A DNA stretch of 64,000 bases. It comes from Phycisphaerae bacterium. Lineage in GTDB: Bacteria; Planctomycetota; Phycisphaerae; UBA1845; UTPLA1. Positions 1 through 64,000 of this stretch are shown piece by piece; position 1 is the stretch's first letter; every line of letters starts with the position of its first letter. The stretch is taken from contig JAHBXN010000005.1 in assembly GCA_019636475.1 (NCBI GenBank), forward strand, positions 310,001-374,000, written 5' to 3'. The translations under genes were made by a program, and so were the position numbers. The notes under the pieces were generated by a model that ran no database searches, was not told where the DNA came from, and saw only the letters and a program-made list of their open reading frames with translations.

Positions 1-200
1 CTCGACGTGCCGAACATCACGACCAGAACCGCTGCTCCGAGCATGAGACACACCACGATCGCCGGCACGACAAAGAGCTTGCCGGCAAGCGTCGCCACGG
101 ACGGCGGCGCGCTCGACGAAACCGGACGAACGCCCTCCATCGAGGATCCGTAGCTCTCCGAATCAGCAGAGTTTACATGTGATTCCGAATGTTGCGACAT
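1..200 (-). CDS. N-terminal part of a membrane-anchored protein (cut by window edge)
   Basis: Reading leftward from an ATG at 198-200, the frame is open for 66 codons to the edge of the window, so only the N-terminus is present. Residues 1-40 are polar and rich in Ser and Glu. About residue 43 a hydrophobic stretch begins (LFVVPAIVVCLMLGAAVLVV), a single membrane anchor placed as in a type II membrane protein with its bulk outside the cytoplasm. No clear Shine-Dalgarno sequence precedes the ATG. The family cannot be decided from this fragment. Confidence 0.55.
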   Translation of the reverse strand, partial: MSQHSESHVNSADSESYGSSMEGVRPVSSSAPPSVATLAGKLFVVPAIVVCLMLGAAVLVVMFGTS

Positions 201-672
201 CGAAAACAGGCTGACCGCAATGTAAATCCAGCCACGCGAAGTTCGTGATTTCTTTCACGATCTCGGACAAATAAATACGGCGAACCTCGCCGCCGTTCCA
301 AACCTTGCAGTCTAGCGAGCACCGCCAGGACCGACAAGCCGGAGCCCTGCTCCCATAACCATCAGGATTATTCGATCCGGCGCTGGGGGTGTCAAGCGAA
401 AAACGTCAGCGATGAATCTTCGGATGACCGCATCCCGGAAGGCCGACCGAACATCACGACTCGATCCTCCGCGCACTGAATACCCGCACGATTCGTACCT
501 TGATTATCAAAACAAGCTGCCCGATTGCTCAGAGGCGGGCCGCTCCGGCGAAGCATGTCGGAATTCCGGTCGCCTGTTGTCATCATTCGTTTCGATTACA
601 ATGAAACCTGTTGATCGCTGCGAAAGTTCGAACGGGGACACCGGCGAACAACTCCCTGAATTGAGGTCGTTC
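201..672. other. Divergent intergenic region without a supported gene
   Basis: This 472-nt stretch separates two divergent genes. It contains a perfect inverted repeat, TCGTGA at 243-248 and TCACGA at 255-260, lying about 45 nt upstream of the leftward gene, where an operator could sit. A TACAAT hexamer at 597-602 could serve as a -10 box for the rightward aminotransferase gene, but no convincing -35 box is spaced correctly. The frame of the aminotransferase stays open upstream to 412, but the added residues look unlike any protein of that family. Confidence 0.35.
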
Positions 673-1785
673 ATGCAGCCCATCGATTTGTCCTCCCCCG
701 ACATCACTGACGCGGAAATTCAAGCGGTCGCCGCGGTCCTTCGCAGCGGCCGCCTGTCCTTGGGGCCGAAGGTGACGGAATTCGAGAGTGCCGTCGCGGC
801 ATATGTAGGCACCAAACATGCCGTGGCGGTCACTAACGGCACATGCGGCCTTCACCTGCTCATGCGAGCGGTCGGCGTCCAGCCGGGCGACGAAGTAATC
901 AGCACGCCGTTCTCCTTTGTTGCCTCGACAAACTGCGCAATGTTCGAGCGGGCCAAGCCGGTTTTGGTCGATATCGATCCGGAAACATGGAACATCGACG
1001 CGGCGCGAATCGAGGCGGCCGTCACCTCCAAAACCCGCGCGATTATCCCGGTGGATGTATTCGGCGTCGCGCCCGATCTCGACGAAATCCTCAAAATCGC
1101 TGCGCGGCACCGACTCCGGGTAGTCGAAGACTCCTGTGAAGCGCTGGGAGCCAGATACAAAGGCAAAATGCTCGGCAGCTTCGGCGATGCCGGCGTATTT
1201 GGTTTCTACCCGAACAAGCAGATTACCACCGGTGAAGGCGGGATGATTGTCACAAACGACGATGAAATCGCCCGGCTTTGCCAATCAATGCGAAATCAGG
1301 GCCGCGACGCCGGCATGGGCTGGCTCGCGCATGAAAGACTTGGGCACAACTACCGGCTCAGCGACATCGCTTGTGCGATCGGCGCCGCTCAGATGAGACG
1401 GATTGACGAAATCCTCGCGAAGCGGGCCCGCGTCGCCGCATGGTATCGCGAGCGGCTGGCCGACGAATCCCGCATCTCCATGCAGCGCGTGCCGGACGAT
1501 TGCGAGATCAGCTGGTTTGTATTCGTTGTGAAACTCGCCGACGATTACACCGAAGAACGACGCAATTCCATCATTCATGCATTGAGGGACCGCGGCATCG
1601 GCTGCTCAAACTACTTTGCTCCAATCCACCTCCAACGGTTCTACCGCGACGATTTTGGCTACAAGCAAGGCGACTTCCCCGAGTGTGAACGAGTCGCTGC
1701 AAGAACGATCGCCCTGCCATTCCACGGGCATCTCACCGCATCCGACGTCGATCGAGTCTGCGAGACCATGCGAACCCTGCTGTAG
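673..1785 (+). CDS. DegT/DnrJ/EryC1/StrS-family sugar aminotransferase
   Basis: Predicted PLP-dependent aminotransferase of 370 residues, the usual size for the family. These enzymes transfer an amino group, usually from glutamate, to a keto group of a nucleotide-linked sugar in the cytoplasm. The opening PIDLSSPDITDAEI, the SPFSF-like segment STPFSFVAS (residues 77-85), VEDSCEALGARY (residues 151-162) and the FYPNKQITTGEGG motif with the predicted Schiff-base Lys182 all fit. I chose the ATG at 673 because it follows GAGG at a suitable distance and starts where family alignments start; upstream in-frame ATGs (412, 601) add unrelated sequence. The adjacent glycan genes are on the other strand, so this gene is not in their operon, but it probably supplies the same pathway with an amino sugar. 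The exact substrate cannot be told. Confidence 0.9.
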   Translation: MQPIDLSSPDITDAEIQAVAAVLRSGRLSLGPKVTEFESAVAAYVGTKHAVAVTNGTCGLHLLMRAVGVQPGDEVISTPFSFVASTNCAMFERAKPVLVDIDPETWNIDAARIEAAVTSKTRAIIPVDVFGVAPDLDEILKIAARHRLRVVEDSCEALGARYKGKMLGSFGDAGVFGFYPNKQITTGEGGMIVTNDDEIARLCQSMRNQGRDAGMGWLAHERLGHNYRLSDIACAIGAAQMRRIDEILAKRARVAAWYRERLADESRISMQRVPDDCEISWFVFVVKLADDYTEERRNSIIHALRDRGIGCSNYFAPIHLQRFYRDDFGYKQGDFPECERVAARTIALPFHGHLTASDVDRVCETMRTLL

Positions 1786-1804
1786 CTGATCGGCTCGAAG
1801 CGAT

Positions 1805-1951
1805 TCAGCGACTGGCGACCATCGCAATTTGAGCGACATCACCGACGAGGGAGGAGACATTTTCCTCGTGGCTGGCCGTTGCAAACCAGAAGATACAGGC
1901 CGTCACGCAACCAACAATGACTGCCGAAAACTGCCCCAGGATTCGCCGCAT
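1805..1951 (-). CDS. Predicted 48-residue single-pass membrane protein
   Basis: A short leftward frame starts at the ATG at 1949-1951 and ends with TGA at 1805-1807. A strong AGGAGGA Shine-Dalgarno sequence (1961-1967, leftward) lies about nine nucleotides before the start, which is the main reason to believe it. The peptide has a basic start (MRRILGQF), a hydrophobic span from about residue 8 to 27 ending in small residues (ATASHEE), and a short tail, so it is either a membrane peptide or a secreted peptide with a signal sequence. It lies tail-to-tail with the aminotransferase gene. No function is recognised. The 280 nt upstream of it (1952-2231) contain no gene I can support. Confidence 0.5.
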   Translation of the reverse strand: MRRILGQFSAVIVGCVTACIFWFATASHEENVSSLVGDVAQIAMVASR

Positions 1952-2231
1952 GATTCCGCATCCTCCTATCCGCGTACATCAATTCGCGACACGACAGCCG
2001 GCCGCGACCGGACGGAAGTACCCGTTGGATGCGGGAATCTGCCCCGACATTTCATAATTCTTTGTGGAAATTTAGGAATTCTTGACGCAGTTTCCGATTT
2101 CCGGGAAGGGGCGGCCCCGGTCCCCATTCTTCGGCCCCACGATTCTTAAGTACGGCATCCCGGATTGAATTAGGCCGGGGCCGTTTCTGAGCATGTCACC
2201 CGGGCAATGGAGAAATCGGAACCACGAAGGG

Positions 2232-4646
2232 CTAATCTGGCCGTCCGGGCTCTTCGAGGGAATCGATCAGAAAACGATTGATTCGGAATTGCCCTTTTCC
2301 GGTCAATTTGAACGACGTTCGGAAGAATGCAGGCGCCGGCCCGGTCTGAAGGGCGAAGCGCGCCGCGCCCGGACGCAGCGCGATCGTCTTCTGCAGGAGG
2401 AGTTGCCGGACGGTCGGATCGGAGAATACCTCAAGCCGCACGTCGGCTGCGGCCGTGCCTTCAGATTCGGTCTCGATCGTGAACTCGTATCGTCGATTCG
2501 GCCGAAGCGGCAAACGATCTGGCTTCCACTCGCCGCCCAGTGTGAGCCATTCATATTCACCCTTCGACAGGACAAGCAGTATGTTTGGGCCGGCATCCGC
2601 CCGGCCAATCAATCGCGTCGTCGGTTTCAATTCGGGCTCGTTCTCGATTCCCCGGGACGACGCAGTCCTCCTCGACAAGCCCCAGTTCTGCAACGATGAA
2701 GAGAGGTCATACTCCACCGCACGCAGATCGGCACGGATATCGCTCGATGATTCAGGATGGGCATGCCCCGCCGGCGTCCCGACCGCGCGCCACGCCGGTA
2801 CCAGCCTGCGCGGAACCACTTTGACCAGCCGAACGGAATGCGTGCCTATCCGCTTTTCAACGAGCGAATCCGAGACGATGGAGTGGCCCACCACGAGGCC
2901 CAGCGTTGCCGTGCGCGTCTTCAGCGGATTGAACCAACCAACGTGCTGAACATCTGCCTGTAGGTCGCCAATGCGGAAAGTTCCGAGCGACCCGTGATCG
3001 GCGGACCAGCATATTACCTGATCTGGTCCCCCCCCGTCCGCATCGCCTTCATCAGCACCGAGAATCGGATCGTCAAAAGGCATGCTGGTCGGCGGAGGAG
3101 TCGGGCGCGGCAGCACAAGTTGACCGACAATGAGGTGATTTAGCAGCTGATCAATGAGCGTCCGCGGCGCGAACGGCTGTCGCGCCGCCTCGACATAATA
3201 AAACGGGCCGGCGCTGAGCATCGATGTGAGTTGGCCCTCGTCAATCAGGTTCGCGTTCATGATCCACGGAGCATTCATGTCTTGATAGACATATTTCATG
3301 CGATGACGAAGATAAGACGAGAGTACAATCGGCCCGTCGTTCTGACTCAGCGCGAAGCTCAATGCCGCCGCCGCGTTCCCGATGGTTGACGCGCGATATG
3401 CTCTTCCAGCCATTTCGTTTGCAACGGACAGCCCGGGCAGCGGCGAAGCGATCAGGATGCCTGCCATCAGACCAAGCAATAATCGCCTGAGCTTCGCGAT
3501 GCGGACGCGATCGATCAGTGCGAGCATCCGACACGCAACAAAAGAAACCATGATGATCGCAAAAGGAAGAGCGGCGACGTAATAGCGTGATTGAATGCTC
3601 GGCGGAAAGTACTCTGACCAGCGCATCGTGCCCCATGTCAGAAATCCGAACTGCCAGAGCAGCATGGCGGCAATCGGCCATCGTGCATTCTTGAGGAACG
3701 GATAGAGCGCCAAGATCGCAACGAGGAACCACTTGAAGAAAGTCGGCAGATATCCGTAGTACTCATTCATTCGACGCTGCGCCCATTCGAATCGGGTGAG
3801 GGGATCAATGCCGTACGCTGAGACATGGCTGCGCACGGAGGGATCCAGGTCTTCAACCGTCCAGGCCAGGCGGAAAAACAGCTTGCCGAAAACTGTGGAG
3901 AAAAACGCGGTTTCGATCGCGAACGCCAGCACCATACCGAGCAGAAAGGCAAATCCGATCTGAATCGCGGTAAAGACGTGTCGCCCTCGACTGAAAACCA
4001 GCCACATCACAAAGTAAAACGGCAGTAGTATCAGCCCTGATTCCTTGATCAGGTACGCGCCTCCGACTGACACGCCGCAGACAAGCATCCACAGAAACAA
4101 AGGGCGCGCCGCATGACCATCTCGACGGTCGTAAGCTTGGAAAAAAGCGTATAGCGACAGCGCGACAAAGAAGGCCATGGGAATATCCGGCAATATCGTG
4201 GTGCTCATTTGAATCAGCGGGGGCGACAAGGCGGATAGGTACGCCGCCAACAGCGCCGTCCGCCGATCGAATAACCGCACGGCCAATGCGAATGTCACAA
4301 TCGTCAGCGCCTGATGAATCAGAATGTAGGTCGCTGCCACGGCTTGCGGATTCGGACCGAGCAGGGAAATGGCGATTCGGTTCCAAAGGATAATCGGCAG
4401 CCGAAGGCCACCAATGAGATTTCCGCCCGCTGACGGATACGTGTCGTAGCGCCACCAATAGCGTGCAAACTCGTAATAGCTGATGTCATCACTCGAGTAG
4501 AAGCCCGTAAAGAAGAAGAGGTCGATCACGCAGGACAGGATCAGAATGCCGGCAAGGCATGTGACCGGCCTGAAACCCCCATCCTTCCATGCCGTGGCCT
4601 CCGCATTGACGCCCGCAGACTTGCTCGGAATCGCAATCGTCGACAT
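2232..4646 (-). CDS. GT-C family membrane glycosyltransferase (ArnT/PMT-like) with large soluble C-terminal part
   Basis: Predicted 804-residue integral membrane protein. The N-terminal half has about ten to twelve hydrophobic spans. The first outer loop holds the acidic pair of GT-C enzymes in YSSDDISYYEFARYW, followed by GLRLPIILW, the layout of lipid-linked-sugar glycosyltransferases (PMT/ArnT/GT39-like). From about residue 480 the protein becomes soluble and ends in a beta-rich domain of unknown role, probably periplasmic. The frame is open from a TTG at 4703, ten nucleotides after the stop of the upstream gene, but the ATG at 4646 is the better start because the added residues look non-coding. 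It is transcribed with the upstream amidotransferase gene. Donor and acceptor are unknown. Confidence 0.75.
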   Translation of the reverse strand: MSTIAIPSKSAGVNAEATAWKDGGFRPVTCLAGILILSCVIDLFFFTGFYSSDDISYYEFARYWWRYDTYPSAGGNLIGGLRLPIILWNRIAISLLGPNPQAVAATYILIHQALTIVTFALAVRLFDRRTALLAAYLSALSPPLIQMSTTILPDIPMAFFVALSLYAFFQAYDRRDGHAARPLFLWMLVCGVSVGGAYLIKESGLILLPFYFVMWLVFSRGRHVFTAIQIGFAFLLGMVLAFAIETAFFSTVFGKLFFRLAWTVEDLDPSVRSHVSAYGIDPLTRFEWAQRRMNEYYGYLPTFFKWFLVAILALYPFLKNARWPIAAMLLWQFGFLTWGTMRWSEYFPPSIQSRYYVAALPFAIIMVSFVACRMLALIDRVRIAKLRRLLLGLMAGILIASPLPGLSVANEMAGRAYRASTIGNAAAALSFALSQNDGPIVLSSYLRHRMKYVYQDMNAPWIMNANLIDEGQLTSMLSAGPFYYVEAARQPFAPRTLIDQLLNHLIVGQLVLPRPTPPPTSMPFDDPILGADEGDADGGGPDQVICWSADHGSLGTFRIGDLQADVQHVGWFNPLKTRTATLGLVVGHSIVSDSLVEKRIGTHSVRLVKVVPRRLVPAWRAVGTPAGHAHPESSSDIRADLRAVEYDLSSSLQNWGLSRRTASSRGIENEPELKPTTRLIGRADAGPNILLVLSKGEYEWLTLGGEWKPDRLPLRPNRRYEFTIETESEGTAAADVRLEVFSDPTVRQLLLQKTIALRPGAARFALQTGPAPAFFRTSFKLTGKGQFRINRFLIDSLEEPGRPD

Positions 4647-4713
4647 CGAGGCTGTTCCCGCTTTCTGGCCGACATCCCCGACGCTCGCACCGGCCGCTGA
4701 CAAGGATGGACTG

Positions 4714-6822
4714 TCACGTTGAATACCGCTTGGGAATGGCGTTGATCGTGCGGATCACGTCGTTGAACGGCCTGTCCATCTCAATCACGTCCAGATACCA
4801 TTTGATCGCGTCGTATCGCGGCAGATTCTCCTTGCTGACCAGTTCGATCGCCTCTTCGCGAGAAATCATGCCTTCGCGAATCTGATTGCTTCGGAAGGTA
4901 TCCATTTCCGTAAACCCCGCGACCGTGTGGTAGATATAGTTATAAAATGCCGAGGTGCCGTCACCGATGCGCCAAGTTGCGACGGTGTCCGGGGCAAGTT
5001 CCCAGCCATATTCTTCAAAGAGCGTCTGCATGATCTGCTTCTCATCCCACGGAATGAAATGGAACAGGTACAGGTATTCATGTGGCATCATGTAGGAACA
5101 GAAATACGCAAAAACCGTGTCGAAGACGGATGTGTTGATGTATGCCGGATTGAACAATGCCTGCCTGGCGTAATACGAGGCCAGCTTGATTTTGCTGCCC
5201 TGCGATAACGACCGAAGAATGCCTTTGGGCGCGGGGCCCACACCGCAGAATCCCGTCTTGAAGTTCGTCTGCTCGAATTCATTCCCCGCACAGAAGAGCA
5301 TGAAATCAATTCCGGTCTGCTTTCGAAGCTGATTCATGTAATAGTAGAACTGCTTGTCTCCAGCCATGAACAGCGGAATCATGCCCAGGTCCGGTCGCTT
5401 CAACCAGGCGGACACATTCTTCCGGATGAATCGCCGCTTTCGAGCGATATCCGCTGAGACGAGGATGTGCTCAATTCCCAGCTTGCCGCACATCCGCGAG
5501 ATGTTCCGCCTCGCGAGGTCCGTCACCATGCCCCAGTCATAAGTGTAAGCGATCGGATTCAATCCGAGGACGTTCTTGACGTAATGCAAGCCGTAGCAAC
5601 TGTCCCGTCCGCCGCTGACGCCGACCAGGCACTCCGCCTTGCCGTCAGTCCGCCGGTAGCGTTCAACCGCCCGAAGCAGTTCATCCTTGCCTCGGTATTG
5701 ATACCTCTGATGATTCCGGCACAGGCTGCAAACGCCGTCGGCATCAAATGAAAGAAACGGAAACGTCTCCGGCAGGATGCAACGACTGCATCGCCTGATC
5801 GTCGCGATGCGATCTTTGTCCTTGAAAAGCAGGCTCACATCGTCCGCGGTACCGCCCGCGCGATCAGCCGCACGGCGCGCGCTATTCGCACCACGATCAA
5901 TTCGCCAGCCGGGCTGCATCGACAGATCGACTATTTCGCGTTCGAGCAAAGCCCCGCCCGCATCGATCGCTCCCGTCGGACCGGACTCACCGGCATCGCA
6001 CCCCCACGCCGCCGACGGCCGCACGCGTTCTGAATCGCACAACGTGAATCGATCGACCCTGCCGTTGTCCAGACGCACCAGCGCCGCGGATCCTGCGGAT
6101 AGATTCTCAATCGCATTGATTTGGAAAATCTGCCGCAATTCGGCGCGTTCGAGCAGGCGTCGCAGGATGTACTCCTCCGATGCAAACACGCAGCACCGGG
6201 AAGCCGCATTCTCGCAGAGGTAAAGCGCTCCGTTGTTCGTTGCCAGCAGCAGTACATTGAATTCGCGAAGAATCACCGCGACCGACGCCGCACCCACAAT
6301 CGATTGAAAGGCCAACTGCACAGCCGCTTCCAATGTCATACCCTGTTGATGATGACGACGGATCAGCGCGAGCAATACTTCCGTATCAACCTCGCAGGCC
6401 CGTTGGATGTCGGGGTTGGCGGCCCATAGTTCGCGATCGTTCACGATGATGCCGTTGTGAATCCCCACCATGTCCGCCGCAATGACCGGCTGATTGTTGT
6501 AATGACGCTCCTGCACGCCATTGGTCACGAGCCGCGAATGCCCGATGATCGCGAGCGGCTGACCGATCCTCCCGACTCGCCCCGACCCGCCTCGCGCCAG
6601 CGCCTCAGACATGAGCATGCGATACGGCCTGCTGCGAACCAATTCCGAAGCAGCGATCGGCTGTTTATAGACCCGGATCGGTCCGCCATTGACCAAGGCC
6701 AGACCGGCGGATTCCTTTCCGCGCGATTCGGACAGGATGAAGAGTCGGTCGACAGCGGCGCGAAACGCATCCGCCGTCATCTCCGCCCCATCGCCTGCAA
6801 TCACGCCAAATATGCCGCACAT
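4714..6822 (-). CDS. Class II glutaminase fused to PP-loop sugar amidotransferase, copy 1
   Basis: Predicted 702-residue bifunctional enzyme. Residues 1-260 form a class II (Ntn-type) glutamine amidotransferase domain beginning MCGIFGVIAGDG, where Cys2 becomes the N-terminal nucleophile after Met removal; this fixes the start codon. After a linker, residues from about 344 carry a zinc-type knuckle (CSRC and later CSLC) and from about 400 the ATP PP-loop SGGRDSCYGLHY. The second half resembles WbpG-type N-acetyl-sugar amidotransferases, which use ammonia and ATP to turn an acyl-amino sugar into an amidino sugar. WbpG normally takes ammonia from separate HisH/HisF-like partners; here a class II domain is fused on instead. 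It heads a leftward operon with a GT-C enzyme. A paralogue lies at 10792-12843. The precise product is inferred only. Confidence 0.8.
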   Translation of the reverse strand: MCGIFGVIAGDGAEMTADAFRAAVDRLFILSESRGKESAGLALVNGGPIRVYKQPIAASELVRSRPYRMLMSEALARGGSGRVGRIGQPLAIIGHSRLVTNGVQERHYNNQPVIAADMVGIHNGIIVNDRELWAANPDIQRACEVDTEVLLALIRRHHQQGMTLEAAVQLAFQSIVGAASVAVILREFNVLLLATNNGALYLCENAASRCCVFASEEYILRRLLERAELRQIFQINAIENLSAGSAALVRLDNGRVDRFTLCDSERVRPSAAWGCDAGESGPTGAIDAGGALLEREIVDLSMQPGWRIDRGANSARRAADRAGGTADDVSLLFKDKDRIATIRRCSRCILPETFPFLSFDADGVCSLCRNHQRYQYRGKDELLRAVERYRRTDGKAECLVGVSGGRDSCYGLHYVKNVLGLNPIAYTYDWGMVTDLARRNISRMCGKLGIEHILVSADIARKRRFIRKNVSAWLKRPDLGMIPLFMAGDKQFYYYMNQLRKQTGIDFMLFCAGNEFEQTNFKTGFCGVGPAPKGILRSLSQGSKIKLASYYARQALFNPAYINTSVFDTVFAYFCSYMMPHEYLYLFHFIPWDEKQIMQTLFEEYGWELAPDTVATWRIGDGTSAFYNYIYHTVAGFTEMDTFRSNQIREGMISREEAIELVSKENLPRYDAIKWYLDVIEMDRPFNDVIRTINAIPKRYST

Positions 6823-6935
6823 GCCTTCTGGACCCTTTGATAGATTCCATGAAGCATCCTATCCCGAACCAACGAATCGGGACAGCGAAAGCCGACCGAT
6901 GGACGCATTTCGCCTCGGTACGATCGATCCCATGA

Positions 6936-7550
6936 TCATTCGCGGTACTTCACAACATTCGCCGGATTTCCGACGGCAATCGCATATTCCGGGATGTCCT
7001 TCGTCACCACCGAGCCGGCGCCGATCACCGCGCCGCGACCGATTTTCACGTTTGAGAGAATCGTGACGTTCGCGCCCAGCCATGCGTCATCACCCACCTC
7101 GATCGTTCCGACTGAGTAGCCTTGATGCTTGATAAGGACATCGCGCCGGCCGAATTGATGGTTGGTCGTGAAGAAACTGACGCGCGGTCCCATTCGGACC
7201 CAACTGCCGATCCGGATCGGTCCGGTGGCTTCAAGAAAACACTCATAACCGATCCCGGAGTTGTCGCCGATTTCAATCTGACCCGGATTGATAAAATGCG
7301 CGCCCTCCAGAATGGTGACATGTCGCCCCATCCGCTTGAAGAACATCCGATAGATCGCCATTCTCGCCCCGATGCCCAGAACTCCGGGACACCACTTCAG
7401 GGGAAAGATCAGGTAATCGCCGATGAAATATCGAAACAGGAAGACCCCGAGCGGCTGTTTGACTTGAAACTTGCGATGATAGAAAACCGCGCAGCCGACC
7501 GCCGCGAGAGTCAATCCTGCCGCAACGATGAGCACCCATTTCCAGATCAT
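6936..7550 (-). CDS. Hexapeptide-repeat acyltransferase (WbbJ-like), membrane-anchored
   Basis: Predicted 204-residue O-acetyltransferase acting on a sugar or glycan at the inner membrane. Residues 5-25 are hydrophobic (an anchor), and from about residue 80 the chain shows the left-handed beta-helix periodicity of hexapeptide acyltransferases: GQIEIGDNSGIGYECFLEA, GPIRIGSWVRMGP, the catalytic-type TTNHQF, then GTIEVGDDAWLGANVTIL and GRGAVIGAGSVVTKDI. The ending GNPANVVKYR is typical of the family. It starts nine nucleotides after the GT2 gene, so the two are co-transcribed. Acetyl-CoA is the expected donor; the acceptor is unknown. Confidence 0.88.
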   Translation of the reverse strand: MIWKWVLIVAAGLTLAAVGCAVFYHRKFQVKQPLGVFLFRYFIGDYLIFPLKWCPGVLGIGARMAIYRMFFKRMGRHVTILEGAHFINPGQIEIGDNSGIGYECFLEATGPIRIGSWVRMGPRVSFFTTNHQFGRRDVLIKHQGYSVGTIEVGDDAWLGANVTILSNVKIGRGAVIGAGSVVTKDIPEYAIAVGNPANVVKYRE

Positions 7551-7559
7551 GGATACGCT

Positions 7560-8504
7560 CTACCGCGAGGTCTTGTTGTAGTCCATGTCCATCCAGATCG
7601 CGAATAGTATCGACTGGAAGGTGACCAGAAACGTCGATATCAAGACCGCCAGCGTCGTCCTCGGCAACTCACCCACCGTAAACCACATGTAGAAGAATCG
7701 AACCGTAAACGGCAGCATGATCACCGCAATATTGAACGCCGCGAAGCCGTAGAACAGGACCAGCGGATGGAAGTCGAGCACGATGTATCGCTTCCACAGG
7801 CGGCGGAAGAACAATCGCAGGAGGATCATGCTTGTCTTCGGGATGTACTTCCAGAGCTTGATTTTGCTTTTCTCACGGTCGTACACCGGCCGTACTTCAA
7901 CATCGGTCACCGCGAACCGCAGAATGTTCAGCATGTTCAAAATGTCGGCGTTATAACCGTAACCCTTGGTCATGGTTTCAATCGGGATCGCACGCAAGGC
8001 CGTGTTCCGAATCGCCGTGTAGCCGCACTGAGGATCCATCAGCGAGTAGTAACCTGTCGCAAACTTCGTGAGAATCGTCAAAATCGCGTTGCCGAAGAAC
8101 CGGTGGCGAGGCATCGAGCCGACTTCACGATGCAGAAGCCGATTGCCCTTCACATAGTCGAATTGCTTCTCAATGATTGGATCAAGTAGCGTAGGCAGAT
8201 CACCCGGGTGCATCTGGTTGTCGCCGGCCATTACGACCGTGATATCAACATCCGAATCAGCAGCCGCAAGATAGCCGTCGATCAGTGACTGCCCCAGGCC
8301 TTTGTTTGTTTCGTGATTGATAATTTCAATGCGCGGGTCAACCTCCCGGCGGCCGCGTATCAGTTCCAGAGTTCCGTCTTTGCTCGCGTCATTCACAACG
8401 AAGATGCGGTCGATGAACTCAGGCATGCCACCAAGCGTCTCGAGGATAAGTTCCTCCTCGTTGTACGCCGGCACAACGACCCCGATGCGATGATTCTTGT
8501 ACAA
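7560..8504 (-). CDS. Family 2 glycosyltransferase, DPM1/GtrB-like, with two C-terminal membrane spans
   Basis: Predicted 314-residue transferase that loads a sugar onto polyprenyl phosphate or onto a growing glycan at the cytoplasmic membrane face. The GT-A fold is clear: VVVPAYNEEELI near the start, VVNDASKDGT, ETNKGLGQSL and the metal-binding segment AGDNQMHPGDL, followed by QCGYTAIR. Two hydrophobic segments after about residue 240 match DPM1-like proteins with membrane tails. The start is a TTG: reading leftward, AAGGAAG precedes it by six nucleotides and there is no better in-frame ATG. The gene lies between the epimerase and acetyltransferase genes in one operon. Confidence 0.88.
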   Translation of the reverse strand: MYKNHRIGVVVPAYNEEELILETLGGMPEFIDRIFVVNDASKDGTLELIRGRREVDPRIEIINHETNKGLGQSLIDGYLAAADSDVDITVVMAGDNQMHPGDLPTLLDPIIEKQFDYVKGNRLLHREVGSMPRHRFFGNAILTILTKFATGYYSLMDPQCGYTAIRNTALRAIPIETMTKGYGYNADILNMLNILRFAVTDVEVRPVYDREKSKIKLWKYIPKTSMILLRLFFRRLWKRYIVLDFHPLVLFYGFAAFNIAVIMLPFTVRFFYMWFTVGELPRTTLAVLISTFLVTFQSILFAIWMDMDYNKTSR

Positions 8505-8567
8505 GCCCGCTTCCTTGCGATGCGCATTCAGTCCCGCGCGGCAGCCGACTCAGCTCCCGAAAACCCT

Positions 8568-9554
8568 TCAGTGTCCCTGCGCCTGTGCTACCGGTTTTCG
8601 GCCTTGAAAATAATCCCGCGCCCAACCGATCGTCCGTCGGAGACCCGCGCGAAAGTCAGTGACGAACTGAAGACCCAGATCGCGACGAATCCGCGTGTTG
8701 TCGATCTCGAAAACCTTGATGTCCCCCGGCATCCAGTCCTTGTATTCAATCTTCTGATCTCGAATCCCCAGATCCTCCGCGATCATTCCCGCCAGTTCCG
8801 AAATAGTCACTTTGATCCCGGACGCGCAGTTGTATGCCTGCGCACGCGACGACTTTGACATCGTCGCCAGCAGGTTAGCCTTCACGACATCCTCAACCGC
8901 TGTGAATGAACGCTGCTGCGTCCCATCGCCAAAAATCGTGATCGGCTTCCCCTGCAACATCAGGCGCACAAAAATGGATACGACGCCGCCGACTTCGCTT
9001 GATTCCTGACGAGGGCCGTACACATGAAAATAGCGCAGCACCGTCGTATCAAGGTCGTAAAGGTGATCAAACGCCCGCACATACTTTTCGCCAGCCAGCT
9101 TGCTCACACCATAATACGATGTCGGAATCAGCGGGTGATCCTCATCCTGAGGAAAATACTGTGCTTCGCCATACACCGAACCGGTCGACGCGTGGACAAA
9201 CTTCCTGATTTTGTGTTTGACGGCCAATTCAAGCAGATTGAACGTACCCTCCGCGTTGATCCGCAAATCACGACGCGGATCGTTCAAGCAGATCGTCTTC
9301 TTTGACGCTGCCTGATGAAAGACCACCTCGACGCCGGGAAAAAGCTTCTCCATGGCGGCGAAGTCCGTGACATCCGCCTTTACTTCGCGGAAGTTCTTAT
9401 AGCCCTTGAGATGTTCAAGATTTTCATGCTTGCCGGCGTAATAATTATCGACGCTGATTGTATCGACACCGGCTTTTACGAGCGATTCGACAAGGTGACT
9501 GCCGATGAACCCGGCTCCGCCGGTCACCAGCGCCTTCTTGAATGTGAAATCCAT
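8568..9554 (-). CDS. NAD-dependent nucleotide-sugar epimerase/dehydratase (extended SDR, GalE-like)
   Basis: Predicted 328-residue extended short-chain dehydrogenase that epimerises or dehydrates a nucleotide sugar. The Rossmann signature TGGAGFIGSHLVE lies near the N-terminus, followed by SVDNYYAGKHENLEHL, FHQAASKKT, the serine region ASTGSVYGEAQYFPQDED and the catalytic YGVSKLAGEKY (YxxxK). DGTQQRSFTAVEDV near residue 215 is typical of UDP-glucose/UDP-GlcNAc 4-epimerases and related enzymes. I start at 9554 because GAGGAG lies just upstream and MDFTFKKALVTGG begins at the right point; the frame is open further upstream. It is the first gene of the leftward operon 9554-6936. Substrate specificity is not readable. 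Confidence 0.88.
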   Translation of the reverse strand: MDFTFKKALVTGGAGFIGSHLVESLVKAGVDTISVDNYYAGKHENLEHLKGYKNFREVKADVTDFAAMEKLFPGVEVVFHQAASKKTICLNDPRRDLRINAEGTFNLLELAVKHKIRKFVHASTGSVYGEAQYFPQDEDHPLIPTSYYGVSKLAGEKYVRAFDHLYDLDTTVLRYFHVYGPRQESSEVGGVVSIFVRLMLQGKPITIFGDGTQQRSFTAVEDVVKANLLATMSKSSRAQAYNCASGIKVTISELAGMIAEDLGIRDQKIEYKDWMPGDIKVFEIDNTRIRRDLGLQFVTDFRAGLRRTIGWARDYFQGRKPVAQAQGH

Positions 9555-9717
9555 CTCGGCTCCTCTCGCCGCGACCCTCGAATTTGAATTGATCGGCCGC
9601 CGGATTGAGTGTATCGCCACCGGACCCGATGTTCAAACACTAACCACGGGGCATCCCGCCGTCGACCCGGTTCCCCGCCGACGATAAGCTGCTCCATGTC
9701 GGATCCGTCGCGAACCC

Positions 9718-10740
9718 ATGATCGAAGCATCCCCGTCAACGCAGCAGACGACACTCGGCGAGAAAAGGCGCCTGGCGATGCGCATTGTCCGCACCATCGT
9801 GCCGATACTCCTGCTTGGCGCGGTGCTCTGGACCACAAACTGGCCGCATCTGCTCAAATGCACTCGCGCTGCCGATCCGCGTTTGCTCGTAGCTGCGTTT
9901 TCGGTCTATCTGGCTGCCGTCCTGGTACAAGGTTGGCGGTGGCATGTGCTGGCCCGCAGTGACGGTGGCCATTGGCCGCTATGGCGCATGCAGCGCGTCA
10001 ATTTTGTATCAATGTTTTTCGATTCATTCACGCCCGGCAAACTGGGCAGCGATGCCTACCGCCTTGCGACATTTCGCCATACGGGTCGGATGCATCATCT
10101 CGTCGTTTCCCTGCTCGCTCTGCGGCTCCACGGCATGGCGATGTCATTCGTCGTCGCGGCTGTTGTCGGGACGATCGTTTTATCGTTCAAACATGGCTGG
10201 ACGCGCGTCGCGCTGCCAGCTGCGGTCGCCACCGCGCTCCTCATTCCGGTCCTGATGAAATCCTACAGCAGCATTCGAAAAGGCACGCTGCATCTCAAAT
10301 ACAACAAGCGCGGGCTGATTCAATATGCCGCAGCTCAGCTCTCAAAGGCCCACGATGCAATCAAAGCCATGTTCTCAGATCCGCGAACCCTCCACGAATC
10401 GAACATCCTTGCCTTGATTTATACGCTGCTGCTCGTAACCACCTACTGGTTGACCGGCCTTGCTTTCGGCATGACGCTGCCCTTTCAGAACTATCTGGCC
10501 GTCGTGCCTTTGCTCATACTTGCATCGGTTCTCCCCATTACGATTCAAGGCCGCGGACTGACGGAAGTCATCGCCATCGGCGTCTGGCAAGGTCGCCGCG
10601 CTTCGCAGGAGCAGATCCTGCTGACATGCCTCAGCGTGTTCGCCATCATGGTGCTGCAAGGATTGATCGGCGGTGTGATCTGGGTCGTTACTCGCACCCG
10701 CTCCGGCACGGATGGCCAGCCGGAACAAACTGCTAAATGA
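9718..10740 (+). CDS. LPG-synthase-TM/UPF0104 family integral membrane protein
   Basis: Predicted 340-residue membrane protein with six to eight hydrophobic spans of the lysylphosphatidylglycerol synthase transmembrane family, whose members without a catalytic tail are often called flippase-like and occur in glycan and lipid gene clusters. The family segments RVNFVSMFFDSFTPGKLGSD and LPITIQGRGLTEV are recognisable (compare the usual N-x-F-x-P-x-x-x-G-x-D and P-x-S-x-x-G-x-G-x-x-E signatures). The start may be 9718 or the ATG at 9778, right before the first membrane span; neither has a strong ribosome-binding site. It is transcribed away from the epimerase operon and converges on the second amidotransferase gene. 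Its substrate is unknown. Confidence 0.75.
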   Translation: MIEASPSTQQTTLGEKRRLAMRIVRTIVPILLLGAVLWTTNWPHLLKCTRAADPRLLVAAFSVYLAAVLVQGWRWHVLARSDGGHWPLWRMQRVNFVSMFFDSFTPGKLGSDAYRLATFRHTGRMHHLVVSLLALRLHGMAMSFVVAAVVGTIVLSFKHGWTRVALPAAVATALLIPVLMKSYSSIRKGTLHLKYNKRGLIQYAAAQLSKAHDAIKAMFSDPRTLHESNILALIYTLLLVTTYWLTGLAFGMTLPFQNYLAVVPLLILASVLPITIQGRGLTEVIAIGVWQGRRASQEQILLTCLSVFAIMVLQGLIGGVIWVVTRTRSGTDGQPEQTAK

Positions 10741-10791
10741 GCGACCGTATCCAGTTTTCAGGCGGAAGCGGATTTCAATCAGCGAAGCCCG

Positions 10792-12843
10792 TCAACTGCC
10801 ATAGCGCGTCGGAATGCAATTGATCGTTTCAATGACACGATTGAACGCATCGTCAAGGCCGATGATTCCCAGATACCACTTGATGCTCTCATATCGCGGC
10901 CGGTTTTCGTATTCGATGTGCTTTAACGCCTCGTCGCGCGTGATCATGCCTCGCCGGATCTGCTCGCTGCGAAACGTGTCATTCTCCGAAAATCCGCAGA
11001 CCCGGTGATAGATATAGTTGTAGAAGCTCGCGGTGCCGTCACCGATGCGCCAGGTCTGTTTCGTGTCGCTTGCCAGCTCCCAGTCATATTCGCTTCGCAG
11101 AACGGACAAAAGCTCGTTCTCGTCCCACGGTAGATAAGAAAAAAGATAGATATAGTCGTGCGGTATGACGTAGTACGAGTAAAACGCGAAGACCGTATCG
11201 AGCAGCGAACGATTGATATACGCCGGATTCATCGCGAATTGTCGGGCGTAATACGCCGACAGTCGCAGCTTATTTCTGAAATTCACCAGTCGCGTATTAA
11301 TGCCGCACAACCCCCACTTGAACTTCGTATCCTCCAGGCCGCTGCCGCTGCACCAGATCACAAGATCGACGCCCGTCTGCTTCCGCATCCGCTCGCAGTA
11401 ATAATAAAATTGCTTGTCCCCCGCCATGAATAGCGGAATTACGCCCATATCCGGTCGTCTCAGCCACGCCAGGATGTTGCGTCGAATGTTCGCGCGTTTC
11501 TTGTTGATGTCCGCGGAAACAAGAATGTGCTCCACCCCGAGTTTCCCACAGATCCGGGAGATGTTCCGACGCGCAAGGTCCGTCACCATGCCCCAGTCGT
11601 ACGTATAAGCGATCGGGTTCATCTTCAGAACCTGCTTCATATAATGAAGCCCGTAGATGCTGTCTCGTCCGCCGCTCACTGCCACAAGGCAATCGGGCCG
11701 ACCGTCGCTTCGGCGATATCGCTCCACCGCCGCAGCCAGCGCATCCGAACCTTTCGGAATCACACGCCTCGGGCTGTTGCAGTGATTGCAGACGCCCGCG
11801 GCATCGAAGCGTATGAATGGATACGTCTCCGGCAGCACACACTTCGCGCATCGTTTCAACGCACGCACGCGACCAAGGTGCTCAAACAATAAATCCTGGT
11901 TGTCGTTCGAAGAATAAAGTATCGGCTTAAAAACGCGGACACGCCGCGCCGCGAATTCAGCTTCGTACTTGTCCGAAACGTCGATAATCTCGCGCGAGGC
12001 GGTCCTCGCGCCGAACGACCGGGTCGGATCGGTCGCTCCGCGGCCCGATTCGCCGAACAGTCCGAACGGGCTCGTCGCCAGCGTGTCAATCGCAATCCAC
12101 AGGCCGTAGCCCGGCTCGATGCGCTCGGGTGCAACCGACCCGAAGAGCGAACGAAGGTCTCGCCGACCTATCAGCGTGCGAAGAATGTACTCTTCCGATG
12201 CAAACGCAATGATCCGAGACGTCGACGGCCGCACCCAATACAGCGAGCCATTATTCGTCGCCAGCAGCAGCTCGTTCCGGTCGTCGAAAAGCACTGCGAC
12301 AGACGCATACCCCTCGATCTCGCGAAATGCCGCACGAACGGCATCTCCGTGCGGGAGCCCCTGAGAGAGAAACAAGTGGATGAGACGCAGCAGTACCTCT
12401 GTATCAATCTCGTACGATCGCGTCAGTTGCGGATATTTGGCCCACAGATCGGCATCATTCGTGATGATACCGTTGTGAATCGCGACCATCCCGTCGGCCA
12501 CGACGGGTTGATTGTTGCAATTGCGCTCCTGAGCTCCGTTCGTCACCAGGCGCGAATGTCCGATCAACGCAGCAGATGCCAAGGGACCCCGAGAACCGCT
12601 CCGATCACCGGCTTCCGCAACCGAGCCGCGCACGATCTCGTTGAACGCCCGGCTTCGCACCATCACAGAGGCCGGAATCGCCTGTTTCAGTACCTGAATC
12701 GGACCGCCGTTGACAACGGCCAGCCCGGCCGATTCCTTGCCGCGAGTCTCGGAAAGCGTGAACAATCCGGAGACGGCCGTCACGACCTGCGCGACCGATG
12801 CCTCTGCGCCGTCACCAATAACAATCCCGAAAATTCCGCACAT
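10792..12843 (-). CDS. Class II glutaminase fused to PP-loop sugar amidotransferase, copy 2
   Basis: Predicted 683-residue paralogue of the enzyme at 4714-6822 with the same layout: N-terminal Ntn glutaminase starting MCGIFGIVIGDG, a linker, a zinc-type CAKC/CNHC knuckle pair, and a PP-loop SGGRDSIYGLHYMKQ near residue 388. Blocks such as NPIAYTYDWGMVTDLARRNI and IPLFMAGDKQFYYY are shared almost word for word with copy 1, whereas the linker differs. The start must be the ATG at 12843 so that Cys2 becomes N-terminal; the frame is open further upstream. It lies downstream of the Wzx gene on the same strand. Expected role: glutamine-driven amidation or amidination of a sugar intermediate in the cytoplasm. 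Confidence 0.8.
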   Translation of the reverse strand: MCGIFGIVIGDGAEASVAQVVTAVSGLFTLSETRGKESAGLAVVNGGPIQVLKQAIPASVMVRSRAFNEIVRGSVAEAGDRSGSRGPLASAALIGHSRLVTNGAQERNCNNQPVVADGMVAIHNGIITNDADLWAKYPQLTRSYEIDTEVLLRLIHLFLSQGLPHGDAVRAAFREIEGYASVAVLFDDRNELLLATNNGSLYWVRPSTSRIIAFASEEYILRTLIGRRDLRSLFGSVAPERIEPGYGLWIAIDTLATSPFGLFGESGRGATDPTRSFGARTASREIIDVSDKYEAEFAARRVRVFKPILYSSNDNQDLLFEHLGRVRALKRCAKCVLPETYPFIRFDAAGVCNHCNSPRRVIPKGSDALAAAVERYRRSDGRPDCLVAVSGGRDSIYGLHYMKQVLKMNPIAYTYDWGMVTDLARRNISRICGKLGVEHILVSADINKKRANIRRNILAWLRRPDMGVIPLFMAGDKQFYYYCERMRKQTGVDLVIWCSGSGLEDTKFKWGLCGINTRLVNFRNKLRLSAYYARQFAMNPAYINRSLLDTVFAFYSYYVIPHDYIYLFSYLPWDENELLSVLRSEYDWELASDTKQTWRIGDGTASFYNYIYHRVCGFSENDTFRSEQIRRGMITRDEALKHIEYENRPRYESIKWYLGIIGLDDAFNRVIETINCIPTRYGS

Positions 12844-12926
12844 GGAGAGAAATCTGCGGCGCGCCGAAATCCTGTGGTTCGACACCCTGGTCAGTCTTCA
12901 GTCCGGAATCGCGCAACGCGATTCGC

Positions 12927-14246
12927 TCAAAGTAGCCTAACGCCGAAATGCCGTTTCGCGAAGACGACTGTCAGGATCCCTTGAAGGACATACGCACTGC
13001 CCGTCGCGATGGCCGCCCCGTTGATCCCGTAAGCGGGAATGAGTGCCAGATTCAGCAGGATATTCCAGGTCAGCACCAACGCCATCAGTTTTGTCTGCTC
13101 GCCCGGCCGGCCACCCTGAAACAGGATCCCTCCCATTGGAGCGAAACCGCTCTGAATGGCAATGCCGATGATGAGGATCGCGAACGCCCAGGCGCTCTCG
13201 TCATATCCTTTGTCAGGAAAAGCAAGCCGCATCAGCGGGCCGTACAGCGGAATTGTGACAAGGCACAAACCGAACATGATCGCATGCAGGACGCGGCGTG
13301 TCTTCCGGGCCATCCATTCGATTCGGGCCTTGTCATCTTCGGCAAACGCTTTCCCGATCAGCGGATTCACGTTTCGTTGAATAACAACCGGAAACTGATA
13401 GAACCCTTCGGCGAGTACCGCCGCCATCGAATACAGACCAACCAGCGCATCCGTCCTGAAGTATCCCAGCATGATGGCATCGACGCGTGTATTCAAATCG
13501 GACACCAGCGCCGAAAGAAACCCGCGCACCCCGAATCCGAAATGCGCCGCCATGCGGGCGCGAAGATCGACTGCAATTCGCAGCGGAAACACCCGAACGC
13601 CGACATACCGAACGAGGCAGACAAACAGCGCCACCTCGGCCATGGAAAGCGCCGCCGCGAGATGCGCGTAGTGAATTCTCGCTATGAAAATCACCAGCAC
13701 GCCAAGCAAAATCAACAGATAGCGCATCGCGGCAAAGACCGCATACGCCCGCATGTGACGCACGCCATTCAGGATGTTCAGCAGAATCTTGTTTAGCGAG
13801 AAAAAGAACAGACCCGGCACGACATCGCGCAAGCCGATCGCCACATCGTCACTATTGAGGAGTCTGCCGACGTAACCACAAAGCGGGTAGCAGACCGCGC
13901 AAACGACGGCGGCAATCCCTGCGCCAAGGACCAGTCCCGAAGTCGCGGACAAAGCGGCACGCTCGAGGTCATTCTGCTGATACGAAACCTCCTTCAGCAC
14001 CGACGCATGGACTCCGCCCACGGCGAGTTGAGATAGCACGATATAGATCGCATAGACCTGGGTGAATACGCCGAGCGCGTCCTTGGACCAGGCCCGCGCA
14101 ACCACGAAGTTGAGCACCAGTCCCGCCGCCGCAAGGACGGCGAGACTGCCCAGATTCCAGACCGCATCCCGATTGAATCGACTCTCGGGAGAGAAGGTGC
14201 TTTTTATCCGTGTCCAATTCATGCGGTGGCCGGACCGTCGTAACAT
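12927..14246 (-). CDS. Wzx-like polysaccharide flippase (MOP superfamily)
   Basis: Predicted 439-residue membrane protein with about twelve hydrophobic spans and no large soluble domain, as in Wzx/RfbX flippases that move undecaprenyl-linked repeat units to the periplasm. Features are the start NLGSLAVLAAAGLVLNFVVA, the segment with YSMAAVLAEGFYQFPVVIQ typical of the seventh to eighth span of the family, and the final INGAAIATGSAYVLQGILTV. GTG (14249), ATG (14246) and ATG (14222) are all possible starts; none has a strong ribosome-binding site and I use 14246. Divergent from the ABC permease gene and upstream of amidotransferase copy 2. Confidence 0.85.
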   Translation of the reverse strand: MLRRSGHRMNWTRIKSTFSPESRFNRDAVWNLGSLAVLAAAGLVLNFVVARAWSKDALGVFTQVYAIYIVLSQLAVGGVHASVLKEVSYQQNDLERAALSATSGLVLGAGIAAVVCAVCYPLCGYVGRLLNSDDVAIGLRDVVPGLFFFSLNKILLNILNGVRHMRAYAVFAAMRYLLILLGVLVIFIARIHYAHLAAALSMAEVALFVCLVRYVGVRVFPLRIAVDLRARMAAHFGFGVRGFLSALVSDLNTRVDAIMLGYFRTDALVGLYSMAAVLAEGFYQFPVVIQRNVNPLIGKAFAEDDKARIEWMARKTRRVLHAIMFGLCLVTIPLYGPLMRLAFPDKGYDESAWAFAILIIGIAIQSGFAPMGGILFQGGRPGEQTKLMALVLTWNILLNLALIPAYGINGAAIATGSAYVLQGILTVVFAKRHFGVRLL

Positions 14247-14396
14247 CACCGCGCAGTGCGATTGACTTTCACGGTTGGCGAGAGTCAGATGACCCGAATA
14301 CCCTTCGCCCCGCGCTCGACTGCACGTCCGCGCGGTGTGATCCCGTCGTACGGTCGATAATACCCATCGACCGACGGCCGTCGAGGAATATAGCGC

Positions 14397-15248
14397 ATGT
14401 CAACTACGATCGCTACCAACCTGCCTGAGCTTCCCACCATCAACCTGACCGCTCGGCTGCGAGAGCTATACGCCCGAAGGGAAACAATCATGTTTCTCGT
14501 CACCAGTAACCTCCGTGCCGGCCACCGAGACAAGTTCTTCGGCAGATTGTGGAGTCTGCTCGATCCTCTCCTGTTCATGCTCGTCTATCTGGTCGTGTTC
14601 GGCTATTCATTCCGGCAGATGAAAGGCAGCGTGGCGGAATTCATCATTTACCTGCTCTGCGGCGTCATGTCGTGGCGATTCTTCGACGGCTCCATCACAG
14701 CAGCAACCGGATGCATTCGGTCGAACCGCGGCCTGATACACGAAATCAATTTTCCGAAGGCCGTCTTTCCGACGTCGGCCTGTCTCGCGCGGCTTTCCGA
14801 TTTTCTCTGGGGCTTCGCCGCGATGTTCATCATCATCATTCTCGTGGGACGATCGCATTTCAGCCTGCAAATGTTCTGGATTCCGGTCATCATGGCTGTG
14901 CAACTCGTGTTCACGCTGGGCATGTGTTTCATGGTCGCCTACATGGGCGCGTTCTTCGCTGATACTGCAAATCTGATCGGCGTCGGGCTTCGACTCATGT
15001 TCTACATGTCCCCGATCTTTTATCGTGTCTCAAAGTCCGAAGGCGGAATCGTGCCCGATGAGTATCTGCCCTATTACATGCTCAATCCCCTGGCTTGCTT
15101 CTTCGAAGCCTTTCGCGCTTGCATCCTCAAGGCCTCACCGCCCGATCCGGCACACATGACCTACGCGACGGTTGCGGCCATTGCGGCGTTCGCGGCCGGT
15201 TTTTACGTGTTCTCGCGAGGCGAAGGTCACTTTGCCAAGTACATCTGA
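14397..15248 (+). CDS. ABC-2 type polysaccharide exporter permease (Wzm-like)
   Basis: Predicted 283-residue permease of the polysaccharide/teichoic acid ABC exporter family (Wzm, TagG). The N-terminal cytoplasmic part has NLRAGHRDKFFGRLWSLLDP, close to the W-x-x-L-x-P signature; about six membrane spans follow, and FYMSPIFYRVSKSE then YYMLNPLACFFEAFR are the family marks. The ATG at 14397 opens the frame. No ATPase partner (Wzt) is next to it or elsewhere in the window, although these exporters need one. The glycosyltransferase gene that follows starts 37 nt later, so they are probably co-transcribed. Confidence 0.88.
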   Translation: MSTTIATNLPELPTINLTARLRELYARRETIMFLVTSNLRAGHRDKFFGRLWSLLDPLLFMLVYLVVFGYSFRQMKGSVAEFIIYLLCGVMSWRFFDGSITAATGCIRSNRGLIHEINFPKAVFPTSACLARLSDFLWGFAAMFIIIILVGRSHFSLQMFWIPVIMAVQLVFTLGMCFMVAYMGAFFADTANLIGVGLRLMFYMSPIFYRVSKSEGGIVPDEYLPYYMLNPLACFFEAFRACILKASPPDPAHMTYATVAAIAAFAAGFYVFSRGEGHFAKYI

Positions 15249-15285
15249 GACCGCGGGACGATGGAAAGTCCACCGCGGCAACCTG

Positions 15286-16473
15286 ATGAATGACACCACC
15301 TCGGCATACTCCGGTTGCATCGTCTCACTGACGGCCGTCACATGGGATTTTCCCCTCGTCGGCCGGACCCGCATGTTGACGGAGGCATGGCGAAGTCAGT
15401 GCATCCATTCGGTGTTTGTGGAGCCGCCGCACTCCTACCGCAGCCTTCTCCGGAAACTGATTCTGCGTGAACATCGCCCGTTGAACGTCGTCCGCCCGCT
15501 GCCGGTCCGGTATCCGGTGCGCTGGTGGCCGAAGCTGGATTCGCGTCGCCGAAGACGAATGATGCTGGACCGCGCTCACGGCCTGCGTCGGCAGCTTGAA
15601 AAGTACTGCCGGCTTGAGGAATCCGCCGCCATCGTCATCTCGCCGATGTGGGCCGACTGGCTCAGTGCACTCCCCTTCGCTCGCGTGGTCTACGACTGCA
15701 TTGACGACCTCTCGGTGCATGCGCCAAACTCTGAGTTTCGCCGCCTATACGAACAATGGGAGGCCGACCTGTTGGCTCGATGCACCGCCGCGATCACGAC
15801 AGCCGAGTCGCTCAAAAGGCAACTTCGATCCAAACGCCCGGACCTGCCCATCGAAGTCATACGCAACGGTGTCGATCCAGAACGATTCCGGTCCCTGGCT
15901 GAGAACAAGCGGCGGCCGCACGACCTCCCAATGAGCGCGAACCACGATTCGCGACCGCTCATCGGCTTTGTGGGCGCGCTCTTTGAATGGATTGACTGGG
16001 AGCTGATACGGCACGCAGCCACCTCGCTGCCGAATTATCAATTCGTCTTCGTCGGTCCGAACAATCATCCCGGTGAAGTCGAGTCGCTTTCCTCGCTTGA
16101 GAACGTCGCCTTCCTCGGTCCGCGCGAATATGAAGAGGTTCCGGCCTATGTCGCGGCATTCGATGTCTGCTGGGTGCCGTTCAAGGCCGGGGACATCGCG
16201 TTCGCGGCCAACCCGGTGAAAATGTATGAGTACCTCGCGCTTGGGAAGCCCGTCATCACGACAAAAGTCGCCGACACGGATTCATTCGGCGATCTCGTCA
16301 AGGTCGGAACGACGCCGGACGAAATCATCACGGCCTTGCAATCCGAATCGCGTCCGGCGGCACGCTCAGCGGACATCGTCGCCGCCCGCATTCGATTCGC
16401 CGAAGCCAACTCCTGGCAGGTGCGTGCTCGTCGGTTCATCGAATTCCTGTCGAGCATACCCGCGCGCGATTGA
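15286..16473 (+). CDS. Family 1/4-like glycosyltransferase (GT-B fold)
   Basis: Predicted 395-residue cytoplasmic glycosyltransferase. A central IRNGVDPERF marks the linker between the two Rossmann domains and is the usual hallmark of GT4-like enzymes. In the second domain come PLIGFVGALFEWIDWEL, FVFVGP and the donor-site region AANPVKMYEYLALGKPVI. The N-terminal domain has the VVYDCIDDLS segment seen in TuaH-like enzymes. I start at 15286 because upstream codons overlap the end of the permease gene in another frame. Likely part of the same transcript as the Wzm-like gene. Sugar and linkage unknown. Confidence 0.85.
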   Translation: MNDTTSAYSGCIVSLTAVTWDFPLVGRTRMLTEAWRSQCIHSVFVEPPHSYRSLLRKLILREHRPLNVVRPLPVRYPVRWWPKLDSRRRRRMMLDRAHGLRRQLEKYCRLEESAAIVISPMWADWLSALPFARVVYDCIDDLSVHAPNSEFRRLYEQWEADLLARCTAAITTAESLKRQLRSKRPDLPIEVIRNGVDPERFRSLAENKRRPHDLPMSANHDSRPLIGFVGALFEWIDWELIRHAATSLPNYQFVFVGPNNHPGEVESLSSLENVAFLGPREYEEVPAYVAAFDVCWVPFKAGDIAFAANPVKMYEYLALGKPVITTKVADTDSFGDLVKVGTTPDEIITALQSESRPAARSADIVAARIRFAEANSWQVRARRFIEFLSSIPARD

Positions 16474-16506
16474 CAACCGATCCAATCGCGGCAAATCATT
16501 CCAAAT

Positions 16507-17397
16507 ATGTCGACGCTCGCGACGATTCGCCTCTGGGGCGAAATGGTCAAATTCTCACACTCGGTTTTCGCCCTGCCGTTTGCCCTGCTGGCAACGTTCA
16601 TGGCGGGCCGAAACATGCCTGGCGGCTTTCCGAGGCCCGCCCAGCTCGGACTGATCGTTGTCTGTATGATCGCGGCACGCAGTTTCGCAATGACTTTTAA
16701 CCGAATCGCCGATGCCCGAATCGACGCGAACAATCCGCGCACTGCCGGACGGCCGATTCCGGCAGGCAGGATGACGATCCGCCAGGCGATGGTCTACCTT
16801 CAAATCAGTGCCTTGGTTTTTCTCACTGCCTGCGGCGGATTCTATCTCCTGTACGGCAATCCTTGGCCGGCCTTGCTGGCCATCCCCACCCTCGCCGGGC
16901 TGTCCGCATACAGCTTCGCGAAACGTTTCACGACACTCGCCCATTTTGTCCTCGGTGCCGTCATCGCGTTCGCGCCGACCGCCGCATGGATTGCGATTCA
17001 TCCCGCCACGCTGGGATGGCCGGCACTGCTGCTTACCGGAGCCGTGCTTTTCTGGATCTCCGGATTCGATCTCATCTATGCTTGCCAGGACGCCGACATC
17101 GATCGGCGCGATGGATTGTTCTCAATTCCGGCCCGGTTCGGAATCGCACGGGCGCTGCTCATCTCGCGCATCGCACACGTCGCTACGGTCGCCCTGCTCA
17201 TTGCCCTCGGCTGGACAACCGAAAGAAACTGGCTCTACTGGACGGCCGTCGGCATAACCGCCCTCCTGCTCGCATCCGAGCAGGCGGTCGTCAAGCCCAA
17301 CGACTTGTCACGCGTTAATCTCGCGTTCTTCACGCTGAACGGTTTCGTCAGCATCCTCTTCGCTTCAGCTGCCATCGCCGATCTGATCTGGCTCTGA
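16507..17397 (+). CDS. UbiA-family prenyltransferase (possibly MqnP-like)
   Basis: Predicted 296-residue membrane prenyltransferase with eight to nine hydrophobic spans. Both aspartate-rich prenyl diphosphate/Mg2+ sites are present: NRIADARID (N-x3-D-x3-D, about residue 63) and DLIYACQDADIDRRDGLFSI (about residue 190). These enzymes attach a polyprenyl tail to an aromatic acceptor in quinone biosynthesis. Length and motifs fit 4-hydroxybenzoate polyprenyltransferases and also the MqnP type of the futalosine menaquinone route, which I consider likely in this lineage but cannot prove without other men/mqn genes. It follows the glycosyltransferase gene by 33 nt. Confidence 0.88.
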   Translation: MSTLATIRLWGEMVKFSHSVFALPFALLATFMAGRNMPGGFPRPAQLGLIVVCMIAARSFAMTFNRIADARIDANNPRTAGRPIPAGRMTIRQAMVYLQISALVFLTACGGFYLLYGNPWPALLAIPTLAGLSAYSFAKRFTTLAHFVLGAVIAFAPTAAWIAIHPATLGWPALLLTGAVLFWISGFDLIYACQDADIDRRDGLFSIPARFGIARALLISRIAHVATVALLIALGWTTERNWLYWTAVGITALLLASEQAVVKPNDLSRVNLAFFTLNGFVSILFASAAIADLIWL

Positions 17398-17592
17398 GCG
17401 TCGCTTCACCAACCCAGCGTATTACAAGAACGAACCGTGCGAACCCATCATCTTCGGACCACACGGGCCCCATACATTCACAATTCCTTACCAAGCCGGG
17501 GGTTACATCGCATAATCCCTGGTCCACGAATCACGATTCACACATTGAACCCCCTTCCCGACCGTAAGCACACCCAGTATATTTCCAAGGCT

Positions 17593-18072
17593 ATGGATCG
17601 CGGGCTGCAAAACCACTTCCAGCACGGCGCGATTTTCGCTTCGCTCCTCGCGTTGATCATTGGGCCCAGCGCGGCAGCGGCACAGGCACGCTACGTACAG
17701 CGAGCCTGTCTCGAGCGCAAGTCCGCTTCCGAAAAGGCCCGAGCCAGGACCGCGCCCGGGCCGAACGAGTCGGCCGGCCGCACGCAACTCACTTCAAAGA
17801 CTCCGGCCTCCTCGCCCACCGAGAAGTCGGCTCAGCCACCGACTGACAAATCTCAGTCAAGCCGCGAGCGAATGATCACGGCCTTCGTCCCTCCGGCCGC
17901 CGCCAAACCCACCGATACCCAGTCGTCGGACCATTTCGGCTTTGCAACAACCTCGCCGGCCGCTTTCGGCAGATCGCCCGTTCGCGGCTACTGTCACGTG
18001 TTCGAATCACAGGCCGCCCCACTGATTCACCATCGCCACGCGAACCGTTCACACGCGCCGCCAGGCAATTGA
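17593..18072 (+). CDS. Small secreted low-complexity protein upstream of secDF
   Basis: Predicted 159-residue protein, start chosen at the ATG at 17593 because a signal-peptide-like stretch follows (GAIFASLLALIIGPSAAAAQ, with a likely cut after AQA). The mature part is rich in Ser, Thr, Pro, Ala and Lys with no recognisable domain, ending in a His/Arg-rich tail. An upstream ATG at 17437 would add 52 residues and bury the signal sequence, so I reject it. The gene ends 208 nt before secDF and only 20 nt before a series of strong hairpins. A small secreted ORF directly ahead of secDF recalls secretion-monitor peptides such as VemP, but no sequence similarity can be claimed. It could also be a chance ORF. 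Confidence 0.45.
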   Translation: MDRGLQNHFQHGAIFASLLALIIGPSAAAAQARYVQRACLERKSASEKARARTAPGPNESAGRTQLTSKTPASSPTEKSAQPPTDKSQSSRERMITAFVPPAAAKPTDTQSSDHFGFATTSPAAFGRSPVRGYCHVFESQAAPLIHHRHANRSHAPPGN

Positions 18073-18091
18073 CCCACATCTCGAATGCTGT

Positions 18092-18244
18092 GCGGCCGCT
18101 CGTTTCTTGATTAAATCGGCCGCGCCAGTCTCTGACAGCTCCAGCTCGTACAGCCAGGGCTGTCATCAAATTCCGTTTGAGATCTGGCGGATGTCGATGA
18201 CCCGACGCCGGATCTCTGATCGTAGCGATTCGCCCACGGGCGAA
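18092..18244 (+). promoter_or_regulatory. Leader with four consecutive inverted repeats upstream of secDF
   Basis: Four hairpins can be read directly. (1) GCGGCCG at 18092-18098 with CGGCCGC at 18117-18123. (2) TGACAGC at 18133-18139 with GCTGTCA at 18159-18165. (3) An 11-bp stem with one T-G pair, GAGATCTGGCG at 18179-18189 with CGCCGGATCTC at 18206-18216. (4) TTCGCC at 18229-18234 with GGCGAA at 18239-18244, ending 36 nt before the secDF start. None is followed by a T-run, so simple intrinsic termination is unlikely. The density of perfect repeats suggests a regulatory RNA leader; the mechanism is unknown. Confidence 0.5.
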
Positions 18245-18280
18245 ACCTCAAACATTCTCTCAATTGAATAGGTATTTCTA

Positions 18281-21200
18281 ATGCAGGAACGCGACTTGTG
18301 GTGGAAGATCGTTTTGGTAGGAGTGCTCGTGGCCTTGGGTTTCGCGAGCGTGTGGCCGATCCAGGAAAAAATCAAGTACGGCATCGACCTCGCCGGCGGT
18401 TACAGTCTCCTCTATGAGTTGGACTCAACCGGCATGGAGGGTTCGGATCGCACCAACCTCTCACAGCGCGTGATTGAGGTTCTGCGCCGCCGCGTCGATC
18501 CCAAGGGCGTCTTCAACCTGGTCTGGCGGCCGGTCGGTGCCAACCGAATCGAAATTCAGATGCCTGCGGCAGCCAAATCCGTGACCGCGGCACGTGCCGA
18601 CTTCGAAACCCTTCAGCAGGAATTGCAGGACACAATCGTCCGCCGAAGTTCGGTCGTCAGCGCAGTGTCGCGACCGGAAGGACGCGCCGCCGCGTTTGAG
18701 CGATTGAGCAAAGGCGTCCCTTCCCGCCTGCCGCTGTTGCAGTCCGCGGCAAAGGCATATGACGAACTGCGAGCGATGGACGCCCTCAAGGACGTCGACG
18801 CCACGCGCAATGCCCTCCTCGCGGCACTTGCCCTGCAAGCCGAACAGCGACAGGCCGCCCTCGACGCTATGATCGCCGAACTACCCGACCGACGGCCTGC
18901 GATTGAGGCCCTTGTCCAGGCTTATGATGACATGAAGGCAGCCGAGGCCGCCCCGCCACCTGCCGAGCCGGCCGCAGTCCCCGCAACGGACGATGCGACG
19001 GCCAAGCGCGTCGCCTACGACGCGGCGCTCCAGCGCGTCCTGAACGTGGTCGAAGACCGTATCGCCTCACTCGAACGCGACTTCGATAACGCCGTCGGCG
19101 CGGTCGTCGCAACAAATGTCGACATCAACCAGTTGCTCTCCCTTTTGGAATTAAAGCCGCGCGACCCCCAGCGTAAATCAAAGCTCGATGAACTGACAAA
19201 GGACTTTCCGGGCCTGGCCGATCTCATCAGCAAAATCGTTGAACAGAGCGACAACCTCAAGGAGACACGCCGGCGCGGCGAAGGCCGCCTCGAAGACCCA
19301 GCGGACCTGCAGCGATTGCTCAAGGGAGCCGGTGTGCTCGAATTTCGAATCATTCCCACCGGCGCTTCCGATCCGAAATTCGATGAATACCGCGCCTCCC
19401 TCAAGCGGCGAGGACCGCGCCCCCAACCCGGAGAGTCAACCTACCAATGGTTCCAGATTGAAGACCCGGTCGAGTTTCTTAATCTCAAAAAGGATCAGGC
19501 CAAACTGCTCGAAACGCAGTTTGAAGAAATGAAGAAAGGATTCTCCGTCGTCGTCGAGCGATATGGCGACAAATACTACGTCCTTTCACACATCGGCGAA
19601 GGCTACACGATGACCCACTCCGCAAGAAGCGGCGAGAGCGATTGGTCACTCGTCTCGGCATTCTCAACACGAGATCAACAGGGAGGACCCGCCATCGGCT
19701 TCCGGCTCGACACGGTCGGCGGCACCAAGTTCGGACCCCTCACGCGAACGCACCGCGGCTCGCAGCTCGCGATCTTCATCGACGACGAGTGCATCTCCCA
19801 TGCAACCATTAATACCCCCATCGTGACCGAAGGCATCATCCAGGGCCGATTCACGCCCCAGGAAGTGCACGAAATGGTCAAGAAACTCAATGCGGGAAGC
19901 CTGCCGCAGAAGCTGAAGGATCCGCCCATCAGCGTTCGGGCCATCGGTCCCTCGCTCGGAAAGGCAAATCAGGAGTCGGGACTCAGGGCCGGTGCGATCG
20001 GCGCGTTGTGTGTCGCGATCTTCATGATTTTCTACTACCGATATGCCGGCTTTGTCGCCGTCGTCGCGGTTGCCATCAACATCCTATTCACTTTCTCAAT
20101 GATGGCTATTCTCGGCGCAACCCTGACGATGCCCGGCATTGCCGGTATCGTCCTGGCCATCGGAATGGCGGTCGACGCCAACGTCCTCATCAACGAACGC
20201 ATTCGCGAGGAAATGAACCGCGGCACCGCCCTGCGAATGGCCGTAAAACTCGGCTACGAGCGGGCATTCAGCGCCATCCTCGACTCAAACGTCACCACCA
20301 TCCTTACCTGCGTCATTCTCTACCTCATCGGAAGTGAGCAGATCAAGGGCTTTGGCCTTACCCTCGGTATCGGCGTGTTCATCAACGTCTTCACGGCCTA
20401 TTTCGTCACGCGCATGTTCTTCGACATGATGTCGATGATCTCAATCCCCCGTGAAGTCCTTCGGCGTCCGTTCACCGTTGGCGTCGTCCTCACCGCGCTC
20501 GGAGCCGGCCTTTACGCATTGGGCTACGCCTTGAACACGGCCGAAGGACGTGCCACCTCGACATCCATGGCGTTCGGCAAATCGTTGATCGACGTCGGAC
20601 CGGCCGTGCTGGTTCTGCTCTTCCTGATGTGGCTGATCCGGTTCATTCACTCCAATCGAAAGACACTTCCGATGTCGGCCCTCATCGGCATCCCGAATAT
20701 CAATTGGATCGCAGCACGCAAATACTTCTTCACCTTCTCAGCCATCATGGTCGGCGGCAGCATTGCGCTCTTCGTCTTCCTGCCCGCCGAAAAGTTATAC
20801 GACATTGAGTTCCTCGGCGGTGTCAACGCCCAGATAGATCTGAAGGCTGACAGCCCGATCACAAAACTCGCCACCGGCTCCGAAAGACAGAAGGCCATCG
20901 AGGAACGCCTCGCTAAAAGCGCCGAAAGCCTTAAGGCCGCCGCCGATGCCATGTCCAAGGCACAGGTGACCGGCGCCAGCGGAACCTACACCGTGGCGAC
21001 CCCCGGTATCCCGGCCAGCCGGCTTGCCGCGGTCCTCCGGCAGGTTCTCAAGGATGACCTCAGCAGCACCAACGGCGTCAGCTACTCCGATCCGGCTTCC
21101 GAAGTCGTCACTGTTCACACCGCCGAAGCGAGAGAGCTTGATCCGGCGAAGCTGAAAACGCGGATTACCCAGGCCTTCAACTCCGCCGCAGAGTCAATCG

Positions 21201-22378
21201 GTGGTGCACAGGTTCAGGCAATCGCCGGCTTCGAATCGGGCGGAGCCGACGGCCGCTCCTTCACCGTCGTGACCCGCGAAACCAACAAAGAGCTCGTGAT
21301 GGATGCCATCGTCGAGAATCTGGAGTCGGACCTCGATATCCAACAGGCACTCGAGTTCAAGCTCGCCACCAATTCCGCTGACGGCGGCGTCAATTACTTC
21401 CCGATTCGCGAGAGCAACCCGAAGGCGCTCGGCATCAACCTCACCGATTCCGAGGCGGCATCCCTCGAACTGGAAGGTTGGGAAGGCGGCGTCGCAATCG
21501 TGCTTGAAAATGTGAATCCGCCTCAGGACATTCCGACCCTGCAGCGACGATTGAAGTCCATGCGTTTGCAGCCCGACTTTGAAAAGTATGGATGGCGTGA
21601 ATCCCGAGTCCTCGGCGTGACACCCGCCCCCAACAGCCAGAATCTCTACTCAAGGCTCATCGTGCTCGTGTCGGATGAAAACTATCCGCTGCTCGACGAC
21701 CAGGGCAATCTGTCCGGCATCTGGCAGTCCGAGCTGGCCGTCCCGGAGGTTGAGCTGTTGCAATCAGCCCTCCAGCGACAGACTTCACTCGCCTCTGTCA
21801 CCCAGTTCGACCGCGAAGTCTCCGACGAATCCAAGGTTCAGGCCTACGTCGCCCTCGCGCTCTCCTGGATCATCATCATCGCTTATCTCTGGTTCCGGTT
21901 CGGAAGCGCCCGATGGGGTACTGCGGCGGTCATCGCCCTGGTGCATGACGCGATCATCGCAGTCGGCGCCGTCGCATTCACCTCCTTCATTGCTGGCACT
22001 GCCTTCGGCGGCATGTTGCTGCTCAACGAGACCATCCGCATCGATCTCGCGGTCGTGGCCGCCCTGCTGACCATCGTCGGATTCTCGGTCAACGACACGA
22101 TCGTCATCTTCGACCGCATCCGCGAAAATCGCGGTCGAATGAAGGACATCTCCGCCGAAATCATTAACGCCTCAGTCAACCAGACCATGTCCCGAACCAT
22201 TCTGACGACGTTGACGGCCGTCATTACCGTTCTTATCATGTATATCTTGGGCGGCAGAGGAATTCATAGCATCAACTACACGCTTCTCGCGGGCATGATT
22301 TCAGGAACCTACAGCACAGTTGGCATCGCAACGCAATTCCTATTGCGACGCGAACAAATCGCCCTCGCGAAGGCGTAG
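18281..22378 (+). CDS. secDF: SecD-SecF fusion protein with a large inserted segment
   Basis: Predicted 1365-residue inner-membrane component of the Sec translocon that uses the proton gradient to pull proteins out on the periplasmic side. The SecD half starts with a membrane span and GIDLAGGYSLLYELD; P1-type sequence continues to about residue 115, and the membrane domain (residues 566-740) holds GIAGIVLAIGMAVDANVLIN. The SecF half begins about residue 808 (KYFFTFSAIMVGGSIALFVF), with YDIEFLGGVNAQIDL and the late motif FSVNDTIVIFDRIRENRG near residue 1270. Residues 115-345 are an Ala/Leu/Glu/Arg-rich, probably helical or coiled insertion not found in ordinary SecDF proteins of about 750 residues; SecF also carries an extra periplasmic segment. 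Only an AGG eight nucleotides upstream resembles a ribosome-binding site. A structured leader precedes it. Confidence 0.95.
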   Translation: MQERDLWWKIVLVGVLVALGFASVWPIQEKIKYGIDLAGGYSLLYELDSTGMEGSDRTNLSQRVIEVLRRRVDPKGVFNLVWRPVGANRIEIQMPAAAKSVTAARADFETLQQELQDTIVRRSSVVSAVSRPEGRAAAFERLSKGVPSRLPLLQSAAKAYDELRAMDALKDVDATRNALLAALALQAEQRQAALDAMIAELPDRRPAIEALVQAYDDMKAAEAAPPPAEPAAVPATDDATAKRVAYDAALQRVLNVVEDRIASLERDFDNAVGAVVATNVDINQLLSLLELKPRDPQRKSKLDELTKDFPGLADLISKIVEQSDNLKETRRRGEGRLEDPADLQRLLKGAGVLEFRIIPTGASDPKFDEYRASLKRRGPRPQPGESTYQWFQIEDPVEFLNLKKDQAKLLETQFEEMKKGFSVVVERYGDKYYVLSHIGEGYTMTHSARSGESDWSLVSAFSTRDQQGGPAIGFRLDTVGGTKFGPLTRTHRGSQLAIFIDDECISHATINTPIVTEGIIQGRFTPQEVHEMVKKLNAGSLPQKLKDPPISVRAIGPSLGKANQESGLRAGAIGALCVAIFMIFYYRYAGFVAVVAVAINILFTFSMMAILGATLTMPGIAGIVLAIGMAVDANVLINERIREEMNRGTALRMAVKLGYERAFSAILDSNVTTILTCVILYLIGSEQIKGFGLTLGIGVFINVFTAYFVTRMFFDMMSMISIPREVLRRPFTVGVVLTALGAGLYALGYALNTAEGRATSTSMAFGKSLIDVGPAVLVLLFLMWLIRFIHSNRKTLPMSALIGIPNINWIAARKYFFTFSAIMVGGSIALFVFLPAEKLYDIEFLGGVNAQIDLKADSPITKLATGSERQKAIEERLAKSAESLKAAADAMSKAQVTGASGTYTVATPGIPASRLAAVLRQVLKDDLSSTNGVSYSDPASEVVTVHTAEARELDPAKLKTRITQAFNSAAESIGGAQVQAIAGFESGGADGRSFTVVTRETNKELVMDAIVENLESDLDIQQALEFKLATNSADGGVNYFPIRESNPKALGINLTDSEAASLELEGWEGGVAIVLENVNPPQDIPTLQRRLKSMRLQPDFEKYGWRESRVLGVTPAPNSQNLYSRLIVLVSDENYPLLDDQGNLSGIWQSELAVPEVELLQSALQRQTSLASVTQFDREVSDESKVQAYVALALSWIIIIAYLWFRFGSARWGTAAVIALVHDAIIAVGAVAFTSFIAGTAFGGMLLLNETIRIDLAVVAALLTIVGFSVNDTIVIFDRIRENRGRMKDISAEIINASVNQTMSRTILTTLTAVITVLIMYILGGRGIHSINYTLLAGMISGTYSTVGIATQFLLRREQIALAKA

Positions 22379-22406
22379 GATAGTCGGACGCGCTTGCCGG
22401 TCGGTC

Positions 22407-22440
22407 CGATGGCGGGCCGGCCGGCATCGCGCGGATTTTT
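22407..22440 (+). terminator. Possible intrinsic terminator after secDF
   Basis: CGATG at 22407-22411 pairs with CATCG at 22425-22429; inside it, CGG/CCG pairs extend the stem around a one-by-one mismatch and a five-base loop. A TTTTT run sits at 22436-22440, six bases after the stem. The gap between stem and T-run weakens the call. Confidence 0.4.
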
Positions 22441-22538
22441 CGATTGGCTTTCCGGTCGGAATGCCGCAACAATACGTTCTGGCGGATCCATCCACGAAGA
22501 TGGATTCCGCAATCAATTGACGTCATGGAGGATGTCAG

Positions 22539-24059
22539 ATGGGCACGGAAGTTCGAATCGGTATCGCGACCGGGCTGGTAATCGTCGGCGTCGCGGGAGT
22601 CTACTTCTTCTACGGCAGCAATCGAGACGCCGCTGACCTGAAGATCGTCACCAGTGGATCTGCCATCGCCCCACCGCAGATTCCGGCCGGCCGAAACAAG
22701 ACGCCCGACGCGACGACTGCCGCAGCCAGACCCTCGGGAATCTCACCGGCTCACGCGAACAGTCCCACCCGGCCGCCGGACGCATCCGCAACGCGTACGG
22801 TTCATGCCACAAATCCGCGAGAGTCCGTGGCAAATACAAACCGGCCGTCCGTGCCGACAAAAGCCCTCGCATCCAATCTCCCCACGCCGGATCGATCGAT
22901 CACGACATCAGTCGGCGGTTCGTCATCCGCAATGCCTGCAACCTCTTTGCAGGCAGGCCCAGCCGGTTCCTCGTGGGTCACGCCGATCACCGCATCCACC
23001 GGATCACAAGTCGGTGCCAATCGACCCGCCAGTCCCCCCACAGTCGGCCCGTCGACCTCCAACGATCATTCAGCCCGGACGCTCGAATCCATCAACGATG
23101 CGACTCCGCTGCGCACGTCGCCCTCGTCGTCGTTGCGGGAAGCCACTCAACGCAATCTCGAATCCGCCAGCGTCGATGCGCCGCAATCGAATAGCGCGCC
23201 GATTGCTTCGCCCCTCTCGACCGATTCGTCGCGAAACACGACGAAGACGCCGATCGCCATCGAGTCGTCCGCTTCCTCCGGCAGTCGGCCCGCCGGGTCC
23301 GGATCGATCACGTTGCCGCCCTCGCTCCAGCCATCCGGCCCGAAACCCGCAAACAATCAGCCGAATCAAGCAACGATGGTTTCAAACGCGCAGACTCCGG
23401 CCGATCGCGGTGCGTCCGCTCCGCCGATTGCTTCCGGAGCCAACGCGCCCAGGACCACCGGCCAGACCGGGCCCGGAGTGATTAATACCAGCGGTGCGTC
23501 CACCACAAATGACAATGGCTCCACCACGCCAGTCAAGCCGACGGCTGGCAACATCGCGGCGCCGGCCATCCCGGCGTTGCACATCATTACGGCGGGTGAC
23601 ACTTTTTCGACCATTTCATCGAAGTATTACGGATCAACGAAGGAGGTCGCGCGAATCGCCGCTGCCAATCCCAACCTCGATCCGCGTCGGCTGAAGATCG
23701 GTGATTCCGTCATCCTGCCCGCCCGCAAGGAATCCAACGGTCCCGCAGCCGCGCCGGCTTCAGAAGCACGAATCCCCGCACGAGCCGCCGCGATGCCAAG
23801 CGGTCCGACAACTGCCGCCACCGTCGCTCGGCCAGCCGTCGCGACGACCAGCGTGCCATCGACCGGGTCAGTCGCAAAGCCGGAAACCGTCGCAACCTCA
23901 CGAACATACACCGTTCGTGAGGGCGATACGCTGTACGGAATCGCCGAACAGGTTCTGGGCAAAGGTGCCCGATGGAAAGAACTGCTGGAAAAGAACCGCG
24001 CCACCCTGAAGAACGATCCGAAACGCCTCAAGCCCGGAATGATTCTGAACGTCCCTTGA
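22539..24059 (+). CDS. Membrane-anchored protein with two LysM domains
   Basis: Predicted 506-residue envelope protein. Residues 5-27 form an N-terminal membrane anchor (IGIATGLVIVGVAGVYFFYG). Residues 30-345 are a disordered linker rich in Ser, Pro, Thr and Ala. LysM 1 lies at about 346-393 (ITAGDTFSTISSKYYG, ending LKIGDSVILP) and LysM 2 at about 456-505 (YTVREGDTLYGIAEQVLG, ending LKPGMILNVP); these modules bind the GlcNAc-containing backbone of peptidoglycan. The start is supported by GGAGG upstream. No catalytic domain is present, so it is probably a wall-tethering or scaffold protein. It follows secDF on the same strand. Confidence 0.85.
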   Translation: MGTEVRIGIATGLVIVGVAGVYFFYGSNRDAADLKIVTSGSAIAPPQIPAGRNKTPDATTAAARPSGISPAHANSPTRPPDASATRTVHATNPRESVANTNRPSVPTKALASNLPTPDRSITTSVGGSSSAMPATSLQAGPAGSSWVTPITASTGSQVGANRPASPPTVGPSTSNDHSARTLESINDATPLRTSPSSSLREATQRNLESASVDAPQSNSAPIASPLSTDSSRNTTKTPIAIESSASSGSRPAGSGSITLPPSLQPSGPKPANNQPNQATMVSNAQTPADRGASAPPIASGANAPRTTGQTGPGVINTSGASTTNDNGSTTPVKPTAGNIAAPAIPALHIITAGDTFSTISSKYYGSTKEVARIAAANPNLDPRRLKIGDSVILPARKESNGPAAAPASEARIPARAAAMPSGPTTAATVARPAVATTSVPSTGSVAKPETVATSRTYTVREGDTLYGIAEQVLGKGARWKELLEKNRATLKNDPKRLKPGMILNVP

Positions 24060-24085
24060 AAAATCCGACTCCTCCGGGCTGCCAA

Positions 24086-25522
24086 TCAAGGTGCGACTGC
24101 GGTATCGCGCTCCGAACGGGTGACATCGAGCGCAACCTGCGCCCGGCGCCGATCATTCGGCCCAATGACCAGCATCAAGAATGCGAGGAACGTGATCGCC
24201 GATGCGCACCACTGACCCGGCGCGAGGGTCAGCCAGTTCCGGTGCAGCACGGATCGCCAGAAAGCCACCCATTCGCCGTCACCGGTTCCCGGCCATACCC
24301 ACAGCAGGTTCAACGTTGACACCAGCAGAATCACACCGAATCCCAACCACCAACGGCGATCATTGCTGAACGCCCAGAGCCACATTGCGACGGCCGGCAC
24401 GATATACCGCTCGTGCATCTGAGTGGAAAAAGCGAAGAAGCTGATCGGCAAAACCGCAACCGCCCACTGTAACACACCCCCGCCGCATCGGCCGCGCAGC
24501 AGGCGCACGCCGACAACAATCCATGATCCCATCAGCAGAGCGCCGCCGATCACCCGAGCACTCATTCCGCCAAACAGCGGAAGCGTGTCGCGGGAATAGG
24601 ATGAAGCCATCGTCTCCAGTTGAGGCGACAGGATTGGACTCGTCAGGAACCACGCACTGAACCCGTTCAGATGGGTAAACGGATAGTACTCGGCCGCGCC
24701 GGCGTAAGCTCGCCAGAGCCCATCCGATTGCGATAGAAACGGGAGCGCGATCGCCGCGGCGGGAACAATCGCCGCAAGCGCGACACGAGCCCAACGCCTG
24801 CCGTCAGTGCCCGCGTACTGCCACGCCAGCAGCAAAGCCAGAGGCGCCATCATGGCGGCCTGGGCCTTGACCATGAACGCCGTCGACGCCCAGAACGCCA
24901 TCGCCTCAACACGGCCGCGGGACCCCATTTCGATCGCCAGCAGCAATGGAAGGATGAATACCGATTCCACCTGCCCCCATGCCGCGGAGTCCCAAATGAT
25001 GGGCGGCGCAAGGGCGTAAACGACGCCCGTCACCACGGCCGACCGTTCATCAAGACGGCGACTCACCCAGAGCAGAAGCAGTGCCGCGATGACGGCATCT
25101 GCAATGACCGCCGGCCCCTTGAATATCCACATGGCTCGCCGAACGCCGGAGTCGTCGGCGCCCGAGCGAATTCGCCGGATCAAATCGAGCGACAAGCGCT
25201 CCGGCTCGGGCGCGATCGAATCGTGGATCGTTGCAAGCCCGCGAAGCACGATCAGGTATCCGGGTGGATAATTCGACCAACTTCGCCCGCTTCCGCCCGG
25301 CCGCTCCGCATAAACCATCGGCAGCCCGCCCGGCGGCGCGATCCGCGAGCCTTCCCGGGAAATCTCCGCCCATGCGACAAACTGCGCGAGATCCTCCGTA
25401 TAACCCGGTGATCCGATAAAAGGCAGCCGCGCCGCCAGCGCCAGAATGGCCGCCCCAAAAGCCAGGGATCTCATGCGGGTGGTCGGTACGTTCGGCTGGG
25501 TTCGGGCCGGCAGAGTCATCAT
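24086..25522 (-). CDS. GT-C membrane glycosyltransferase, ALG6/ALG8-like
   Basis: Predicted 478-residue protein with about ten hydrophobic spans. After the first span comes an acidic loop (PGYTEDLAQFVAWAE) where GT-C enzymes hold their catalytic acid. PPIIWDSAAWGQVESVF near residue 170 and TQMHERYIVPA near residue 365 are the characteristic loops of the ALG6/ALG8-like and DUF2029-like group, which takes sugars from polyprenyl-phosphate donors on the outer side of the membrane. It is convergent with the LysM gene (26 nt apart) and divergent from motA. Substrate unknown. Confidence 0.78.
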   Translation of the reverse strand: MMTLPARTQPNVPTTRMRSLAFGAAILALAARLPFIGSPGYTEDLAQFVAWAEISREGSRIAPPGGLPMVYAERPGGSGRSWSNYPPGYLIVLRGLATIHDSIAPEPERLSLDLIRRIRSGADDSGVRRAMWIFKGPAVIADAVIAALLLLWVSRRLDERSAVVTGVVYALAPPIIWDSAAWGQVESVFILPLLLAIEMGSRGRVEAMAFWASTAFMVKAQAAMMAPLALLLAWQYAGTDGRRWARVALAAIVPAAAIALPFLSQSDGLWRAYAGAAEYYPFTHLNGFSAWFLTSPILSPQLETMASSYSRDTLPLFGGMSARVIGGALLMGSWIVVGVRLLRGRCGGGVLQWAVAVLPISFFAFSTQMHERYIVPAVAMWLWAFSNDRRWWLGFGVILLVSTLNLLWVWPGTGDGEWVAFWRSVLHRNWLTLAPGQWCASAITFLAFLMLVIGPNDRRRAQVALDVTRSERDTAVAP

Positions 25523-25578
25523 GTGTCTCGCACCAATGGAATTATCGGCGCCATCATAAGCGCATGTCCGTGAATGCT

Positions 25579-25605
25579 TAACTGTCTTTCATCGTGGTCC
25601 GATGA
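25579..25605 (+). promoter_or_regulatory. Sigma-28 (FliA)-like promoter upstream of motA
   Basis: TAAC at 25579-25582 followed by exactly 15 bases and TCCGATGA at 25598-25605. The flagellar sigma factor consensus is TAAA-N15-GCCGATAA, so the match is 3 of 4 and 6 of 8 with correct spacing. It lies about 120 nt upstream of the motA ATG. Flagellar stator genes are commonly in this regulon. Confidence 0.4.
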
Positions 25606-25723
25606 ACAGATGGGTGTGACCGGTTCGGCGGAACTGGACGATGCGTTCGCTTTCTCCAATCCGGCATCATTCAACGGACGCGACTCAACCCGGCAAGGCG
25701 ACGGAGAACCGCAGGAAAGAGGC

Positions 25724-26509
25724 ATGGATCTACCGGCAATCATAGGATCAGTCGCCACCATCGGGCTGCTTGGCTACTCACTCTGGGTCGGCGCGAAAGG
25801 CGACGTCGTCGGCACGTTCTGGGACATGGCATCCGGCATCATGGTCATCGGTGGCGGCATCTTCGTCACCCTGGTGGCCAGCCGCGGCGACAACATTGCC
25901 AGCTTCTTTGCAACGTTGAAGGTGGTCATCCTGAATCGAAAGCAGGACCCGGCCCAGCTCATTAAGCAGATCGTAAAGCTCGCGGACATCGCACGACGCG
26001 AGGGCATCCTGTCGCTTCAGAACTCGATCGCCGAAATTCGCGACCCCTTCGTCGCCAACGGCATCCAGATGGTCGTCGACGGTACGGATGCCGACACAGT
26101 CACAACCGTGCTGCAAGCTGAAATCGACGCCATCGGCCAGCGACACGCCGAGGCCAAGAGCGTCCCCGACCTCCTCGCGAAATATGCCCCGGCCTTCGGC
26201 ATGATCGGTACACTCGTCGGACTCGTTGTCATGCTGAAGAACATGGCGGACCCATCCGCCATCGGTCCAGGTATGGCCATCGCCCTTCTGACCACATTGT
26301 ACGGCGCGATGGTGGCCAACGTGTTCGGATTGCCCGTCGTTGACAAACTCGCGACAAAGAACGACGAGGAAATGCTCTATCTCGAAATCGCAAAAACCGG
26401 CATTCTCTGCCTCCAGGCTGGAGACAATCCCCGAATGCTCGAGATGAAACTCGCCGTCATGCTCTCGCCCAAGAGGCGAGCCGAACTTGCCGCCGCAAAG
26501 AACGCCTGA
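25724..26509 (+). CDS. motA: Flagellar motor stator protein MotA
   Basis: Predicted 261-residue inner-membrane stator subunit that couples ion flow to flagellar rotation together with MotB. The frame starts MDLPAIIGSVATIGLLGYSL, then shows GGIFVTLVASRGDNI (second span), a cytoplasmic domain with the charged segment KLADIARREGILSLQ, and the paired late spans KYAPAFGMIGTLVGLVVML and IGPGMAIALLTTLYGAMVAN, all hallmarks of the MotA/PomA family. Start 25724 follows AGGAAAGAGG; a longer frame from 25574 would include the putative promoter and is rejected. motB begins 29 nt later. No other flagellar genes are in the window. Confidence 0.93.
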   Translation: MDLPAIIGSVATIGLLGYSLWVGAKGDVVGTFWDMASGIMVIGGGIFVTLVASRGDNIASFFATLKVVILNRKQDPAQLIKQIVKLADIARREGILSLQNSIAEIRDPFVANGIQMVVDGTDADTVTTVLQAEIDAIGQRHAEAKSVPDLLAKYAPAFGMIGTLVGLVVMLKNMADPSAIGPGMAIALLTTLYGAMVANVFGLPVVDKLATKNDEEMLYLEIAKTGILCLQAGDNPRMLEMKLAVMLSPKRRAELAAAKNA

Positions 26510-26538
26510 GGCGGTCGACTCGAAGAAGGACGCGCCAC

Positions 26539-27318
26539 ATGGCCCGTAAGCACAAATGTCCGCCAGTCGGCGCTCCCGCGTGGGTCCTCACCTACGGCGA
26601 CATGATGTCGCTGCTTCTGTGCTTCTTCGTCCTGCTCGCCTCGCTGGCGAATTTTGACAAACGCGACAAGCTCTTCATGGCCGCCATGGAATCCATCCAG
26701 CGAGCCTTCGGTGCCACCGGACAATCCGGCTACTACCCCGAAAACATCGTCGACTTCAAGAGCTTTCTCATGAGGCTCCAGTCGGCCGCCGTGCCCGATC
26801 TCAACAAGAACTACGGCCACTCCGAGGAACCGGGCATGGATGGTCGCTACTACCGCGTCCGAAAAATCCGCGACGGCGTCGAAATCACCATCGGCGGCCC
26901 CATTGCCTTCAACCGCTTCAGCGCTGATCTGGAGCAGCCCATGCGGGAAATTCTCGATCAACTGATCGACGAGGTAAAAGGCAAAACCAATAAACTCGAA
27001 ATCCGGGGGCACGCGACCAACGAGCCACTCCCGCCCGATTCACCCTACCGTGACCCCTTCGACCTCGGCTTCGCCCGGTCTCGGGCCGTCGGTGACTACC
27101 TCATCGAGCGCGGAATCGATCCGCGGGCGCTACGCCTGTCTTCCGCCGGATGCTACGAACCCCTCAAGCAGAATGTTTACCTCGACGAACGCCGGGCAGT
27201 GAATCGCCGTGTTGAGATCGTCGTAATGCCCGTTTTGATCACCGATTACATGCCAAAACCGGAGGCATCCGTCGCCGCCCCGGCCGCCGAACCGGAAAGC
27301 CTCTCGCCTGCCGGTTGA
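26539..27318 (+). CDS. motB: Flagellar motor stator protein MotB (OmpA-like peptidoglycan-binding)
   Basis: Predicted 259-residue partner of MotA. Its single N-terminal membrane span contains the ion-binding aspartate, Asp21, in TYGDMMSLLLCFFVLL. The periplasmic part from about residue 115 is an OmpA/MotB domain: ITIGGPIAFNRFSADL, then LEIRGHATNEPLP, RSRAVGDYLIERGIDPRALR and ERRAVNRRVEIVV, which anchors the stator to peptidoglycan. GAAGAAGGA precedes the start. Whether the coupling ion is H+ or Na+ cannot be told. A GAAGCA/TGCTTC hairpin (27317-27333) overlaps the stop but lacks a T-run. Confidence 0.93.
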   Translation: MARKHKCPPVGAPAWVLTYGDMMSLLLCFFVLLASLANFDKRDKLFMAAMESIQRAFGATGQSGYYPENIVDFKSFLMRLQSAAVPDLNKNYGHSEEPGMDGRYYRVRKIRDGVEITIGGPIAFNRFSADLEQPMREILDQLIDEVKGKTNKLEIRGHATNEPLPPDSPYRDPFDLGFARSRAVGDYLIERGIDPRALRLSSAGCYEPLKQNVYLDERRAVNRRVEIVVMPVLITDYMPKPEASVAAPAAEPESLSPAG

Positions 27319-27387
27319 AGCAGGCCGTGCTTCTCCTGATTAGACCAAAACCGTGATTTGAGGCGTTACACGTCGTTTACGATGCGC

Positions 27388-27409
27388 TGAGCAATGCTCA
27401 TGTTATATT
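27388..27409 (+). promoter_or_regulatory. Extended -10 promoter with adjoining palindrome, upstream of the DUF1573 gene
   Basis: TGTTATATT at 27401-27409 matches the extended -10 form TGnTATAAT with one mismatch. Immediately before it is a perfect palindrome TGAGCA-A-TGCTCA (27388-27400), which would fall between -35 and -10 and could be an operator. No good -35 box is seen, as is usual for extended -10 promoters. Transcription would begin near 27416, about 80 nt before the ATG at 27496. Confidence 0.4.
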
Positions 27410-27495
27410 CAAGGGCGATTGAGTCGATTTCCCAATCCACGGAGAATCGTCTAACTCCTGTGGCCGCGAGGCCCTTTCCGGAGACTGTGACATCC

Positions 27496-28884
27496 ATGAA
27501 TCATACTTTTCGGCGGCGGCGGTGCGTTTCCGCCCTGCGTAATTTGACCGCGATGATCGCCGTGCTCGCGGCCGCACAATGCGTCGAGGCGCAGCAACCC
27601 ACCCAGCCGGCCGGCGCCAAAGCAGTGGCCCCGCCCCATCCACCAAAGAATTCGCCGACTCGAGCTTCGACGTCAGTCGTTGGCCCAAGCGCTCCAGCCG
27701 CGACGTCCGAGTTCGTCGGACCGCCGTACGATCAGGTCGACTCCGCCCGCGCAGTCGCGGGACAGCCGGCCAATCCCGCCGCGATCAAATCCGGGAAGGT
27801 CGTCCCCAATGTTCCAGCGCCGACTGTCCAGCTCAAGCCTGGCGAGGTGCCTGCGATCCGATTCGACACGCCGACATACGATTTCGGTTCGACGCGAGCC
27901 GGACCGGACATTCAGCACGAATTCTGGTTTACAAACACAGGCAACGGACCGCTGGAGATACTCAGCGTCAAGCCGTCCTGAGGCTGCACCGTTGCCGGTC
28001 AGTTTGACCGGATTGTTGAACCAGGCGACAGCGGCAAGATTCCGATTCAGATCAAGTCCGGACATGGAAACGGTCCGATGTCAAAATCGATCACCGTGCA
28101 CACCAACGTGCCGGGTCCGGACGCACAAGTCATCCTCACATTCAAGGGCGAGATCTGGCAGCCGATCCAACCGAGCGCCCCGGCTGTCGCCTTCGGTCGC
28201 ATCACGCCCGCCGATTTGGCCAATCCGGGCAAGCAGGCCATCACGCTGACGAATCGTACAGGCGGCCCGATCCAGTTTTCCGAGCCGAAAGTCAGTGTAA
28301 CTGGGTTTTCCGCAGCCATCGCGCCGATCGAAGGTACCGACAACTATGAACTGACCGTCACGGTCGTTCCGCCGCTGAAACCGGGAAACAACTCGGGCTG
28401 GATCGAAATGCAGACCGGTATCGCTGATCCGCCGACGGTACGCATCCCCATCAATGCCTTCGTTACGGCGGCCATCGATGTCATGCCTCCGTCACTCGTT
28501 TTGCCGCCGTCGCGGGTGGTCGATCTCTCGCGGCAGTTCTACGTTCGAACCAACGTGAATCGATCATTCAAGATCACGCGTTTATCGAGTTCCAACCCGC
28601 AAATCGCCGTGCAATCGACTGAACAAGCGGAGGGCAAGAGCTACCAGATCACGCTCACGATACCGGCGCAGTACGCCCCCTCGGATGATGCGGGTGACCT
28701 GGTGACGATCGAAACCGACGATCCCGAGGCCCCCTCGCTGAACATTCCGATCACCGTCGCCGCCGCTCGCAAACAGCCGGCGAACGCCGCGATTCACGGA
28801 GCTGCCGGTAGCCCCGCAGCGGTCGCTCCGAAGCCGAACCCCGGGGTGCAAACACCGATCGGCCCGGCCAAGACGCCTTCATGA
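27496..28884 (+). CDS. DUF1573 secreted protein with in-frame TGA, probable selenoprotein
   Basis: One frame runs from ATG 27496 to the stop at 28884 with a single internal TGA at 27979-27981 (codon 162). Residues 1-33 look like a signal peptide, 34-115 are Pro/Ala-rich, and from about 118 a DUF1573 domain reads AIRFDTPTYDFGSTRAG, FWFTNTGNGPLEILSVKPS, then TGA, then GCTVAGQFDRIVEPGDSG. In this family the block is normally S-C-G-C-T, so TGA stands exactly at the first Cys codon. After it the frame stays open for 300 codons with typical family sequence (beta-sandwich repeats to about residue 445). A hairpin 20 nt after the TGA fits a SECIS element. I therefore read residue 162 as selenocysteine giving a 462-residue exported protein with an adjacent Sec-Gly-Cys redox motif. 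Alternatives are a sequencing error or a fresh nonsense mutation. The tail overlaps the convergent phosphatase gene by 6 nt. Confidence 0.75.
27979..28011 (+). promoter_or_regulatory. TGA codon plus SECIS-like hairpin
   Basis: TGA is at 27979-27981. After 13 bases, CCGGTCA (27995-28001) pairs perfectly with TGACCGG (28005-28011), closing the three-base loop GTT (28002-28004). Bacterial SECIS elements sit just downstream of the UGA inside the coding region, with a short apical loop about 15-40 nt away and a guanine at the start of the loop that SelB recognises; all three conditions are met here (20 nt, G first). The stem is seen directly; the function is inference. Confidence 0.6.
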
Positions 28885-30528
28885 TGGTTTGACGATCACA
28901 AGCGTGACGTCATCCGCCGGCTCGCGCGGGCTGCAATGCTGCCGGACGGTCCGCGCGAGATCACCGGCGATTTCCGACGCCGTGCCGTCGGCGAGGCGCG
29001 CGAGTTCCGCGCCGACCCGATCCAATCCGAACTCCACTCCGTTCGCATCGACCGCTTCGGTCACGCCGTCGCTGCAGAGCAAAAGCGCCCGGACACCCGG
29101 CAAATTCCGCAACACCACGTCCTCATCCCATGTTGGCATAATGCCGAGGGGAATGCCCACTCGCGATGGAAATGCTTCAACCCGTCCGTCGCTCATCAAC
29201 CAGAGCGGCGCATGATGGCCGGCGTTGACGATCTCGACTTCACGACCGTCCGCAGACCATCGCACGATGATCATGGTCGCGAAGCAGTCCGGCGGGATGC
29301 TGTCGATCAGTGCCGAATTGACGCTGCCGATGATCTCAACGAGATCTTCATGGTGGCGAACCGCCAATCGAAACGAGCTTTGAAGTATGGCCGTTACGAA
29401 CGCGGCGGGAACGCCCTTGCCGGAAACATCCGCAATACTGACAAGCAAACGTCCCTTTGAGTCCATTCGGACATCGTAAATATCGCCGCTCATTTGATCG
29501 GCCGGCTGATTCAGCGCCGCAACCTCACCCCACGCCGGCTGCGGAATCGGCGACGGCATCAGCATCTTCTGCATCTCCCGACCGACATCGATGCGGCCTT
29601 TCAGTCGAGCATAGTCGCGCGCTTTGGCCTGAAGCTCGTCCACGCTGACCGCTCCCGCGGCCAGATCGACCGCTGCCATCGCGAAGTCAAGATCGGTCGT
29701 TTGAAATGGGAATCTCGAGAGGTCGCGGTCCGCGTACATGACGGCTCGGACCCGACCATCAACCATCACGGGGACACAAATCACGGAACCCGAACGGTTA
29801 TCAACGAGGCTTCGGGCGTCGGCATATCGCTGATCCTGAAGCACCTGTTGAATCAACATGCCCTGCCCGGCCGCGATGGTGTCATGCAACACCGAATGGC
29901 TGACGCCCAGTGGCTTATCGATTTCGGCACTGCGCGTTCGTGGTGCAAGGCGATAGATCGCGCCGGCCTCATCGACTCCCACGAGCACACAGCGATCGGC
30001 CGACAAACACCGCTGGAGCGCCGCATGAATGATCTGCCAGAACGAGCCGTTGTCCCGACGGGCCAGAATCAATCGGGACATCGCGTAGAGGTCTTCAAGC
30101 CGCTGCTGAATCACGGAGCCCGAGTCCTGCGATGTTCGCACATACGTCGGAACCACGCCGCTGTAACTCAGATGAATCGAGCGGTCGGATGCCTCGTTGG
30201 TGTCGCCCGTCTGATCATCGAGTACATTGATCGAGAAGGGGCGGACGTCGATCACGTCGCCGGCCGCCAGGATCGAACTCGACACCTTGCGGCCGTTCAC
30301 TCGGATGCCGCGCGCCGTGTCATGATCGACAATCCGCCAACCTTGCGGCGTGCGCTCGATCCACGCGTGCAGTTGGGCGACCTCATCGTCCTCAAGGCGT
30401 ATATCACAATCGACCGACCGGCCGATCGAAAGTCGCTCGCCGGCCAACCGAACTTTCCCGATCTGCCGCAACTCGCGACGGATCATCAGATTGAAATCGG
30501 ATTTCCCTGAGTCTGTCGGCATTTGCAT
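28879..30528 (-). CDS. FHA-GAF-PP2C (SpoIIE-type) serine phosphatase
   Basis: Predicted 549-residue cytoplasmic signalling protein. Residues 28-105 form an FHA domain (LSIGRSVDCDIRLEDDEVAQ, then GIRVNGRKV), which binds phosphothreonine. Residues about 145-300 look like a GAF sensor domain (LSADRCVLVGVDEAGAIYR, GSVICVPVMVDGRVRAVMYA). From about 335 follows a SpoIIE/RsbU-type PP2C phosphatase: MSGDIYDVRMDSKGRLLVSI, ADVSGKGVPAAFVTA, FATMIIVRWS, LLLCSDGVTEAVDANG and the terminal PADDVTLVIVK, carrying the metal-binding aspartates. Such proteins work in partner-switching control of sigma factors or in kinase/phosphatase networks. The start may be 30522 rather than 30528. Confidence 0.92.
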   Translation of the reverse strand: MQMPTDSGKSDFNLMIRRELRQIGKVRLAGERLSIGRSVDCDIRLEDDEVAQLHAWIERTPQGWRIVDHDTARGIRVNGRKVSSSILAAGDVIDVRPFSINVLDDQTGDTNEASDRSIHLSYSGVVPTYVRTSQDSGSVIQQRLEDLYAMSRLILARRDNGSFWQIIHAALQRCLSADRCVLVGVDEAGAIYRLAPRTRSAEIDKPLGVSHSVLHDTIAAGQGMLIQQVLQDQRYADARSLVDNRSGSVICVPVMVDGRVRAVMYADRDLSRFPFQTTDLDFAMAAVDLAAGAVSVDELQAKARDYARLKGRIDVGREMQKMLMPSPIPQPAWGEVAALNQPADQMSGDIYDVRMDSKGRLLVSIADVSGKGVPAAFVTAILQSSFRLAVRHHEDLVEIIGSVNSALIDSIPPDCFATMIIVRWSADGREVEIVNAGHHAPLWLMSDGRVEAFPSRVGIPLGIMPTWDEDVVLRNLPGVRALLLCSDGVTEAVDANGVEFGLDRVGAELARLADGTASEIAGDLARTVRQHCSPREPADDVTLVIVKPS

Positions 30529-30786
30529 CTCTTGATTCAGCGGCCCGGGGCGGCCCCCATCATGTCATGACTGACTCGGCCCCGCACTCTTTGATCATGG
30601 AAAAACGCTCAAGCCGCATCATGCGCGGCCGGTAGCCGCGGTCCGGGTTTTCAGACTACACCATACGTTATCAGACAATGCGAGAAATGGCTCACCTCGT
30701 TTTTTTGCCATTCCAGGATCTGATCGGGGACTCAAGCCCAGGGCTGTCCGCAATGATAATTCACGCTTGGAAGTCTCGCTCATTTC

Positions 30787-30815
30787 TTGATGCAGGTCGT
30801 GTCCGGCCGTATACT
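30787..30815 (+). promoter_or_regulatory. Sigma-70 promoter for the PEP-CTERM gene with a long leader
   Basis: TTGATG at 30787-30792, a 17-base spacer and TATACT at 30810-30815 form a good vegetative promoter. Transcription would start near 30822, leaving a leader of about 195 nt before the ATG at 31017. Within the leader, CATGG and CCATG could pair near 30880-30905, but I recognise no known riboswitch. The rest of the 488-nt interval 30529-31016 holds no gene I can support. Confidence 0.5.
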
Positions 30816-31016
30816 GGATGCAGCTCGCGGGGGAACCGACAGACGCGATTTGTCCCGTCCCGGCCGAAGTGCAGCACGGTCATGGCTGGTGCCAAACCAT
30901 GTTCCAATTGGCGCACGGACGGTCGAATCACTGAACCACCGCATGATCAATCGTCGATTCTCCGGTTCGAAGGGATACCCGACCTCAGGCAAAGATTCAG
31001 TCCGCTGTATATTGAA

Positions 31017-31868
31017 ATGAAGCGACGTCACCTCTTCAAAACTATTTTGCCCTTGCTGGTTGCTCTCGCGACCGTCGGATCCAACGTGAGAGCGGCCGAG
31101 CTTCTCGGGATCGATTTCGACGGTGTGCTTTATGACATCAACCTGACGACGGGTGCTGCGACGAATCCTCGCCCGACGGGGGTGCCCACCCTGTCAGGAC
31201 TGGCCTGGTCGCCGACGGCCGGACTGTATGCACACGACGCCGCGACCAACTCGCTCTTTCGCCTCAATCGCCTGACGGGGGAGGCGACGCGAATCGGCTC
31301 GCTCGGACTCGACGCCACCGAGGGCGATCTGGCCTTTCATCCACTGACGGGCGTGCTCTATGGTTCGCAGACCGCGGGTTCGGATCGACTGTACACGATC
31401 GACATTCAATCGGGGCAGGCGACCGTCATCGGATCCGTTCTATCCGGGGGCGATCTCTCCGCCATGGCGTTCAATCGCAACGGCGAATTGTTCGGCATCG
31501 ACACTTCAAACCACCGAATTCTGAAAATCGACCCTTTGACCGCACAGATCATCGGGCAGCCGCAGGTCATTCAGGGAAACACGCTCGGCGCCACGGCGGG
31601 CATGGCATTTGATCCAGACGCCGCGAACGACCTCAATGCGTGGGTTGTCGGCCGATCGTCGAGCTATCCCGGCGGGGATCCGAACAATCCGTTGAATCCG
31701 CTCTATGCGCTCACACTCGAAAACGGCTTCCTCCGCCCCGGGTCCCGCAATACCGGCCTTGCGGACGGACTCTCGGGCCTGACATTCGTGCCTGAACCGT
31801 CGAGCCTGGCGTTGCTGGCCGTGGGCTTCCTGCTCATCCAGCGGCCGCGACGCACGTCTGTTCGCTGA
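31017..31868 (+). CDS. Exported PEP-CTERM protein with beta-propeller-like repeats
   Basis: Predicted 283-residue surface or secreted protein. Residues 1-25 form a signal peptide (RRHLFKTILPLLVALATVG, then RAAELLGID). The middle shows repeated strands such as LSGLAWSPTAGLYAHDAA, LYTIDIQSGQATVIGSV and LFGIDTSNHRILKIDPLT, resembling NHL or DUF4394-type propeller blades. The C-terminus is a PEP-CTERM sorting signal: VPEPSSLALLAVGFLLIQ followed by RPRR, which an exosortase cuts before anchoring or release. No exosortase gene lies in the window. ATG 31017 is chosen because the signal peptide begins there; the longer frame from 30678 would overlap the promoter. Confidence 0.85.
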   Translation: MKRRHLFKTILPLLVALATVGSNVRAAELLGIDFDGVLYDINLTTGAATNPRPTGVPTLSGLAWSPTAGLYAHDAATNSLFRLNRLTGEATRIGSLGLDATEGDLAFHPLTGVLYGSQTAGSDRLYTIDIQSGQATVIGSVLSGGDLSAMAFNRNGELFGIDTSNHRILKIDPLTAQIIGQPQVIQGNTLGATAGMAFDPDAANDLNAWVVGRSSSYPGGDPNNPLNPLYALTLENGFLRPGSRNTGLADGLSGLTFVPEPSSLALLAVGFLLIQRPRRTSVR

Positions 31869-31998
31869 GCCAACTGAAATTTGCGCTGAATCCGCGGTCA
31901 CTTCTGTTGTATCGACTTTATAATGCTGCATGCCGGCGCCGGCTCGGTTTCGCCCCCGCCGACATCGTGGGGACTCATTCCGTGGGGATGCGATTCAC

Positions 31999-32463
31999 AT
32001 GTTTGTTCCGGTTACGCAGTTTTCCGTATTTCTGACCAACAAGCCCGGCATTCTCTCCAAGGTCTGCGACGCCCTTGCCACTGCGAAGATAAACCTGATC
32101 GCCGTCACCTTGATGGACTCCGTCGAGCACGGGGTATTCCGAATTGTGACGGGCCAGGCCCAACGCACCCGGGATGTCCTCAAGGCACTGAATGTTCCAC
32201 TGACCGAAACTGACGTGCTGCTTGCTCAGCTTTCCAATCGCCCCGGAGCGCTCGCGGACATCTGCGGCAAACTCAATTCGGAGCACATTTCGATCAAGTA
32301 CGCCTACGTGACTGCCGGCGCGGCCGGGGGACGCACGACAGCCATCTTCAAGGTGGACAACTCCAAGAAGGCGCTTGGATTGAAGCTGGGTGACGACAAG
32401 AAAGGGAAGCGAAAAGACACGTTCGGCCAGGTTCGGTCAAACCGTGCGATCACGGCACGATAG
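31999..32463 (+). CDS. Tandem ACT-domain protein
   Basis: Predicted 154-residue cytoplasmic protein with two ACT domains: residues 5-65 (FSVFLTNKPGILSKVCDAL, INLIAVTLMDSVEHGVFRIV) and 70-130 (LLAQLSNRPGALADICGKLN, ISIKYAYVTAGAAGG). ACT domains bind small ligands, usually amino acids, and stand-alone tandem forms are regulatory. A basic tail (KKGKRKDTFGQVR) follows. I start at 31999, preceded by a GGGGATG-type purine run; the longer frame from 31930 adds a basic stretch unlike the family. The ligand cannot be told. Its nearest neighbours give no pathway clue. Confidence 0.85.
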   Translation: MFVPVTQFSVFLTNKPGILSKVCDALATAKINLIAVTLMDSVEHGVFRIVTGQAQRTRDVLKALNVPLTETDVLLAQLSNRPGALADICGKLNSEHISIKYAYVTAGAAGGRTTAIFKVDNSKKALGLKLGDDKKGKRKDTFGQVRSNRAITAR

Positions 32464-32504
32464 CGCATCGTACCCTGGAAGCGAGCGGACTTCGCGGAGC
32501 GCGC

Positions 32505-33440
32505 TCACTTTGTCGGCAGAGAATCAAGAAACGGGGCGGCGTCGTTCTCGGGCATCTGACTGACCACATAGCCAACCGCCGAGTTAAGGGTTGCCCGGTC
32601 GAACGGCGACGCCCATTCAAGAAGTGCATTGAGAACCGATGCGCCGGTTGTCTGGTATCTGCGCTCATAATCCCTGAGCAAGGTCCCGCGGATGACGTAA
32701 AGTTCTCGGCAGAGCAACAGGCGCTTCACTTCACCATGATCAATCAGAACCACCGAAGGAGAAGACACGGCACGTCGAACAACATCGTCAAGCTGAATGT
32801 CCAGCATGTCTGCCGTGAACGGTCGCCGATTCAGCCGAGGACCGTCCGATCGCCCGCTGAATAGTGCCAAGCCTACGCGCCAATCCGCGCCGGCCAGACG
32901 GATGGCTTTATCTCGGAGCGTCAGTACGGTTTCGCTTCGCCCGTCGATCGCATACCGGCCGCGGCCGACACGCATTGCAGTCGTGCTGGAAGCCGCGAGT
33001 TGTGATCTGAATTCAGCCAGTACAAGCAGATTGTGCGCATTAATCAGATAGGCAAGGCGGCTTGGCGCGTCCTGAAATGCCGCGGCATCGCGCGTCGGTC
33101 CGTGTTCGGCAAGTTGATTCAACATGCGTTCGATCAGGTCGCCGGAGGTCCACAGCGCCGCGGCGTCGAGTTTGTCGCCTTGTACGGTTCGAAAGAGCAA
33201 CAGGCCGTAGTGGCTCCAGTCAATCGGACTGAAGCGCGAGATCTGTGGATCGTCAGCGTCGTGGGTGGTTGCTGTGGCTGATGGACGATCTTCGCGGACC
33301 ACTCCCGCGCTCGATTCACCGGACGGCACCGGCGACCTGCACGCCGCCGAGAGGCTGATGACGAACAGCAGGCCGAACCCTCGACAGTCGCGCGCCGTTG
33401 GGCGGCAAGCCGGCACCAAGCTGATTCGGATCGGCAGCAT
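32505..33440 (-). CDS. DUF547-like predicted lipoprotein
   Basis: Predicted 311-residue envelope protein. The N-terminus has a hydrophobic stretch GFGLLFVISLSAAC in which the Cys fits a lipobox, so it is probably lipid-anchored. The body resembles DUF547: YLINAHNLLVLAEFRSQL corresponds to the usual F-W-I-N-x-Y-N-A segment, TLRDKAIRLAG to the following block, and the later ...DIQLDDVVRRAVSSPSVVLID matches the C-terminal part. DUF547 has a papain-like fold in some members, but its biological role is unknown. I use ATG 33440 instead of a TTG four codons upstream. The adjacent thiolase gene ends 24 nt upstream on the same strand. Confidence 0.65.
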   Translation of the reverse strand: MLPIRISLVPACRPTARDCRGFGLLFVISLSAACRSPVPSGESSAGVVREDRPSATATTHDADDPQISRFSPIDWSHYGLLLFRTVQGDKLDAAALWTSGDLIERMLNQLAEHGPTRDAAAFQDAPSRLAYLINAHNLLVLAEFRSQLAASSTTAMRVGRGRYAIDGRSETVLTLRDKAIRLAGADWRVGLALFSGRSDGPRLNRRPFTADMLDIQLDDVVRRAVSSPSVVLIDHGEVKRLLLCRELYVIRGTLLRDYERRYQTTGASVLNALLEWASPFDRATLNSAVGYVVSQMPENDAAPFLDSLPTK

Positions 33441-33464
33441 CGGGTCAATCAATCCAAGAGGCCG

Positions 33465-34661
33465 TTAAGCCCGTTCAAACAGCACGGCGAGCCCCTGACC
33501 GACACCAACGCAGAGGGCGGCCAGACCGCGCTTCGCCCCGCGGCGGTTCATCTCCCGAATTAGCGTTGTCGCGAGTCTCGCGCCGCTGCATCCGAGAGGA
33601 TGCCCCAGCGCGATGGCACCGCCATTGACGTTTAATTTTGCCGGATCGATGTCCAGCTCGCGGACGCAAGCGAGCACCTGGGCCGAGAACGCTTCGTTGA
33701 TTTCGATCAGGTCCAGATCGCGGAGCTTCCAGCCGGCTCGATTCAATGCTTTGTTCGTTGCCGGAACCGGCCCAAGCCCCATGAACGATGGATCAACCCC
33801 GGCCGAGGCGCTCGGCCGAACGAATGCCATCGGACGAAGGCCGAAACGCTCGGCGGTCTTCGCCTCCATCAGCAGAAGCGCAGCCGCTCCGTCATTCAGA
33901 CCGGAGCTGTTTCCTGCGGTGACCGTGCCGCCTTCCCTGAATGCCGGCTTGAGCCGGGCGAGCGCCTCCAAGGTCGTATCGAATCGTGGATGTTCGTCGG
34001 CGGCGATGACGGTCGTATGTTTTCCGTTCACGATCTCGACCGGCACGATCTCTTCGGCCAGCCGCCCCGCCTCGACCGCGGCCTTGCAGCGCATCTGGCT
34101 TTCGAATGCGAACTGATCCTGCGATTCACGCGAGAGCTTGTACTTCTCCGCGACATTTTCCGCCGTTTCCCCCATGCTGTAGGGTGGGTGAAGCCGCGCC
34201 AGCTTCGGGTTGGTCATTCGCCATCCAAGCGTGGAGTCGTACATGGTTTGATTGCCGCGCACCCACGGCTCGTCCGGCTTGGGCAACACGAGCGGCGCCC
34301 GGCTCATCGACTCGCATCCGCCGGCGATGAACACATCGCCGTGACCGGCCTCGATCAGTCTGGCTGCCAGCGCGACCGCCTCCAGCCCGCTGGCACAGAG
34401 CCGATTGACCGTCGTGCCCGGAACGGAGTCCGGCAGCCCGGCAAGTAGCAATGCCATGCGTGCGGCATTCCGGTTGTCCTCGCCGGCCTGATTGGCCGCC
34501 CCCCAATAGACGTCATCGATCGACGCTGGATCGATGCCCGACCGTGACACGACCGTTCGTATGATGTGCGCGCCCAGATCGTCCGGTCGAACCGGCACGA
34601 GCCCGCCGCGATACCGGCCGATCGGCGTTCGCAGACACTCCACCACGACTGCTTCACGCAT
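33465..34661 (-). CDS. Thiolase (acetyl-CoA C-acyltransferase)
   Basis: Predicted 398-residue thiolase that condenses or cleaves acyl-CoA in the cytoplasm. All active-site elements are present: nucleophilic Cys89 in [16 protein letters not shown], His354 in [17 protein letters not shown] and Cys384 in [18 protein letters not shown]. Length is normal. Start 34661 is preceded by AAGGAG and begins [17 protein letters not shown], the classical opening; the frame is open further upstream but without support. Whether it serves beta-oxidation (FadA-like) or acetoacetyl-CoA formation (AtoB-like) cannot be decided; no FadB-type partner is nearby. Confidence 0.95.
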
Positions 34662-34811
34662 GGGCGCATTGCTCCTTCCAGTTCGGATGCTGATCAGTTT
34701 CGCACCGCTTCGGACGATGCAGAGAGACTGCCCAACCCTCGCATCCACGATTCTACGCGACGAGACCGAACTCGCAACGCGTTTCGACGAAGGATCGCCG
34801 CGGCATGAGCA

Positions 34812-35864
34812 TCAATCCGGCGCACCGTCGCGATCAGACTCTATTTCTCCGATTTCCTGACGAATGTGAGCCAGCGCGCTTCGAATATCGGCGACGAAGC
34901 GATCGAGTTGGGCCTCGACGCGCGGCGGAGGATGAGTCCATTCACCGAGGATGTCAACCAATTCCAGAATGACGCCGGCCAGCCAATCTCGATCGTGCGT
35001 GCGGTACGCCCGCAAGGTCTCCCGGTACGCCTGCTCCGCTTCCCGATACTCCGGACTGCCATGATCAGTTGTGCGCGCGATATGGTGAAACCGGTGGACC
35101 GAAGCGGCCAGTTCCTTGATTTCCGTCGCGAGCGACTTTTCACGGGCGATGAGCGTCTCGATCACGACATGATGGTCGTGTGCGGAGCCTGCTTTCGACA
35201 TGGCCTCGCGGATGTCGTTGAGTCGATCTTCAGGCAACAACTGGGGTTGAGCGGTATGTATGCTCGATAGACGCCGAAGGCAACTGCTCGATCTGTCATG
35301 ATCGCCCGCCCGGGCCGATGCGATGGCTTGTTCGGCCAGTTCGTCCAGCTGTGATTGGTAGCGCGCCCGACGATCGGCAATTCCGTTCAATATCGCCTGG
35401 CAGTGTTCCAACGAGTCGTTCGAAACCGACTGAGGATACTGTTCGCGAAGCTCTCGTAATCGGTCGAAGATGGCCCGAGATTCCGCTTCGTAAAGGCGGG
35501 CGGCGTATTCATCAAATTGCCGAACCAACCGCGTCACGGCGTTGCGAACGTCTTCGGAACGGTCAGCGTGGGACGCCTCGATGTGTTCGGTTTGAATCGC
35601 GCTGGCCGGCACATGCGCGACGCTCGCGGCGCCCTTCTTTGGCTTGTTCTGTGCGAGTTCATTTGCACGCTGAACGCCGAAGGCTCGAATCATGCCTGCC
35701 AGAATCGGATCGCTTTGAACCTCGGAATCCGCCAGCGCACGGCGAAGTTCATTCTGTAGCGTCCTGGCATCGATTCCGCCTCGCGTGATCTGGGCATGCC
35801 AGTGCGCGTAGGCCATCTCACGCCGTCTGACATCGTGAGTTGGTTCGTGTTCGGGCCTGGCCAT
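34812..35864 (-). CDS. Hypothetical helical protein
   Basis: Predicted 350-residue protein without signal peptide or membrane span. From about residue 105 it is strongly charged and helical with coiled-coil character (TRLVRQFDEYAARLYEAES, FDRLRELREQYPQ, REKSLATEIKELAAS). The first 60 residues (AYAHWHAQITRGGIDARTLQ) may be a small separate domain. No family is recognised. ATG 35864 is chosen, with GGAG eight bases upstream, over a GTG three codons earlier. It precedes the thiolase gene on the same strand by 150 nt; no functional link is evident. Confidence 0.7.
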   Translation of the reverse strand: MARPEHEPTHDVRRREMAYAHWHAQITRGGIDARTLQNELRRALADSEVQSDPILAGMIRAFGVQRANELAQNKPKKGAASVAHVPASAIQTEHIEASHADRSEDVRNAVTRLVRQFDEYAARLYEAESRAIFDRLRELREQYPQSVSNDSLEHCQAILNGIADRRARYQSQLDELAEQAIASARAGDHDRSSSCLRRLSSIHTAQPQLLPEDRLNDIREAMSKAGSAHDHHVVIETLIAREKSLATEIKELAASVHRFHHIARTTDHGSPEYREAEQAYRETLRAYRTHDRDWLAGVILELVDILGEWTHPPPRVEAQLDRFVADIRSALAHIRQEIGEIESDRDGAPD

Positions 35865-35983
35865 GGCGCACACTCCGGCACGAGCGGAAAACCGCTGCCA
35901 GCGGAAAGTCTACGCCACTATAACAGGAACTTCCACCAGGTCGCCTCGAACCAGGAGCCGGAACCAGCGCGAGTCACTGCGCG

Positions 35984-36439
35984 CTACCGGTATCGATCCG
36001 TCGCGCCGTCTGCCGCCAGGCGTGAGGCAATGTCCGCGAGTCGCTCAAGGCTGCGGTCTGATAACGATGTCGCCAGCGTCAGAATCTCGCAGAGCGTCAC
36101 CGCCCGATTATCGTAGAGATGATCCGCCCGAATCGCGGCATCGCTGAGAATCTTGCGGGTCATGACCTTCGAAAAGCGCCTGATTGTTTTCTCGATTTCC
36201 ATACCTGCCACCGGCCCCATCGCAATCCCTCCTCCGGCCTGCGTGAACTGAGTGATTCCTCCAAACAGATCGTCACCGCCACAGGCCCTCACCGCTAATA
36301 TCTGATTTAAGGCGTCGAGAATCTCTAAGGAAAAGTCGCGATTTGAGCACCTTGGAATCGGCGGTTCAGATAAAAGGCGCTCAGTTTCCCCTACCTCGCG
36401 TGCGAGGTGCCAACCAGTCGGCATGTCTGCCCCGGCCAT
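35984..36439 (-). CDS. Hypothetical protein (about 150 residues)
   Basis: Predicted soluble helical protein. The segment RDFSLEILDALNQILAVRAC, a glycine-rich stretch (GGDDLFGGITQFTQAGGGI) and a helical second half (MEIEKTIRRFSKVMTRKIL, LCEILTLATSLSDRSLERLA) look protein-like, but I recognise no family. The start is uncertain: ATG 36439 or 36424 are possible, and the frame remains open to 36541. It is divergent from the response-regulator gene, sharing a promoter region of about 120 nt. Confidence 0.55.
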   Translation of the reverse strand: MAGADMPTGWHLAREVGETERLLSEPPIPRCSNRDFSLEILDALNQILAVRACGGDDLFGGITQFTQAGGGIAMGPVAGMEIEKTIRRFSKVMTRKILSDAAIRADHLYDNRAVTLCEILTLATSLSDRSLERLADIASRLAADGATDRYR

Positions 36440-36558
36440 GCCTGCGAGCAGATCGTGATCGCCGGCCGGCCGCTGTCGGCAGATGGGGCAAATCACGCGG
36501 TCGAACACCCGAAAACAACGCCGTTTCCATCGGCGGGGCATCGTGCGATAATACCGGC

Positions 36559-37293
36559 ATGAGCGCCACCATCATTGTCGTCGTCGAGGACGAGTCCGCC
36601 ATTCGCGAGGGCGTCGGTACGGCCCTCAAGCTGGCAGGCTACGAGACCATTTTGGCGTCTGACGGGCAGATGGGCCTGGAAGCCGCGAGGCGTCCCGGCG
36701 TTTCACTCGTCTTGCTCGATCTCATGCTGCCGAAGTTGGACGGTATCAAGGTGCTGACCGATCTACGACGCACCCATCCCACGCTGCCCGTGATCATCCT
36801 GACGGCACGCGGCGAGGAGGACGAACGCGTCAATGGGTTGCGAGCCGGCGCGGACGACTATGTCGTCAAGCCATTCGGAACGCGCGAGTTGATGGCCCGG
36901 GTCGAAGCCGTGCTCCGCCGAAGCCCCGAGAGACCGGAACCCGTCATGAAAATCACGATCGGGCATGCCCGAGTCGATCTCGAGCGGCGCGAGATTTCCT
37001 CGCCAAATGGCTTGCCGCTCGTGCTGTCCGAAACCGAGTGCTCGATCCTTTCGCACCTCGCCGCAAATCACGGCCGAGTCATCTCCCGCGACGAGCTGCT
37101 GACGCGGCTCTGGGGCTTGAGCGGCACCGGCATCGAAACCCGCACAGTCGACATGCACGTTGCCCGGCTCCGCGCCAAGCTCGCCACGGCAAACGGAGGC
37201 TCGCAGGAGGAGTTCATCGCAACCGTGCGCGGCAAGGGATATATGCTCGGCGCTTCGGTCAAGCTCCCGGATGATGCCGCAGGATCGAGCTAA
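36559..37293 (+). CDS. OmpR/PhoB-family response regulator
   Basis: Predicted 244-residue DNA-binding response regulator. Receiver domain at residues 4-120: acidic pair EDES near residue 10, phospho-acceptor Asp54 in LVLLDLMLPKLDG, Thr in VIILTARGEED and Lys in DYVVKPF. Winged-helix domain from about 140: LVLSETECSILSHLAANHGR, ISRDELLTRLWGL, then TRTVDMHVARLRAKL and FIATVRGKGYML. Start 36559 opens directly with SATIIVVVEDES. The histidine kinase gene follows 8 nt later, so the pair forms a two-component system. The target genes are unknown. Confidence 0.95.
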   Translation: MSATIIVVVEDESAIREGVGTALKLAGYETILASDGQMGLEAARRPGVSLVLLDLMLPKLDGIKVLTDLRRTHPTLPVIILTARGEEDERVNGLRAGADDYVVKPFGTRELMARVEAVLRRSPERPEPVMKITIGHARVDLERREISSPNGLPLVLSETECSILSHLAANHGRVISRDELLTRLWGLSGTGIETRTVDMHVARLRAKLATANGGSQEEFIATVRGKGYMLGASVKLPDDAAGSS

Positions 37294-37301
37294 AATAAGC
37301 C

Positions 37302-39296
37302 ATGCAGTTCTCCCCGATCAAGACTCGCAGAAATGCCAGGATCGCGCTCACGCTGATCTGCGCGCTCGTCTGCGGCGGCCTGGGCTGGGCCACGTTCACG
37401 GCGATCCGGCTGGAAGACTTTGAAGCCCAGCAAAATCGCGACCGCGCGAAAGAAGCGCTCGACCGGTCCAACAACAAGACCATCGCGCTCGCTCTGGCGC
37501 ATATCGAGAGTATTCTGGATTCCGCGCTGGCCGTGGAACGCACGCGCCCCTTCGAACACTACCGCGCCTACTATAAACCCGCCCGGGCCATCAGCCTTCA
37601 GCCCGGGCTGCCACCGGCCGACAACATCGTCGTCCCGTCGCCATTGCAGGAGTTCACCGGCCCGGATTGGCAGCTGCTCCACTTCCAGGTCTCCGTCATT
37701 CACGGCTGGAGCTCGCCCCAGTTGGAATCCTTCGATGAATCCACCATTCCCGCCAGCGCCATGCCGCCCGCCGAGCGCGCCAAACATGCCTCGGCGGCAA
37801 ACTGGCTCGCGGCTTTGAAACGCTACGATCCCTTCTCACTCCAACATATGCTCGAAACCGCACAGGAAGCGGACATCGAGCGTTCGGCCGCCATCGCCCG
37901 CGTCGACGCTACCGGAACACCGCGCGAATCGACCACCGAAATCCCTCGAAATGCGGCCCTTCCGATACCCGCAAGGGACCGCACCGCGGCGGAGTTCGCG
38001 CGCCGCGGGCAGCGGTTGGTTCAACTCCAAAGACAGCGCCTGCCCGCTGAGCAATGCGAACCATGGACCGTCGCAATTGAGAATCTGCAGACGTCCGACG
38101 ACATGGACTCTCCGCGGTTTGCCCCTTCGGAGTGCGTGGTCGTTTCGGGTACGCCGATGTTCCCGATCTGGCTTGATCTGACGATGGACGACCGCCGCCA
38201 ACTCGCGCTCGTCCGATCCGTCAGCGTCGAACAGTCAGAATTCTGCACGCTTCAAGGCGTGCTCATCGACTGGGACCTCCTCAAGAAAACGCTCGAATCC
38301 GAAATTCAGGACATGCTCCCCGGTGCGAGCATCGAGCCGATCGACAAGATCGATCCGCTCGATCTGTCGGCCCTGCGCGTCATTCCCGCGCGACTCGTCG
38401 CGCGACTGCCCGGCACCGTCGATCTTGCGCCGGAAACACACGGACTTGCATGGGGCATCGGACTCACTTGGACTGCCACGATATTGACACTCATCGGTAT
38501 GTGCTGGGGCGCGATGAAGTACGTCGGCATGGTCGAACGCCGAATGCAGTTCGCCGCGGCCGTCACCCACGAACTGCGGACGCCGCTGACCGCCTTTCAA
38601 ATCTACACCGACCTGCTCGCCGAATACTCCGACGACCCCGAAAGAAGGGCTCAATGCGTCCAGACTTTGCAGAAAGAATCAAAACGCCTCGGACGCCTTG
38701 TCGAGAATGTGCTCGTTTACTCACAGATCACCGGCGATGCGCCGCGCGTCAATCGAAGGCAGATCGCCCCGCGGCAAATTCTCGACTCGGTCGCGCTTCA
38801 TGTGCGCGATCAGTGCCGCGATTTCGGCAAAACGCTCCAGATTGTCAACAAATGTCCCGACGATCAGCTACTCGAAACCGACGCCGAGTTCGTCGTGCAG
38901 ATCCTCGTCAGCCTGATCGAAAACGCCTGCAAGTACAGCCAGACCGCCGTAGATCCAACCATCTGGCTCTCAGCTCGAACAATCGAAGACACCCGGATTG
39001 AATTCGCCGTCGAGGACGCGGGTGCCGGCGTCGCGGCAGCCGATCGGAAATCGGTGTTCATGCCGTTTCATCGAAGCCGGGGCGCCCACAACAGCAGCAT
39101 TTCAGGCATGGGCCTCGGTCTGGCCTTGGCCCGCTATTGGGCGAACTGCCTCGAAGGACAGCTCGAAGTCACACGCGGCGAATACGGTGCGGCTCGATTC
39201 AACTGTTTCTCGCTCCGCGTCCCCATCCAATCGTCCACCGGTAACGGGCATGGCAAATCGTCCGCCCGTGTCGATGCCGATCCCCACAGCGCCTGA
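37302..39296 (+). CDS. Sensor histidine kinase
   Basis: Predicted 664-residue membrane sensor. One span near residues 14-34 and another near 385-407 (IGLTWTATILTLIGMCWGAM) enclose a large periplasmic region of about 345 residues with no recognised sensor fold. The H-box is AAVTHELRTPLTAFQ with phospho-acceptor His423; the ATPase domain has VSLIENACKYSQ (N box), VEDAGAGVAAADR (G1) and SGMGLGLALARYW (G2). It pairs with the OmpR-type regulator immediately upstream. The unusually large sensor part suggests an extracytoplasmic or envelope signal, but the ligand is unknown. Confidence 0.93.
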   Translation: MQFSPIKTRRNARIALTLICALVCGGLGWATFTAIRLEDFEAQQNRDRAKEALDRSNNKTIALALAHIESILDSALAVERTRPFEHYRAYYKPARAISLQPGLPPADNIVVPSPLQEFTGPDWQLLHFQVSVIHGWSSPQLESFDESTIPASAMPPAERAKHASAANWLAALKRYDPFSLQHMLETAQEADIERSAAIARVDATGTPRESTTEIPRNAALPIPARDRTAAEFARRGQRLVQLQRQRLPAEQCEPWTVAIENLQTSDDMDSPRFAPSECVVVSGTPMFPIWLDLTMDDRRQLALVRSVSVEQSEFCTLQGVLIDWDLLKKTLESEIQDMLPGASIEPIDKIDPLDLSALRVIPARLVARLPGTVDLAPETHGLAWGIGLTWTATILTLIGMCWGAMKYVGMVERRMQFAAAVTHELRTPLTAFQIYTDLLAEYSDDPERRAQCVQTLQKESKRLGRLVENVLVYSQITGDAPRVNRRQIAPRQILDSVALHVRDQCRDFGKTLQIVNKCPDDQLLETDAEFVVQILVSLIENACKYSQTAVDPTIWLSARTIEDTRIEFAVEDAGAGVAAADRKSVFMPFHRSRGAHNSSISGMGLGLALARYWANCLEGQLEVTRGEYGAARFNCFSLRVPIQSSTGNGHGKSSARVDADPHSA

Positions 39297-39317
39297 TCGC
39301 GCATTGTCCGTCATCCA

Positions 39318-39338
39318 GATCGGCAGCTTTTGCCGGTC
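39318..39338. terminator. Hairpin between convergent kinase and small gene
   Basis: GATCGGCA (39318-39325) pairs with TGCCGGTC (39331-39338), including one T-G pair, around a five-base loop GCTTT. A second perfect hairpin, GGTGAC-TCC-GTCACC (39385-39399), overlaps the stop of the leftward small gene. Neither has a T-run, so the terminator role is tentative. Confidence 0.35.
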
Positions 39339-39394
39339 ATCCCCGATCGACTTTCCCGCCGATATCTTCCATGCGGCGCGAGGCGGTGACTCCG

Positions 39395-39631
39395 TCACCT
39401 GCGATCGTATCGAATATGGATGCCGTCAATAACAATCCGGTCTGCCCGTTTCTTCAAGGGAGCGATCAACGCTGTGCGGAACGATTCAATCTCCAGCGAA
39501 TATCCGAGGTATTTGAACAGTGCCTCGGCGACTTCGGCGGATGTCCAACATACCACCAACTCCGCATCGATCCCCCACTCCTCGTCGGGAATCGCGACAT
39601 TCCGGATGCCGCCTGATATGTCCCCCGCCAT
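39395..39631 (-). CDS. Small hypothetical protein, start codon overlapping that of xerD
   Basis: Predicted 78-residue soluble protein reading leftward from the ATG at 39629-39631. The sequence (GIRNVAIPDEEWGIDAELVV, WTSAEVAEALFKYLGYSLEI, RADRIVIDGIHIRYDRR) has the mixed strand-helix make-up of a real small protein and exactly fills the gap between the kinase and xerD genes. Its start codon and that of xerD share the tetranucleotide CATG at 39629-39632, so each promoter would lie inside the other gene. No family recognised. If xerD actually starts further upstream, the two genes overlap even more. Confidence 0.5.
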   Translation of the reverse strand: MAGDISGGIRNVAIPDEEWGIDAELVVCWTSAEVAEALFKYLGYSLEIESFRTALIAPLKKRADRIVIDGIHIRYDRR

Positions 39632-40610
39632 GAGAACCCCGCCTCTCGTGCCGGCCGCGCCCGCCATCGTGGGCAGACCCCCGGGCGCATCAGCGACTCA
39701 GTCCGGCGCGCAGGCGGATTGGCGGCGGCTGCTTCAGCATTTCATCGACTACCTCACCAGCGAATGCGGACTTGCGCGGAATACGATCGACGCCTATCGG
39801 CGCGACCTGATCGAATTTATTGATCTGCTCGACGATCGCGACATCGGCTCGACCTCGGCGTTGTCGATTCAGATCGTGCAGTCCTATCTTGTACGGCTGA
39901 ATGATCGGAAGCTCTCGCTCAGTTCCATCGGACGGCACCTCGTGTCGGTCCGTATGTTCATGCGGTACCTCTACATCACCGGCACGATGACGAGCGATCT
40001 GTACACCCAGCTCGAAACGCCCCGCCGATGGCAGCGCCTGCCAAACACGCTTAATCAGAACCAGACCGCGTCCATTCTCTCAACCCCACAACCCGGCGAG
40101 CCGTTCTACACCCGCGATCGCGCGATTCTGGAGTTGCTCTATGCCACGGGCATGCGCGTGTCCGAACTCGCAGGCCTGCGCCTTCGAGATCTGAATCTCG
40201 ATGTCGGCTTCCTCCGATGCTTCGGCAAAGGCCGTAAAGAGCGGATCATCCCGATCGGGTCACATGCCATCGAAGCGATGCAGGCTTATCTCACCGGTCT
40301 TCGCCATGTGCTGACCGAATCACACCAGGATGTGGAGCACGTATTCGTATCGCGCACGGGCAGGCCGATGGACCGCACCAACATCTGGCGGCTCGTCAGC
40401 CGATACGCGGCACTGGCCGGCATCAAAGGCCCCGTCGGTCCGCACACGCTCCGGCACTGCTTCGCCACTCACATGCTGGAAGGCGGCGCGGACCTGCGCA
40501 TCGTGCAGGAACTGCTTGGGCACGCCACCGTCGCAACGACCCAGATTTACACGCACGTGGACATGTCCCGGCTCAAGGGCCTGCACGCCCGCTGCCACCC
40601 CAGGCAGTAA
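39630..40610 (+). CDS. xerD: Tyrosine recombinase XerD-type
   Basis: Predicted 326-residue site-specific recombinase that resolves chromosome dimers. The N-terminal SAM-like domain reads FIDYLTSECGLARNTIDAYR; the catalytic domain has all six residues: Arg176 (ATGMRVSELAGL), Lys200 (FGKGRKERIIP), His272 and Arg275 (GPHTLRHCFATHML), His298 (LLGHATVATTQIY) and Tyr307 (IYTHVDMSRL). The conserved THM-x-E-GGADLRIVQELLGH run is typical of XerC/XerD rather than phage integrases. ATG 39630 gives a length normal for XerD; ATGs at 39618 and 39606 are alternatives. No neighbouring mobile element features are seen. Confidence 0.92.
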   Translation: MRTPPLVPAAPAIVGRPPGASATQSGAQADWRRLLQHFIDYLTSECGLARNTIDAYRRDLIEFIDLLDDRDIGSTSALSIQIVQSYLVRLNDRKLSLSSIGRHLVSVRMFMRYLYITGTMTSDLYTQLETPRRWQRLPNTLNQNQTASILSTPQPGEPFYTRDRAILELLYATGMRVSELAGLRLRDLNLDVGFLRCFGKGRKERIIPIGSHAIEAMQAYLTGLRHVLTESHQDVEHVFVSRTGRPMDRTNIWRLVSRYAALAGIKGPVGPHTLRHCFATHMLEGGADLRIVQELLGHATVATTQIYTHVDMSRLKGLHARCHPRQ

Positions 40611-40661
40611 ACCGTCGACTCCCCGACGCACTAAATTTCATCCTACGCTACAATTTCCTCG

Positions 40662-41750
40662 ATGGATCGCAGTGTCCTGAGAATTCTCGACGCCAGCTTC
40701 AATCGAGCGCGCGAAGGCCTTCGCGTGATTGAAGATCATGCGCGAATGCTGTTTGATGATGCATCATTGGCACTCCGCGCCAAGCAACTCCGCCACCAGC
40801 TTGCAGACGTCGCCCGCTCCTTCGACGCGGATGCCCTTCTGGCCGCCCGGGACACGCCTGGAGATGTCGGCACGCGGATCACCACCGGCGGCGAGCAACT
40901 TCGACCCGATGCCGAAAGCGTCGCTCGTGCGGCAGCCAAACGCGCGGCCGAAGCCATGCGAGCCATCGAGGAATACGGCAAGTTGCTCGATGCCGACGTC
41001 GCGGCACGCATCCGGCAGCTTCGTTACGAACTCTACGCCGTCGAACAGGCCCTCTTCATCGCAGCGCCTCGATCCGCAGCGGCCAGAAACGCCAGGCTGC
41101 ACGTGCTCTTGACTGCCTCGCTCTGTCGAGGCGACTGGCTCGGCGTCGCTGAAGCCGTCCTTCGCGGCGGCGCGGATGTGATTCAGCTTCGGGAGAAGAA
41201 TCTGACCGATCGCGCCCTGCTCGATCGCGCGAGCCGGCTTCGTCAGCTCACGCGAGATCATGACGCCCTGCTCATCATCAACGATCGGCCGGACATCGCC
41301 GTGCTCGCAGATGCGGATGGCGTCCACGTCGGTGAAGAGGATCTCACCGTGGCCGACGCACGGCGGATTGTCGGCCCCATGCGATTGGTCGGAGCCAGCA
41401 CCCACAACCTTGCTGAAGTGCGCGAGGCGATGAAGGACGGCCCCGACTATCTCGGGGTCGGCCCTATGTTCGCCTCGTCAACAAAGCCGGATGTCACGGT
41501 AAACAGCCCGGAACTCCTGCGCACCGTTCACGACGCCTTGGCCGCCGACGACGCAATAACGCCGCTCGTCGCCATCGGCGGAATCACAGCCGACAACGTC
41601 GCGCGAATAGCGTCCATCGCCTCCTCGCGCAAACAGCCTTCTGATGGGACGGGCTCGCAAATCAGCATCGCCGTTGCCGTTTGCAATGCGGTCATCGCCG
41701 CGGACCAGCCCGAAGAGGCTGCCCGGAAAATCCGAGCGGCGCTGAAGTAG
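40662..41750 (+). CDS. thiE: ThiD2-ThiE fusion: thiamine phosphate synthase with N-terminal ThiD2 domain
   Basis: Predicted 362-residue cytoplasmic enzyme of thiamine synthesis. Residues 5-130 match the ThiD2 domain (RILDASFNRAREGLRVIEDH, AEAMRAIEEYGKLLD), found fused to ThiE in several bacterial groups. Residues 145-360 are a ThiE TIM barrel that joins HMP diphosphate with thiazole phosphate: GADVIQLREKNLTDRALLDR, LIINDRPDIAVLADADGVHV, GASTHNLAEV, DYLGVGPMFASSTKPD and VAIGGITADNV. Start ATG at 40662, 51 nt after xerD. No other thi gene is nearby. Alternative: an unfused ThiE with a non-functional N-terminal extension, which I consider unlikely. Confidence 0.92.
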   Translation: MDRSVLRILDASFNRAREGLRVIEDHARMLFDDASLALRAKQLRHQLADVARSFDADALLAARDTPGDVGTRITTGGEQLRPDAESVARAAAKRAAEAMRAIEEYGKLLDADVAARIRQLRYELYAVEQALFIAAPRSAAARNARLHVLLTASLCRGDWLGVAEAVLRGGADVIQLREKNLTDRALLDRASRLRQLTRDHDALLIINDRPDIAVLADADGVHVGEEDLTVADARRIVGPMRLVGASTHNLAEVREAMKDGPDYLGVGPMFASSTKPDVTVNSPELLRTVHDALAADDAITPLVAIGGITADNVARIASIASSRKQPSDGTGSQISIAVAVCNAVIAADQPEEAARKIRAALK

Positions 41751-41888
41751 CTACGTTGTCTTGACGCCTGCTCGTGGCCACCACATCGCCGCCGCCGAGA
41801 GTGGACTGAACGCGAGAAGTAGGATTCTTCCCCCAACGATGGGAATCATTGGGTCGCAAGCGCTTACAAACCGAACCGCCCCGACCCG

Positions 41889-41917
41889 TTGACATGCCGC
41901 GGATCGTGTTCTCTAAT
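41889..41917 (+). promoter_or_regulatory. Sigma-70 promoter for tRNA-Ala
   Basis: A perfect TTGACA (41889-41894), a 17-base spacer and TCTAAT (41912-41917, five of six matches) form a near-consensus promoter. Transcription would start near 41925, about 67 nt before the mature 5' end of the tRNA. Confidence 0.75.
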
Positions 41918-41991
41918 ACCAGCTTGGTTGCGTCATCTGATGCGACCGGCTTGCGCCCGGCCGACCCGGCCGAGCGAAAATTGATATCCCC

Positions 41992-42064
<73 letters not shown>

Positions 42065-42133
42065 TTCTCGTAAACCACGCCGAAAGCTAGACTTAACGCA
42101 AAATCAAATGAAAGACAGCGCGGCCCGAAAACA

Positions 42134-42156
42134 CCGGATTATCCGGAATTAACCGG
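42134..42156. repeat. Cluster of three CCGG boxes downstream of tRNA-Ala
   Basis: CCGG occurs at 42134, 42143 and 42153, forming the palindrome CCGGAT-T-ATCCGG and a further AATTAACCGG. This may be an end-processing or termination structure for the tRNA transcript or an operator. The remainder of 42065-42352 holds no supported gene and no copy of the tRNA 3' end that would mark an integration site. Confidence 0.3.
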
Positions 42157-42352
42157 AAAGCGTTGCTAAAGGGAGCGTTTCTCATATCACGACCGGCGAA
42201 GTCCATTCCATGCCACAGGCGGCATAGACGACCCGGCAACCCATCGCTGCCTTTCGTGCCGATCAGCAAACCCCTGATTGCTCGCCCACCTGAATTACCA
42301 AACCCGCGCACCACGAATCAATCCGCCCCTCTCGCCCCCCGGTCCCCCGCGA

Positions 42353-44275
42353 TCAGATGTCCAGCGTGTCTGTCGGTTTCAGTGTGCGGTCCACGAAGAG
42401 CCGGTGCCAGATCTCCAGCACCATCAGCGTCCAGATGCGGTAACTGTGGTCGTGCCGTCCCGCGCGGTGTTCATCCATGACCAAACGAATGTAGTCCAGG
42501 TCAAACAGGTCGCGCCGGGCGGCCGGGCCCTCGGTCAGCAGCCGCCTGACCCGGCTGTACCACTCGTCGCGCAGCCAGTAATTGAACGGCAGGCCGAAGC
42601 CCCACTTCGGTCGGTAGATCGACTCGCGTGGCACATACCGCGACGCCAGCAATTTGCCCAGGTGCTTAAGCTCCGCGTTGGCCAGAAGCAGATCCGCCGG
42701 AATCGTTGCCGCATACTCGAGAAAATCACTGTCAAGAAACGGGCACCGCGCCTCAAGCGAAACAGCCATCGAGGCGACATCCACTTTCGCCAGATAGTCG
42801 CTCGGCAGCGTCGTCCAAAGCATCGCCTGCATTCGAACGTCCAGCGGCGTGGGGCCGTCGCTGGCCAAAATGCGCTCCACGACAGGATCAATCGGATGCC
42901 AATCGGCGATTTGCCCAAATCGGTCAGGACGCCAGAGTCGTTCCCGGCGTCGATCCCGCCAGACGCTCGTCCGACGGACGGCCAGATCGAGCCGCCCCGC
43001 GAGGTGTTCCGCGAAAAGCGCCCCGCGATCGAGCGTGACGTTGTCCGGCAGCATGCGAGCGGCCTGTCTCGTGGAGATGAGCAACGCGTTGAGCAGGATG
43101 CGCGGAATCCACCGGAATCGTCGCGCGCGATGCGCGGACAGGTGTGGATCGTAGCCCGCGAGGGCTTCGTCGCCGCCGTCTCCCGTGAGCACGACGGTTA
43201 CATGCTCTCGCGCGGCCTTCGACACGAAATAGGTCGGAACGGCCGATGCATCGCCGAAGGGTTCGCCATAATGCCAGACGATCATCGGAAGGACCGCCCA
43301 CACATCGGGATCAAGCACCAGTTCGGTGTGCCGCGAGCCGATGTGATCCGCCACGCGCCGGGCGTGAACACGCTCATCATACTGTTGTATCTTTTCAAAG
43401 CCGACGGTGTACGTGGAAATCGGACGGCTGCTTTCCTTCGCCATGATCGCAGCGACAAGACTGGAGTCGACGCCTCCGCTGAGAAACGCGCCGAGCGGAA
43501 CATCCGAAACGAGGCGACGGCGCACCGCCCGGTGCAGGTGCTCGTCAAGACCGTCAAGCCATTCAGACTCGGTGCGATTCGACTTATTCGCGAAGGAGAT
43601 GTTCCAGTATCGCGCGGTCGATGTCCGAGCGGCATCTGTGCGAAAGGTCATCATGCCGGCCGGCTGAACCTTCTTCACTTCGCGGAAGATCGATCGGTCC
43701 TGCTGAATGAAGTAGTAGAAGAGAAATTCGTCGATCGCTTTCGGATCAATCGACAACGCGCCGTTCCGCGCAAGCCAGATGCTCTTGATGTCGCTTGAGA
43801 ACAGAACAAACCGGCCGTCGTCGTAGTAGAACAGAGGCTTCTTCCCGACCCGGTCGCGGACGAGGGACAGTTCACGACGGTTGGCGTCCCACAATGCAAA
43901 GGCGAACATGCCCCGGATGCGGTCAACCAGGGATTCGAGCCCCCACTGCTCGTATCCGTGGACTAGCACTTCGGTATCGGATCGCGACCGAAAGCGGTGC
44001 CCCGCGGCCTCGAGTTCTGGTCGAAGCTCCGCAAAATTGTAGATTTCGCCGTTGAGAACGAGTTGAACGCTGCCATCCTCATTCGGCATGGGATTCTTGC
44101 CGGCGGGAGAAAGGTCAATAATGCTGAGTCGCCGATGCCCCAGTCCGATATGGGGGCCGAGGTGAAGCCCGGCATCATCCGGGCCGCGGGTGAGCATGAT
44201 ATCCCGCATCGCCACGAGGGCTTGTTCGTCGATTGGGGCGCCGACTCGGTCGAAAATACCGCAAATGCCGCACAT
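42353..44275 (-). CDS. asnB: Asparagine synthase-family amidotransferase of an exopolysaccharide locus
   Basis: Predicted 640-residue enzyme. The N-terminal class II glutaminase begins MCGICGIFDRVG with catalytic Cys2, which fixes the start at 44275, and carries LTRGPDDAG, GHRRLSIIDLS and LVLNGEIYNF. The C-terminal synthetase domain holds the PP-loop LGAFLSGGVDSSLVAAIMA near residue 265 and LTGDGGDEALAGYD. Classical AsnB makes asparagine from aspartate, glutamine and ATP; very similar proteins of about 630-640 residues occur in exopolysaccharide/PEP-CTERM loci, where they probably amidate a sugar acid or peptide. Its position next to wzy-like, GT4 and wecB genes favours that role, as does the PEP-CTERM protein at 31017. 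It is divergent from the polymerase gene. Confidence 0.88.
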   Translation of the reverse strand: MCGICGIFDRVGAPIDEQALVAMRDIMLTRGPDDAGLHLGPHIGLGHRRLSIIDLSPAGKNPMPNEDGSVQLVLNGEIYNFAELRPELEAAGHRFRSRSDTEVLVHGYEQWGLESLVDRIRGMFAFALWDANRRELSLVRDRVGKKPLFYYDDGRFVLFSSDIKSIWLARNGALSIDPKAIDEFLFYYFIQQDRSIFREVKKVQPAGMMTFRTDAARTSTARYWNISFANKSNRTESEWLDGLDEHLHRAVRRRLVSDVPLGAFLSGGVDSSLVAAIMAKESSRPISTYTVGFEKIQQYDERVHARRVADHIGSRHTELVLDPDVWAVLPMIVWHYGEPFGDASAVPTYFVSKAAREHVTVVLTGDGGDEALAGYDPHLSAHRARRFRWIPRILLNALLISTRQAARMLPDNVTLDRGALFAEHLAGRLDLAVRRTSVWRDRRRERLWRPDRFGQIADWHPIDPVVERILASDGPTPLDVRMQAMLWTTLPSDYLAKVDVASMAVSLEARCPFLDSDFLEYAATIPADLLLANAELKHLGKLLASRYVPRESIYRPKWGFGLPFNYWLRDEWYSRVRRLLTEGPAARRDLFDLDYIRLVMDEHRAGRHDHSYRIWTLMVLEIWHRLFVDRTLKPTDTLDI

Positions 44276-44469
44276 CGGGTTCGGTCGTCCTCCGGGCCGA
44301 AATCGCGTGGGCCGCGGCTTCAATGGTAAAATCGGCCCGACGACGGCCGAATCGATCAAAAAATGGAAATTCGGCAGTTGACGGCAGCCGCCACAGGCGA
44401 CTTTGGCCGGTCCTGGTCGGTTTTGACCCGCCCGCAAACGTTGCCGCACGCCACAGCCGATATTCCTGC

Positions 44470-44478
44470 TGGTATACT
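44470..44478 (+). promoter_or_regulatory. Extended -10 promoter for the second polysaccharide operon
   Basis: TGGTATACT matches TGnTATAAT with one mismatch and lies about 105 nt upstream of the ATG at 44583. No clear -35 box is seen. It is the best promoter in the 307-nt divergent interval 44276-44582, which contains no gene I can support. Confidence 0.4.
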
Positions 44479-44582
44479 ACCGTGATCGATTCGACGGTGG
44501 AAATGCGATCCGCCGTCTCGCAGAACCAAAGCCCCGATCGTATCGCCGACAGGCGGAACACTGAGCAAGGCTATATACCGAC

Positions 44583-46046
44583 ATGTACGCCATAAACGCC
44601 CCGATGGATCTAAACATCAACCCCGTCGAGGAGGCGAAGCAACCCTTCTCACCGGGCTGGGCGATGTTCATCGCCATCTGGATCGTCTGTCTGCTGGCCG
44701 GCGCGGCGCTGACCCTCCAGATGAAGCAACCGGTGCTCGGAGCGATTGTGGCCGGCCTTCCGACGCTGGCAGGCATATTGATCAGCCCGATTTTCTCGCT
44801 GTGCTGCATCTGCCTCGTATTGCCGCTGAGCGGATCGATCAATTTTGAGGGCGTGTTCACGGCCGACCGCGCGATCGGCGCGCTGGCGACGGCGGGCATC
44901 CTCATTCATTGCAAGTTTTTCCGAGGCAGCGTGAGGATCAGCGGCTCACCGCTGCTGCCGCTGTTTCTCATCGCAGGCTGGTCGACCTTGTCGGCACTCT
45001 GGTCCGTCAATCCGCAGTATGCATTCTTCTCCGCCCTGTCGCTGGTTCAGTTGTCGTTCTGGGTCTGGGCGTTATGGAATGCAATCGCCTATCGCGGAAA
45101 CTACATCTGGCCGTTGCGATGTTATGCCGCGGGCATGCTGGTCGTCGTCATGCGCCTTTACCTGTCCGGAGGACTCTCACGAATCAAGGACGAAGGCAAC
45201 GCGGCACGACTGACGCTCGAATCGACAAGCCGCGACAACGTCAATCCCAATGACTTCGCGGCATTTCTCGTGCCGGCGTTCTTCATCGCGGTGTATCTCT
45301 TCCTTCGCGATCCCGCGAAATTCCTCCGAATCATCTGGGTCATCTGCGCGATGGTTTTTCCGATCATGATCGTCCTAACCGGCGCTCGGAGCGCGCTGGC
45401 CGGATTGCTTTGCGCGCTGCTGGTGACCGCGCTGACGTTTCACCATTTCATCCGCGCTCGCGGCGCGCTGATCGGAATCGTCATCGCAGGCATCTGTATG
45501 GTCGGCGGCATTTTCTACGTCCTGAGCAGCGATCTGTCCCGGTCGGACGCGGTGCAGCGGATTCTCGATCCTCGTCTGCGCGGCAAGGGCATGAACAATC
45601 GCTTGATGCTCATGGAGCGCGGCCTGACTCATATTTTCTCGCGTCCGCTCCTTGGCACGGGCTGCCATAACTACGTGCTGACCTACCAGGAAAAATGGGC
45701 GATTCACAACGATCCGATGCTGATCGCCGCCGAATTGGGTATCTTCGGCGGTTTTCTGTACTTCTGGTTTTTCTGGAAGCTCGGAAAGACGGTATTCGGC
45801 ACGCGCGCGCCGCCTGAAAAATGGTTCGCCCGAAGCCTGGTGATCTTTCTTTTCGTGACCGGGCTGGCACATCCAATCTTCGCGGCGAAATCGTTCTGGT
45901 TCTTTTCAGTTTGCGGAGCGGCCGTCGCGTTTCGCGCGCGCCAATCGGAAGAAAACGCCGCGATGGATCTGGCCTACCAGTACGCATCGATGCCGCCGCC
46001 GGACCTGCAACTGAGCCAGCACCGCTGGGGCCATTCATACGCCTGA
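44583..46046 (+). CDS. O-antigen ligase/polymerase family protein (Wzy/WaaL-like)
   Basis: Predicted 487-residue membrane protein with ten to twelve spans, of the O-antigen ligase/polymerase family that joins polysaccharide repeat units on the periplasmic side. Recognisable parts are LFLIAGWSTLSALWSVNPQY, the segment NPNDFAAFLVPAFFIAVYLF, VLTGARSALAGLLCALL and the large outer loop with RLMLMERGLTHIFSRPLLGT followed by GCHNYVLTYQ and HNDPMLIAAELGIFGG, which holds the family's histidine. Start 44583 or the ATG at 44604. First gene of a rightward operon of about 8.4 kb. Polymerase versus ligase cannot be decided. Confidence 0.85.
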   Translation: MYAINAPMDLNINPVEEAKQPFSPGWAMFIAIWIVCLLAGAALTLQMKQPVLGAIVAGLPTLAGILISPIFSLCCICLVLPLSGSINFEGVFTADRAIGALATAGILIHCKFFRGSVRISGSPLLPLFLIAGWSTLSALWSVNPQYAFFSALSLVQLSFWVWALWNAIAYRGNYIWPLRCYAAGMLVVVMRLYLSGGLSRIKDEGNAARLTLESTSRDNVNPNDFAAFLVPAFFIAVYLFLRDPAKFLRIIWVICAMVFPIMIVLTGARSALAGLLCALLVTALTFHHFIRARGALIGIVIAGICMVGGIFYVLSSDLSRSDAVQRILDPRLRGKGMNNRLMLMERGLTHIFSRPLLGTGCHNYVLTYQEKWAIHNDPMLIAAELGIFGGFLYFWFFWKLGKTVFGTRAPPEKWFARSLVIFLFVTGLAHPIFAAKSFWFFSVCGAAVAFRARQSEENAAMDLAYQYASMPPPDLQLSQHRWGHSYA

Positions 46047-46094
46047 CCAGCCGGCGCCAACCATTCGCGCCGAGTGTGCCGACCAACGACCTTC

Positions 46095-47354
46095 ATGCGC
46101 ATTCTTGCAATCGCCAGCCTGTATCCACTGTCACACGCCGACAACGCCGGTCAGGCGCGCCACGTTTCGTTCCGCGCGCTGGTTGCACAAGGACATGACA
46201 TTGAGGTCATTCGCCCGCAAATGCGCCTGTATCAGTGGATCTCCCGCGACTGGCGATTGAAGAGCGGCCAGCATGTGCCGCTGCGATATGAACTCGACGG
46301 CGTGCCGGTGGCGTGCCCGCGATTTTGGCGCCTGCCGGGCAGATACTGGCGACCTTACGAGGCAAGCTGGCGCTACGGCCCGGTCGCTCGCCTGGTCCGG
46401 CGCGCCCATACCGCGAAGCCGTTCGATGTCATTTACGGATGCGAACTGGTGTCGGATGGCGTTGTTGCGGTTCGACTGGGTCGCGAGATGAAACTGCCGG
46501 TGATGCTGTCGAGCATCGGCAGCGATGCTCACACCTACCCATATCAAAGCAAGCGTGCGATGACAGTGACGCGCAAGGTGCTGTGTGAGGCGGATCTGAT
46601 ACTTGTAGAGGGGGCCGGTGCGGTCGAGGATATTAGACGACTGACGACTCACACCGCGCCCATCCACGTCTTCAGTCGAGGCATTGATCTATCTCGCTTT
46701 GAGGGCGCCCTGTCGAAAGATGCCGCGAGGGAAAAACATGGCCTGCCTCGTGGGCGCCGGCTCATCGTGTTCGTCGGAACCCTAAATGAAAGCAAGGGTG
46801 TTCTCGTGCTGGCGGAAGCGTTCGCGCAGATCGCACCGCGTCACGCCGACGCCGACCTGGTCTACGTCGGCTCGGGGACGATGTTCGATGATATTCGGAC
46901 GATGACAGCAACCGCCGGTCTGAGCGATCGGGTGCATCTGCTCGGAAAGCGTCCGTTCAGCGAAGTCCCGCACATCCTGCTGGCCTGTGACGTATTCTGT
47001 CTGCCCTCTTTCGCCGAAGGATTACCCAAGAGCGTGGTCGAGGGCATGGCGGCCGGACTTCCGGTTGTCGCGACGAACGTCGGCGGAATACCGGACGTGA
47101 TGTCGCACGGCGAATGCGGGATCCTCGTGTCGCCACGCGACGTGAACGGGCTTGCCGGCGCGCTGGACCGTCTGTTGGCAAATCCGGACGAAGCCGCCAG
47201 AATGGGAAGTGTGGGTCAGGCCATCGCGCGGACCCACTTCGACACTGTGAAGAATGCCGCAGGAATCCTGAGATTCGCGGAAGAGGCCATCGCTCGCGGC
47301 AATACACGGATGGCACAATCAGAGGGGAGTGGATGGCCGGCTCAATCAGTGTGA
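46095..47354 (+). CDS. GT4 family glycosyltransferase
   Basis: Predicted 419-residue cytoplasmic GT-B glycosyltransferase using a nucleotide-sugar donor. N-terminal domain: MRILAIASLYPLSHADNAGQ and PFDVIYGCELVSDG. C-terminal domain: FSRGIDLSRF, LIVFVGTLNESKGVLVLAEA, VYVGSG, and the donor-site E-x7-E motif in PSFAEGLPKSVVEGMAAGLP with VVATNVGGIPD. ATG 46095 starts at the first strand. The gene overlaps the next one (wecB) by 22 nt, showing tight co-transcription. Confidence 0.92.
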   Translation: MRILAIASLYPLSHADNAGQARHVSFRALVAQGHDIEVIRPQMRLYQWISRDWRLKSGQHVPLRYELDGVPVACPRFWRLPGRYWRPYEASWRYGPVARLVRRAHTAKPFDVIYGCELVSDGVVAVRLGREMKLPVMLSSIGSDAHTYPYQSKRAMTVTRKVLCEADLILVEGAGAVEDIRRLTTHTAPIHVFSRGIDLSRFEGALSKDAAREKHGLPRGRRLIVFVGTLNESKGVLVLAEAFAQIAPRHADADLVYVGSGTMFDDIRTMTATAGLSDRVHLLGKRPFSEVPHILLACDVFCLPSFAEGLPKSVVEGMAAGLPVVATNVGGIPDVMSHGECGILVSPRDVNGLAGALDRLLANPDEAARMGSVGQAIARTHFDTVKNAAGILRFAEEAIARGNTRMAQSEGSGWPAQSV

Positions 47355-48541
47355 TGACGATCGTCGGCGCGCGACCTCAATTCGTGAAGGCGGCGGCGGT
47401 CAGCCGAGCCATCGCGCGTCACAACGCCGCGCCGGATTGTCCGTGCCCGTTGTCCGAGTCGATCGTTCATACCGGCCAGCATTACGACTCGAACATGTCC
47501 CAGGTTTTCTTTGATGAGCTGGAAATTCCCAGCCCTCGCCACCATCTCGGTGTCGGCTCCGGCTCTCACGGGCGCCAGACCGCCGCCATGCTGGAACGCA
47601 TTGAGTCGGTGCTCATGTCGGAACGGCCGGACCGGGTGCTGGTCTATGGCGACACGAACAGCACGCTGGCCGGCGCGCTGGCAGCCGCAAAGCTGGGGAT
47701 TCCGATCGCGCATGTCGAGGGGGGACTTCGGAGCTTCGACAAATCGATGCCGGAAGAGGTCAACCGCGTCGTCACCGATCATCTGAGCGACCTGCTGTTC
47801 TGTCCGACGCAGGCATCGGTCCGGAATCTCGCGCGAGAGGGCATCACAACCGGAGTTCATCAGGTCGGCGATGTCATGCACGACTCGGTCCTCTTTCACG
47901 TTGCCCATGCGGAGCGTACGAGCCGCATACGGGAACAGCTCGGCCTTTCTGCGAAACAGTACTTTCTCGCGACGGTTCACCGCGCCTGCAACACGGATGA
48001 CCCGGCGAAACTGAATGCCATCCTCTCGGCGCTTTCGGCCCTGCCGCTGCCAGTCGTGCTTCCACTGCATCCCCGCACGCGGCAGATCATGAATGATCGT
48101 GGAATCACTGCATCCGGCGCTGTTCGCATCACGGAACCCCTGCCTTACCACGACATTCTCGCCCTGGAGAAGAACGCCCGGGCGATCATGACGGATTCCG
48201 GCGGCATGCAGAAGGAGGCATATTTCTTCCGCGTGCCGTGTATCACCCTACGGGAAGAGACTGAATGGGTGGAGTTGGTGGCGGCCGGCGCGAATCGGCT
48301 GGCCGGTTCGGATGCCGCTCGAATCGCCGAAGCGGTCGAGTGGGCGATGTCATGGCGTCCGGCGTTGACGTCCGCAGCGGATGTGTATGGAGACGGGAGC
48401 GCGGCTTCGCGCATCGTGGAAATCCTGACCAGCGAATCGTTCGCCCGGGCGAGCGGGACTAAATCGGAAAATCATCAATCACGCGGCGATCAGTCGGCGA
48501 CCGCCACGCCGCGTCCGTGCATGACGGAGGGTCTGCGATGA
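47333..48541 (+). CDS. wecB: UDP-N-acetylglucosamine 2-epimerase (WecB-like)
   Basis: Predicted 402-residue non-hydrolysing epimerase interconverting UDP-GlcNAc and UDP-ManNAc. Family motifs: TIVGARPQFVKAAAVSRAI, VHTGQHYDSNMSQVFFDEL, VLVYGDTNSTLAGALAA, IAHVEGGLRSFDKSMPEEVN, VTDHLSDLLFCPTQ, ATVHRACNTDDP and MTDSGGMQKEAYFFRVPC. ATG 47333 is preceded by AGGGGAG; an ATG at 47354 overlapping the previous stop (TGATG) is a weaker alternative. The product feeds ManNAc-type sugars into the polysaccharide; no WecC dehydrogenase is present here. The tail after about residue 370 (SGTKSENHQSRGDQ) is disordered. Confidence 0.93.
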   Translation: MAGSISVMTIVGARPQFVKAAAVSRAIARHNAAPDCPCPLSESIVHTGQHYDSNMSQVFFDELEIPSPRHHLGVGSGSHGRQTAAMLERIESVLMSERPDRVLVYGDTNSTLAGALAAAKLGIPIAHVEGGLRSFDKSMPEEVNRVVTDHLSDLLFCPTQASVRNLAREGITTGVHQVGDVMHDSVLFHVAHAERTSRIREQLGLSAKQYFLATVHRACNTDDPAKLNAILSALSALPLPVVLPLHPRTRQIMNDRGITASGAVRITEPLPYHDILALEKNARAIMTDSGGMQKEAYFFRVPCITLREETEWVELVAAGANRLAGSDAARIAEAVEWAMSWRPALTSAADVYGDGSAASRIVEILTSESFARASGTKSENHQSRGDQSATATPRPCMTEGLR

Positions 48542-49698
48542 ACGGCGGGATCGCGGGAGAATCGCCATCGCGAGCGGCTCGGCGCAAGCGGGTCGTGCAA
48601 TTCGCGACGGTCCATCCGCCTTTTGATATTCGCGTTTTTCATCGCGAATGCAAGACGCTAGTCAAGGCCGGTTACGATGTTACCTACGTCGTGCCGCATG
48701 ATCACGACGAAGTCGTCAGCGGCGTACGTATTCGTGCCGTCCGCAAACCCAGAACGCGCTTTGAGCGCATCTTCATCACGTCATGGAAAGTACTCTTCCG
48801 GGCACTGGCGGAGAAAGGTCACATCTATCACTTTCATGATCCGGAGCTGATTCCCGCGGCGCTAATCATGAAGCTGTTCGGCAAGCGAGTGATTTACGAC
48901 GCGCACGAGAATACGCCGCAGAATGTGCATTTCAAACCATATATACCGAAGCCGATCCGCTTCATCGCCGCCTGGGCGACGGAGATGATCGAGCAAGTCG
49001 CGATGTTCGCGCTGGACGGCCTGATCGGTGCCACGCCGAAGATCAACAATCGGTTTCCTCCGAAGAAGGCGGCATTGGTTCAGAATTTTCCAATCAAAGA
49101 AGAGATTCTCATTGAACACAACACCCCCATGCGCGATCGGCCCAATCTTCTGATCTACGCGGGCGAGATCAGCTGGCAGCGCGGTTCGCACCAGTTGGTC
49201 AAGGCCATGGCTCTGATTCCCAGGGAACTCAACGCCAAGCTCGTCATCGCGGGCAATTTCGTGCCGCCCAATCTGATGGACGACCTGAAGAAACTGCCCG
49301 GTTGGGATCGTGTGGAGTATCTCGGTTGGCGTCCGCGCCAGGAGATCATCGACCTCTACGGCAAGTCGCGTGTCGGGCTCGTGGTCCTTATGGCTGAAGC
49401 CGTCCACTATACGGTCTCGCAGCCGGCCAAGCTCTACGAATACATGGCGGCGGGACTTCCGGTTGTGGCGTCCAACTTTGAATACTGGAAAGAGCTGATC
49501 ACGGGAATCGGCTGCGGCATCCAGGTTAATCCGAGCGACGAACAGGCCATCGCGGATGCGATCACGAAGATCCTCCGTGACCCTCAACTCGGCGAAACCA
49601 TGGGCGCGAACGGCCGCCGCGCCATCGAGGAGAAATTTAATTGGGACGTCGAGAGCCGAACGCTTCTGGCGCTGTACGATCGGCTCAGCAAGATGTGA
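48538..49698 (+). CDS. GT4 family glycosyltransferase
   Basis: Predicted 386-residue GT-B transferase. N-terminal domain: VVQFATVHPPFDIRVFHREC, HIYHFHDPELIPAALIMKL and VIYDAHENTPQNVHF. C-terminal domain: NLLIYAGEISWQRGSHQLVK, VEYLGWRPRQEIIDLYGKS and the donor-site region QPAKLYEYMAAGLPVVASNF. The ATG at 48538 overlaps the stop of wecB as ATGA and is preceded by GGAGGG, indicating translational coupling. The HFHDPEL pattern is typical of exopolysaccharide GT4 enzymes. Linkage unknown. Confidence 0.92.
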   Translation: MNGGIAGESPSRAARRKRVVQFATVHPPFDIRVFHRECKTLVKAGYDVTYVVPHDHDEVVSGVRIRAVRKPRTRFERIFITSWKVLFRALAEKGHIYHFHDPELIPAALIMKLFGKRVIYDAHENTPQNVHFKPYIPKPIRFIAAWATEMIEQVAMFALDGLIGATPKINNRFPPKKAALVQNFPIKEEILIEHNTPMRDRPNLLIYAGEISWQRGSHQLVKAMALIPRELNAKLVIAGNFVPPNLMDDLKKLPGWDRVEYLGWRPRQEIIDLYGKSRVGLVVLMAEAVHYTVSQPAKLYEYMAAGLPVVASNFEYWKELITGIGCGIQVNPSDEQAIADAITKILRDPQLGETMGANGRRAIEEKFNWDVESRTLLALYDRLSKM

Positions 49699-49751
49699 CT
49701 GCGCGGAACGAGGCAGACGCGCCGGGCGAATGAACCGTCGCAACCGTCATC

Positions 49752-51911
49752 ATGAAACAGGTACTGCAAAATCTGAAAACCGGCATCGTCGAGCTGGCCG
49801 ACGTGCCCAGTCCGATGGTGAAGCCGGGCTGTCTGCTGATTCAGTCGCGGGCGTCGCTGATCTCCCCGGGAACCGAGCGAATGCTCGTCGAATTCGCCAA
49901 GGGTAGCCTCATCGCCAAGGCTCGATCGCAGCCGGAACGGGTGCGGCAGGTGCTCGACAAGATCAAGACAGACGGTCTGCTCCCCACGATGGAAGCGGTC
50001 TTTTCGCGCCTCGATGAGCCGCAGCCGATGGGGATGTCGAATGTCGGCGTGGTTCTGGAGGTCGGCGCCGGCGTGGCGGGCTTTCAACCCGGCGATCGCG
50101 TCGCGAACAACGGCCTGCACGCGGAGATCGTCTGCGTTCCGAAGAACCTCTGCGCGAAAGTGCCGGAGAACGTCTCGGATGAAGAAGCGGCTTTCGTTGT
50201 CCTCGGTTCGATCGGCCTACAGGGCGTTCGTCTGCTGAATCCGACGCTTGGTGAGACGGTGGCCGTCATCGGGCTCGGCATGATCGGCCTGCTCACGGCG
50301 CAACTGCTGATCGCGCACGGGTGCCGCGTGATCGGCATCGACACGGACGGCAGGCGTCTGGCGATGGCCCGCGAATTCGGCACGGAGATCGTGGATCTAC
50401 CCAACGGTGCGGACCCGGTCGCACACGCCAAGGCGCTGTCGCATGGACGGGGCGTCGATGGTGTCATCATCACGGCATCTTCCAAGAGCCCCGACATCAT
50501 CCGCCAAGCCGCCCAGATGTGCAGAATGCGCGGGCGGATCGTCCTCGTCGGCGTGGTCGGGATGGAACTCGCCCGAACGGATTTCTATCGAAAGGAGCTG
50601 ACCTTCCAGGTCTCCTGTTCGTATGGACCTGGCCGATATGATTCGACTTATGAGGAACGGGGACAGGATTATCCACTGGGCTTCGTGCGCTGGACCTCGC
50701 AGCGGAACTTCGAAGCGATCATCGACATGCTGTCCGCCGGCCGGCTGCACGTGAAGCCGCTGATTACGAAGAAGCTGCCGTTTGCTGATGCGGCTGATGC
50801 ATACAGCGCCTTGACGCAGGATCGCAGCACACTCGGCATGATCCTTGAGTATCCCCGGACCGAGCCGCCGACACATCGCGTCGTCCGATTGCGCGATCCG
50901 GTAACTGGCGGCGTCCCATCGGCTGGCGCGGCCGCCGGATCGGCGGTGATCGGGCTCGTCGGCGCCGGCAATTTCGCGAAGATGACACTGCTTCCGGCAT
51001 TGCGCGGCTGTCCGGTGCAACTGCGAACAATTGCCAGCGCGGGCGGCGTCAGCAGCCTGCACAATGGCCGGAAGTTCGGATTCGAGAACGTCACGACCGA
51101 CTACCGCACGATTATCGACGACGCAAGCGTGAACCTCGCGATGATTGTGACGCGACACGACATGCACGCCAGACTGGTGACCGAATTCCTGGATGCCGGC
51201 AAGCACGTAATGGTCGAGAAGCCGCTGTGCCTCACACTGGAGGAACTCGAATCCGTGCGCGCCGCCGCTGAAAGAGCGGCCGGCCGGCAGTTGCTGGTGG
51301 GCTTCAATCGGCGCTATTCGCCCCACGCGATCAAAATGCAATCGCTGCTGTCAGGCCGGAGTGAGCCGATGACAATCAGTGCATTGATCAATGCGGGCGT
51401 CATCGCGGCGGACTCATGGACGCAGGACGCGGCGGTGGGCGGAGGCCGGATCATCGGCGAAGGGTGCCACTGGATTGACCTTATGCGCTTCCTGGTGGGC
51501 GCTCCGATCGTCCGGGTGACCGCGACGCGCGTCGGAGAAAGCGCCGGACTGGCCGTGCGGGACGACAAGGTTTCCGTCACGCTTTCCTTCGCGGACGGTT
51601 CGATCGGCACGCTTCATTACTTCGGCAACGGGCACCGAAGCTATCCGAAGGAGACGATCGATGTTTTCTGCGACGGCAAGGTCCTTCGTCTGGACAACTT
51701 TCGCCTGCTGACCGGATACGGCTGGAAGGGCTTTTCTAAACTCAAGGTGCGGCGCCAGGACAAAGGTCATGCCGAGCAGTTTCGCCGTTTGACAGAAGCG
51801 GTTGCGCGTGGCGGCCCTGCGGTGATGCCGTTGTCTGAAATCGAGAATGTAACGCGCGCGTCGATCGCCGCGGCTGAATCCGCACGCAGTGGAAGCCCGA
51901 TCGACCTGTAG
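49752..51911 (+). CDS. Two-domain oxidoreductase: MDR alcohol dehydrogenase-like plus Gfo/Idh/MocA
   Basis: Predicted 719-residue fusion. Residues 1-355 resemble a medium-chain dehydrogenase (LISPGTERMLVEFAKGSLIA, MGMSNVGVVLEVGAGVAGFQ, PGDRVANNGLHAE, VAVIGLGMIGLLTAQLLIAH) but lack the typical GHE zinc-site motif. Residues 395-719 are a Gfo/Idh/MocA dehydrogenase: VIGLVGAGNFAKMTLLPAL as Rossmann loop, then KHVMVEKPLCLTLEELESV with the catalytic-type E-K-P near residue 487, and GGRIIGEGCHWIDLMRFLVG with the H-x-x-D pair. Such two-domain proteins recur in polysaccharide loci; a sugar oxidation/reduction coupled through shared NAD(H) is plausible but unproven. It follows the GT4 gene by 53 nt. 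Confidence 0.88.
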   Translation: MKQVLQNLKTGIVELADVPSPMVKPGCLLIQSRASLISPGTERMLVEFAKGSLIAKARSQPERVRQVLDKIKTDGLLPTMEAVFSRLDEPQPMGMSNVGVVLEVGAGVAGFQPGDRVANNGLHAEIVCVPKNLCAKVPENVSDEEAAFVVLGSIGLQGVRLLNPTLGETVAVIGLGMIGLLTAQLLIAHGCRVIGIDTDGRRLAMAREFGTEIVDLPNGADPVAHAKALSHGRGVDGVIITASSKSPDIIRQAAQMCRMRGRIVLVGVVGMELARTDFYRKELTFQVSCSYGPGRYDSTYEERGQDYPLGFVRWTSQRNFEAIIDMLSAGRLHVKPLITKKLPFADAADAYSALTQDRSTLGMILEYPRTEPPTHRVVRLRDPVTGGVPSAGAAAGSAVIGLVGAGNFAKMTLLPALRGCPVQLRTIASAGGVSSLHNGRKFGFENVTTDYRTIIDDASVNLAMIVTRHDMHARLVTEFLDAGKHVMVEKPLCLTLEELESVRAAAERAAGRQLLVGFNRRYSPHAIKMQSLLSGRSEPMTISALINAGVIAADSWTQDAAVGGGRIIGEGCHWIDLMRFLVGAPIVRVTATRVGESAGLAVRDDKVSVTLSFADGSIGTLHYFGNGHRSYPKETIDVFCDGKVLRLDNFRLLTGYGWKGFSKLKVRRQDKGHAEQFRRLTEAVARGGPAVMPLSEIENVTRASIAAAESARSGSPIDL

Positions 51912-51927
51912 CCTTCTCACGTGGACC

Positions 51928-52986
51928 ATGACAGAACTGCCTGAAGGAATCGAATTGCAGCCGCGCAGCAGCTGTCCCGGCAGAGTTGTTCTGGCCGAGC
52001 CTGATGGTTCCTTCTATCTCGGCCGCAACTATGAGATCCATCGCTCAACCGACGGCGGAATGACCTGGCATTTCGAGACGAGAATGCCGCGCACCTGGCA
52101 GCGATGGATGATCGAGCGATCGAGACTGACCTGCCGGGCATTTCGACACGAGGTCCGGGCGATGGCCCGGCTTTCGGACGGGTCGTACATCGCCGCCAGC
52201 AAGAAGGGCGTCTATTGTGCCGAGCCGGGCCAGCAACTCATGACGCCGGCGCGGGTGGAGATCGTCGATTTTCTCAAGCCGCCGATGATGTTCTGCGTCG
52301 GCCCAGGTGCCCGGGTGCTCTGGGGTGAGTACAACACGACCAATCGCGACCGACCGGAGGTGCGAATCTACGCATCCGACGACCGCGGCCGTTCGTACCA
52401 TGTGTCCTACGTCTTTCCACCAAATGAGATTCGACATGTGCACAACATTCTCCACGATCGTTCCGGCGGGCACTACTGGGTGCTGACGGGCGATCATCGA
52501 CACGAGCCGGGATTCGGTCGACTCTCGGAGGATCTGAAATCGTTTGAGTGGCTGGTCCGGGGCAAGCAGGACTACCGCGCGGTCTGCGTATTCGATATGG
52601 GGGATCATTTCATCTACGGTACCGACACGGAGAACGAGACGAACCATGTCGTGCGGCTCGACAAGCAAACAGGCAGACTCGAACGCCTCGCACCGCTTGC
52701 CGGCAGTTGCATTTACGCATGCCGGTTCGGCCGCGTCCTCGCACTGTCGACGACAGTGGAGATATCAAGAGCCAATCCTTCGCGCGAGGCGACGCTTCTA
52801 TTATCAACCGATGGTGAACGCTGGCAGACCGTTCTCACGGCACGCAAGGACGCGCTGCCGCAGAAGATTTTTCAATGGGGGTCGATCATTCTGCCGCGCG
52901 GCGCAAGCCCAATGGAGCGCGTGATCTACAGTGGACAAGCGCTCCGCGGACTCGACGGAATGACCACCGTTGCGGACATCGGATAG
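51928..52986 (+). CDS. BNR/Asp-box beta-propeller protein
   Basis: Predicted 352-residue protein without signal peptide. It carries Asp-box motifs: STDGGMTWHF (about residues 40-49), ASDDRGRSYHV and LSTDGERWQTV, so a sialidase-like six-bladed propeller is likely. Blades such as GSYIAASKKGVYCAEPG and HFIYGTDTENETNHVVRLDK are regular. Catalytic residues of sialidases are not recognisable. Similar proteins turn up in exopolysaccharide loci with unknown function. ATG 51928 lies 16 nt after the oxidoreductase gene; the frame could extend to 51889 and overlap it. Confidence 0.7.
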   Translation: MTELPEGIELQPRSSCPGRVVLAEPDGSFYLGRNYEIHRSTDGGMTWHFETRMPRTWQRWMIERSRLTCRAFRHEVRAMARLSDGSYIAASKKGVYCAEPGQQLMTPARVEIVDFLKPPMMFCVGPGARVLWGEYNTTNRDRPEVRIYASDDRGRSYHVSYVFPPNEIRHVHNILHDRSGGHYWVLTGDHRHEPGFGRLSEDLKSFEWLVRGKQDYRAVCVFDMGDHFIYGTDTENETNHVVRLDKQTGRLERLAPLAGSCIYACRFGRVLALSTTVEISRANPSREATLLLSTDGERWQTVLTARKDALPQKIFQWGSIILPRGASPMERVIYSGQALRGLDGMTTVADIG

Positions 52987-53241
52987 ATGGCCCCGCTCGC
53001 AAAATACCAGACCGTTTTTGATTTCGTCAGACGCAGGCTGTCATACCCAGCACAACACACAGCCAGCACAGCAGAGAGATACGACGGAGCCAATGGGCGA
53101 ATCCTGGCTTCATGGCTTGATCCCTCGGGCAGAAACCCAGATTTGTCGATGCCGATGAACGCGCCCGAATCCATTCGAGCCGCCGACATCCAAGTCACCG
53201 TGATACCCCCCCCCGGCGCCAGCGTCAACGAAATTCGCTAA
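52987..53241 (+). CDS. Doubtful 84-residue ORF
   Basis: ATG 52987 directly follows the stop of the BNR gene, and the frame ends with TAA just before a strong inverted repeat. The peptide (APLAKYQTVFDFVRRRLSYP, then IQVTVIPPPGASVNEIR) has no recognised family. Position supports it, composition is indifferent. It may be the tail of the operon or not coding. Confidence 0.3.
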   Translation: MAPLAKYQTVFDFVRRRLSYPAQHTASTAERYDGANGRILASWLDPSGRNPDLSMPMNAPESIRAADIQVTVIPPPGASVNEIR

Positions 53242-53243
53242 GA

Positions 53244-53273
53244 AACCGCGAAATATCGGTTTAGATCGCGGTT
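53244..53273 (+). terminator. Inverted repeat ending the second polysaccharide operon
   Basis: AACCGCGA (53244-53251) and TCGCGGTT (53266-53273) are perfectly complementary around a 14-base loop. There is no T-run afterwards, so it may be a transcript-end stabiliser rather than a terminator. The following 264 nt up to the sigma factor gene hold no gene I can support; TTGAAG (53326-53331) and TACGCT 17 bases later form only a weak promoter. Confidence 0.35.
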
Positions 53274-53537
53274 ACATGCGCCGCCTCCGACTTCCAATCC
53301 TGATTCAATTATCGCAAGTTCAGAATTGAAGCCTCACTCCGGACGTGTTACGCTAATCACTAGTGTTGGCACATAGTTACGTCTGCCGAGCCCGGATTTT
53401 CGGCCCCACCGTACAGGGCGGAGCATGGCACCATCCGTCGGCCTGACCGCTTCGGAATCGATCGGCGGCTGTGTGAGACGTAATTCCCGCCGGTCCCCGG
53501 CGGACAGTCGGATCCGTGCCTTCCGGAGAACGAGGAA

Positions 53538-54116
53538 TTGGAACGCCAAGGCGACCAGGAACTGATCGCACGTCTTCATTCCGGCGACCCGTCGGCTGTG
53601 AACGAAGTTCGCGCCCGGTACGGGCGTGAGTTGCAGATGTTTTGTCGGCGTATGGTGTATGACGAGGTTCTGGCCGAGGACATCGTGCAAGAAGTGATGA
53701 TGAAGTGCTTCAGCCCCGGCGTCACACCGCCGAGCGGCAGCCTTCGCGGGTGGCTCTACAAGATCGCCCGCAATCGGTCGATTGACGAGATTCGCAAGAT
53801 GCGTCCCGACGTGCGAATGTCGGCAATGAAATCGGCCAGCCACATTTGGGACGGCGCCGCGATTCCCATCGACCCGGCCACGACGCCCGCGGGCAAGGCG
53901 ATCAAGGCCGACCGCGCCCGTAGCGTGCAGACAGCGATCGACTCGATGGATGAAGACCTTCGCGAGGTGGTGATTCTCTACTTCTTCCAGGGACTTCCGC
54001 GGCTGGAGGTGGCGGAAGCGATCGGTCTGTCACTCGCGGGAACGAAAGCGCGGCTTTCTCGCGCGACCCGCCACCTGCGTGAGCAGCTTCATGCGCTGGA
54101 CGATTCGTCGCTATGA
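53538..54116 (+). CDS. ECF-type RNA polymerase sigma factor
   Basis: Predicted 192-residue sigma-70 family factor with regions 2 and 4 only. Region 2: LQMFCRRMVYDEVLAEDIVQ and GSLRGWLYKIARNRSIDEIR. Region 4: LREVVILYFFQGLPRLEVAE followed by AIGLSLAGTKARLSRATRHL, a helix-turn-helix for -35 recognition. The start appears to be TTG at 53538 (GAGGAA precedes it closely); no ATG gives a complete region 2. Its end overlaps the next gene as ATGA. The neighbour carries an anti-sigma zinc-finger domain fused to a protein kinase, so the pair very likely forms one signalling unit controlling this sigma factor. Confidence 0.9.
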   Translation: MERQGDQELIARLHSGDPSAVNEVRARYGRELQMFCRRMVYDEVLAEDIVQEVMMKCFSPGVTPPSGSLRGWLYKIARNRSIDEIRKMRPDVRMSAMKSASHIWDGAAIPIDPATTPAGKAIKADRARSVQTAIDSMDEDLREVVILYFFQGLPRLEVAEAIGLSLAGTKARLSRATRHLREQLHALDDSSL

Positions 54117-57070
54117 ACTGCCATGCCGTCGAAGAGAGTCTGCTCGATTATCTTGAGGGACAACTCGAACCAGCCGCCTCAGAACGCATCCGGGCCCACC
54201 TCGACTCCTGTCCGGCCTGCCGACGAGCACACCGCGAAACAAAGGAGCTACTCGACGCGATGCACGTTGCCAAGAACGTGCAGGAGCGGACCTACATTCG
54301 TGCCGCATCGGCGACACCCAGTCAAACCACGGTCGGGGGCGGCACGTCGCATTCAGATGACTGGAAAGCGGGCGCGCGGCTCGGCGACTTCGAGATTATT
54401 GAACTGGTCGGCCGTGGCGGCATGGGCGCCGTTTATCGTGCCAGACAGGTGTCGCTCAATCGAGTTGTGGCCCTGAAGATTCTGCCGTCTCTGGTCGCGG
54501 CAAGCGGCGATGCGCTCAGCCGCTTTCAGCGCGAGGCGCAGGCCGCCGCCCGCCTGCATCACACTCACATCGTTCCGGTGTATGCCCAGGGGCAGGAAGG
54601 AGGGCATTTCTACTATGCGATGGAAATGATTGAGGGTATCGATCTGGGGCGCATAATCCAGACTGATCCGTCCCGCCTTTATCAATCATCCGCATCGGCG
54701 GACGGTCTCGAGCGAGTCACCAACCGTCACGGTCATTCACAACCGGCTTCAAGTGGAAGTCCCGCCGCATTTCGCGCCGCGTCACAGCGAGATCACCGCG
54801 AGGGGTCGCCCTCGCCATTTACCGCCCCGCCAGGTGGCGCTGGTTCCGATGCCGCATCATTGACGCATTCCGGCACGACGCGGCAACAGGCCGACTATCG
54901 CCGACTCGCACGTCTCATCGCGCAGGTCGCGGATGCTCTGGCTCACGCTCATCGCCACCATGTCCTGCACCGCGACATCAAACCGCGCAACCTTCTGCTC
55001 GGTGCGGACGGACATTTGCACATCACCGATTTCGGCTTGGCCCGCCTTCTCGACGAACCGAGCCTGACAATTTCAGGCGAAATGCTCGGGACACCGGCTT
55101 ACATGTCTCCCGAACAGATCGACGCCGACGGCAGTCACATCGACCACCGCACCGACATCTACTCCCTCGGCGTCACGCTATACGAACTGCTTACGGGCGT
55201 GCGGCCCTTCGACGGCCCCACGCGTGAGCAGACCATCGCCCGCATCCGCCTTCGAGAGCCCAAGCCGCCACGCAAGCTCAACCCCTCCATCCCGATCGAT
55301 CTTGAGACCATCTGCCTGCGTGCGATGGAGAAAGACCCGCGCCGCCGCTACCAGGATGCCCGCGATCTGGCAGCCGACCTGTTGCGATATGCTTCGGATC
55401 GCCCGATCCTCAGCCGTCGCGTCGGTCCATTTGAAAAGACGATCAAATGGGTGCGCCGTCATCCGGGGCTAGCCGCGACCATGTCGTTGTCGCTGGCGAT
55501 CTGCATCGGCGCCACGCTGTGGACGGTTCAGACCTACAAGGCGCGGCGTGACCGATCAGACGCGCTGGTGCAGCAGGCTTTCGACGCACTGGTGATCGAA
55601 GACTACCGAGATCCTGCGCGGCCGCTGGCACTGCTGGAGCAGGCCGCCGCACTCGGCCCTGACCCGACGCGTTTCGCGATTGCGTCAGGCATGTGTCACC
55701 TTCTGGACGACACAGCGCGTGCAATCGAACTGTTCCGATCGGCGCTGGCGCGCAACCCGACAAACGTTCGCGTGCACTACCTGCTCGCATGGGCCTGCCG
55801 GATTGATCAACGCTTCGAGGAATCGAGCACATGGCTGGCCCGGGGTGATTCGCTTGGCGGACCCGACGGCGACGCATTTGCACATTTTTTTCGTGGACAG
55901 GCCCTTGTCCGCAACAATCCGGATGCCGCCATCCTTGATTTCAAGGCCGCGGTCAGCCTGCGGGCCTCCTTCTATCAGGCGCTGCTGCACCTGGGTCGCG
56001 CACTGAACTATCAGATGTATCACGACCGCAAGCTTGAAAACCTCGGCGTCGTTCGTGACACGCTGACGGCAGCCTGCCTGCTCCGAAGCGATACGGCCTA
56101 TCCGCGGTATCTGCTGTCGATCGCCTTTCGCCTCGCGGCGGAAATCTATCAGGCCGGCGGCGACACCGAATCAGCGAATCGTTACTTTGATCAGGCCCTT
56201 AAGCTTGCCCGCGAGGCCCAGACGGCCGAGCCCACCAGCCCGCGTGGCTACGTCTGCGAAGCCGAATACTGGGAGGCGATTGGCGACTACCGCAATGCAC
56301 TCGATGCCCGCGATCGCGGTGAGCGATTTTGTACGACAGCCTTCTCGCGCGTTGAACTCTACCAGTATCGCTGGCGCGTCGCCTACTGGCTGGACGATCT
56401 CGACCGCGCCCGCGCAGACCTGTCCGCGATGGCGACGATCTGCCCGACCAACGACCCCACCTATTTCTGGCAGATTCATTTCTTCCCCGCCATGATCATG
56501 GCCGATCAGGGGAAACGGACCGACGCGATCAACCACGCGCGACAGTTCGCCGCGATACGACCTCAGGACTTCCGCACCACCACTTCGGCGGCGTGCCTAT
56601 TCCTGGTCCTTGGCGCGCCTGTTGAAGCGACGGATCTGCTCAACGCACGACGCTCGACGATCCAATTCGCAGACGTCGCGACAGGTTCCCGTACGACGGA
56701 ATGGTACAGCGCCGTGTATGACTACCTCCGCGGCGCGACCGACTGGACCACGTTGGAGACGCTTGCGACGAAGCTGCTTGCCGTTGAAACCGCGGCACCT
56801 GTTGCGCCGGATGCCAGGCTTCAGTGGCCGGAAGCCCATTTCTTCCACGCCTGCCGCGAACTATCGGCCGGGCATCGGGAAGCCGCTCTGGCGGCCTTCA
56901 CCGCTTGTGAAGCTACTTACGATATCGAGGACTACTGCTATCTCGCGAAAGTCTTCGTTCGCAAGATGCAGGCCGATGCAAACTGGCCGCGGTGGCGTCA
57001 GATCGGCCGGATCGGCTCCAGCGGCGTCAACGGCGAATTCGCTCGCGAGGGTGTGGACGCCGGAGATTGA
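54113..57070 (+). CDS. Anti-sigma zinc finger fused to Ser/Thr protein kinase with TPR region
   Basis: Predicted 985-residue membrane kinase. Residues 1-50 look like a ZAS/zf-HC2 anti-sigma domain with Cys3, His29, Cys33 and Cys36 (RAHLDSCPACRRAH). Residues 90-430 form a Hanks-type kinase: GRGGMGAVYRARQ, Lys122 in VVALKILPS, HRDIKPRNLL with Asp288, DFGLA at 306-310 and GTPAYMSPEQ. A Ser/Gly/Pro-rich insert of about 75 residues (183-258) splits the kinase before the catalytic loop. A membrane span at about 452-473 (MSLSLAICIGATLWTVQTYK) separates it from some 500 residues of helical TPR-like repeats outside or beyond the membrane (SGMCHLLDDTARAIELFRSA, YQALLHLGRALNYQ). Translationally coupled to the sigma gene (ATGA overlap). 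The kinase could release the sigma factor by phosphorylation; this is inference. Confidence 0.9.
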   Translation: MNCHAVEESLLDYLEGQLEPAASERIRAHLDSCPACRRAHRETKELLDAMHVAKNVQERTYIRAASATPSQTTVGGGTSHSDDWKAGARLGDFEIIELVGRGGMGAVYRARQVSLNRVVALKILPSLVAASGDALSRFQREAQAAARLHHTHIVPVYAQGQEGGHFYYAMEMIEGIDLGRIIQTDPSRLYQSSASADGLERVTNRHGHSQPASSGSPAAFRAASQRDHREGSPSPFTAPPGGAGSDAASLTHSGTTRQQADYRRLARLIAQVADALAHAHRHHVLHRDIKPRNLLLGADGHLHITDFGLARLLDEPSLTISGEMLGTPAYMSPEQIDADGSHIDHRTDIYSLGVTLYELLTGVRPFDGPTREQTIARIRLREPKPPRKLNPSIPIDLETICLRAMEKDPRRRYQDARDLAADLLRYASDRPILSRRVGPFEKTIKWVRRHPGLAATMSLSLAICIGATLWTVQTYKARRDRSDALVQQAFDALVIEDYRDPARPLALLEQAAALGPDPTRFAIASGMCHLLDDTARAIELFRSALARNPTNVRVHYLLAWACRIDQRFEESSTWLARGDSLGGPDGDAFAHFFRGQALVRNNPDAAILDFKAAVSLRASFYQALLHLGRALNYQMYHDRKLENLGVVRDTLTAACLLRSDTAYPRYLLSIAFRLAAEIYQAGGDTESANRYFDQALKLAREAQTAEPTSPRGYVCEAEYWEAIGDYRNALDARDRGERFCTTAFSRVELYQYRWRVAYWLDDLDRARADLSAMATICPTNDPTYFWQIHFFPAMIMADQGKRTDAINHARQFAAIRPQDFRTTTSAACLFLVLGAPVEATDLLNARRSTIQFADVATGSRTTEWYSAVYDYLRGATDWTTLETLATKLLAVETAAPVAPDARLQWPEAHFFHACRELSAGHREAALAAFTACEATYDIEDYCYLAKVFVRKMQADANWPRWRQIGRIGSSGVNGEFAREGVDAGD

Positions 57071-57145
57071 CGCCCCCGGCTCCTGATGGCGATCCCGGCA
57101 AATTCCTGCACTGCATTCGCGTTCCTGGCTTCAAACCTGAATGAA

Positions 57146-57167
57146 GAGCCGGCCCGCGGCCGACCTC
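57146..57167. terminator. Possible bidirectional terminator hairpin
   Basis: GAG-C-CGGCC (57146-57154) pairs with GGCCG-AC-CTC (57158-57167) around a CGC loop, with a small internal mismatch. It sits between the converging kinase and secreted-protein genes and touches the stop codon of the latter. No T-run is present on either strand. Confidence 0.3.
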
Positions 57168-59502
57168 AAGGACAGGATTGCAGCGGACCGCTCAGCAGGG
57201 TAATCACGAAGAGCTGCACATCCGCCAAGCCAAGTTGACCGTCGCCATCGAGGTCCGCGCAGCCACAAGGACCGGATGCCGTTGCAATGACACAATCGAC
57301 GAAGCCCTGGGCGTCGCGGCCATCGATGGAGTGATCGCCGTTAAGGTCGCCACGGCATCCCTGACATTCACAGATGTCCGCATCGCCGTTTCCGTTGATG
57401 TCGGCGCAGTCCGTCCCGAGTCCCATGAATGTTCCTCCGAAGGCGGCGCAATCGCCGCCGGACAAAGTCAGGATGCAGCCGTTCTGGGCAAGACAGCAGG
57501 CCCCGCTCGTCGGCGCGGGAACGATGGCCGCACTCCATACAGCGATCGCATCGATGTCGTCGGCCAGCGGCGCGTCGAGATAAGGAAACGAGAGACCGTC
57601 CAAAAAGCTGGCGTAGATCATCGCGGGATTGAGACCGCCGGATTCATCGAGATTGGATGCGGGGTCGTCGTCCGCGACGCTGAACAGCAGCGCGACAAAG
57701 ACTCCACCGAGCGCGCTGCTGTGCAACTGGACGAATTCGAATGCGTCGATGTCGACGCCATCCGGCAGTCCCAGATGCACCGCGTGATCAATCGCTACGA
57801 TGGGGATGCCATTCACGACTTCATAAATGTCGCCGGGGTCAAGTGAAATACCGTTAATCGGGTCGAACCAGGTCGCTTCGTGATCGCAGGAGAAGTACCA
57901 GTGGTCGCAGCCGGCCGCCGGATCGTTGATGTCGAGGGCGTCGACGTCGTCATCGTCGGACCCGGACAGATCTGGATTAGGTGCGAGATATGAATGGACG
58001 GTCGCCTCATCCGCGATGTTGACGCTGAAAACTGTGGCGGCGCGAGGCAGAGGTGCCGGATTGATCGCGGCGTCGTCGAGCCGCAGATAGATCACTTCGT
58101 CCCGACCGGCCGAGGTGCCGTAGGTATGTGCCCGAATCGGCGAAAGGGAATTGGTCGGTACGGAACAGAAGCCCGCTGGCGCGCCGTAGTGCGTCGCCGA
58201 GTCGTCATCGAACGAAACCATCAGGTGTTCCGGGAAATGAATGCAGGAGGATCCGCTCACTGAAATGGGGCCGAAAAATCCGGGAATTCCTGCGAGCGAG
58301 AGGTCGATCGAGTCGGTTCCGTCGAGATCGAACCAACTGGAATTCACCCATGTGCCGAAGCAGACCGGCGCGATGCTGGCGCAATCTCCCGCTGACGGCG
58401 ACGGATCGCTTCCGGCAAATGCCGTGGTGTCGTCACGAAAGCCGTTCGCTCCGCAGTTTGGCGCAATCGCCTGCTGCCACAGATAGACATCACCCGGATC
58501 AAAGCTCTCGTTTCCGGCGGCCTGCGGATCGCTCATCTCGCTGTCGGAGCCGATGTCGAGCGAGAACTCCCGCTGCGGTTCGACCGGATTGACGGGCGGA
58601 ATTTGCGGCGCAACATAGCCGACTGTAATGCGCAGACGCCCCTGAAAGATCGCGTCGGATTCCGGACCGACCTGGATGCCATTGGGCCCCGGATCAAGAA
58701 GGCTCGCGCGCGTGATCGAGTCCATCGCGATACGGATGGTGTCACCCACGCGCGCGGCGATCGCCCCGCCCTGATTGTTCTTGACGTTCCAACCGGGAAG
58801 TCCGCCAGGCGAGGCAAAGTCGAATCGCCCACCGAGCAACTCGCGTCCACCCACTTCGAGGCGATTGTTTGTGCGGACCGCATCCTCGCCGGCCAGTCCA
58901 CCGGCGCAGTTGGGATGCAGTGGATTCTGCGGGCACTCATGCGAGGTGGAAGCTCCGCCGAATGCGTCCCAGTAGTAATAGACCAGAACAGGCGCCCCCG
59001 CCGGCCCGTTCACGATGTTAAGATCGATATTGAAATTAAGTGCCATTGTCGCGGCAGCAATATGACCGTCGGTGAACTGATCGCAGTACGAGAGATTGAG
59101 CCACTGAACGGTGATCTCGTCGGTGTTATCGCCGTCGATGAAGGCGCGGGCCTTGATGACCGACTGCACACGCAGCGGCGGACCGCCGCCGGGCGGCAGC
59201 ACCTCCTCGACCGCCTCGCGGAAACACTTGTAGCCGTATTCATGCACGACGCCGTTCGTGCCGGCAACGCTGGGCAGAAACGCACCGGTCTGCTGGCATG
59301 TTTCATTGACGACGGTCAGCGGACCGGTGATGTTCAGCTCGTTGGAGCTGGCATTGCCGTCGATGGTCGCATCCGCACCGGCGATCTGCCAGCGAACTTG
59401 TCCGATGACCGATTGGGGCATGGCCGACATTGCCCATGCAATGCCCGCGAAGCACACGATGAATTGAGTATTGACGACTCTCTGCGTTCTTGATGGCCTC
59501 AT
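57166..59502 (-). CDS. Large secreted protein with C-terminal Cys-rich and dockerin-like repeats
   Basis: Predicted 778-residue exported protein. The signal peptide (TQFIVCFAGIAWAMSAMPQ, cut near SVIGQ) starts at ATG 59502, which has ATGGAG upstream; an ATG ten codons earlier is less likely. The main part is beta-rich without a recognised enzyme fold. It contains two similar sections with DPGDVYLWQQAI and LDPGDIYEVVNGIP, each followed by DDDSATHYGAPAG or LHSSALGGVFVALLFS type strands. Near the end is a Cys-rich segment (SGACCLAQNGCILTL, CAAFGGTFMGLGTDC), then EF-hand/dockerin-like loops DINGNGDADIC, DLNGDHSIDGRDAQGFVDC and DLDGDGQLGLADVQLFV. This tail arrangement is widespread in secreted planctomycete proteins; its partner is unknown. 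Confidence 0.8.
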   Translation of the reverse strand: MRPSRTQRVVNTQFIVCFAGIAWAMSAMPQSVIGQVRWQIAGADATIDGNASSNELNITGPLTVVNETCQQTGAFLPSVAGTNGVVHEYGYKCFREAVEEVLPPGGGPPLRVQSVIKARAFIDGDNTDEITVQWLNLSYCDQFTDGHIAAATMALNFNIDLNIVNGPAGAPVLVYYYWDAFGGASTSHECPQNPLHPNCAGGLAGEDAVRTNNRLEVGGRELLGGRFDFASPGGLPGWNVKNNQGGAIAARVGDTIRIAMDSITRASLLDPGPNGIQVGPESDAIFQGRLRITVGYVAPQIPPVNPVEPQREFSLDIGSDSEMSDPQAAGNESFDPGDVYLWQQAIAPNCGANGFRDDTTAFAGSDPSPSAGDCASIAPVCFGTWVNSSWFDLDGTDSIDLSLAGIPGFFGPISVSGSSCIHFPEHLMVSFDDDSATHYGAPAGFCSVPTNSLSPIRAHTYGTSAGRDEVIYLRLDDAAINPAPLPRAATVFSVNIADEATVHSYLAPNPDLSGSDDDDVDALDINDPAAGCDHWYFSCDHEATWFDPINGISLDPGDIYEVVNGIPIVAIDHAVHLGLPDGVDIDAFEFVQLHSSALGGVFVALLFSVADDDPASNLDESGGLNPAMIYASFLDGLSFPYLDAPLADDIDAIAVWSAAIVPAPTSGACCLAQNGCILTLSGGDCAAFGGTFMGLGTDCADINGNGDADICECQGCRGDLNGDHSIDGRDAQGFVDCVIATASGPCGCADLDGDGQLGLADVQLFVITLLSGPLQSCP

Positions 59503-59940
59503 CGGACGACTCCATTTCAGCGGTTTCGACAAAGCCCGCTACGAATTCAAGCGGGCTCAGCGCGTGATTCAGCGCAAACGTCGCATTTGCCGTACTGGAA
59601 TCGAAGACGGACGAGTCGTTGCCGTGGCCAGTTGCCGGCATCCGACGCACGGCCGATCGCAGAGAAATTGTGAACATCGCCGGGGGGCACGCCGAGGAAG
59701 GGCGACGAATATCGCTCGCAAAGCCGGCTCGCCTGCCCCAACATCTGAAGCCCCCCTTTCGGGTAAAAAAGTGGCCGAGAAGCGTTCTGAAGCCGTCATC
59801 CTTTGGGAGAGTTCGTTATGATAGCGTGTACAGGGGATTTCATCGCTATCCGGAGGGGCCCCTCAAACAGTTTCTCGGCCGATGCGGGTGCGTAGCTTGC
59901 CCGCTGCGGAAGCCCCCCGAAAGAATGAGGAGACGCTGAA
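59503..59940. other. Divergent intergenic region between two secreted-protein genes
   Basis: These 438 nt hold upstream signals for both genes. A TATGAT hexamer at 59817-59822 may be a -10 box for the rightward gene, without a good -35. GAGGAGA just before 59941 is the ribosome-binding site of that gene. I find no RNA gene, repeat or supported ORF. Confidence 0.35.
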
Positions 59941-61743
59941 ATGACACAGACCGCTTCCGCGCGGCGCGCGATACAGTTCGCGTTGATTCTGACCGCACTC
60001 GTGTGGCTGCTTCCTGGGCTCGGCCGCCAGTTGGTTCAAGCTCAGATTCCGCACGCCGTCGATCCGCTTCGGAATCCGCTGTTCTCGATTGATCTGCTGT
60101 CACCGACGGCCAGCACCGAAGGCGTTTCGGCGTCCGACGTGCTCGACAAGCCGGGCCCCTCAGTCCGCTTCAGCGCTCAAGGACTTCGACTCAATAGCCC
60201 GCTTGACAATCTGAACGCACTCTCAAGCGATCGCTCCGATCTGACGACAGCGGGAACAGCGGGCACCTTTGCAATCCTTTTCAGCGTCGATCGCTTGTCA
60301 GTCGGCGCCGCTGATCCCGATCCGGACCTCGTCGCCAGCAATCGGCCGTTCAACGTCCGTGAGCAGGCCATGAAAAACCAGGCGGCTGCGGATCTGTTCA
60401 TGTCCACGCTGCTTTTCGATCTGAACGGACCGATCGTCCCCCCGCTTCGCGGCCCGGGCGGCGGCAACAACACCGGCGTCATCAATCAAGGTGATGCCGG
60501 CGGTGTGGACTACGACCTGAAGCCCACCAAGGCGCCCTCAAAAAACACGCCGCCCCCGCCCGAACCCAAGGACGACGTGGATGCGGCAGTGTCCCAGGAG
60601 TCAGGCGGCGGAGGTCCGATGCGAGGCATCTCGACGGACGGCATTTTCTTCTCAGTTTCGCGTAACAGCCCTTCTCTTCAAAATCTTCCCGGTACACCCA
60701 GTGGCGCCAACGTCTATTTCGACTTTGAGCCGTCGATTCCGATGGGAGAGATCATCTACGCGCGAGCTGACCAGCTTGGCCTTATTAGCGGCCCAGGCGG
60801 CGATGACATCGACGGGCTGGTGGTCATCGACCACGGAGACCGAATCCTGAATCCCGCGACCGATCGAATCTTCTTTACCCTGACGCGTGGTTCACCGACG
60901 CTTGCCACATCGCCGGATTTCAGCGCGGCCGACATCTTCGTTTCAAACGGATCCGGTAGTTTCGTGCGATTCGCCGAGGCCGCAGATCTGGGTCTGGGAC
61001 CGAACGATCACATCGACGCCCTCGAAGTGCTGGTGACCGACGACATCGAGGACGCCATCTTCCGCCATGCCCTTCTGCGCATCCTGCCAGGCGACTTCGA
61101 CGGCAACGGCATCCTCGACCAGATTGACTGCGACCACTTCCATACCTGCTTCAGCGGCGATGGCGTCACGTTCGATACGAACGGCACAGCCACCACGAAC
61201 ATCTCGGTCGGCCCTGGTTCGTCATTCAACCCGGCCGATATCGTTGTGGAAACCGGAGACACGGTGCTGTGGACGTGGGTCGACGGCCCGCACAACGTGG
61301 TGAGCGGCAGCGGAGGCGTGTTTGACGGAGCCTTCTTCTCCGGAGCGCCGACGTCGAACGCGGGAACCGTCTTCCAGGTGCTGTTTGACGATAGCTTTCT
61401 CAATTTGCACCCACGCGGCGGAAGCAACTATTCCTATTTCAGTCAGCCAGATCAGTCCGCGGGCATGACCGGCACGGTGGCCGTTGTGCCACATCCGTGC
61501 GCGACGTTTGACATGGACTTCGACGGCGACGTGGACTGCGCCGACTGGCTGGACTTTGCGAACCTCTATCTGCAATTCTCATCGACGCTGTGCGTGCCGC
61601 TGACAATTCCGGAATTCGTGGATGCGCTGCTCATGATGCCGCAGCAGCCCTGGCATGCGTGCGCGGCGGATGTGAATCTGGATGGCTTCACTGACGGTCG
61701 CGACATCCGACCGTATGTCGATGCGTATCTGGCCGCGCCCTGA
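59941..61743 (+). CDS. Secreted protein with cupredoxin-like domain and dockerin-like loops
   Basis: Predicted 600-residue exported protein; the signal peptide ends about residue 34 (LTALVWLLPGLGRQLVQAQ). Residues 35-370 contain two similar beta sections (GIFFSVSRNSPSLQNLPGTP and RIFFTLTRGSPTLATSPDF, each followed by a D-x-F-x-S/ D-I-F-V strand). EF-hand-like loops occur at about 382 (GDFDGNGILDQIDC), 522 (DMDFDGDVDCADWLDF) and 580 (DVNLDGFTDGRDI). Residues about 415-515 form a plastocyanin-like domain (FNPADIVVETGDTVLWTWV, GPHNVVSG, SYFSQPDQSAGMTGTVAV). The usual Cys and second His of the copper site are replaced by Ser and Asp, so copper binding is probably lost. GAGGAGA supports the start. 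Confidence 0.8.
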   Translation: MTQTASARRAIQFALILTALVWLLPGLGRQLVQAQIPHAVDPLRNPLFSIDLLSPTASTEGVSASDVLDKPGPSVRFSAQGLRLNSPLDNLNALSSDRSDLTTAGTAGTFAILFSVDRLSVGAADPDPDLVASNRPFNVREQAMKNQAAADLFMSTLLFDLNGPIVPPLRGPGGGNNTGVINQGDAGGVDYDLKPTKAPSKNTPPPPEPKDDVDAAVSQESGGGGPMRGISTDGIFFSVSRNSPSLQNLPGTPSGANVYFDFEPSIPMGEIIYARADQLGLISGPGGDDIDGLVVIDHGDRILNPATDRIFFTLTRGSPTLATSPDFSAADIFVSNGSGSFVRFAEAADLGLGPNDHIDALEVLVTDDIEDAIFRHALLRILPGDFDGNGILDQIDCDHFHTCFSGDGVTFDTNGTATTNISVGPGSSFNPADIVVETGDTVLWTWVDGPHNVVSGSGGVFDGAFFSGAPTSNAGTVFQVLFDDSFLNLHPRGGSNYSYFSQPDQSAGMTGTVAVVPHPCATFDMDFDGDVDCADWLDFANLYLQFSSTLCVPLTIPEFVDALLMMPQQPWHACAADVNLDGFTDGRDIRPYVDAYLAAP

Positions 61744-61779
61744 GGCGACAATTCCCCGCGGCTCTTGAAGATCGGCCGA

Positions 61780-63993
61780 TCAATCCGCATCCGAATCGCC
61801 GCGCCCCGCGAGTGCCGAGAGCGTGTCACGACCGATCAGGGAAAAAGTGCCGCGATGGGCCGCGGCCCACGAGGAAAGCCATGTCTCATCGATGGGAGGC
61901 GTCGCCCGGACGATATTCACGCCGATTGACTGCGTGCCGATTTTCTCACTGAAGCGCTCAAACGCTGCACGATCGATTTCACCATCGATGAAAAGCCAGA
62001 CGGACGTCGGCTCAAATGCGAGCGTTGCCCGAAGCAGTGCATCGAGCGACTGCACATGCGTGGGCCGGACGGCCCGCACCATGTCGTACGCCCGAACCTT
62101 CTGCTCACTCGTCGCAGACTCCATCGTCAAACCGCCCGGCCACGTGGTGACCGTATCATCCTCGACGGCTATGATCGCAAACCGCTGACCCGAACCAAGC
62201 GACTGAATCTGCCGTGTGAGCTGGTCGATCATCGCGAAATGATCGGGCGCGTTGCCGACCGGAGAGCTCATTGCGAACACAACACGCTGGGCGCCGAAGC
62301 TCAACGGAATCATCAGCATGGTCGGCTCACCGGCGGGTGGAATCGCGATCTCCTGTCGGCCGAAATGAGTGCCACCGGTCGATGCCTCAACCAGGACGGT
62401 CTTGCCGGTCTCTTCAGGAGCGAACTCCATCGTGACCGGAGCAGTGCCGAGGTCACGTCCGGCCACCACCACCCGGCCCCCGGGCGGATCGGTATAGACA
62501 TTGATCCGCGCCAGCGTCCTCGCCAGCGCGATCTTCGCTCGCATGTCGTCGCCCCCACCGTCTTCGGGCAAATCGATCCACAGTTGCGCGTTGTCGTAGC
62601 CATCGAGGACTGCGGCAATCTCGATGCGCTTTCCAAGCGTTCCCGGCTCCATCTCCACTCGAAGTGGTGCGACGCCAGCGAGACGGCCGTTGATGCGAAT
62701 CGTCGCTCCGGCCGGTTCGGTCTCAACCGCCAGCATCCGTCCGAGTTCCCTGAGTTCCAGTTCCATTGCGAGCGCGTCGCCAACCTCCGGCGGTGAAACG
62801 CGTTGAGTCAAGTCCGCATAGCCGTCATGCCGAATCGTCATTTCAGGCGACTTGGTTGGATCCATCGACAGCGTCAGCGGACTGGTACCTCGCATCTCTC
62901 CATCGATCCAGACCTGGGCATTCGGCGGTATCGTGGTCAGTGACAGGTCGTACGGCATCCGCATGAGAGAAACGTAGGCATCTGGAGCACCGAGATATGT
63001 GGATACAGCCTGGGCCACGGGATGGTAGCCCGGCGCTGAAATTTCAATCAAATGCGAATCGAGATCGTCGACGGGCAGTGCGATCGAAATCCTGCCGAAC
63101 GAGTCGGCGCGTCCAACGGGCTCGCCATCGAGCTTCACCTCGGCAAAAGGCGGCGAGATCGTCAACGTCAGAGGCGAGGGAACCTCGAATGTCGCGGGAA
63201 TCGCCAATCGCTCGGCGGGAGAACGCATTCGAATTGCGTAATAGGCCACGGTGAAAGTCAGCAACAGGCCGACGGTGATGCCGACCAGAAGGTCGCGCTT
63301 TCGGCGGCGATAGCGAGGCGTGCCCTCAACAGAAAATGGTGGAGTCGGCGGGTGGAAATGTCGCCGACTGCGCGGCGTATCCTTGGACTCGGGCGACGGA
63401 ACCACAACGCTCGCCGCATCATTTGTCGCGTTCGGCAAAGTCTTTGGTGAGGCGCTGGCCATCGTACTCAGTGCGGCAGCCGCCAGCCGGTCCTCCAATT
63501 CCTCCCGGGACAGTTCCGGCGCCGGCATCCTCGCACGTGTGGGACTCATCGTCGATGCGTCTTTCGCCACCGTGCAAGACCCCGGACGGTCTGTTAGTGC
63601 CGTCTGCGAACACGAGGAGATCGGCATCGAAGCGGAATGAGGCATGGCCGCCGCTCTTTCGGCGCTTTCCTTCGGCCTGTCCACCAGTGAAGGCGACTGG
63701 GCCGCAGGCTTCGGCGCAGGCTCTTCCGAACCCGGAATGCCGCGCAATCCGCCCCTTATTCGGGGCGTTCCGAACTGCACTGTTCCCGAAGCGACGATCG
63801 CAACGCGCTGTTCGCTTCGCCGATCTTTTCCGTCCCATCGAGAATCCCCTAGGACCGCGATAGGAGTCGACGCTGACTTATCCGTCGACTCGCGTCGTGC
63901 AGAGTGCGCGCCCATGCCGGGCGGCGCCACCGTAGAGACGTTTTTATCATTGACGGAGGCTGCGACCTGTGCCTGGGTGGCGGCACTGGGCAT
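61780..63993 (-). CDS. PEGA-repeat protein with C-terminal vWA-like domain
   Basis: Predicted 737-residue membrane protein; it may begin beyond the right edge because the first ATG is only seven bases from it. Residues 1-230 are Pro/Ser/Ala-rich and disordered. A single membrane span lies near 236-257 (LLVGITVGLLLTFTVAYYAI). Four PEGA-type beta repeats follow: TISPPFAEVKLDGEPVGRAD, TTIPPNAQVWIDGEMRGTSP, ETEPAGATIRINGRLAGVAP and YTDPPGGRVVVAGRDLGTAP. From about 565 the chain resembles a von Willebrand A-type fold (RVVFAMSSPVGNAPDHFAMI, TSVWLFIDGEIDRAAFERF), but the DxSxS metal site is not obvious. Disordered cytoplasmic N-terminus and outer PEGA repeats suggest an envelope sensor or scaffold. 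It converges with the cupredoxin-like gene. Confidence 0.78.
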   Translation of the reverse strand: MPSAATQAQVAASVNDKNVSTVAPPGMGAHSARRESTDKSASTPIAVLGDSRWDGKDRRSEQRVAIVASGTVQFGTPRIRGGLRGIPGSEEPAPKPAAQSPSLVDRPKESAERAAAMPHSASMPISSCSQTALTDRPGSCTVAKDASTMSPTRARMPAPELSREELEDRLAAAALSTMASASPKTLPNATNDAASVVVPSPESKDTPRSRRHFHPPTPPFSVEGTPRYRRRKRDLLVGITVGLLLTFTVAYYAIRMRSPAERLAIPATFEVPSPLTLTISPPFAEVKLDGEPVGRADSFGRISIALPVDDLDSHLIEISAPGYHPVAQAVSTYLGAPDAYVSLMRMPYDLSLTTIPPNAQVWIDGEMRGTSPLTLSMDPTKSPEMTIRHDGYADLTQRVSPPEVGDALAMELELRELGRMLAVETEPAGATIRINGRLAGVAPLRVEMEPGTLGKRIEIAAVLDGYDNAQLWIDLPEDGGGDDMRAKIALARTLARINVYTDPPGGRVVVAGRDLGTAPVTMEFAPEETGKTVLVEASTGGTHFGRQEIAIPPAGEPTMLMIPLSFGAQRVVFAMSSPVGNAPDHFAMIDQLTRQIQSLGSGQRFAIIAVEDDTVTTWPGGLTMESATSEQKVRAYDMVRAVRPTHVQSLDALLRATLAFEPTSVWLFIDGEIDRAAFERFSEKIGTQSIGVNIVRATPPIDETWLSSWAAAHRGTFSLIGRDTLSALAGRGDSDAD

Positions 63994-64000
63994 GATCGAT

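Follow-up and report, generated by a model that had tools for sequence, protein, structure and literature searches.

Known DUF1573 selenoproteins

DUF1573 (pfam07610) with the motif UGC is tabulated among the prokaryotic selenoproteins (PMC9312934, PMC13188914). Through PMC9312934 the entry leads back to Zhang & Gladyshev 2007, which, as cited there, concerns the delta symbiont of Olavius algarvensis. A protein named OS_HP2, with the same domain and a UxC motif, was reported from GOS metagenome data (PMC2398784), and NCBIfam holds the model NF041425, "OS_HP2 family (seleno)protein" (OS_HP2_seleno), with a curated cut-off of 100 bits.

The gene reported here lies on the plus strand at 27496..28884 of the window, by which we mean the whole 64,000-nucleotide stretch that was analysed. 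Like the OS_HP2/DUF1573 selenoproteins, its predicted product has a DUF1573 domain with Sec as the first residue of U-G-C, and it thus combines the pfam07610 domain and UGC motif that mark the class in PMC9312934 and PMC13188914. It scores 81.2 bits against NF041425, below 100, and by the NCBI threshold is not a member of that family. It also differs from OS_HP2 in its planctomycete host and in its length of 462 residues, which include a long conserved region past the domain. By domain and motif, it is a new planctomycete member of the known DUF1573 UGC kind. The original prediction of a probable new selenoprotein holds as regards the selenoprotein, which is supported by the machinery, the TGA/TGC exchange and the SECIS element described below, but not as regards a new kind, since OS_HP2 is already listed. 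Its companion remark, made before any search, that no DUF1573 member was known to have been described as a selenoprotein is contradicted by PMC9312934, PMC13188914, PMC2398784 and NF041425. We rejected a new selenoprotein family because OS_HP2/pfam07610 was published in 2007-2008 and is kept in recent reviews. No report of a planctomycete DUF1573 selenoprotein was found in the open-access literature searched.

Gene and domain organization

The frame opens with an ATG at 27496 and closes with a real stop, TGA, at 28882-28884. Its single internal stop is the TGA at 27979..27981 (codon 162), in the context ...VKPS-TGA-GCTVAGQFDR..., and no other stop or frameshift occurs across the 462 codons. 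An Ig-like DUF1573 domain spans residues 121-220 (27856..28155) and matches PF07610 with 82 bits against a gathering threshold of 26.1. The TGA falls inside this matched domain. As originally predicted, and as the frame, the Pfam match and the alignment of relatives all indicate, it occupies the position of the first Cys in the family CGCT motif. The TGC codon of Cys164 (27985..27987) supplies, by sequence and alignment, the partner residue of the putative Sec162 in Sec-Gly-Cys. By eye, a probable signal peptide can be recognized at the N-terminus (27496..27594), with an RRRR sequence, a hydrophobic stretch and a possible cleavage site after VEA.

The 300 codons 3' of the TGA are open, and none of 2000 shuffles of that stretch is equally open, which bears out the uninterrupted downstream frame noted in the original prediction. 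The conserved region of the protein extends about 200 residues beyond the DUF1573 domain, and the downstream half of the gene is kept in frame among relatives. The in-frame TGA is therefore flanked on both sides by conserved open frame, as in a bacterial selenoprotein gene. Automatic annotation is expected to split this gene at the TGA, and to do the same to dozens of its relatives within the order.

The genetic code is standard, because of 38 gene-like ORFs hand-picked within the window 27 terminate in TGA, among them motA, motB, an FHA-GAF-SpoIIE gene and the DUF1573 gene itself. A reassigned code, which the original prediction had also dismissed from the stops of motA, motB and other genes, is rejected on these grounds. 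The downstream neighbor, on the minus strand at 28879-30528, is an FHA-GAF-SpoIIE-type phosphatase.

The standing of TGA as the commonest stop within the window would also suit a genuine stop at codon 162, with a secreted product of 161 residues and a downstream part that is expressed separately or never. Because Sec is generally inserted with low efficiency, part of the product would probably be truncated even if the codon is recoded. A genuine stop would, however, split the DUF1573 domain midway, and both the downstream half, in frame, and the SECIS hairpin are kept in relatives. We consider this explanation very unlikely.

Exchange of selenocysteine and cysteine among relatives

A search of 61 genomes from the family and the order was carried out and the matches were aligned. 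TGA occurs in the codon-162 column, within S/G-U-G-C, in G006, G007, G010, G016 and G050 (two loci), and G463 contributes the eighth U-G-C locus when the window gene is counted. Other family members have TGC in this column. One of these is a paralogue in the source genome (G000, C1:346-1482) that is 45% identical to the window protein. The alignment of planctomycete relatives that had been suggested with the original prediction thus returns TGA or TGC at the position in question, as is expected of homologues of a bacterial selenoprotein. A larger alignment of 108 sequences has 53 in-frame TGAs, and 52 of these share the codon-162 column.

A single TGC to TGA change would suffice to produce the observed codon, whether as a sequencing or assembly error or as a recent nonsense mutation marking the decay of the gene. 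The same TGA is nevertheless repeated in seven other U-G-C loci from six other genomes and in about 40 loci of a sister clade, the hairpin that follows it shows synonymous covariation that preserves its pairing, and all 462 codons pass without a further stop or frameshift. The conservation of both TGA and hairpin in the comparative data refutes a pseudogene or sequencing error, and we regard this as an extremely improbable origin of the codon.

In a DUF1573 tree from which the motif columns were excluded, the eight members with U-G-C are interspersed with C-G-C sisters. Parsimony gives 11-13 Sec/Cys changes over the whole tree, and at least 6-7 are forced by the starred branches. The exchange extends to copies within one genome. 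In G007, a Sec copy and a Cys copy group as sisters in this tree, and G016 carries a Cys copy and a Sec copy in tandem on one contig (C269:1382-3795, L016).

Two further arrangements were seen among these genes. G492 has two Sec DUF1573 genes side by side (C19:10447-12654, L200), and a DUF1573 paralogue of the source genome (L061, C4:138384-139406) has Tyr (TAC) at the Sec/Cys position and keeps the second Cys. No relatives were found in viral contigs, and the plasmid search returned only two distant DUF1573 matches, in Phocaeicola and Parabacteroides records.

The SECIS hairpin

The predicted mRNA can form a conserved hairpin, CCGGUCA-GUU-UGACCGG, with a stem of 7 bp and a loop of three bases, after a spacer of 13 nt (27982-27994) from the TGA. 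The 5' arm CCGGUCA (27995..28001), the apical loop GUU (28002..28004) and the 3' arm UGACCGG (28005..28011) all lie in the coding frame on the plus strand. Pairing extends to 99% of the stem cells across 16 Sec loci and is accompanied by 16 double changes, a level that none of 500 shuffles reaches, and slid registers of the hairpin all give far lower pairing. In 11 Cys relatives, pairing in the same columns amounts to 48% and does not exceed that of shuffles. Cys-type DUF1573 genes (CGCT), including the paralogue in the source genome, consequently share the motif with the window gene but differ from it in having TGC instead of TGA and in not maintaining the hairpin.

When 46 Sec loci are considered, standard pairs account for 313 of 322 in the stem, and the loop starts with G in every one of the 46. 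The 3' arm holds an invariant Arg codon (CGN) whose synonymous third base covaries with the 5' arm. It can pair with the base that opens the stem in 43 of the 46 loci, against an expectation of 20.4. All four pair types occur, and no shuffle in 100000 is as high, in a test that ignores relatedness among the loci. The set of 46 was collected in part with a search pattern in which some inner stem bases, though not the outermost pair, were fixed. This covariation at a synonymous position argues for selection on the RNA and not on the protein. The hairpin region has an unremarkable fold z-score of -1.29 from its own sequence, and its support therefore comes from comparison and not from energy. With its in-frame position near the TGA and an apical loop that starts with G, as in bacterial selenoprotein genes, the hairpin at 27995-28011 is, by comparative sequence analysis, a bacterial SECIS element.

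A search pattern for this SECIS form has one match in the entire source genome, at the window site, and in the phylum outside the order its matches are near the level of the control pattern. In G003, four matches lie exactly 141 bases apart (C130:22027-22481); this array is probably a tandem repeat unrelated to selenoproteins.

Selenocysteine machinery

The source genome, which is 4.4 Mb in size and 95% complete, contains all of the components required of a bacterial Sec decoder, namely selA, selB, selD and a tRNA-Sec with anticodon UCA. A search for these genes proposed with the original prediction was therefore successful throughout, and the prediction withstands the chief refutation set out with it, a genome lacking this machinery. 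Its selB is above the curated cut-off, with 337 bits including the C-terminal part in the same frame, and is directly followed by selA with 511 bits (C4:365428-368801). The selD gene scores 371 bits and has an in-frame TGA of its own in the context NCAG-TGA-AGK. The tRNA-Sec scores 66 bits and is called by ARAGORN as SeC with anticodon TCA.

Because this machinery is complete, TGA and TGC exchange in relatives and the SECIS stem covaries, the window gene is very probably a selenoprotein gene. UGA codon 162 would almost certainly be decoded as Sec in the cell, by SelB and tRNA-Sec under the direction of the in-frame SECIS hairpin.

Several observations concern the machinery itself. The selD of the source genome (L113, C2:328684-329607) is likely a selenoprotein gene too. 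No tRNA-Sec above the Rfam cut-off was found in four genomes that have TGA-form DUF1573 genes of the sister clade (G028, G031, G046, G059). Three of these have a full selA and all four are incomplete drafts, and the missing tRNA-Sec probably reflects draft gaps or a divergent tRNA. In six genomes of one family, f4 (G019, G025, G029, G032, G047, G050), the profile match to selA breaks at position ~260. Its two parts share a single open frame but are separated by about 80-150 nt, an insertion in SelA common to part of the family.

Possible function of the Sec-Gly-Cys site

The multi-domain DUF1573 protein would be exported, as its N-terminal sequence suggests by eye. Single-sequence AlphaFold models are poor, and in the low-confidence model of the domain (pLDDT 59) the Sec appears to sit in a loop (fragment residue 48) after a strand (39-46). 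Sec162-Gly-Cys164 might form a selenenylsulfide/selenol redox pair at the surface. In the manner of a CxC site, such a pair could reduce or isomerize disulfides or scavenge oxidants outside the cytoplasm. The redox site suggested in the original prediction is plausible, and we lean somewhat toward a redox function as the simplest reading.

The main rival to a redox role supposes that the protein is a selenoprotein whose Sec-Gly-Cys binds a soft metal, with copper and mercury as examples, or serves as a structural link. CxC motifs bind metals too, and the domain is Ig-like and does not have a thioredoxin fold. Comparison of 20 loci with the window revealed no conserved neighbor gene, and hence neither a conserved redox neighbor nor an independent pointer to a redox partner. 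Against these points, a Sec with repeated Sec/Cys exchange would be typical of redox-active cysteines, and a purely structural disulfide rarely needs selenium. Metal binding or a structural role is thus possible, but we consider it doubtful. A sequence search gave no convincing PDB relatives.

A Gly-Sec-Gly sister clade

When a pattern of TGA plus hairpin was applied to 114 genomes of the order, in addition to the first search of 61 genomes, 38 distinct loci with Gly-Sec-Gly-x were found that have the same hairpin form and distance and lack the second Cys. All eight of those scanned with Pfam are above the DUF1573 cut-off. These loci (e.g., L048-L057 and L149-L206, with L149:1501, L160:1501, L200:1613 and 2873) fall into a single clade (SH-aLRT 100) that occupies 49 rows of the tree, and 44 of these rows have Sec. 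Four of the five non-TGA rows have C-C-G at the site (KGCCGSK, KTCCGTR, KPCCGAK, KACCGLS), and a conserved Cys pair flanks the G-U-G site (alignment columns 94 and 189). The window gene shares the TGA column and the SECIS distance and form with this clade. It differs in that its second Cys is present and in that the Cys relatives of the Gly-Sec-Gly form are C-C-G and not C-G-C, and it belongs to a separate clade.

At a threshold of 1e-50, a profile of the clade matched nothing in the 391 planctomycete genomes searched from outside the order, and no member was found in the source genome. Among the genomes searched, the clade looks confined to the order, and it looks undescribed. It is likely that the order holds two DUF1573 selenoprotein lines, one with U-G-C and a sister line with G-U-G that has no adjacent resolving Cys and whose rare Cys versions are mostly vicinal C-C-G, as though a single selenol could stand in for a vicinal dithiol. 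If so, the G-U-G clade would represent a new type of Sec site, carried by an extracytoplasmic, Ig-like, non-thioredoxin scaffold. DUF1573 selenoproteins appear to be common in the order, with a SECIS element strongly supported by synonymous covariation. Sec/Cys exchange within the family, sometimes between paralogues of the same genome, together with the G-U-G versus C-C-G forms, may provide a natural experiment on the role of Sec in an Ig-fold protein.

A third lineage, from family f30, comprises DUF1573 genes with U-G-C in seven genomes (G075, G143, G223, G262, G273, G284, G358; L285-L291), which suggests that Sec in DUF1573 is used in separate planctomycete groups. By eye, the f30 hairpin differs and lies nearer the TGA, for example as CGCGGG-GATTTCA-CCCGCG.
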